This document shows positions 1-32,202 of a stretch of DNA of 32,202 nt, piece after piece. The notes beneath the pieces are model-generated. The model did not search any database. It saw only the letters and a program-made list of their open reading frames with translations, and was not told the DNA's origin. The DNA comes from an uncultured Clostridia bacterium. GTDB taxonomy: Bacteria; Bacillota; Clostridia; Oscillospirales; Ruminococcaceae. Both the position numbers and the translations under genes were made by a program. The DNA lies in the NCBI GenBank assembly GCA_947627945.1, contig CANQYC010000008.1:1-32202 (forward strand), written 5' to 3'. The first letter of the stretch is position 1; each line of letters opens with the position of its first letter.

Positions 1-59
1 CGTTGCTTTTGCAGATATATAGCCAATTTTTGATACCTTCTAGGCTTATTTTTGCTTTT

Positions 60-755
60 TTATGTGGCAAAATTGGGGTATAGCGCAGTTTTAGGATGTT
101 GTCCAGGGAAAATCACAATCGGATGATCCGCATCATAGCGAAACTGAATCAGCTTTGCCTTGTGCGTCCGCTTGTTGCTGTACTTCACAAAGTATAAATT
201 ATACAACTTCCCTGCATTGACATTCAGTTTCAATGACAGCGTATTCGGCTTGATGTCAAGCTCCAATTTTTCGATCAGTTCGGTAGCCGTTCCCTCCCAA
301 GCCGGATCATCCACATTGATGAAATTGCCGATTGTTTCAAGCACGGGTTCAGGCGGTTCAGCGTAATTCGGCGACTGTTCTCCCTTGAGATCCCAGCAGA
401 GAGTTTCCCTGTTCCGGGAAATCGTGAATTTCCTGTCCGGCTGATCTCTGCCTGAAACTTCAATTGTTGCATCGCTGTCAGTGCGTTTTGATTTGTACAT
501 GATGAATGCTCCGTCAGCCGCACCGAGCAGACCATTTGTCCCCGAAATCCTGTCGAAATTGTCATCAGACTTCTGTTTTCGGGTATGGTGTACCAGTATC
601 AGACAGATACCTGTTCTGTCTGCAAATGCTTTCAGTCCGGCGATAATGTCATAATCTCTTGCATAACTATAAGTATCGCCCTCAGTTTCACGCACTTTCT
701 GCAAGGTATCAATAATCACCAAACTGGTATCAGGGTGATTTTTGAGGAATGCACA
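60..755 (-). pseudogene. 5'-truncated RepA-like AAA ATPase (partial near-duplicate of the gene at 7975-9198)
   Basis: ORF 60-722 matches the central and C-terminal part of the 407-aa protein at 7975-9198 almost residue for residue (VIIDTLQKVRETEGDTYSYARDYDIIAGLKAFAD...). Homology stops near 755, where an in-frame stop lies just upstream, so the Walker A half is missing. Confidence 0.8.
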
Positions 756-770
756 AACATCTCACACAAT

Positions 771-806
771 AAAAAGCTGCCTGAAATTTATCAGGCAGCT
801 AATTTT
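771..806 (-). terminator. Rho-independent terminator of the DUF262 gene (probably bidirectional)
   Basis: AGCTGCCTGA-AATTTA-TCAGGCAGCT stem flanked by A-run/T-run, immediately downstream of the minus-strand ORF ending at 848. Confidence 0.75.
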
Positions 807-847
807 TGTTTCATGAAATATCAACGTATCCGCTATTATGTTTATAC

Positions 848-2587
848 TTACTTTACCAATCCATTTTCGGAAATATACTGCATAAACGTGTCAATAATAT
901 CGTTGGTACGTCTGATAATATCGTTTTCAGTGAAATCATCATTTGTTTTGGCAAGATTCAGGAGTTCATTGATCCCTGTTCCTTTTTTCTCCTGATTTCT
1001 GCTGTTGATATATCCATTGTAATATTTCTTCTTATCTTCAAAGCGATAGTCGGAGGCACGGATATTGATGCGCTTTTCAAGCATAGCCTTGTTGCCGAGT
1101 GATTCGAGATTTTTTACATCTGTTAATGATTTTTCCTTATCCTGACGATTTTTTGCATAAATATGCTCAATTTCAAATACAGTTTCTAAAGAAAGAAGTC
1201 CCTGAGAATCATCAAGAAAAGCCCACCATGCCAGCATGGCTTTTGTGATCGGACGACCATTATTAAAACTGAAATTGAGGAATGCAGATCTTACAGAGTT
1301 AATGTCAAATTTGAAGTCACTGAAAGCCACAGGATTGTCATTCACAATATTCACCATTTCTGCATATACTGGCGTGCGAAGCATATTGACCCCCGGATTG
1401 ATTACCGCATAAGTCCAGATGAAAGCTGTTATCTTTTCAAGAAAAACAAAAAATGCATCATCATTCAGATCGCCTTCAGCATCACGGTTGTGCAGATAGT
1501 ATACAGATACAAAATAGTACCACATACCATTCGGGGCATAATTCAGAACAAACAATTTCCGCAATATTTTTTCAGAAAATCTGTCTTTACTCTGATTCGA
1601 TACATCATTCCAGAAATCCGCCAGATCACGCAAATTTTCAAACGTTTTCTCATTTTTCAGCAAGGCATAGGAATTTTTCTCATAAAATTTACGGAGAGCT
1701 TCTGTGGTGGAGCTTTTGATTCCTTGTTTTGCCCTTTCATAATACATATACCGGGTGAAAAGTTCATCCATGGGTGTGCCGGAAATTGGATGAAAGATCT
1801 TGTTGCAAAGTTCCTCTAAATCTTTCCACTTTCTGATAAAATCATCTTTTTTGCCCTGTGAGGAAAAGAATTTATAAAACTGTGCCTTGAAAATATCGGA
1901 ATCCGATAACGGCATACCCCTGTCATTCAGCGTTGAGAAAATGCGCAGGGCTGTATCCTGTGATTCCGCTTCAATTGGGAGCAGAATGCAGTTGTTGATA
2001 AGCCTTGCTGGTAGATAGGCAAAATATGTAGGATAGTCATTCAAAAAATCATTGATCTTCTCTTGAAAGAAACGATAATTTACCGCATACTGGCTTTTCA
2101 TATCTTCAGGAGCTTCTCCTGTTTTAAGAATGCTGAGAAATTCGTCTTTCTGTACATCTGTTGCAACTTCAGAGTCTATTTTCAGCTGTGTTTTGATGAT
2201 TGCTCCGAGTTCATCTTTTTTCCATATGCATTTTTCAACTCGCTCCTGTACTAATTTCGTATCTGAATCTTTCATTTTGCCGAAACGTGCATAAAATGCT
2301 CGTAAAAGGAGCATCAGCGTTGTCAGGCGTTGCTGTCCGTCGATGATCTCTTGTTTACCATCATCATTCTTGAATGTCACGATCGGACCGAGAAAGTATT
2401 CATCAGTTGTTCTGAATTTTTCACTATTATCATCAGGGAATGCAAAAGAAAATATATCGTCCCACAGTGTTCTGCATTCTGTTTCCGACCAAGCATAAGG
2501 ACGCTGATAATCCGGGATCAGGAAATCGGTTTTCGGGTCGCTGAAAAGCGATTCGATTGTTTTCTGGTCAATGTTCAACTTTGACAT
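848..2587 (-). CDS. DUF262/DUF1524 (GmrSD-like) protein, putative type IV restriction/defence nuclease
   Basis: 579 aa. N-terminal IPDYQRPYAW and DGQQRLTTLMLLL (DUF262), C-terminal FEIEHIYAKNRQ...LESLGNKAMLEKRINIRASDYRFEDKKKYY (DUF1524 HNH-like). Confidence 0.85.
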   Translation of the reverse strand: MSKLNIDQKTIESLFSDPKTDFLIPDYQRPYAWSETECRTLWDDIFSFAFPDDNSEKFRTTDEYFLGPIVTFKNDDGKQEIIDGQQRLTTLMLLLRAFYARFGKMKDSDTKLVQERVEKCIWKKDELGAIIKTQLKIDSEVATDVQKDEFLSILKTGEAPEDMKSQYAVNYRFFQEKINDFLNDYPTYFAYLPARLINNCILLPIEAESQDTALRIFSTLNDRGMPLSDSDIFKAQFYKFFSSQGKKDDFIRKWKDLEELCNKIFHPISGTPMDELFTRYMYYERAKQGIKSSTTEALRKFYEKNSYALLKNEKTFENLRDLADFWNDVSNQSKDRFSEKILRKLFVLNYAPNGMWYYFVSVYYLHNRDAEGDLNDDAFFVFLEKITAFIWTYAVINPGVNMLRTPVYAEMVNIVNDNPVAFSDFKFDINSVRSAFLNFSFNNGRPITKAMLAWWAFLDDSQGLLSLETVFEIEHIYAKNRQDKEKSLTDVKNLESLGNKAMLEKRINIRASDYRFEDKKKYYNGYINSRNQEKKGTGINELLNLAKTNDDFTENDIIRRTNDIIDTFMQYISENGLVK

Positions 2588-2722
2588 TTATAACACCTCC
2601 ATTACACCCATTTGACATTGTTCCGTAGTCACTTTATATGCTGATGCTATGTTATCAATTTGTTATCACGGGCTTGTACAGTACCCTGAAAACCCCTGTA
2701 ATCAGGGATTTTCAAGGGGCTG

Positions 2723-2738
2723 TTTATTATTCCCACTC
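2723..2738. repeat. Putative attachment-site core (distal att of the guaA-integrated element)
   Basis: TTTATTATTCCCACTC matches guaA 3'-end TTTATCATTCCCACTC at 11996-12011 with one mismatch. The minus strand reads GAG TGG GAA TAA (E W E stop), the conserved guaA C-terminus. Confidence 0.75.
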
Positions 2739-2742
2739 GCTC

Positions 2743-2770
2743 CTTGAACTGTAATCTTAACCAGTTCAAG
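2743..2770. repeat. Inverted repeat beside the att core
   Basis: CTTGAACTG (2743-2751) and CAGTTCAAG (2762-2770), 10-nt spacer, within 5 bp of the att core. Confidence 0.6.
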
Positions 2771-2867
2771 TTAAGTTTTATCGCTTGTGGTATCTCAATT
2801 ATCTCAGTTGTCTGTCAGATTTGGAGTATCTGATTTTTTGTTGCCATTGTGTTGCCAATTCACATTT

Positions 2868-3764
2868 CTAAAAGAGCCCCATCATTTTAGCGTTTATTAG
2901 ATCAGCAGTGACATTTGCACCCAAACAAATTAAGTATTCTTTTAAACCTGATAAAGCGGATTTTATTAGTAAGGGACTTTTCTTTTCAATTATTTTCGTC
3001 TCAACTTCATCAACTAATTCGTTTGCATTAGCCATGTCATCTGAGGAAAGTGGTTCGTTTTTTAAGCTTTCTCTTATTTCATCAGCTAATTCAGTACTAA
3101 TATTTGTATTCATTGTAACAGTATTGTTATCTCCACTTGTTATCTGAGTTTTTTCTACATTTCCATTGATAACCGTCCCATAGTAATTATTGATTTGCTG
3201 CGGAATTTCTTTAGCCGCATCTGTTTCAGTTTGATTGAATATCATTTCATCACCTTTTATTCCTTGTTTTTCTAAAGTTAATGTCCATTCTAATAAGCAG
3301 TTTTTGACCTTATCGGTTATTTCATTCAATAAATGGAGACTAAAACTAATAATATAGCTTGTAGGGAATGGTGCAGTGCATATTTTATCAATAACTCGTG
3401 CTGCATCGGTTGAAATATTGATCTGAAAACTATTTGAATCTGATTTTGAACTCAACTCAATAATCGCACTAATCGAATCTTTCAACTTTCGGGTGCAAAT
3501 TGTTTCCTCCATTTTTCCATCCATGAATAATACACGTTTCCAACCATGATAAGGATTAAATGCTTTTAATACTCCCATAATTTGTCTGTATTCAGGTATT
3601 TCTTTCTCATCACATTTATATCCGTTTAGTTCAGAGAGTATCCAACTATCAAATTCTGTAAGATTTAATTTTGATGCTATAATATGTGCTTTACGTAATG
3701 CACTTACTATATCACAATTATTAACTAAAAGATCACGTTGTAGTTCTATAACTACACTGCCCAC
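2868..3764 (-). CDS. AbiTii-domain protein, putative abortive-infection/defence cargo
   Basis: N-terminal ELQRDLLVNNCDIVSALRKAHIIASKLNLTEFDSWILSELNGYK resembles the AbiTii N-terminal domain; later a polar segment INNYYGTVINGNVEKTQITSGDNNTVTMN. ORF track starts at TTG 3782, but SD GGAGG precedes GTG at 3762-3764, taken here as the start. Confidence 0.65.
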   Translation of the reverse strand: MGSVVIELQRDLLVNNCDIVSALRKAHIIASKLNLTEFDSWILSELNGYKCDEKEIPEYRQIMGVLKAFNPYHGWKRVLFMDGKMEETICTRKLKDSISAIIELSSKSDSNSFQINISTDAARVIDKICTAPFPTSYIISFSLHLLNEITDKVKNCLLEWTLTLEKQGIKGDEMIFNQTETDAAKEIPQQINNYYGTVINGNVEKTQITSGDNNTVTMNTNISTELADEIRESLKNEPLSSDDMANANELVDEVETKIIEKKSPLLIKSALSGLKEYLICLGANVTADLINAKMMGLF

Positions 3765-3807
3765 AATAGATTCCTCCCTCAATTTTTCCTGATTTTTGCT
3801 AATTGTG

Positions 3808-4923
3808 TTATTCCTGTCCCGACTTCTTCAAATTACAATCCCTACACAGCATCTGCAAATTCTCCGGAACGGTCTTGCCGCCTGCGTGCCAAGGCTTGAT
3901 GTGATCTCCGTGCATCTGGGCAAACTCATAATGTTTATTACATATCGGACAAATACCTTTCTGACGTTCGTAGGCTTCACGCTTCTGCGTGTCGGAGAAT
4001 ACTCTGATACTAAGATTTCTCTCATCACCGTCAAGGACATATGTGTATATCCCTTTTTTGTTGCCAACATCATCGTCAGCCATAAGCCGTGTGATAGTAG
4101 CTTCAAGTGCATCAGGATCAAGCTCCGTATCCTTGTATATATTATAAAGCAGTCCCCACTCTATACCTTTCATTTCTTTGCGGTATACGGGGAAAATTGT
4201 TTCCACCCACTCAATCACTCGCTTGAAGTAGATCCATATCTGATTAGCATTTGCATCATGCTGGTGAAGTGCCATATACTTTTCAATTGTATCCAAGCCG
4301 TCACGGGCAGCAATCCACCTGATAGCGGTTTCGAGATATTCTTGCCTTATGGGAGAACCGGACACATAGTTCTTTGCCATATTATAGGCAGCACAGGTCG
4401 GCTTTGAGAAATGCAATTTTGCATCTGAAAGCCAAGTGCCTGTATAGGCGGTATTGCGAAGCTCCTGAGCTGTCAGTGGTTTACCTGCTATATTGATGAC
4501 CTTGAACCACTCATGCACTTCCGAGGGCGTACCGTCACATATATAAATATCGAGAACATAGTCATCTATCTGCTTTTGCAGGTCTTTTTCCAAATTAAAG
4601 TAATATTTTTCATCTACTGCAAATGTTCGCTCACTTTCAGCAGCGTAACGGCAGATTGAAATTGTTCTCTGCTGTCCGTCCATAAGTTCATAGCGTCCGT
4701 CATCGGTTTTTGCCCAGTACATTGTGTTCAGCGGAAAGCCTTTCTTGACAGTACGGATTACTTCATCACGCTCTTTCGGTGCATAGACATATTCACGCTG
4801 ATAAGGTGGTCTTACATCGAGCAGTCCGCCATAGGCGACAATGCCCTCTATACCGTCTGTTCCACGTTCTTCATAGCCTTGACACAACTCTGCTACAGAG
4901 ATTTGAATGCGTTCAATTTTCAT
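3808..4923 (-). CDS. DUF262 domain protein with C-terminal HNH endonuclease
   Basis: RPPYQREYVYAPKERDEVI and LMDGQQRTISI (DUF262); C-terminal CPICNKHYEFAQMHGDHIKPWHAGGKTVPENLQMLCRDCNLKKSG (HNH with CxxC pairs). Confidence 0.88.
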   Translation of the reverse strand: MKIERIQISVAELCQGYEERGTDGIEGIVAYGGLLDVRPPYQREYVYAPKERDEVIRTVKKGFPLNTMYWAKTDDGRYELMDGQQRTISICRYAAESERTFAVDEKYYFNLEKDLQKQIDDYVLDIYICDGTPSEVHEWFKVINIAGKPLTAQELRNTAYTGTWLSDAKLHFSKPTCAAYNMAKNYVSGSPIRQEYLETAIRWIAARDGLDTIEKYMALHQHDANANQIWIYFKRVIEWVETIFPVYRKEMKGIEWGLLYNIYKDTELDPDALEATITRLMADDDVGNKKGIYTYVLDGDERNLSIRVFSDTQKREAYERQKGICPICNKHYEFAQMHGDHIKPWHAGGKTVPENLQMLCRDCNLKKSGQE

Positions 4924-4927
4924 TTTA

Positions 4928-5974
4928 TCACTCTTTTCTTTTTCTTATAGCTATTCTCTTATATTTTGCTTTGCCATTTATTACAGGTTTTGCAAGGTCA
5001 AGTTCGTTTGTAACACTACCACCATCAAATTTACCGAGAATTTCAAATTGTTCATCACAATGTGATGCAAGATAAGTAATTGGTACACCCATTATCTTAT
5101 CAGTATCACAAGGTATTTCTGCTACAGTTTCAACGTGAATAGCATCATAGGTATCATATGTGGGGTACATCTCTGGCGTATAGTGTTTATAGAGGTCAAG
5201 TGGTTGGTGACGAATATCTATATCCATATTGGTAAACCAGCATATATTTCCGAGTCTTCGCCATTTTTGCCCGTCCTCGTCCTGCTTGTAGTCTGTATTC
5301 TTTGATTCATAATAATCGGGTACTTTGAACCAGAAATGCCCGGCATTATATCCAAGCCACATTTTATTTTCCCTGAAATAATGAAAAATTTCCTTAAATG
5401 TGATATGATTCATATTTCCAAGAACAAGAAATAACTTTCCACTTTCGGCAAGCAGTGGGATATACTCTTTCATCAGAGAAAACGGTGGATTTGTTACAAC
5501 AATATCGCATTCATTCAGTAGTTCAATACACTCTTCAGAACGAAAGTCGCCGTCCCCATCCAAAAGCGTGAGAGCGTTCTTTTGGTTTCTCAGCAGATAT
5601 TCCACATCGCTCAGATCAACTGTCGAATCACCGTTGGCATCTATAACTTCTGTAATTTCTATTTTATAGGGCTTTTTTCCGTTTCCTGATGAATATGTGA
5701 TTTCCTCATCGTCAAACAAAGAAAGCTGAGTATAAGTGATAGGAGAAGTTGCATAACAAGTTGTAATCAGCTTTTTAAGTCCAAGAGCATTGAAATTCAA
5801 AGCAAAATACTTGAAAAAATTGCTCTCATAGGGGTCATCACAGTTGCAAAGAACAATTTTTCCTTTGAAATACCTTCTGTAATGCCGCAGTTCTTCTTCA
5901 ATTGTGGATAGCTGCGTGTAAAATTCGTCAGTCTTTCCTGTTTTTGACATATGTAAATTGCTGTTGCCTGCCAT
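4928..5974 (-). CDS. EcoRI-family adenine-specific DNA methyltransferase
   Basis: 348 aa; KTDEFYTQLSTIEEEL, CDDPYESNFFKYFALNF, VVTNPPFSLMKEYI (NPPF catalytic motif), FWFKVPDYYE. SD GGAGG upstream of ATG 5974; 4-bp gap to the DUF262-HNH gene. Confidence 0.85.
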   Translation of the reverse strand: MAGNSNLHMSKTGKTDEFYTQLSTIEEELRHYRRYFKGKIVLCNCDDPYESNFFKYFALNFNALGLKKLITTCYATSPITYTQLSLFDDEEITYSSGNGKKPYKIEITEVIDANGDSTVDLSDVEYLLRNQKNALTLLDGDGDFRSEECIELLNECDIVVTNPPFSLMKEYIPLLAESGKLFLVLGNMNHITFKEIFHYFRENKMWLGYNAGHFWFKVPDYYESKNTDYKQDEDGQKWRRLGNICWFTNMDIDIRHQPLDLYKHYTPEMYPTYDTYDAIHVETVAEIPCDTDKIMGVPITYLASHCDEQFEILGKFDGGSVTNELDLAKPVINGKAKYKRIAIRKRKE

Positions 5975-6068
5975 ATTGCGCCTCCTGTAATCTGTTTATG
6001 TCTCATTATTTATTATAACACATTTTTAGAATTATTTCAAGTATATTTTACAATTTTTTCATGTGTAA

Positions 6069-6108
6069 TGATACAGCTCACCCATTTTCAAACTGATGAG
6101 CTGTATCA
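6069..6108. repeat. 12-bp perfect inverted repeat between methyltransferase and relaxase
   Basis: TGATACAGCTCA (6069-6080) ... TGAGCTGTATCA (6097-6108), 16-nt loop; no clear T-run after it. Confidence 0.6.
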
Positions 6109-6237
6109 ATGTCATCATTCTAAAGCATTTATATTTTGATTCATAAATTATCCCATTTAGTACATGTGTAATCTTATTATCTGTATTGCTATATTTTGGT
6201 CAATATGCCATTGAAGCAAACATATTAAAACGTCCTG

Positions 6238-7529
6238 TTATTCCAGTCCCCACGATTTTTTCTTTTTGGTGGTAGACTGCTGTTGTGTTTCCTGTTTTTG
6301 TTGACTGTGAACGTACTCCTGAACCTGTTTGATTTCAGCGTACTTCTGCGGTTCAAAGCGTTTCAGTAAGTCAATAAACTCTGTCAGACTGTCAACCGTC
6401 CTCTGCAAATCTGAATTATTACGAGTAAGTTCGTTAATTCTTCCGGATCTCTCCATACCTCTTTGCCATAATTCACTTCGTTCTTTTTCGCATTTGTCGT
6501 ACTGCTCACGCAGAGCATAAACCGTATCGGTTGCCTTGTCTGCTCTTGAATTGACCTTTTTGACAAGTTTGCAAAGTTTTTGCACATTGGCAATAATGTC
6601 GTCCTTGTACTTCATAATAGACAGTTTACTTTTCAGCATTTCAGTGAGTTCAGTAATGATTTCAGCACATTTATTCTTTAACTTTTCGTCCTTTTCCACA
6701 TCGGGCAAATAATTGAGAATTTCATTGACTTTTGCGACTTTGTCCGTAATCTGCCCGTCAAGATTTTGGCATTCAGATTTTTTCTGTTCAATTTCTGATT
6801 CTGCTCTATCATTTTCTGTTTTCAGTGCATCGGCTTTCTGCCGTTGCTCTTTGTATTCAGCGACTTCCAATGTTCCTCTGGATTTTTCCGGTGCAAGCGG
6901 TTCAATACCGTGTTCACGGCAAATCTGATTCAGCACTTCCACCTCAGCAGAACGCCAACGGGCAATTGCCTGTTTTCCCTCACCAAATCCCATTTCTTTC
7001 AGGGCTTGTGCAATGCCGTTTTGGGTATCTTGTCCACGCTTGTAATGCCCGATGGGAATGTAGTCGATGTGCAGGTGCGGAGTTGCCTCGTCCATATGCA
7101 AAACCGCATTGAAAACATAGAAGTTCGGATTGCGATTTTGGAATCCGTTCATATACTCTTTCAGGCATTCTGCAACAAGCTGAAAATCTTCCGTGCCGTA
7201 ACCTGAATCTTCCATTCTGCCGATTTGCACAACGTCCTCATAAAAACTTTTTCTTTTGTCAGCAGCAGTACGGACATTGTTGCACGGTTTCACACCGAAA
7301 AGATGTTCATAATAACTGCCGTGAATTTTTCGATCATTGCGTTTCTGTCCGGCATTGTAACGCTCCGTTGATTCTGCAAAAAGCTGTTCATATGCCTCAC
7401 CTATCGGCTGACACACGAAAGTAATATTTTCGTGTGTGCGGAACACATCAACATTGTCCGCAATGAACTTCCGGTTGTTGTGAGTAATCGAGCCTTTGCC
7501 CTGCCCGAATGAAACTCTTTTTTTTTCAT
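6238..7529 (-). pseudogene. MobV/Pre-family relaxase, N-terminus out of frame across an A9 tract (frameshift or slippage)
   Basis: Main ORF 6238-7446 has NAVLHMDEATPHLHIDYIPIG and a long coiled-coil tail. The conserved N-terminus (VSFGQGKGSITHNNRKFIADNVDVFRTHENI) lies upstream in the same frame, but the SD-preceded ATG (7527-7529, MKKK) is out of frame because the A-tract is 9 rather than 10 or 7. Confidence 0.85.
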
Positions 7530-7652
7530 TTTTTCAAGACCTTTCTTTAATTGGATTTTCTTCTTTCTCTCTACGAAATCCAATCAGTTTTTACATCGAC
7601 AACAACTCCTTTCAAGACAGCAAAGATGAGCATTGCTAACCGCAAACGGATC

Positions 7653-7811
7653 GTTTCCGAATGATGACGGAGCATCACGGAAACAAAGCTGCGGAGCAGC
7701 AAATTACAAGCGAAGTGTCGCTTGTAACGCCATAGTACTTGTGATAGGGAATAAATCCCACATCACAAGTACATGGCGCCCTGCGGGGCAATCGGCTGAC
7801 GGAGCAGCCGA
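7653..7811. other. Dense array of six stem-loops (possible oriT/origin or structured RNA)
   Basis: GTTTCCGAATGATG-acggag-CATCACGGAAAC (7653-7684); GCTG-cggag-CAGC (7689-7700 region); TTACAAGCGA-agtg-TCGCTTGTAA (7704-7727); CGCCAT.GTACTTGTGAT.GGGA-ataaa-TCCC..ATCACAAGTAC.ATGGCG (7728-7778); GCCC-tgcg-GGGC (7778-7789); TCGGCTG-acggag-CAGCCGA (7792-7811). Confidence 0.75.
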
Positions 7812-7974
7812 AAAAATTTCAAAATCACCATTCAAAAAATGCTGAAAATCCGCATTACATTTTTGAAAAATCAACATTCTTTCCATAAAATTCTTCCCGT
7901 GACGATCCGTGTCGATGGTGACGGTCTTTTTGAGTCCTCACAAACATCGTCACGACCGTCACACATCGTCACGC

Positions 7975-9198
7975 TTAATGCTTTTCTGCTTTATCAGTAT
8001 CCAATTCAGGTTCAACAATGATAGGATGATTGGCATCATAGCGGAGTGCGATTTTTCTTCCTTTGTGACTTCTGGAATTGCTGTACTGCACAAAATAAAG
8101 ATTGTACAGCTTTCCGGCATTGACATTCAGTTTCAATGACAGCGTATTCGGCTTGATGTCAAGCTCCAGTTTTTCGATAAGTTCGGTAGCCGTTCCCTCC
8201 CAAGCCGGATTGTCAGCATTGATGAAATTTCCGATTGCTTCAAGCACAGGTTCAGGCGGTTCAGCGTAATTTGGCGACTGTTCTCCCTTGAAATCCCAGC
8301 AGAGAGTTTCCTTGTTTCGGAAAATCGTGAATTTCCTGTCCGCCTGATCTCTGCCTGAAACTTCAATTGTTGCATCGCCGTCAGTGCGTTTTGATTTGTA
8401 CATAATGAAAGCTCCGTCAGCCGCACCGAGCAGACCGTTTGTCCCCGAAATCTTGTCGAAATTGTCATCAGACTTCTGCTTGCGGGTATGGTGTACCAGT
8501 ATCAGACAGATACCTGTTTTATCTGCAAATGCTTTCAGTCCGGCGATAATGTCATAATCTCTTGCATAACTATAAGTATCGCCCTCAGTTTCACGCACTT
8601 TCTGCAAGGTATCAATAATCACCAAACTGGTATCAGGATGATTTTCGAGGAATGCACCAAGCTGTTCAATTAAGCCGTCGTTCAGAGATTTTGAAGCAAC
8701 TGAAAAGAAAAGATTTGATGCTGTTTCCGTGCCAAACATTCTGTAAAGACGCTCCTGCAATCGGCGGTAATCGTCCTCTAAAGCGAGGTACAGCACCGTA
8801 CCCTTGCGGACGGAATAGTTCCACATCGGCGTTCCGGAACTGACATGATAGGCAATCTGGGCCATCATGAAACTTTTTCCGACTTTCGGTGAACCAACGA
8901 ACAGATATGTTCCCGGATAGAGAAAATGCTCAATAATTGGCGGTTTACCGGAATAAACCATTTCATACAGTTCCAGCATCGAAACCGTCTGCATAAATCC
9001 GGGAGAGTTTTCATACTCCGTCTTTGCTTGTGCCTGCATTTCCTGCTCGTACTCCTGTTGTGCAAGGAAAATTTCTTCTTTTGAGGAGTTGAAATTCTCC
9101 CCGTAATCTGGTATAATAGTAGGTGTTAAATCAGGTGACTGCCCGACCTCTGCGCCAACAGAGGTCATAGGGGCGGTCACTTTTCTTTCTTCGGTCAT
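7975..9198 (-). CDS. RepA-like AAA ATPase/helicase (AAA_25 type) of the mobile element
   Basis: 407 aa; Walker A FVGSPKVGKSFM, Walker B SLVIIDTLQKV, ILVHHTRKQKSDDNFDKISGTNGLLGAADG, C-terminal HTH-like region. Confidence 0.85.
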   Translation of the reverse strand: MTEERKVTAPMTSVGAEVGQSPDLTPTIIPDYGENFNSSKEEIFLAQQEYEQEMQAQAKTEYENSPGFMQTVSMLELYEMVYSGKPPIIEHFLYPGTYLFVGSPKVGKSFMMAQIAYHVSSGTPMWNYSVRKGTVLYLALEDDYRRLQERLYRMFGTETASNLFFSVASKSLNDGLIEQLGAFLENHPDTSLVIIDTLQKVRETEGDTYSYARDYDIIAGLKAFADKTGICLILVHHTRKQKSDDNFDKISGTNGLLGAADGAFIMYKSKRTDGDATIEVSGRDQADRKFTIFRNKETLCWDFKGEQSPNYAEPPEPVLEAIGNFINADNPAWEGTATELIEKLELDIKPNTLSLKLNVNAGKLYNLYFVQYSNSRSHKGRKIALRYDANHPIIVEPELDTDKAEKH

Positions 9199-9521
9199 TC
9201 TTTATCTCCTTTCAAGCCATTCAGCGTTGCTGTGATAAGCTGAATTGTAGACAACAGTTCGTCATTCACAACAGAGCTGTTTTCAATTCGTTTCAATTCA
9301 CCGAGGACTTCCGCAAGTTGATTTTTCAGAGCCTTGTAAACTTTCGGATTCCCCTGCACCACCACATCACGGCACAACAAGCGTTTTACGATGTAGTCCT
9401 GCTTGGTCAGTCCCGAAAGAGCCACTGCTGAATTGATCAGCTTTTCTTCTTCAGGCGAAACACGGAAACCGACTGTCCTCGCCCTGAATCTGCCCTTGCT
9501 GTCAAGATTCTTCGCTGACAT
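9195..9521 (-). CDS. MobC-like mobilization/relaxosome accessory protein
   Basis: MSAKNLDSKGRFRARTVGFRVSPEEEKLINSAVALSGLTKQDYIVKRLLCRDVVV: ribbon-helix-helix MobC-like N-terminus. Start at ATG 9521 chosen by AAGGAGG spacing; overlaps the integrase 3' end and the repA start. Confidence 0.65.
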   Translation of the reverse strand: MSAKNLDSKGRFRARTVGFRVSPEEEKLINSAVALSGLTKQDYIVKRLLCRDVVVQGNPKVYKALKNQLAEVLGELKRIENSSVVNDELLSTIQLITATLNGLKGDKE

Positions 9522-10596
9522 CTGCATCACCTCCTTTCCGTAAGTTGTCCAGGTTGTTTGCCATTTCTTTCTGTTTCGATGGGAAAAGGTGAGCATAGCG
9601 ATAAGTAATATCAATACTCTCATGACCTACCCTGTCCGCTATCGCAACGGCAGAGAACCCCATTTCGATGAGAAGAGAGATATGCGAGTGTCTAAGGTCA
9701 TGAATGCGGATACGCTTCACACCTGATTTTTTCGCTCCTCTGTCCATTTCGTGATGCAGATAGCTTTTTGTTATCATGAACATTCGGTCATGTTCTCCGA
9801 TGCCGTAGAGCTGATTGATGAAATCCTGCATCTCCTGAGAAAGAAAGTCCGGCATCTTCACTACACGATTGCTCTTTGCGGTTTTCGGATCAGTGATAAT
9901 ATCCTGTCCCTTAATACGCTGATAAGACTTTGTAATAGATACTGTCTGTTTTTCAAAGTCGAAATCCGCAGGAGTGAGGGCAAGCAATTCTCCCAGACGA
10001 ATACCGCACCAGTACAGCATTTCAAAGGCATAGAATGAAACAGGCTTGTCCATCATCGCCTCTGCAAATTGCTTGTATTCTTCCTGCGTCCAAAACAGCA
10101 TTTCACGAGTTTTCGCTTTGCCCATATTCCCTGCTTTTGCGGCAGGATTGCTTTTAAGCCCGTAGAACTTAACCGCATAGTTGAACACAGCACTAAGCTG
10201 ATTGTGGAGCGTTTTCAAGTATACAGGCGAATAGGGTTTTCCTGTCTTGGTTGAACCTTCGAGCATTTCATTCTGCCACGCTATCACGTCTTTTGGCTGA
10301 ATATCGCACATCTTTCTTTTCCCGAAGAATGGAATCAGCTTTGTGCGGAGGATATGCTCTTTGGTGTGCCATGTGTTATCTTTCAGACGTTTCTTCATAT
10401 CCTCAAAGTAAATGTCCGAAAAACTCTCAAAGGTCATATCAAGGCTTGATTCTACCTTATTCATCTGCTCACGCTCCCACGCCTGAGCTTCTCTCTTTGT
10501 GGGAAATCCACGTTTCTGTGTCTGCTTGCGTTCTCCACGGCTGTCGGTGTAACGATAAATCACACGCCACTTGTTACCGTCTTTATAGACTGACAT
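9502..10596 (-). CDS. Tyrosine recombinase/phage-type integrase
   Basis: SVYKDGNKWRVIYRYTDSRGERKQTQKRGFPTKREAQAWE (AP2-like arm-binding domain), CGIRLGELLAL, IRIHDLRHSHISLLIEMGFSAVAIADRVGHESIDITYRYAHL (catalytic R..HxxR..H..Y). Confidence 0.95.
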   Translation of the reverse strand: MSVYKDGNKWRVIYRYTDSRGERKQTQKRGFPTKREAQAWEREQMNKVESSLDMTFESFSDIYFEDMKKRLKDNTWHTKEHILRTKLIPFFGKRKMCDIQPKDVIAWQNEMLEGSTKTGKPYSPVYLKTLHNQLSAVFNYAVKFYGLKSNPAAKAGNMGKAKTREMLFWTQEEYKQFAEAMMDKPVSFYAFEMLYWCGIRLGELLALTPADFDFEKQTVSITKSYQRIKGQDIITDPKTAKSNRVVKMPDFLSQEMQDFINQLYGIGEHDRMFMITKSYLHHEMDRGAKKSGVKRIRIHDLRHSHISLLIEMGFSAVAIADRVGHESIDITYRYAHLFPSKQKEMANNLDNLRKGGDADVSEES

Positions 10597-10597
10597 T

Positions 10598-10804
10598 TTA
10601 TTCCTTCCTTTCTTGATTTCCCGATTTACTGCCATAGCAGGTTCTTTCGAGAAAGTACTGCTTGTTGATTCTGCCTGAAATTGTGATGTATCCCATATCT
10701 TCCAGTTCCTTATTCAGTCTTTGCACGACCTTATAGGCATACGATTTGGAAACATCAAGTTCTCTGGCAACATCTTCTACTCTCATAAAATTTTTATCTG
10801 TCAT
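10598..10804 (-). CDS. Excisionase-like/HTH DNA-binding protein
   Basis: MTDKNFMRVEDVARELDVSKSYAYKVVQRLNKELEDMGYITISGRINKQYFLERTCYG, immediately upstream of the integrase. Confidence 0.75.
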   Translation of the reverse strand: MTDKNFMRVEDVARELDVSKSYAYKVVQRLNKELEDMGYITISGRINKQYFLERTCYGSKSGNQERKE

Positions 10805-10827
10805 TATGAGTATCTCCTTTCTTAAGC

Positions 10828-10845
10828 TTAACTCGAACAAGTTAA
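10828..10845. promoter_or_regulatory. Palindromic operator candidate TTAACT-CGAACA-AGTTAA
   Basis: Perfect 6-bp half-sites between the minus-strand promoter and excisionase gene; a related TAACTTG lies inside the promoter spacer. Confidence 0.5.
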
Positions 10846-10856
10846 TTTATATTTAT

Positions 10857-10885
10857 ATTATACTAAACAAATCAAGTTATGTCAA
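10857..10885 (-). promoter_or_regulatory. Sigma70/A promoter for xis-int-mobC-repA
   Basis: Minus strand TTGACA-17 nt-TATAAT (both hexamers consensus). Confidence 0.85.
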
Positions 10886-10920
10886 GAGAAAATTTAATAA
10901 ACTTTTTTATTTCTACTATC

Positions 10921-10950
10921 TTGACAAATACTAAGCGGATATGCTATAAT
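10921..10950 (+). promoter_or_regulatory. Sigma70/A promoter for the XRE regulator
   Basis: TTGACA (10921-10926), 18-nt spacer, TATAAT (10945-10950); divergent from the xis/int promoter. Confidence 0.85.
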
Positions 10951-11008
10951 ATATTTGTGGAAAATGGCAGCGCAATCATTCTGCTGTCTGAAAATGGAGG
11001 ATAGAATT

Positions 11009-11491
11009 ATGGCAATTGGTGAAAGAATCAGGTTTATCCGAAACCTGAGAGGTATGACACAGAAATTTTTAGGCTTGCAGGTCGGGTTTTCGGAACGGAC
11101 GGCTGATATTCGTATGGCACAGTATGAATCCGGTTCAAGAGTACCCAAAGCGGAGCTCGTGGCACTGCTTGCCAATGCACTCGATGTGTCGACTGAGGCT
11201 CTGAATGTGCCAAATATTGACAGCTATACAGGACTGATGCACACATTATTTGCGTTAGAGGACTTGTATGGATTCAAAATTGACCGTCTGGACGGCGAGA
11301 TCTGCATTCGCATTAACAGACAAAACGGCTCAAATTTTGCAAAGATGACAGGTCTGCTTGAACCGTGGGAAGAAATGGCACAGAAATATCGCAACGGGGA
11401 AATCAGCCGTGAGGAGTACGACCGTTGGAGGTACAACTACCCAAAGTCAGAGGTGGAACGGAATGAAGATGCTCGCAAAGAAAATCACTAA
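11009..11491 (+). CDS. XRE-family transcriptional regulator (Cro/CI-like HTH)
   Basis: MAIGERIRFIRNLRGMTQKFLGLQVGF...AQYESGSRVPKAELVALLANALDVSTEAL; SD GGAGG upstream of ATG 11009. Confidence 0.88.
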   Translation: MAIGERIRFIRNLRGMTQKFLGLQVGFSERTADIRMAQYESGSRVPKAELVALLANALDVSTEALNVPNIDSYTGLMHTLFALEDLYGFKIDRLDGEICIRINRQNGSNFAKMTGLLEPWEEMAQKYRNGEISREEYDRWRYNYPKSEVERNEDARKENH

Positions 11492-11540
11492 TCTGTGAAT
11501 AATACTAAAAATATGAATACTTATTTGGATAAAATGTCAA

Positions 11541-11569
11541 TTGACAAATTTTGAGGTTTTCTGTATAAT
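11541..11569 (+). promoter_or_regulatory. Consensus sigma70/A promoter of the small ORF
   Basis: TTGACA (11541-11546), 17 nt, TATAAT (11564-11569). Confidence 0.85.
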
Positions 11570-11612
11570 GTAACTGTAAGTGTGTGTCTTAGTCTGCAAA
11601 GGAGGAATACAT

Positions 11613-11816
11613 ATGAAGAAGAATGAAATTGTACCAATTGAGGATAGCAGCTCATTCCCGGATGTTTTGCCTAAAAGACGTCGTGGATTCTTTGAAGAAG
11701 GAACTGATAAATTAGGACGTCCTTTTGAAAAGAAACTTGATGAAGATGGGCTATATACTAAAAAAGAAATCCTTAAAGATGGAACAAGGAAGTTAACAAT
11801 AAAGAAGAAGCCATAA
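11613..11816 (+). CDS. Small charged protein of unknown function (67 aa)
   Basis: MKKNEIVPIEDSSSFPDVLPKRRRGFFEEGTDKLGRPFEKKLDEDGLYTKKEILKDGTRKLTIKKKP; SD AAAGGAGG, consensus promoter, downstream hairpin. Confidence 0.75.
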   Translation: MKKNEIVPIEDSSSFPDVLPKRRRGFFEEGTDKLGRPFEKKLDEDGLYTKKEILKDGTRKLTIKKKP

Positions 11817-11840
11817 TCCGAGACATAATATATACAAAAA

Positions 11841-11880
11841 GAGTTACCCGATTCAAATGCGAATCAGGTAGCTCTTATCT
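11841..11880 (+). terminator. Terminator-like hairpin
   Basis: GAGTTACCCGATTC-aaatgc-GAATCAGGTAGCTC followed by TTATCTTTT. Confidence 0.6.
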
Positions 11881-11903
11881 TTTCAGACAAATATTTTCAT
11901 ACT

Positions 11904-11940
11904 GTTGCCGATGATCGAGAACTGTTGCCAAATCGTTGCC
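11904..11940 (+). repeat. Direct GTTGCC repeats, putative integrase arm-binding sites
   Basis: GTTGCC at 11904, 11924 and 11935; the same heptad GTTGCCA occurs at 2840 and 2851, just inside the opposite att site. Confidence 0.5.
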
Positions 11941-11995
11941 ACTGTTATCATGATAACAGCAAAATCAACGTATTTATGCCGTTTCAGCAAGCATT

Positions 11996-12011
11996 TTTAT
12001 CATTCCCACTC
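11996..12011. repeat. Putative attachment-site core at guaA 3' end
   Basis: TTTATCATTCCCACTC; encodes the guaA E-W-E-stop on the minus strand and matches 2723-2738 (15/16). Confidence 0.75.
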
Positions 12012-13538
12012 AATCGTCGCCGGAGGTTTCGTCGTAACATCATACACCACCCGGTTGACCGACTTTACCTCTCCCACGATCCGGGATGCGGTCACGGCGA
12101 GTACCTCATAGGGGATCTGTGCAAAATCCGCTGTCATAAAATCACTGGTGGTCACCGCCCGCAGGGCAACGGTGTAATCATATGTCCGGAAGTCGCCCAT
12201 GACGCCGACCGAGCGCATATTCGTAAGCACCGCAAAATACTGGTTGATGTCCTTGTCCAGTCCAGCCTTTGCGATCTCCTCACGGAAAATATAGTCCGCA
12301 TCCTGCAGGATCTCCAGCTTCTCCTCCGTGATCTCCCCGATAATCCGGATCGCAAGCCCCGGTCCCGGGAACGGCTGCCGCCATACCAGTGCCGGATGCA
12401 GCCCCAGCTCTGTTCCGAGCTTGCGCACTTCATCCTTGAACAGCATCCGCAGCGGCTCGATGATCTCCTTGAAATTCACATGATCCGGCAGACCGCCGAC
12501 ATTGTGATGGCTCTTGATAACTGCCGCATCTCCCAGTCCGCTCTCGACCACATCCGGGTAGATCGTGCCCTGTACCAGAAAATCTACCTGTCCCAGTTTT
12601 TTTGCCTCCTGCTCAAATACCCGGATGAACTCCTCGCCGATCGTCTTGCGCTTTGTCTCCGGATCAGAAACGCCCTGCAGCTTTGCCATGAACTGTTCTT
12701 TTGCATTCACACGGATAAAGCGCATACCGCTGTCCCGGAACGCCGCTTCGACCTCGTCGCCCTCATTCTTGCGCAGAAAACCATGATCCACAAAAATACA
12801 TGTGAGCTGCTCCCCGACTGCCTTTGCCAGCAGTGCCGCAGCGACAGAGCTGTCCACGCCGCCTGACAGCGCAAGCAGCACCTTGCCGTCCCCGACCTTT
12901 TCCCGGATCTCTGCAATGGCGGTCTGTGCATAGCCTGCCATCGTCCAGTCACCGACACAGCCGCAGACATTTTTCAGGAAGCTGTCGATCATCCCCAGCC
13001 CCGCAAAGGTATGGTTCACCTCCGGATGGAACTGCACCCCGTAGAACTTCCGTGCAGGATCTTCAAAAGCCGCCGCCGGGCAGTCCGCCGTATGCGCCGT
13101 GACCGTAAATCCTTCCGGCAGCTCCGAGACATAGTCCGTATGGCTCATCCAGCTCGTTGCCGTCTCCGGCAGGTGGATGCCGCCGAACAGCACACTGGAA
13201 CGGTCATAGTGCGTCTCCGTCTTGCCATATTCTGAATTGACGCAGGAAGCCACCTTGCCGCCGAGGGTATATGCCATCAGCTGGCAGCCATAGCAGATGC
13301 CCAGGATCGGGATGCCCATGTCAAAGATCTCCCTGCCGATATGCGGAGAGCGTTCGTCATAGACGCTGTTGGGACCTCCTGTGAAGATGATGCCGGCAGG
13401 GGAGAGCGTGCGCAGCTCTTCGAGAGGGGTCTGATAACTTTTGATCTCGCAGTAAACGCCGCATTCCCGCACACGCCGTGCGATGAGCTGGTTGTACTGT
13501 CCGCCGAAATCAAGTACGATAACAAGCTGATGATCCAT
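12000..13538 (-). CDS. guaA: GMP synthase (glutamine-hydrolysing)
   Basis: [25 protein letters not shown]..., [32 protein letters not shown], ...[20 protein letters not shown] before ATG 13538. Confidence 0.97.
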
Positions 13539-13557
13539 AATGTTACTCCTTTTGGAA

Positions 13558-14640
13558 TCAATGTTCCAGTAATAATCTTTCATCACAATATTCACATGTC
13601 AGGGTCGTTCCCGTGCCGGTGAAGCTTTTGGGCAGATACGGCTCCGCATGCGTGATGCACTTCGGATTGCGACACACCACCCCCGGGTGGACACTGCCGG
13701 AGAGCAGCCGTGTTTTCTTTGTACTTTGCAGCATCGTGAGGATGAGTGCCATCCGCACATACATCCCGTACTTTGCCTGTTTGAAGTACAAAGCCCTCGG
13801 ATCGTCATCGACTGCGACGGCGATCTCATCCACACGGGGCAGCGGATGCAGGACGATCATGTCCTGCCGGGCAGCCTTCATCTTTTTCGGTGTGAGGATG
13901 TAGGTATCCTTCTGTGCCAGATACTCCTCCTCCGAGGCGAACCGCTCCCGCTGGATGCGTGTCATATAGAGCATGTCCAGCTCCGGGATGGCTTCCTCAA
14001 GGCTCCTGACCTCCGTGAAGCTGCATCCATGCGCCCGGATGATGTCCTTGATGTAGGACGGCATGGCAAGCTCCTTCGTGGAGATCATGATAAAATGGTT
14101 GTCCGGGTAGCAGCTCATCGCCTTGCAGAGGGAATGTACCGTCCGTCCGTTGAGCAGATCGCCGCAAAGTCCGATCGTCAACCCCGAAAGTGTGCCCTTT
14201 TCGCATTTCAGGGTCAGCATGTCCGTCAGCGTCTGTGTCGGATGCAGATGCCCGCCGTCTCCCGCATTGATGACCGGGCAGTCAGCCGTCAGTGCCGCCG
14301 CCTTGGCAGCACCGACAGTCGGATGCCGGATGACCAGCACATCCGAATAGCCGCTGACGATCTTAGTCGTATCTTTCAGATTTTCGCCCTTTGCGACCGA
14401 AGAAGTCTGCGGGTTGTCAAACCCGATGATCGTCCCCCCCAGCCGGAGCATTGCCGTCTGGAATGACATCTGCGTGCGGGTAGACGGTTCATAGAAAAGC
14501 GTCCCCATGATCTTCCCCTTGCAGCTATTGGCGTAGAGTACAGGATTTTGCAGGATCTCCTGTCCCAGATCCAGCAGCCCGTTCCACCAGCTCACCGGGT
14601 GGTCATTCAGATCAATCAGATGCGGATAGTCCGAAACCAT
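13558..14640 (-). CDS. pyrB: Aspartate carbamoyltransferase with C-terminal PyrI-like zinc-binding tail
   Basis: [48 protein letters not shown]-terminal [18 protein letters not shown]...[10 protein letters not shown] resembles the PyrI zinc domain. Confidence 0.93.
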
Positions 14641-14676
14641 ATGCGCCCTCCTTTATTTTTGTTTGTGTCCTGTCTT

Positions 14677-16545
14677 TCAGTCCTGCACCTCAAAATACAC
14701 ATGGTACCACGTCAGGAACATGAACACCGTCCAGATCTTCCGGCTGTTGTCCGCCTTGCCGCTCCGGTGATCGTCGAGCAGTTTTACAAGCTGCTCCGTG
14801 TGGAAGAATTGTTTTGCTGATTCTCCCTCAAAGCTCGTTCTGACGATGTTGTAATATTTGTCCTCCTTGAGCCATACCCGTATCGGCACCGGGAAGCCGA
14901 GTTTCTTCTTGGCAGCGGTCTTTGCCGTGCCCTGCGGCGTATCCTGCTTTGCAGCGAGCCGCATGGCGTACTTGGTGATATAGGGCGTGTGTTCGTCCGT
15001 GACTTCCTTGCGTGTCACCCGGTAGCGTGTCGGGATCTTCTCCGCCAGCCCCATGACTTTTTTATCGAGGAACGGCACCCGCAGTTCCAGAGAATGCGCC
15101 ATGCTCATCTTGTCTGCCTTGAGCAGAATGTCGCCTGCCATCCACATATGCAGATCCAGGTACTGCATTTTGGTGACCTCATCCGCATCCTTGACACGCT
15201 TATAATACTTTGCTGTCAGTGCCTGCGGATCCGGTGCATCCGTCTGGATCTTCAGCAGTGCCTTGCGCTCTGCGGGCGTGAACATGTAGGCGTTCCCGAT
15301 AAAACGCTCCTCCAGATCCTTGCCCTTGCGGACAAAGAAATTCACCCCTCGTTTCGCCGGCAGATGCGATGCCGCATTGCCGATGGCACGCCGCAAACCC
15401 ATTGGCAGCTTGTCGTAGGCAGTCGCATTCGGTTCACTGTAGACATTATAGCCCCCGAAGATCTCATCTGCGCCCTCACCGGACAGCACGACCTTGAGCT
15501 GCTCCGCCGCAAGCCCGCACACGAAGTAGAGGGCGATGGCTGCCGGATCGGCAAGCGGCTCATCCATATGATACTGGATATGTTCCAATTCTCCCCAGTA
15601 CTCCTCCGGTGCAATGACCTTCGCATAATTCTTCTTGCCGATGGCTTTGGAGAAATCCTTTGCCCATCCGATCTCGTTGTAGCGTTCATCCTTGCCGAAC
15701 CCGACCGTAAATGTCTTATCCACGTCTGCGATCGCCGCCACATAGCTCGAATCCACGCCGGAGGACAGGAACGAGCCGACCTCCACATCCGCAATTTTAT
15801 GCGCCTTTACCGAATCATGGAACACTTCCGAGATCTGCTTCACCCAGTCCTCAAGAGACGGTGTTTCATCCGCCTTGAAATGCACATCCCAGTACCGCCG
15901 GATATGGAGTTTCCCGTCCTGATAGGTGAAATAATGCGCCGGCGGGAGCTTGTAGACATGTTTGAAAAACGTCTCATCCATTGCCGAATACTGGAAGGTC
16001 AGGTACTCCTCCAGTGCCGCCGTATTCAGTTCCTTCACGAACGCCGGATGTTTCAGGAACGCCTTGATCTCCGAACCAAACAGGAGCGTCCCGTTCATCG
16101 TTGCATAGTAGAGCGGCTTGATGCCGAAGAAATCCCTCGCACCGAACAGGGTCTTGGTCTCCTTGTCCCAGATGACGAAGGCAAACATCCCCCGCAGCTT
16201 TTCAAGCAGAGCCGTGCCATACTCCCGGTAGCCGTAGATCAGCACTTCCGAATCCGTATTGGTCGCAAAGTGATACCCTTTCCCGATCAGTTCGGCACGG
16301 ATCTCCTGATAGTTATAGATCTCTCCGTTGAAACACAGCACCAGTTTCCCGTCCTCACTGTAGAGCGGCTGGTTGCCCTGTGCGGAAATGTCGATGATGG
16401 AAAGCCGCCGGTGTCCGAGCGCAATGTCCGCATCCACATACTTTCCGCCCGCATCCGGTCCCCGGTGACGGATCGCCTCCATCATGTCCTCGATGACCTG
16501 TCCGGCATTATTGATATGATTCGTAAAGCCCACAAAACCACACAT
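14677..16545 (-). CDS. asnB: Asparagine synthase (glutamine-hydrolysing)
   Basis: MCGFVGFTNHINNAG (Cys2 amidotransferase), RHRGPDAGG, SSGVDSSYVAA, VVLSGEGADEIFGGY. Confidence 0.95.
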   Translation of the reverse strand: MCGFVGFTNHINNAGQVIEDMMEAIRHRGPDAGGKYVDADIALGHRRLSIIDISAQGNQPLYSEDGKLVLCFNGEIYNYQEIRAELIGKGYHFATNTDSEVLIYGYREYGTALLEKLRGMFAFVIWDKETKTLFGARDFFGIKPLYYATMNGTLLFGSEIKAFLKHPAFVKELNTAALEEYLTFQYSAMDETFFKHVYKLPPAHYFTYQDGKLHIRRYWDVHFKADETPSLEDWVKQISEVFHDSVKAHKIADVEVGSFLSSGVDSSYVAAIADVDKTFTVGFGKDERYNEIGWAKDFSKAIGKKNYAKVIAPEEYWGELEHIQYHMDEPLADPAAIALYFVCGLAAEQLKVVLSGEGADEIFGGYNVYSEPNATAYDKLPMGLRRAIGNAASHLPAKRGVNFFVRKGKDLEERFIGNAYMFTPAERKALLKIQTDAPDPQALTAKYYKRVKDADEVTKMQYLDLHMWMAGDILLKADKMSMAHSLELRVPFLDKKVMGLAEKIPTRYRVTRKEVTDEHTPYITKYAMRLAAKQDTPQGTAKTAAKKKLGFPVPIRVWLKEDKYYNIVRTSFEGESAKQFFHTEQLVKLLDDHRSGKADNSRKIWTVFMFLTWYHVYFEVQD

Positions 16546-16671
16546 GAGAGCGCAGCCTCCTTGATAAGTAATGAAATGGGAAAGCATCGCCGTGCAGAGA
16601 CACTGCCATATCCAGACAATTCTGCACAAGACCCCACCCGCAGACCTGCGGGATCGCACCCATACATTTCT

Positions 16672-16700
16672 ATTATACTATAGTTTTCAGGAATTTGCAA
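16672..16700 (-). promoter_or_regulatory. Sigma70/A promoter for the asnB-pyrB-guaA operon
   Basis: Minus strand TTGCAA-17 nt-TATAAT. Confidence 0.7.
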
Positions 16701-16739
16701 CAAATTTTCAGGATTTTTTGAAAAATACAGAAAAACCAC

Positions 16740-16768
16740 TTGCAATGCGCCCTGTTTTCGGGTATAAT
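16740..16768 (+). promoter_or_regulatory. Sigma70/A promoter upstream of 16835 and probably the cob operon
   Basis: TTGCAA (16740-16745), 17 nt, TATAAT (16763-16768). Confidence 0.7.
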
Positions 16769-16834
16769 AATAAAGGCAACACCGCAAAAGAGCTGTCCCC
16801 TCTGACAGCAGATCTCAAAAGGAGGCTTTCCCCA

Positions 16835-17581
16835 ATGGCAAAAAAGACAAAGCACGGAAAAGTAGAAGCACGGCAGCCAAGGCCCCGGCTTCGGTTCCGT
16901 CCCGGTATCCCGATCCTGATCATTCTGGTCTGCTTTATCGGCTGCTTTTCAGCATACATGGCATCTGCCCTGAATCAGGAAGATTACTGGGAAAAGGAGA
17001 TCGCCGCAGAATTTGCACAGGATAATGCACAAAACGCCGCCACAGAACATAATTCCGGCAGCAGCGTCGTCAATCCCGTGCCCTCCTCGGAACGTGCCGA
17101 TGAGAGCCGTTTTGCCGAATGTGCCTTTTTAGGGGACATCAGCGGGCTGAGTGCGAATTACACGACCACCCCCGGCATGGTGTTCACCGATGACCTTACC
17201 AGCATGTCCGAGTCCCGCATGCACAGCATTGCCCGAAGCCTCGAGTCCGCCTCCCCGAAGGCGATCTATATCTGGTATCCGTGTCCCTCGGACTCCAAGA
17301 GTGCCATCGCATCCCTGTCGCAGCTCGTGGACGTGCTTTCCGGACAGGCACCCATCTACTGCCTGACTGCGATCCCGTCCGAAGATGCCGCACAGAACCA
17401 GAGCATCGACACATGGAACGCTGCCCTTTTCTCTCTGGCAGATGAAAAAGGGCTGTACTATGTCGACATCAACACGAGCCTGAAATCCAATGACGGCACG
17501 TTGCAGGCAGATTATGCCAAGGATGATGCCCAGCTCTACAAGGCCATCGGCGACCTGATCCTCACGCATGTGGTATCCTGA
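16835..17581 (+). CDS. Membrane-anchored, possibly degenerate SGNH/GDSL-like protein
   Basis: Single N-terminal TM (IPILIILVCFIGCFSAYMA); CAFLGDISGLS and DYAKDDAQLYKAIGDLIL loosely match SGNH blocks. SD AAAGGAGG before ATG 16835. Confidence 0.55.
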   Translation: MAKKTKHGKVEARQPRPRLRFRPGIPILIILVCFIGCFSAYMASALNQEDYWEKEIAAEFAQDNAQNAATEHNSGSSVVNPVPSSERADESRFAECAFLGDISGLSANYTTTPGMVFTDDLTSMSESRMHSIARSLESASPKAIYIWYPCPSDSKSAIASLSQLVDVLSGQAPIYCLTAIPSEDAAQNQSIDTWNAALFSLADEKGLYYVDINTSLKSNDGTLQADYAKDDAQLYKAIGDLILTHVVS

Positions 17582-17620
17582 GCGAAACGCAGCATCCGGG
17601 ATCCGGGGAAAGGAGACCGC

Positions 17621-18292
17621 ATGAAACATACCCTCTATGGCATCAGCACCGGACCCGGAGATCCTGAGCTTCTGACGCTGCGGGCTGTCCGGACACTCGA
17701 AGCATGCCATACCATTGCCGCCCCCGACAGCAGCACAGCCTTTGACATTGCAGAAAAAGCCGTCAGCTTAGACGGCAAAGTGCGTCTCCCCCTGCATTTT
17801 CCCATGACGGCAGAGGAGGAGACCGTCCGCACGGCACATGCGCAGATCGCCGATCTTTTGTGCCATGCGCTTGAAGAGGCGGACACCGCCCTGCTGTGTC
17901 TGGGCGATCTTTCCCTGTATGCCTCCTTTCCGCCGGTAGCCGCTTTAGTCGCAGAGAGTGGCTATCCTGTGCAGCGCATTCCGGGCGTCCCCAGTTTCTG
18001 TGCCGCCGCCGCACTTGCGGGCGTACCGCTTGCAAGCGGGAACCAGCCCCTCCAGATCCTGACATGGGACAGCCCCGATCTCGCATCCCGTCTCACACTG
18101 CCGGGCGGCAAGCTCCTGCTGAAATGCGGCAGCCGGATCCATGCACTGCGGGAGCTGCTCCGGGATCTGCATCTCCTTGACCGTGCCTACGCCGTTCTCA
18201 ACTGCGGGATGCCCGGAGAACAGCTCTGTCCGCAGCTCAGAGATCTGCCCGAAAGCTGCGGCTATTTCACCATCGTGTACATTGCCCCATGA
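17621..18292 (+). CDS. cbiL: Precorrin-2/cobalt-precorrin-2 C20-methyltransferase
   Basis: LYGISTGPGDPELLTLRAVRTLE, GDLSLYASF, IPGVPSFCAAAALAGVPLA. Confidence 0.9.
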   Translation: MKHTLYGISTGPGDPELLTLRAVRTLEACHTIAAPDSSTAFDIAEKAVSLDGKVRLPLHFPMTAEEETVRTAHAQIADLLCHALEEADTALLCLGDLSLYASFPPVAALVAESGYPVQRIPGVPSFCAAAALAGVPLASGNQPLQILTWDSPDLASRLTLPGGKLLLKCGSRIHALRELLRDLHLLDRAYAVLNCGMPGEQLCPQLRDLPESCGYFTIVYIAP

Positions 18293-19425
18293 CAGTACGA
18301 TATGTTGAAAAGGGGAGCCGGAGACTGCGCTGCGGCTATACGACCGGCAGCTGTGCCGCCGCCGCCGCCAAGGCAGCCGCACTTCTGCTCCTGCAGGGGA
18401 CAGCACCGGATGAGATCACCATTCCGCTGCCGGATGACAGCCGTCTGACGCTCCCCGTGGTATCCGCCTGCATGGAATCCGGCACAGCCGTCTGCGGTGT
18501 CCGCAAGGACAGCGGAGACGACCCCGATGTGACAAACGGCATCACGGTGCTTGCCCGTGTGCAGAAGCTGCACGCCGGCACAGAGATCACCGGGGGAGAG
18601 GGCATCGGCAGGATCACCCGCCCCGGACTTGACCAGCCTGTCGGTGCATGGGCGATCAATTCCGTTCCCCGCCGCATGATCACGCTCGCACTTGCCGAAG
18701 CAGCGGCACAATGCAGCTATACCGGCGGATTCCGGGCGGAACTGTCCGTGCCCGGCGGCAGGGAACTGGCAGAAAAGACCTATAATCCCCACATGGGCAT
18801 CGTCGGCGGACTTTCCATCATCGGCACCACCGGCATTGTGGAGCCGATGAGTACGGCAGCACTGGTCGATACCATCCGTCTGGAGGCACGCATGCACTAC
18901 GCCGCAGGGCAGCGCATCCTGCTGCTGACACCGGGCAACTACGGACGTGAATTCCTCCGCAGAAAGCTCCCCGCAAAACAGGCGGTACAGTGCAGCAATT
19001 TTATCGGAGAAGCCCTTGACATCGGCATTGCAGCGGGCTTTTCCGGCATCCTCATCGCCGGACATGCCGGCAAGCTCGTCAAACTCGGCGCAGGCATCAT
19101 GAACACCCATTCCGCCGTGGCAGACGGCAGGATGGAGACCCTTGTGACCTGCGGACTGCTTGCCGGAGCCTCTCCGGCAGTGCTGCGGCAGCTCCCGGAC
19201 TGTGTGACCGTGGATGCGGCACTTGCCCTGCTGAAAGAGGACGGCTCCCTCACGGAGACCATGCAGATCCTGACGGCACGCATCGACAAGTATCTCCGGC
19301 GGCGTGTCAAAGATGCCGTCCGGGTCGGTGCCGTGCTGTTTTCGCTGCAATATCCCGATATCTGGCAGTCCCCGGAGGGCGCAGCTCTGCTGCGTGAGCT
19401 GATGCAGCAGGGGGGCGGTGCCTGA
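18289..19425 (+). CDS. cbiD: Cobalt-precorrin-5B C1-methyltransferase
   Basis: LRCGYTTGSCAAAAAKAAA, GGEGIGRITRPGL, IIGTTGIVEPMS. Confidence 0.95.
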   Translation: MTVRYVEKGSRRLRCGYTTGSCAAAAAKAAALLLLQGTAPDEITIPLPDDSRLTLPVVSACMESGTAVCGVRKDSGDDPDVTNGITVLARVQKLHAGTEITGGEGIGRITRPGLDQPVGAWAINSVPRRMITLALAEAAAQCSYTGGFRAELSVPGGRELAEKTYNPHMGIVGGLSIIGTTGIVEPMSTAALVDTIRLEARMHYAAGQRILLLTPGNYGREFLRRKLPAKQAVQCSNFIGEALDIGIAAGFSGILIAGHAGKLVKLGAGIMNTHSAVADGRMETLVTCGLLAGASPAVLRQLPDCVTVDAALALLKEDGSLTETMQILTARIDKYLRRRVKDAVRVGAVLFSLQYPDIWQSPEGAALLRELMQQGGGA

Positions 19426-19440
19426 GAAAAGGAGAACACT

Positions 19441-20190
19441 ATGGTACATTTTGTCGGTGCCGGATGCGGTGCCCCTGATCTGATCACCGTCCGTGGACAG
19501 CAGCTCCTGCGGAATGCCGATGTGGTCATTTATACCGGATCTTTGATAGATCCGGAGCTGCTGACGCAGACAAGACCCGGCTGTAAGCTCCATAACAGTG
19601 CCCATATGACACTTCCGGAGGTCATTACCGTGATACAGGCAGCGGCGGATGCGGAGATCGTCCGGCTGCACACAGGTGATCCCTGTCTGTACGGTGCCAT
19701 CCGGGAACAGATGGACGCCCTCGATCGGCTTGGGATCCCCTATGACATCTGTCCGGGCGTGAGTGCCTTCTGCGGTGCGGCGGCGGCACTGCGGGCAGAA
19801 TACACTCTCCCGGAGGTCTCCCAGACAGTCATTATCACCCGCATGGCGGGCAGGACGCCCGTCCCCGCAAAAGAGAGCATCCGCTCCTTGGCGGCACACG
19901 GTGCCACCATGGTGATCTTTCTCAGCACCGGCATGCTCCCGGCACTGTCCGCAGAGCTGACCGCCGGCGGCTATCCGCCGGATACCCCTGCGGCGATCGT
20001 GTACAAGGCGAGCTGGAAAGATGAAAAAGTCTGCCGCTGCACGGTCGGCACACTTGCGCAGACCGCAGAGGATGCCGGCATCACCCGCATGGCACTCATC
20101 ACGGTCGGCAATTTTCTCGGTGACGACTACGCCCTGTCGAAGCTCTATGATGCACGGTTTTCCACGGGCTTCCGGGAAGCATCCCTATGA
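19441..20190 (+). CDS. cbiF: Precorrin-4/cobalt-precorrin-4 C11-methyltransferase
   Basis: VHFVGAGCGAPDLITVRGQQLL, VVIYTGSLIDPELL, HTGDPCLYGAIREQ. Confidence 0.95.
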   Translation: MVHFVGAGCGAPDLITVRGQQLLRNADVVIYTGSLIDPELLTQTRPGCKLHNSAHMTLPEVITVIQAAADAEIVRLHTGDPCLYGAIREQMDALDRLGIPYDICPGVSAFCGAAAALRAEYTLPEVSQTVIITRMAGRTPVPAKESIRSLAAHGATMVIFLSTGMLPALSAELTAGGYPPDTPAAIVYKASWKDEKVCRCTVGTLAQTAEDAGITRMALITVGNFLGDDYALSKLYDARFSTGFREASL

Positions 20191-21224
20191 AGATCGCCGT
20201 CTTGTCCGTCACGGAACGGGGACGTCTGCTTTCCGCACGCATCGCCGCCTGCTGCGGGGAACATACCGTTCAGCGTTTCTGCCACACATCGCATACAGAT
20301 ACACAGGCACAGTCTTTTCAAAGCCTGTCCGACCAGACAGCCGCACTTTTTTCCGGGGTACAGGCACTTGTCTTTGTCTGTGCGGCAGGGATCGCCGTGC
20401 GGATGATCGCCCCCCATATCCGGAGCAAGGCGGCAGACCCGGCGGTGCTTGTCATGGATGATGGCGGAAAGTACATTATTCCGCTGCTCTCCGGACATCT
20501 CGGCGGTGCCAATGCCCTGGCAGAGCAGCTTGCCGCACGTCTTGGGGCATTGCCCGTGGTCACGACCGCATCGGATGGCAGCGGCGTCTTTTCGCCGGAC
20601 AGCTTTGCCGCTGCCAACCATCTGACAGTGACAGATCTTGCCATAGCGAAGCAACTCTCGGCAGCCCTGCTCGATGGCGCATCCGTCGGTCTGCAAACGG
20701 CGTACCCCTGCCGGCATGTGCCGCCCGCACTGACGGGGAAACACTGCCGCATGGGGATATACATCGGCACGGATCCTGCCGCACAGCCCTTTCCTGTCAC
20801 GCTGCGGCTCATCCCGAAAGATCTCGTCATCGGCATCGGCTGCAAACGGGACATCCCGCCCGCACAGCTTGAGGCAGTCATCCTGCGGACATTGCAGACG
20901 GCGGGACTGGATCTCTCCCGTCTGTATGCCGCAGCCAGCATCCATGCCAAGGCAGAGGAATCTGCCATTGTTTCATTCTGTGAAGCGTACCGCATCCCCC
21001 TGCGCACCTATTCCGCCGGGGAGCTGATGGCGGTACCGGGAAATTTTTCCGCATCGGCGTTTGTCATGGAGAAGATGAAAACGGATAATGTCTGCGAACG
21101 CAGTGCCGTACTGTGCAGCGGCGGGACACTGCTCCTGCCAAAGACCACAGCAAACGGTGCTGCCATCGCCGTGGCACAGCGTCCGGTCGAACTGGATTTT
21201 TCCAGAGAAAGGGAGCTGTCATGA
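20187..21224 (+). CDS. cbiG: Cobalt-precorrin-5A hydrolase
   Basis: FVCAAGIAVRMIAPHI, VLVMDDGGKYIIPLLSGHLGGANALA, VIGIGCKRDI. Confidence 0.95.
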   Translation: MKIAVLSVTERGRLLSARIAACCGEHTVQRFCHTSHTDTQAQSFQSLSDQTAALFSGVQALVFVCAAGIAVRMIAPHIRSKAADPAVLVMDDGGKYIIPLLSGHLGGANALAEQLAARLGALPVVTTASDGSGVFSPDSFAAANHLTVTDLAIAKQLSAALLDGASVGLQTAYPCRHVPPALTGKHCRMGIYIGTDPAAQPFPVTLRLIPKDLVIGIGCKRDIPPAQLEAVILRTLQTAGLDLSRLYAAASIHAKAEESAIVSFCEAYRIPLRTYSAGELMAVPGNFSASAFVMEKMKTDNVCERSAVLCSGGTLLLPKTTANGAAIAVAQRPVELDFSRERELS

Positions 21225-21946
21225 AACTATATGTGACCGGCATCGGTGCCGGCAGCCGGGAGGGACTGACCCTACAGGCGCAGGAAGCCATCTGCCGGAG
21301 CGATCTGGTGGTCGGCTATACCGTCTATACGGCACAGGTGCAGCAGTGGTTTCCCGACAAGCCCTGCCTTTCCACAGGGATGCGGCAGGAGACGGATCGT
21401 GTGCGCCTTGCTCTGGAGCATGCCCGAAGCGGAAAGACGGTCGCACTGGTGTGCAGCGGCGATGCGGCTGTCTATGGCATGGCAGGACTGGCACTGACGC
21501 TCGGTGCAGATCTCCCGGAGGTGGATATCGAGATCGTCCCCGGCGTGACTGCCGCACTCAGCGGGAGTGCCGTGCTGGGGGCACCGCTGACACATGATTT
21601 CGCCGTTATCAGTCTGTCCGACCTGCTCACCCCGATGGAGAAGATCGAACGGCGGCTGCACTGTGCGGCGGCGGGAGATCTCGTCATCGTGCTGTATAAC
21701 CCGTCCTCGAAGAACAGAGCCGGGCATCTTCGCCGGGCATGTGACATTCTTCTGGCACATCAGGCACCGGAGACCGTCTGCGGCATCGTGCGGAATATCG
21801 GACGTGACGGGCAGGAGAGCCGCCTGACCACGCTTGCTGCGCTCCGTGAGACAGAAACGGATATGTTTACCACCGTGTTCATCGGAAATTCCGAAACACG
21901 GGTGATCGGCGGGCGCATGGTAACGCCCCGGGGGTATCATGTCTGA
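21221..21946 (+). CDS. cbiH: Precorrin-3B/cobalt-factor III C17-methyltransferase
   Basis: MKLYVTGIGAGSREGLTLQAQEAI, VALVCSGDAAVYGMAGL, IEIVPGVTAALSGSAVLGAPLTHDFAVISLSDLLTP. Confidence 0.94.
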   Translation: MKLYVTGIGAGSREGLTLQAQEAICRSDLVVGYTVYTAQVQQWFPDKPCLSTGMRQETDRVRLALEHARSGKTVALVCSGDAAVYGMAGLALTLGADLPEVDIEIVPGVTAALSGSAVLGAPLTHDFAVISLSDLLTPMEKIERRLHCAAAGDLVIVLYNPSSKNRAGHLRRACDILLAHQAPETVCGIVRNIGRDGQESRLTTLAALRETETDMFTTVFIGNSETRVIGGRMVTPRGYHV

Positions 21947-22670
21947 TCTGCTGCTGTTCGGCGGCACGACAGAAGCCCGGGAACTGGCAGAACTCTGTGT
22001 GCAGCACGGTATCGGGATACAGGTATGCGTAACGACACCGCTCGGTGCCTCACTGCTGCCGGAAGTACAGGTACATGTCGGGGCAATGGATGCCGCCGCC
22101 ATGACAGCTCTGCTGCGGACAGCGCAGTTCCGTGCCGTGGTGGATGCGACCCATCCCTATGCGCAGGAGGCGACCCGGAATATCCGCAGTGCCTGCAGGC
22201 AGACCGGGACGCCCTATCTGCGTCTGCTGCGGGAAAGTTCGGACATCGTGGGCGAAACTGTCCCCGATATGCCCGCACTGCTCGACAGGCTCAATGCCTG
22301 TCCGGATGTGGTGCTGTGTACCCTCGGGCGCAAAGCACTGCCCCTGCTGACACAGGTACATGACTATCCCGAGCGGCTCTGGGTGCGTCTGCTCCCGGCG
22401 GAGGATGCCGCCGCCTTTTGCCGTTCGCTTGGGTTTTTGCACTACATCACAGAAGCCCCGCCGTTTTCTGTTGCAGATACGCTCCGTCACATCCATTTGA
22501 GCGGGGCGAAACTGCTCGTGACCAAGGAGAGCGGCGCACCGGGCGGCTACCCGGAAAAGGCAGAGGCAGCCAGACGCAGCGGGATACGGATGCTCACACT
22601 GCTGCGCCCGCCGGAAGAGGGACTGACCTGCGGCGCACTGATGCAGCGGCTTGAGGAGGGAACGCTATGA
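21939..22670 (+). CDS. cbiJ: Precorrin-6A/cobalt-precorrin-6A reductase
   Basis: LLLFGGTTEARELAELC, VVDATHPYAQEATRNI, LLVTKESGAPGGYPEK. Confidence 0.93.
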   Translation: MSDLLLFGGTTEARELAELCVQHGIGIQVCVTTPLGASLLPEVQVHVGAMDAAAMTALLRTAQFRAVVDATHPYAQEATRNIRSACRQTGTPYLRLLRESSDIVGETVPDMPALLDRLNACPDVVLCTLGRKALPLLTQVHDYPERLWVRLLPAEDAAAFCRSLGFLHYITEAPPFSVADTLRHIHLSGAKLLVTKESGAPGGYPEKAEAARRSGIRMLTLLRPPEEGLTCGALMQRLEEGTL

Positions 22671-23848
22671 AGATCACACTTGTCGGCACCGGCATGGACG
22701 GTATCGGCACACTCACACACGAGGCTGCCGATGCCATCGCACAGGCGGAGCTGCTTGCCGGTGCGGAGAGGATGCTGCGCCCGTACCGTGACAGCGGCAA
22801 GGCATTGCTCTGTTCCTATGACTGTGAGGAGATCGCTGCCCGTCTGCGCAATGGCACGGAACATACGGCAGCAGTGCTGCTGTCGGGTGACTGCGGCTTC
22901 TTCAGCATGGCAAAGAAACTGCGCCGCTATCTTGCCGGCATGGAGATACGCAGCATACCGGGCATCTCCGCACCGGTCGCCCTCTGCGCCGCTCTGGAGC
23001 TTTCCTGGGAACAGATGCGTTTTGTCAGCCTGCATGGAGCAGAAAGCAGCATTGCCGTGCATGTGCGGCAGAACCGGTACTGCTGTTTCCTGCTCGGCGG
23101 CAGGGTCACGGCAGCGGCACTCTGTCAGCGGCTCTGCGACTATGGACTTGGCAGCGTCACTGTCCATATCGGTGATGATCTGGGAGGCGATGCAGAGCGC
23201 ATCACCTCCGGGACAGCGGACACGCTGACATCACACCCGGCAGAAACGCTCTGCACCGTCATCACCGAGCATCCCGGCTTCTGTGAGGATCTGCATGTGC
23301 CGGATGATGTGTTCCGGCGCAGCAGTATTCCCATGACAAAGGCAGAAGTGCGCTGTATTGCGGCGGCTGCCCTTGCAATCCGCAGCACAGACATCTGCTG
23401 GGACATCGGCTGCGGGACGGGGGCAGTGTCCGCCGAACTGGCACTGCACTGCCCGGCGGGCAGCGTGTACGCCGTGGACAGGGATCCGGAGGCGGTACGC
23501 CTGACACAGGAAAATGCAAAGCTCCTTGGATGTGACAATATCATTGTGCAGGAGGGACTGTTCCCGGCATCGCCCGTACTTCCTGCACCGGATAAGGTCT
23601 TTATCGGCGGCAGTGCCGGGAAACTGCCGGAGATCTTCGCCGTGATCCATGAACTGCGTCCTGCTGCACGCATCGCTGTGACGGCGGTGTCCCTCGAAAC
23701 GCTCTTTGCGGCGCAGACAGCATTTGCCGCCTATGACATTCCCTGCACCGTCACACAGCTTGCCGTCACACGCACATGCCGCTGCGGTTCCCATACGATG
23801 TTCCATGCGCAGAATCCCATTTTTCTCTTGGTCGGTGGCGGCACATGA
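22667..23848 (+). CDS. cbiET: Bifunctional precorrin-6Y/7 methyltransferase-decarboxylase (CbiE-CbiT fusion)
   Basis: N-terminal ITLVGTGMDGIGTLTHEAADAI and LLSGDCGFFSMAKKL (CbiE); C-terminal CWDIGCGTGAVSAELAL, KVFIGGSAGKLPEI (CbiT). Confidence 0.93.
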   Translation: MKITLVGTGMDGIGTLTHEAADAIAQAELLAGAERMLRPYRDSGKALLCSYDCEEIAARLRNGTEHTAAVLLSGDCGFFSMAKKLRRYLAGMEIRSIPGISAPVALCAALELSWEQMRFVSLHGAESSIAVHVRQNRYCCFLLGGRVTAAALCQRLCDYGLGSVTVHIGDDLGGDAERITSGTADTLTSHPAETLCTVITEHPGFCEDLHVPDDVFRRSSIPMTKAEVRCIAAAALAIRSTDICWDIGCGTGAVSAELALHCPAGSVYAVDRDPEAVRLTQENAKLLGCDNIIVQEGLFPASPVLPAPDKVFIGGSAGKLPEIFAVIHELRPAARIAVTAVSLETLFAAQTAFAAYDIPCTVTQLAVTRTCRCGSHTMFHAQNPIFLLVGGGT

Positions 23849-25185
23849 GAAGGCTCCTGATCGCCGGAACGAACAGCGGCTGCGGAAAGACGACCGTTAC
23901 CTGTGCCATTCTGGCAGCATTGCACCGGCGTGGCGTGCGGATCGGTGCGTTCAAGTGCGGACCGGATTACCTTGACCCGATGCTGCATGCCGCCATTCTC
24001 GGCAGACCCGCCCATAATCTTGACTGCTTCTTCTCTGCACCGGATACCCTGCGCTACCTGCTGCATACCTACGGGGAGGAGCTTGCCGTCATCGAGGGCG
24101 TGATGGGATTCTATGACAGCAATGCCAGCCCGCACATCCTCTCGGAACTCACAGAGACCCCGTCCGCACTCGTGATCGACTGTAAGGGGATGTCCGATTC
24201 CATCGGTGCGGTCATGCAGGGATTCCTGCACTACCGAAAGAACCGCATTGCGGGCGTGGTGTTCAACCGTCTCCCGGTGCGGCTCATCCCACAGGCAAAG
24301 GCACTCTGCCGCCAGATGCAGACCGCATATCTTGGCTGTCTGCCGCCGGATGCGCCCACACTGGAGAGCCGCCATCTCGGACTGATCACCGGATCGCCTG
24401 ATCTGCGGGACAAACTCCGGAAACTCGGCGCACTGGCAGAACAGTACCTCTGTCTTGACAAGCTGTCTGCACTGCCATGCGGTGAGATCCCAGCTTTCCG
24501 GACGCCTGATGTGCCGCATTGCATCGGTTCGCCCCGCATTGCCGTGGCAAGGGATGCGGCATTCTGCTTTCTGTATGCGGAAAATCTCGAACTGCTCAGA
24601 CAGCTCGGCTGTGAACTGGTGTATTTTTCGCCGCTCGAGGATGCAGAGCTTCCGGCAGCGGAGGGACTCTGGCTGCCGGGCGGCTATCCGGAGCTGTATG
24701 CCCGGACGCTGTCGGAGAACCGCTCCATGCGGGCATCCATTCTCTCGGCACTGCAGCATGGGATGCCATGTCTGGCGGAATGCGGGGGATTCCTCTACCT
24801 GCACCGCACACTGGATACGCCGGATGGCGAGACGTTCCCGATGGTGGGCTTCTTCCCGGCGGACGGCATCCGTGGTACAGGTCTGAAGCGGTTCGGTTAT
24901 GTCACGCTGACGGCTTCTCGGGACAATCTGCTGTGTCCGGCGGGCGGTCAGCTCCGGTCGCATGAATTTCACTACTGGGACAGCACCTCACCCGGCAGTA
25001 GCTTTACCGCACGGAAAGAGGATGGCAGGACGTGGCAGTGCGTCCATGCGGGTGCAGCACTTTATGCAGGCTTTCCGCATCTTTATTTCTACACGGATAT
25101 CCGCATGGCGGCACGCTTTGCGGATGCCTGTGCCGCCTATGGAGGACAGCATGGAACGGATCCGTCAGATCCAGCCGCCGGATGA
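23845..25185 (+). CDS. cbiA: Cobyrinate a,c-diamide synthase
   Basis: MRRLLIAGTNSGCGKTTVTCAIL, FKCGPDYLDPMLH, LPGGYPELYA, LAECGGFLYL. Confidence 0.94.
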   Translation: MRRLLIAGTNSGCGKTTVTCAILAALHRRGVRIGAFKCGPDYLDPMLHAAILGRPAHNLDCFFSAPDTLRYLLHTYGEELAVIEGVMGFYDSNASPHILSELTETPSALVIDCKGMSDSIGAVMQGFLHYRKNRIAGVVFNRLPVRLIPQAKALCRQMQTAYLGCLPPDAPTLESRHLGLITGSPDLRDKLRKLGALAEQYLCLDKLSALPCGEIPAFRTPDVPHCIGSPRIAVARDAAFCFLYAENLELLRQLGCELVYFSPLEDAELPAAEGLWLPGGYPELYARTLSENRSMRASILSALQHGMPCLAECGGFLYLHRTLDTPDGETFPMVGFFPADGIRGTGLKRFGYVTLTASRDNLLCPAGGQLRSHEFHYWDSTSPGSSFTARKEDGRTWQCVHAGAALYAGFPHLYFYTDIRMAARFADACAAYGGQHGTDPSDPAAG

Positions 25186-26197
25186 ACGAGCCGCAGCGGC
25201 TGCAAAAGCACAGTGGGACAGCATTGCCAAACCCCTCGGCAGCTTCGGTCTGCTCGAGGAGGCAGTGCAGACCCTTGCCGCCGTGCAGGGTACCCCGCAT
25301 CCGGACATTTCCCGGCGCACGGCCGTGGTGCTTTGTGCCGATCACGGGGTCGTCTGCGAGGGCGTGAGCCAGACGGAGAGCCGGGTGACCGCATTGTGCG
25401 CCGGGGAGATCGCCACCGGACGCTCCAATGTCAATATGCTTGCAGATGCCTATAATACGCAGGTACTCTGTGTCGATATGGGTATGCTGTCCCCAGTGCC
25501 GCATCCGGCAGTGCTTGACCGCCGCATTGCGCCCGGCACCCGGGATCTTGCCCGCACCGAAGCGATGACAGAAGCGCAGACCTGCCGGGCAGTCTGCACC
25601 GGCATGGACATTGTGCGTGACCTGAAAGCACAGGGCGTGCAGCTCATCCTGACGGGAGAAATGGGCATCGGCAATACCACCGCCGCCGCCGCAATGGCTG
25701 CCGCTTTGCTCGGTCTGCCGCCGCAGGCAGTGACCGGCAGGGGAGCCGGGCTGTCAGATGCGGGACTGGCACGCAAGCAGCGGGCAGTTGCAGCGGCACT
25801 TGCCCTCCATCATCCCACGAAAGACGATCCCATGCGTCTGCTCCAGACTGTCGGCGGACTGGAGATCGCAGGCATGACGGGATTGTTCTTAGGCGGTGCC
25901 TTCTACCGGATCCCCGTGGTGATCGACGGCGTGATCTCGGCGGCAGCGGCAGCGGTCGCCTGCCTGCTTCAGCCATTGTGCCGGGGCTATCTGCTCGCCA
26001 GCCATACCTCCGGGGAACCTGCCGGGGAGGGACTGCTTGCCTTCATGGGACTGCGTGCGCCGCTGTCTGCGGGACTGCGGCTCGGAGAGGGCACCGGTGC
26101 CATGCTTTTGGTGCCGCTGCTCGATGGTGCATTGGCATTGTACCGGGGGGCGCACCGTTTTTCAGATCTGCCGATGGAGAGGTATCAGGCGTTATGA
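25151..26197 (+). CDS. cobT: Nicotinate-nucleotide--dimethylbenzimidazole phosphoribosyltransferase
   Basis: KPLGSFGLLEEAVQTLA, CADHGVVCEGVSQ, LTGEMGIGNTTAAAA, RLGEGTGAML. Start chosen from GGAGG-acagc-ATG. Confidence 0.94.
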   Translation: MERIRQIQPPDERAAAAAKAQWDSIAKPLGSFGLLEEAVQTLAAVQGTPHPDISRRTAVVLCADHGVVCEGVSQTESRVTALCAGEIATGRSNVNMLADAYNTQVLCVDMGMLSPVPHPAVLDRRIAPGTRDLARTEAMTEAQTCRAVCTGMDIVRDLKAQGVQLILTGEMGIGNTTAAAAMAAALLGLPPQAVTGRGAGLSDAGLARKQRAVAAALALHHPTKDDPMRLLQTVGGLEIAGMTGLFLGGAFYRIPVVIDGVISAAAAAVACLLQPLCRGYLLASHTSGEPAGEGLLAFMGLRAPLSAGLRLGEGTGAMLLVPLLDGALALYRGAHRFSDLPMERYQAL

Positions 26198-26715
26198 CCT
26201 ATCTGATCACGGGCGGGACAAAATGCGGAAGATCCCGCCTTGCCGAAACGCTTTTGCAGCAGCATGACGGCTGCAACTACTACATTGCGACGATGCAGCC
26301 CTATGGCACATCGGCACAGGAAGCCATTGCCCGGCACCGTGAACAGCGTGCAGGAAAGGGCTTTGTGACGCTCGAACGATATACCCGTCTGGACACTGTG
26401 CAGGTGACGGCAGGGTGCGGTGTGCTGGTGGAATGTCTTGGCAATCTGTGTGCCAATGAGCTGTTTGGCACAGAGGATCCGGATCATGCAGCAGAGCGTA
26501 TCCTTGCGGGCATCCGGCAGCTCCGGCAGCAGGCGGAACTGCTGATCTTGGTGACAAGTCAGGTCGGTGCGGATGGCATCGCCTATCCGCCGGAGACCAT
26601 GCGGTATCTGTCTTTGCTCGGCGAGATCAACTGCCGTGCGGCAGCGATGGCGGATACGGTCGTGGAGTGTATCTACGGGATACCGGTCGCCCTCAAGGGG
26701 GTGCTGCCATGCTGA
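26194..26715 (+). CDS. cobU: CobU-family adenosylcobinamide kinase/guanylyltransferase with non-canonical P-loop
   Basis: MTYLITGGTKCGRSRLAETLL, IARHREQRA, LVECLGNLCANELF, C-terminal LLGEINCRAAAMADTVVECIYGIPVALKG. Confidence 0.85.
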   Translation: MTYLITGGTKCGRSRLAETLLQQHDGCNYYIATMQPYGTSAQEAIARHREQRAGKGFVTLERYTRLDTVQVTAGCGVLVECLGNLCANELFGTEDPDHAAERILAGIRQLRQQAELLILVTSQVGADGIAYPPETMRYLSLLGEINCRAAAMADTVVECIYGIPVALKGVLPC

Positions 26716-27461
26716 GATCGCTTTGCATCGCCTTTTCTATGTTCTCCCGCATCCCGGTGCCGCATGTGCCGTGGAAAGAGGAAAACCGGCGTTATGTGTT
26801 CTGCTTTTTCCCGCTGGTCGGTGCAGTGACGGGCGGACTGCTGCTCGGATGGCGGGTACTGTGCCGTGTGCTTGGCATGGGACAGCTCTGCTTCGGGGCG
26901 GTCGCAATGTTTCTCCCGCTGCTCGTGACGGGCGGCATCCATCTCGACGGCTTTGCGGATGTGACAGATGCGGCGGCAGCCTGCACGAGCCGGGAACGGC
27001 GTCTTTCGATCCTGAAAGATCCCCATATCGGCGCATTCGGTGCCATGCATCTGTGCGCCCTGCTGATCGTACAGACGGCACTGCTCTCGGAGCTGACCGG
27101 ACTGCGGCTGACGGCACTGACCGGATGCGGCTTCGTCCTGTCAAGGTGTCTTTCAGGGATGACAGCACTCTGTTTTCCCTGCGCCTCGGACGGTTCGCTG
27201 CACAGTCTCGTGCAGCCGGCAAATAAGACCGTCACAGCGGCAGTCCTCGGCATCCTGCTGCTGCTCACGGCGGCGGCGATGGTGTGGCTCCATCCGATGA
27301 CGGGCGGCATCGCCCTGCTGGCGTCCGGCTTGCTGCTGATATATTACCGTTGGTTTGCTTGCCGGCAGTTCGGCGGCATCACGGGCGATACCGCAGGCTG
27401 GTTCGTGCAGCTCTGCGAGACTGCCGTCATGGCAGCGGCGGCACTGGGCGGCTGCCTGTAG
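26709..27461 (+). CDS. cobS: Adenosylcobinamide-GDP ribazoletransferase
   Basis: AFSMFSRIPVP, VTGGIHLDGFADVTDAAAAC, ILKDPHIGAFGAMHL; polytopic membrane protein. Confidence 0.95.
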   Translation: MLRSLCIAFSMFSRIPVPHVPWKEENRRYVFCFFPLVGAVTGGLLLGWRVLCRVLGMGQLCFGAVAMFLPLLVTGGIHLDGFADVTDAAAACTSRERRLSILKDPHIGAFGAMHLCALLIVQTALLSELTGLRLTALTGCGFVLSRCLSGMTALCFPCASDGSLHSLVQPANKTVTAAVLGILLLLTAAAMVWLHPMTGGIALLASGLLLIYYRWFACRQFGGITGDTAGWFVQLCETAVMAAAALGGCL

Positions 27462-27485
27462 ATCATATAGAAAGGACAGATCGGC

Positions 27486-27869
27486 ATGATCCTCATCATC
27501 GGCGGTGCCGGACAGGGCAAAACCGATTTTGCAAAGACGGTACTGCATCAGACAGAGCTGCAAAGCGGCGCAGAATGCCCGCTCCCTGCGCTGATGCAGG
27601 CATCCTGCATCACAGACTATCATCTGCTCGTGCGCCGTCTGATGGCAGAGGGAAAAGCCCCCCTTGCCTTCACGGAGCAGCTTTTGTCACAGGATCCGGA
27701 GGTCGTTGTGATACTGAATGAGATCGGCTGCGGCATCATCCCCGTTGATGAGACGGAACGCCGCTGGCGGGAGGAGACGGGACGCTGCGGCTGTCTGCTC
27801 GCAGAACGGGCGAAAGCGGTCGTGCGGCTTTGCTGCGGCATCCCGACACTTCTCCGGGGGTCGCTGTGA
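27486..27869 (+). CDS. Second, short CobU-like protein
   Basis: IIGGAGQGKTDFAK (intact P-loop) and VVVILNEIGCGIIPVDETERRWREETGRCGCLLAERAKAVVRLCCGIPTLLRG (CobU C-terminal signature); 127 aa. Confidence 0.85.
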   Translation: MILIIGGAGQGKTDFAKTVLHQTELQSGAECPLPALMQASCITDYHLLVRRLMAEGKAPLAFTEQLLSQDPEVVVILNEIGCGIIPVDETERRWREETGRCGCLLAERAKAVVRLCCGIPTLLRGSL

Positions 27870-28408
27870 GGGTGCTGCTCCTCCGGCATGGTGCCACGCA
27901 GGGGAACCTTGCGGGACGGTACATCGGTCGAACAGAGGAACCGCTTTGCGGGGTGGGTATCGCCGCCCTGCATCCCCTTGCGCCGTGTGAGCTGCTCGTT
28001 TCCAGTCCGATGCTGCGCTGTGTGCAGACTGCCCGTCTGCTGTTTCCGGAACAGGAGATACGGCTGTGTGACGGGCTGCGGGAATGTGATTTCGGCAGAT
28101 TTGAGGGAAAGACCTACAAAGATCTGACCGGAGATCCGGACTATCAGGCATGGATCGACAGCGGCGGAACGATGGCATTCCCCGGCGGGGAGCCTCCGCA
28201 GGCATTCCGGGAACGCAGTGTGCATGCCTTTTCCGCTCTTCTGCGGGAACCGGTGCAGAGTTTGGCGGTCGTTGCCCACGGCGGTACGGTCATGTCCGTT
28301 CTCTCGGCGTATGACGGCGGCGATTTCTATAGCTATCACGTGGAAAACGGACATGGCTATGCAGCAGAATTTGAAGGAGAACAGCTATTGCAATGGGAAC
28401 GCCTATGA
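27866..28408 (+). CDS. cobC: Histidine phosphatase, alpha-ribazole phosphatase-like
   Basis: VLLLRHGATQGNLAGRYIGRTEEPL, RECDFGRFEGKTYKDL, VVAHGGTVMSVLS; GTG start in GTGA overlap. Confidence 0.85.
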   Translation: MRVLLLRHGATQGNLAGRYIGRTEEPLCGVGIAALHPLAPCELLVSSPMLRCVQTARLLFPEQEIRLCDGLRECDFGRFEGKTYKDLTGDPDYQAWIDSGGTMAFPGGEPPQAFRERSVHAFSALLREPVQSLAVVAHGGTVMSVLSAYDGGDFYSYHVENGHGYAAEFEGEQLLQWERL

Positions 28409-29370
28409 AATTTCTGATGCCTGTACTGCCCCTGCTGATCGGCGCATTGCTCGATAGTTTGCTCGGGGATCCGTACTGGCTCCCGCATCCCGTCCGCCTG
28501 ACAGGGCGGATGATCGCCATACTGGAAAAATTTGTGCGGCGGCACTTCCGGAAGCTCCTGCCGGGGGGCGGGCTGCTGACTGTTGTCATGATGCTCCTGT
28601 CTGTCGGCATGTCCGGCGGTCTGCTCTTGCTGGGTTACTGGCTGCATCCGGCTGTCGGCGTGATCACGGAGGGTGTGCTGTGTTACTATCTGCTGGCGGC
28701 AAGATGTCTGTACCGGGAGAGCGACAAAGTCCGGAAAGCCCTTGTCAGCGGCGATACCGAGGCAGCACGGCAGGCGGTCTCCATGATCGTCGGACGTGAT
28801 ACGGCGCACCTTGATGAAGCGGCGATCGCCCGTGCAGCGGTGGAGACAGTTGCCGAAAATACCTCGGACGGCGTGACGGCACCGCTGTTTTACATGATGC
28901 TCGGCGGTGCCGTCGGCGGGTGCCTTTACAAGACGGTGAACACAATGGATTCCATGCTCGGCTACAAAAGTGAGACATATAGAGAGATCGGCTGCATCCC
29001 GGCAAAAACAGATGATCTTTTCAACTATGTGCCATCCCGGCTGACGGCTCTCCTGATGATCGCCGCCGCAGGGATATGCGGGCTGGACAGCCGCAATGCG
29101 ATGCGCATCTGGCGGCGTGACAGACGCCGCCACGCAAGTCCGAATTCCGCACAGACAGAAGCCGTCTGCGCCGGGGCACTGCACCTGAGACTTGCGGGGG
29201 ATGCATGGTATTTCGGTGAGCTGCACAAGAAACCCTATATCGGCGACCCTGACCGTCCCATCGAACCGGAGGACATCCGGCGTGCTGACCGGCTGATGTA
29301 TGTCACCGCATTTCTGATGCTGGTGCTGTGCTGCGGGGTGCGTGCAGGTCTTGGGGGGTGGCTGCTGTGA
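28405..29370 (+). CDS. cbiB: Adenosylcobinamide-phosphate synthase
   Basis: LLIGALLDSLLGDPYWLPHPVRLTGRMI, AVETVAENTSDGVTAPLFY, NTMDSMLGYKSETYREIG. Confidence 0.95.
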   Translation: MKFLMPVLPLLIGALLDSLLGDPYWLPHPVRLTGRMIAILEKFVRRHFRKLLPGGGLLTVVMMLLSVGMSGGLLLLGYWLHPAVGVITEGVLCYYLLAARCLYRESDKVRKALVSGDTEAARQAVSMIVGRDTAHLDEAAIARAAVETVAENTSDGVTAPLFYMMLGGAVGGCLYKTVNTMDSMLGYKSETYREIGCIPAKTDDLFNYVPSRLTALLMIAAAGICGLDSRNAMRIWRRDRRRHASPNSAQTEAVCAGALHLRLAGDAWYFGELHKKPYIGDPDRPIEPEDIRRADRLMYVTAFLMLVLCCGVRAGLGGWLL

Positions 29371-30398
29371 AACAGGAACATGGAGGAAACCGGTATTTAT
29401 ACCCGGATATGCTGGATCTTTCGGCGAATCTCAGTCCGCTCGGCATGCCGGAGGAGGTCATCTCTGCCGTTGTAGAGCATGCAGCGGAATGGGCATATTA
29501 TCCCGATCCGGACTGCACCGCTCTGGTCAGGAAACTATCGGAAAAATGGCATGTCCCGGCGGAACAGATCGTATGCGGAAACGGCGCAGCGGATCTCATC
29601 TACCGGATCGCCGCCGCATTCCGCCCGGCATCGGCAGTGCTGTGCGAACCGGGATTCAGCGAATATGAAAAGGCACTCACGGGGCAGGGCTGCCGGATAC
29701 GCCGCTTTTCACTCCGGGCATCGGAGGAGTTTGCACTGACCGACAGCTATCTTTCGGCATTGTCCCCACCGCCCGAAATGATATTTCTCTGCACACCGCA
29801 CAACCCCACGGGCAGATGCATCCGCACGCCGCTGCTGCTTGACATCGCAAGGCTTTGCCGCAGGCAGGGGACGGTGATGGTATGTGACATCTGCTTTCTG
29901 GCATTGTCGGACTGCCGGGACTTTCCGGCGGATGCACTGCTGCGGGAGGGGTGCATTTTGCTCGATGCGTTCACAAAGACCTATGCAATGGCGGGACTGC
30001 GCCTCGGGTATGCCGTGACGGGCGATGCACAGACGGCACAGCGCATCCGTCAGACAGGGCAGTACTGGAGCGTTTCAGCTCCGGCACAGGCGGCAGGACT
30101 GGCGGCACTCGATGCCGACGGATACCTGCGGCACGCCAGACGGCTGATCGCTGAGGAGCGTGTGCGGATGACCCGGGAACTGACTGCGGCAGGGCTGCAT
30201 GTATTCCCGTCGGATGCGAATTTTTTGCTGTTCCGGTGTCCGCCCGGTCTTGCGGAGGCTTTGCTTGCCGAGGGCATTCTGGTGCGGAGCTGTGAGAGCT
30301 TTCCGGGGCTGGGCAGCGGCTTCTGCCGCATTGCGATACGGCTGCCGGAGGAAAATGACCGCTTTTTGACGGCATTGAGGAGGGTCCTGCATGGCTGA
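29367..30398 (+). CDS. cobD: Threonine-phosphate decarboxylase/aminotransferase
   Basis: KQEHGGN...LDLSANLSPLGMP, CGNGAADLIYRI, CTPHNPTGRC, DAFTKTYAMAGLRLGYAV (PLP lysine). GTG start in GTGA overlap. Confidence 0.93.
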   Translation: MKQEHGGNRYLYPDMLDLSANLSPLGMPEEVISAVVEHAAEWAYYPDPDCTALVRKLSEKWHVPAEQIVCGNGAADLIYRIAAAFRPASAVLCEPGFSEYEKALTGQGCRIRRFSLRASEEFALTDSYLSALSPPPEMIFLCTPHNPTGRCIRTPLLLDIARLCRRQGTVMVCDICFLALSDCRDFPADALLREGCILLDAFTKTYAMAGLRLGYAVTGDAQTAQRIRQTGQYWSVSAPAQAAGLAALDADGYLRHARRLIAEERVRMTRELTAAGLHVFPSDANFLLFRCPPGLAEALLAEGILVRSCESFPGLGSGFCRIAIRLPEENDRFLTALRRVLHG

Positions 30399-31854
30399 CA
30401 AGATCATGATACAAGGCACCATGTCCGGTGTCGGGAAAAGTCTCCTGACGGCGGCACTCTGCCGCATTTTCCGGCAGGACGGACATGCTCCGGCTCCCTT
30501 CAAGTCCCAGAATATGGCACTTAATTCTTTCATCACCGAAGACGGTGCCGAGATCGGCAGGGCACAGGCGATGCAGGCGGAGGCAGCCGGCATCCCGCCC
30601 TCTGCATGGATGAATCCCGTGCTTCTCAAACCCACGACCGACAGGGGTTCTCAGGTCATCGTGAACGGCAGGGTGCGTGGGCAGATGCAAGCGGCTTCGT
30701 ATTTCCGCTACAAAAAAACGCTGTTTCCGGAGATCCTGCAAGCCGCCGAAGCACTGGAGGCACAGCATGACATCCTCGTGATCGAGGGGGCGGGGAGTCC
30801 GGTGGAGCTGAACCTGAAACAGGATGATATCGTCAATATGGGACTGGCGAAAAAGCTGAAAACACCGGTGCTTCTGGTGGGAGACATCGACCGGGGCGGC
30901 ATTTTTGCACAGCTTCTCGGAACGCTGATGCTGCTCGAGCCGGAGGAACATGCTCTGGTAAAGGGGCTCATCGTCAACCGGTTCCGTGGGGACAGTCAGC
31001 TTTTCCGTGACGGCGTCCGGATGCTCGAGGAACGCAGCGGCATCCCCGTGCTGGGCGTTGTGCCGTATATTCCCTGTGACATCGAGGCAGAGGACAGCCT
31101 TTCGGACATTCCCCCGGCACGGGCAGATGCAGCAGTGGATATCGCCGTGATCCGGCTGCCCCGGATGTCAAATGTCACGGACTTTGATGTGTTCCGGCAG
31201 TATCCGCAGGTGTCTGTCCGTCTGGTCGGCGCACAGGAAATGCTCGGCATGCCGGATATGCTGCTGCTGCCGGGTACGAAAAATACCATTTCAGACCTGC
31301 AATGGCTGCGGGAGACTGGTCAGGCGCAGGAGGTGCTGCGCTGTGCGGCGCAGGGCATCCCGGTCATGGGGATCTGCGGCGGATACCAGATGCTGGGAGA
31401 ATGGATCTCTGATCCGTCCGGTGCCGAGGGCGGCGGTACGGTGAGGGGACTGGGGCTGCTGCCCTGTGAAACGGTCTTTGCGGAGGAAAAACGGCAGACA
31501 CAGGTAACAGGGCGATTCTGCGAAGTTCCCGGATGGTTCTCCTGTCTTGCGGGTGCAGCTCTCCATGGATACGAGATCCACCACGGCATGACGGAAACGG
31601 ACGGCGTGCCGCTCACGACCTGTGGCGGCACGGTGCGGGAAAATGTCTGCGGCTGCTATGTGCATGGCGTATTCGACAGTGCGGAGGTGTCCGGGCGGCT
31701 GGTGAAAAAGCTGCTGTCTCAGAAAGGCATTTCTTTCCGGGGCGGGATCGACCGTGCTGCCTACAAAGAACGGCAATTTGACATTCTGGCACAGGCTGTG
31801 CGTGAGAGCCTTGATATGGCGCAGGTCTACCGGATCCTGAGAGCGGGGATCTGA
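30391..31854 (+). CDS. cbiP: Cobyric acid synthase
   Basis: KIMIQGTMSGVGKSLLTAALCRIF, FKSQNMALNSFITEDGAEIGRAQAMQAEAA, GICGGYQMLGEWI. Confidence 0.96.
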   Translation: MADKIMIQGTMSGVGKSLLTAALCRIFRQDGHAPAPFKSQNMALNSFITEDGAEIGRAQAMQAEAAGIPPSAWMNPVLLKPTTDRGSQVIVNGRVRGQMQAASYFRYKKTLFPEILQAAEALEAQHDILVIEGAGSPVELNLKQDDIVNMGLAKKLKTPVLLVGDIDRGGIFAQLLGTLMLLEPEEHALVKGLIVNRFRGDSQLFRDGVRMLEERSGIPVLGVVPYIPCDIEAEDSLSDIPPARADAAVDIAVIRLPRMSNVTDFDVFRQYPQVSVRLVGAQEMLGMPDMLLLPGTKNTISDLQWLRETGQAQEVLRCAAQGIPVMGICGGYQMLGEWISDPSGAEGGGTVRGLGLLPCETVFAEEKRQTQVTGRFCEVPGWFSCLAGAALHGYEIHHGMTETDGVPLTTCGGTVRENVCGCYVHGVFDSAEVSGRLVKKLLSQKGISFRGGIDRAAYKERQFDILAQAVRESLDMAQVYRILRAGI

Positions 31855-31883
31855 CCGGATGGCAGTTTTTTGGAGGGTCGGTG

Positions 31884-32202
31884 ATGGATATGGAACTGGA
31901 ATTTGTAAGACCAGATGAGATCGAGAGACGCAGCTTTGCGATCATCGAGGAGGAGCTGGGAGACCGTCCGCTGCCGGAGGCATTGCGTCCGGTGGTGCTG
32001 CGTGTCATTCACACGACGGCGGATCTTTCCTATTATGACATGCTCTATTTCTCGCCGGATGTCATAACAAAGGCACAGGCACTGCTGCGCCGGGGCTGTG
32101 TGATCGTGACAGATACCAATATGGCAAAGGCTGGCATCAATCGTGCCGCACTTGCCCGGCTCGGCTGCCGGACAGAATGTTACATGGCGGATGCAGATGT
32201 CG
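31884..32202 (+). CDS. cbiC: Precorrin-8X/cobalt-precorrin-8 methylmutase, truncated by window end
   Basis: MDMELEFVRPDEIERRSFAIIEEEL...RVIHTTADLSYYDMLYFSPDVI...GCVIVTDTNMAKAGI; SD GGAGG upstream. Confidence 0.92.
   Translation, partial: MDMELEFVRPDEIERRSFAIIEEELGDRPLPEALRPVVLRVIHTTADLSYYDMLYFSPDVITKAQALLRRGCVIVTDTNMAKAGINRAALARLGCRTECYMADADV

Follow-up and report, generated by a model that had tools for sequence, protein, structure and literature searches.

The six stem-loops that fill about 160 nt between repA and the relaxase gene (7651-7811) are very probably, to judge from comparative sequence analysis, the origin of transfer (oriT), together with some of the leading region, of a mobilizable element that is integrated at guaA and encodes a relaxase of the Mob_Pre/MOBV type. 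The oriT is almost certainly a site of a known kind, to which extra, structurally conserved hairpins have been added here. We favour this reading because the array is linked to relaxase genes, upstream and on the same strand, in genomes and on plasmids, because its stems covary, and because the predicted nick has the anatomy described for MobM and MobSag. The observed part of the case comprises structure, covariation, strand bias, relaxase linkage and anatomy. An earlier note on this DNA had listed an oriT read by the relaxase among its options, and relaxase linkage, covariation and nick-site anatomy now strongly support that choice.

The element and its relaxase

The window analysed, 32,202 nt long, is one of the 137 contigs that make up a 1.9-Mb draft genome (81% complete); among named organisms, its closest relatives are Ruminococcus and other Oscillospirales. 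At 12.0 kb the GC content rises abruptly, from about 0.40 to 0.56, and this step coincides with the 3′ end of guaA (minus strand, 12000-13595). The genes to the left of guaA are all minus-strand as well: an excisionase-like gene, a tyrosine integrase (9502-10635), a NikA-like accessory mobilization protein (9195-9623; PF21983, E 4.7e-11), a RepA-like AAA_25 ATPase/helicase (repA, 7975-9198) upstream of the putative oriT, and the Mob_Pre relaxase. Past the relaxase, also on the minus strand, comes a defence-type cargo at 848-5974, made up of an EcoRI-type adenine methylase, two GmrSD-type proteins and AbiTii. Going by its gene content, this set is an integrative and mobilizable element inserted beside the guaA 3′ end. 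A repeat of the guaA end that could mark an attachment site was sought, and no copy of at least 12 nt occurs within the window; the left end of the element would therefore lie outside the contig or have been lost. A MobV element at guaA is already known, namely ATE-1 of Trueperella pyogenes, which shares with the present element a tyrosine integrase, the guaA 3′ end and a MobV relaxase, but is actinobacterial (PMC5704250). A second, shortened repA copy at the start of the contig (175-754 against 8078-8657, 94% identical) is probably a neighbouring element or a remnant.

The relaxase gene lies on the minus strand at 6238-7512, with a listed open reading frame of 6238-7446 and a conserved N-terminus that extends to 7512. 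Its product scores 44.8 bits against Pfam Mob_Pre (gathering cut-off 25.5) and reaches 33.4 of the 100 bits set for the NCBIfam MobV equivalog, so it is a divergent relaxase that belongs to MOBV in the broad sense only. The HxxR and HxDExxPHUH motifs are present as HNNR and HMDEATPHLH. HNNR is encoded ahead of the listed GTG start, in a frame other than that of an ATG at 7529; nine A come directly after this ATG (7511-7529, minus strand), and the conserved N-terminus with HNNR is shifted by one base relative to it, where relatives read through. The frame offset at the A9 run may stem from an assembly error or from decay, or the run may be a slippage site. A leader inverted repeat at 7550-7584, ATTGGATTT...AAATCCAAT, immediately precedes the relaxase start and is kept in close relatives. 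A search of IMG/VR with the relaxase found no relatives, and a sequence search of solved structures gave coiled-coil chance matches only.

Six hairpins with conserved stems and variable loops

The six consecutive stem-loops between relaxase and repA that the earlier note described are confirmed by folding. The minimum free energy of the 186-nt region is -85.6 kcal/mol on the plus strand and -88.2 kcal/mol on the minus strand, whereas shuffled sequences average -45.8 and -48.1 (z -9.6 and -9.5), and 0 of 200 shuffles did as well. On the minus strand, H1 (7792-7811) is a 7-bp hairpin with the loop CTCCGT, which most relatives have with loop or stem altered, and H2 (7778-7789) is a small GC hairpin that reads GCCCCGCAGGGC or GCCTCGCAGAGC in relatives. 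H3 (7728-7778) is the long-stem element already pointed out at this position; it is a long inverted repeat with an apical stem and a 1-nt bulge in its right arm, and it ends at the predicted nick. H4 (7704-7727) begins with the first base 3′ of the predicted nick and is bounded by TTAC...GTAA, with a variable, covarying inner stem. H5 (7688-7700; GCTGC-TCC-GCAGC, a 5-bp stem with a 3-nt loop) lies in the predicted leading region, and H6 (7651-7686) has a 9-bp outer and a 5-bp inner stem, a 6-nt loop and a TT bulge on its 3′ side. An AT-rich block with GTAATGCGGATTTT at 7841-7864 is kept upstream of H1 in many relatives.

A CGGAG loop shared by several of these hairpins, and retained while the stems differ, had drawn attention to the array. 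Such loops do exist on the plus strand; that of H5, in contrast, is really three bases long and sits on a stem of 5 bp, so that its 'CGGAG loop' is partly stem. Nor is the loop what relatives retain: theirs vary in H1 (CTCCGA, CTCAGT, CTTTGT, TGACCT), H5 (TAC, TTC, TGC) and H6 (ATCCTT, CATAGCTTGT, GTCCCT), and the conserved part of the array, by covariation, is the stems and not the loops. This variability weighs against the array being an RNA that displays GGA loops and titrates CsrA, as had been suggested on the strength of three plus-strand loops with ACGGAG/GGA. The GGAG sequence is moreover on the wrong strand, opposite all genes of the element and opposite the strand of constrained structure (the G.T versus A.C bias, given below, favours minus), and CsrA, proposed as a check in the host, has no match in the organism's own genome (81% complete). 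As GGA loops are not conserved on the transcribed strand and the assembly yields no CsrA match, a CsrA-sponge RNA has a negligible chance of being correct. Rfam searches of the hairpin region gave no score at or above the gathering threshold for any known RNA family and nothing credible at a relaxed E-value; its DNA had no match in plasmid and phage records.

Covariation, strand of structure and linkage to relaxases

Relatives were gathered by relaxase similarity, and their upstream DNA was read toward the relaxase. Most share a core in which a GC hairpin is followed by a long inverted repeat with G as its last base; next come TTAC and a further hairpin that has GTAA at its end. In a 16-sequence alignment of the core, 93.7% of cells are paired, against 33-50% with the partners slid. 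A covariation search across related elements had been proposed earlier, and it shows that the stems covary, with 25 double-change cells in the core against 9.1 in shuffles that leave the kinship of the sequences in place. The covarying inner stem of H3 is 98.4% paired among the 16 relatives, and H4 keeps TTA...TAA with compensated changes in its inner stem. Among 32 distinct sequences, the non-Watson-Crick cells, read on the relaxase-coding strand, comprise 53 G.T, 2 A.C and 28 other mismatches, a count biased toward standard pairs by an alignment that was fitted to the model. The surplus of G.T over A.C indicates that the selected structure forms on the relaxase-coding (minus) strand, and it is the relaxase-coding strand that is nicked in pMV158 (PMC5863519).

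When 249 genomes of the family were scanned with a covariance model (R1) that spans the long repeat, the hinge and the second hairpin, 59 matches of at least 35 bits resulted, with forward matches typically outscoring reverse ones by about 50 bits. A relaxase match lies within 8 kb of 45 of the 59, on the same strand in every case (45/45), and 43 of these 45 are 110-1165 nt upstream of the relaxase. The remaining 14 have no relaxase match nearby, several of them because they stand at contig ends. R1 also matches genomes in other families of the order. Plasmids too have R1 matches ahead of their relaxase genes, namely those of Blautia hydrogenotrophica (typed MOBV) and Pusillibacter, and pRGF00037 (also typed MOBV); a Bacillus arachidis plasmid has the same layout, judged by eye. 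In the window, too, the array is upstream of the Mob_Pre/MOBV relaxase gene and on its strand, as is expected of an oriT.

This linkage bears on whether the array could instead be a replication origin, double-strand or single-strand/lagging-strand, used by RepA. It does directly follow the RepA-like helicase gene, hairpins are typical of single-strand origins, and H5-H6 could be such a part. We nevertheless consider a RepA origin very unlikely, since in many genomes and on plasmids the core precedes a MOBV relaxase gene and without exception shares its strand, and since a better origin candidate lies beside repA. This candidate, which by its sequence may be a RepA origin or a terminator, spans 76 nt directly behind the gene (7898-7973) and is an imperfect inverted repeat built from GTGACGATG/GACCGTCAC units. 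The same repeat occurs upstream of the oriT in several relatives (L010, L011, L030, L047), with a lone copy at G000:C11:25016-25058.

The predicted nick and comparison with known oriTs

The predicted nic dinucleotide is the G/T at 7727-7728 of the minus strand (G7728/T7727; ATGGCG/TTAC in the window), exactly between the two hairpins H3 and H4. It lies in G/TTA, which is invariant in all 35 forward matches listed, and the 3′ end of the inverted repeat abuts the G/T dinucleotide, an oriT-like arrangement at the level of sequence and structure. In pMV158, MobM (the MOBV1 prototype) acts via a histidine and cleaves 5′-GTGTG/TT-3′ where the bulged inverted repeat IR3 has its 3′ end; on binding, it opens the base of IR3, so that about 8 nt separate the inner IR1 from the nick (PMC5863519). 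The pMV158 oriT resembles the present site in its position upstream of the relaxase on the coding strand, in a long inverted repeat with a right-arm bulge whose 3′ end is the nick (predicted here), and in G/TTA at that nick (again predicted here) (PMC5863519). H3 is the counterpart of IR3/IR1, and its inner stem ends 7 nt from the predicted nick, against 8 nt in pMV158 (PMC5863519). IR2, which spans the nick in pMV158 (PMC5863519), is reduced to 3 bp in the window and measures 5-6 bp in distant plasmid-like relatives; in its place a separate hairpin, H4, comes right after the predicted nick. H1, H2, H5 and H6 are extra relative to pMV158, and the array is about 160 nt long, compared with about 43 nt for the pMV158 repeat region (PMC5863519). 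The pMV158 group (MOBV1) is marked by three overlapping inverted repeats including IR2 across the nick, and with at most 3 bp of IR2 in the window, the present site does not, strictly speaking, count as a MOBV1 oriT.

The oriT of IMESag-rpsI (MobSag, MOBV1) likewise belongs to an integrative mobilizable element, where it precedes a MOBV relaxase gene, and is cleaved within GTGCG/T, near the GGCG/TTAC predicted here; it measures 42 bp with three overlapping repeats, and the available part of its description mentions no flanking hairpin array (PMC5090054). The open literature yielded nothing relevant on the occurrence of this oriT in Ruminococcus or Faecalibacterium or on the string TGCGTTAC, which is weak evidence of absence.

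The hinge also helps to weigh the array as a structured mRNA leader that controls relaxase expression by attenuation or translational control. The constrained strand is the mRNA strand too, the short inverted repeat at 7550-7584 stands just before the relaxase start, and a hairpin with a T-rich tail (7700-7688) scored as terminator-like, at about the rate of chance (1 found, 0.6 expected), as did the promoter and terminator scans as a whole. Against this, the invariant feature is G/TTA where two hairpins meet, an arrangement like that of nic sites, the distance from array to gene varies from about 110 to more than 1000 nt, and there is no Rfam match. A leader in place of an oriT is thus unlikely. 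Translational control may be a secondary role alongside the oriT, because the coding strand is mRNA as well, and the array may act as both because MobM represses its own gene through its oriT (PMC5863519).

As an oriT, the array would work as follows. After excision, the Mob_Pre/MOBV-type relaxase would bind H3 extruded on the relaxase-coding (minus) strand, probably with the help of the NikA-like protein, and would open the basal part of H3 below the 1-nt bulge. The G/T bond at the predicted position 7728/7727 would then be cleaved, probably through the HNNR histidine, and the nicked strand would enter the recipient 5′ first, with H4, H5, H6 and the relaxase gene.

The H5-H6 module

H5 and H6 covary in their own right. 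H5 has 15 double-change cells against 5.9, and H6 is 97.2% paired, with 10 of its 13 pairs changed on both sides; its TT bulge is invariant in 11 sequences in which the surrounding stems change. A model of H5 and H6 together (R2), searched in the same genomes as R1, gave 11 strong matches, ten of which lie 1-4 nt downstream of an R1 core and share its strand, while the eleventh (G211:C1) is at a contig end. The module is absent from some relatives. Its position directly after the core ties H5-H6 to this oriT lineage as a module.

By the predicted polarity of transfer, H5 and H6 would be in the part that enters the recipient first. The likeliest role of H1, H2, H5 and H6 is as sites for relaxosome proteins or in single-strand functions in the recipient. 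More tentatively, H5-H6 might be a separate module of the leading region, which would enter directly behind the 5′ end to which the relaxase is bound and act as a structured ssDNA signal in the recipient, for example for complementary-strand priming, early transcription from ssDNA or re-binding of the relaxase for closure. If so, MOBV oriTs would have a feature that the open papers we found do not describe. The conserved TT-bulged hairpin H6 offers a target for studying the role of structured leading-region DNA in Gram-positive mobilization.

Together, the core model and the H5-H6 module form a searchable oriT signature for mobilizable elements of gut Oscillospirales, for which we found no published oriT in the open literature. 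With this signature, elements that have only an oriT can be found, and the nick is predicted with single-base precision. In a related element of Ruminococcus bicirculans 80/3 (L008, about 5730-5930), an H6-like hairpin is kept and the core repeat and nick are lost, so this DNA is probably no longer nicked there. Another locus (L121, 5946-6069; G208:C12) has the core and H5-H6 with no relaxase match on its contig, adjoins what by eye is an apparent IS5-type transposase gene, and looks like a relic or an oriT-only mobilizable stretch.
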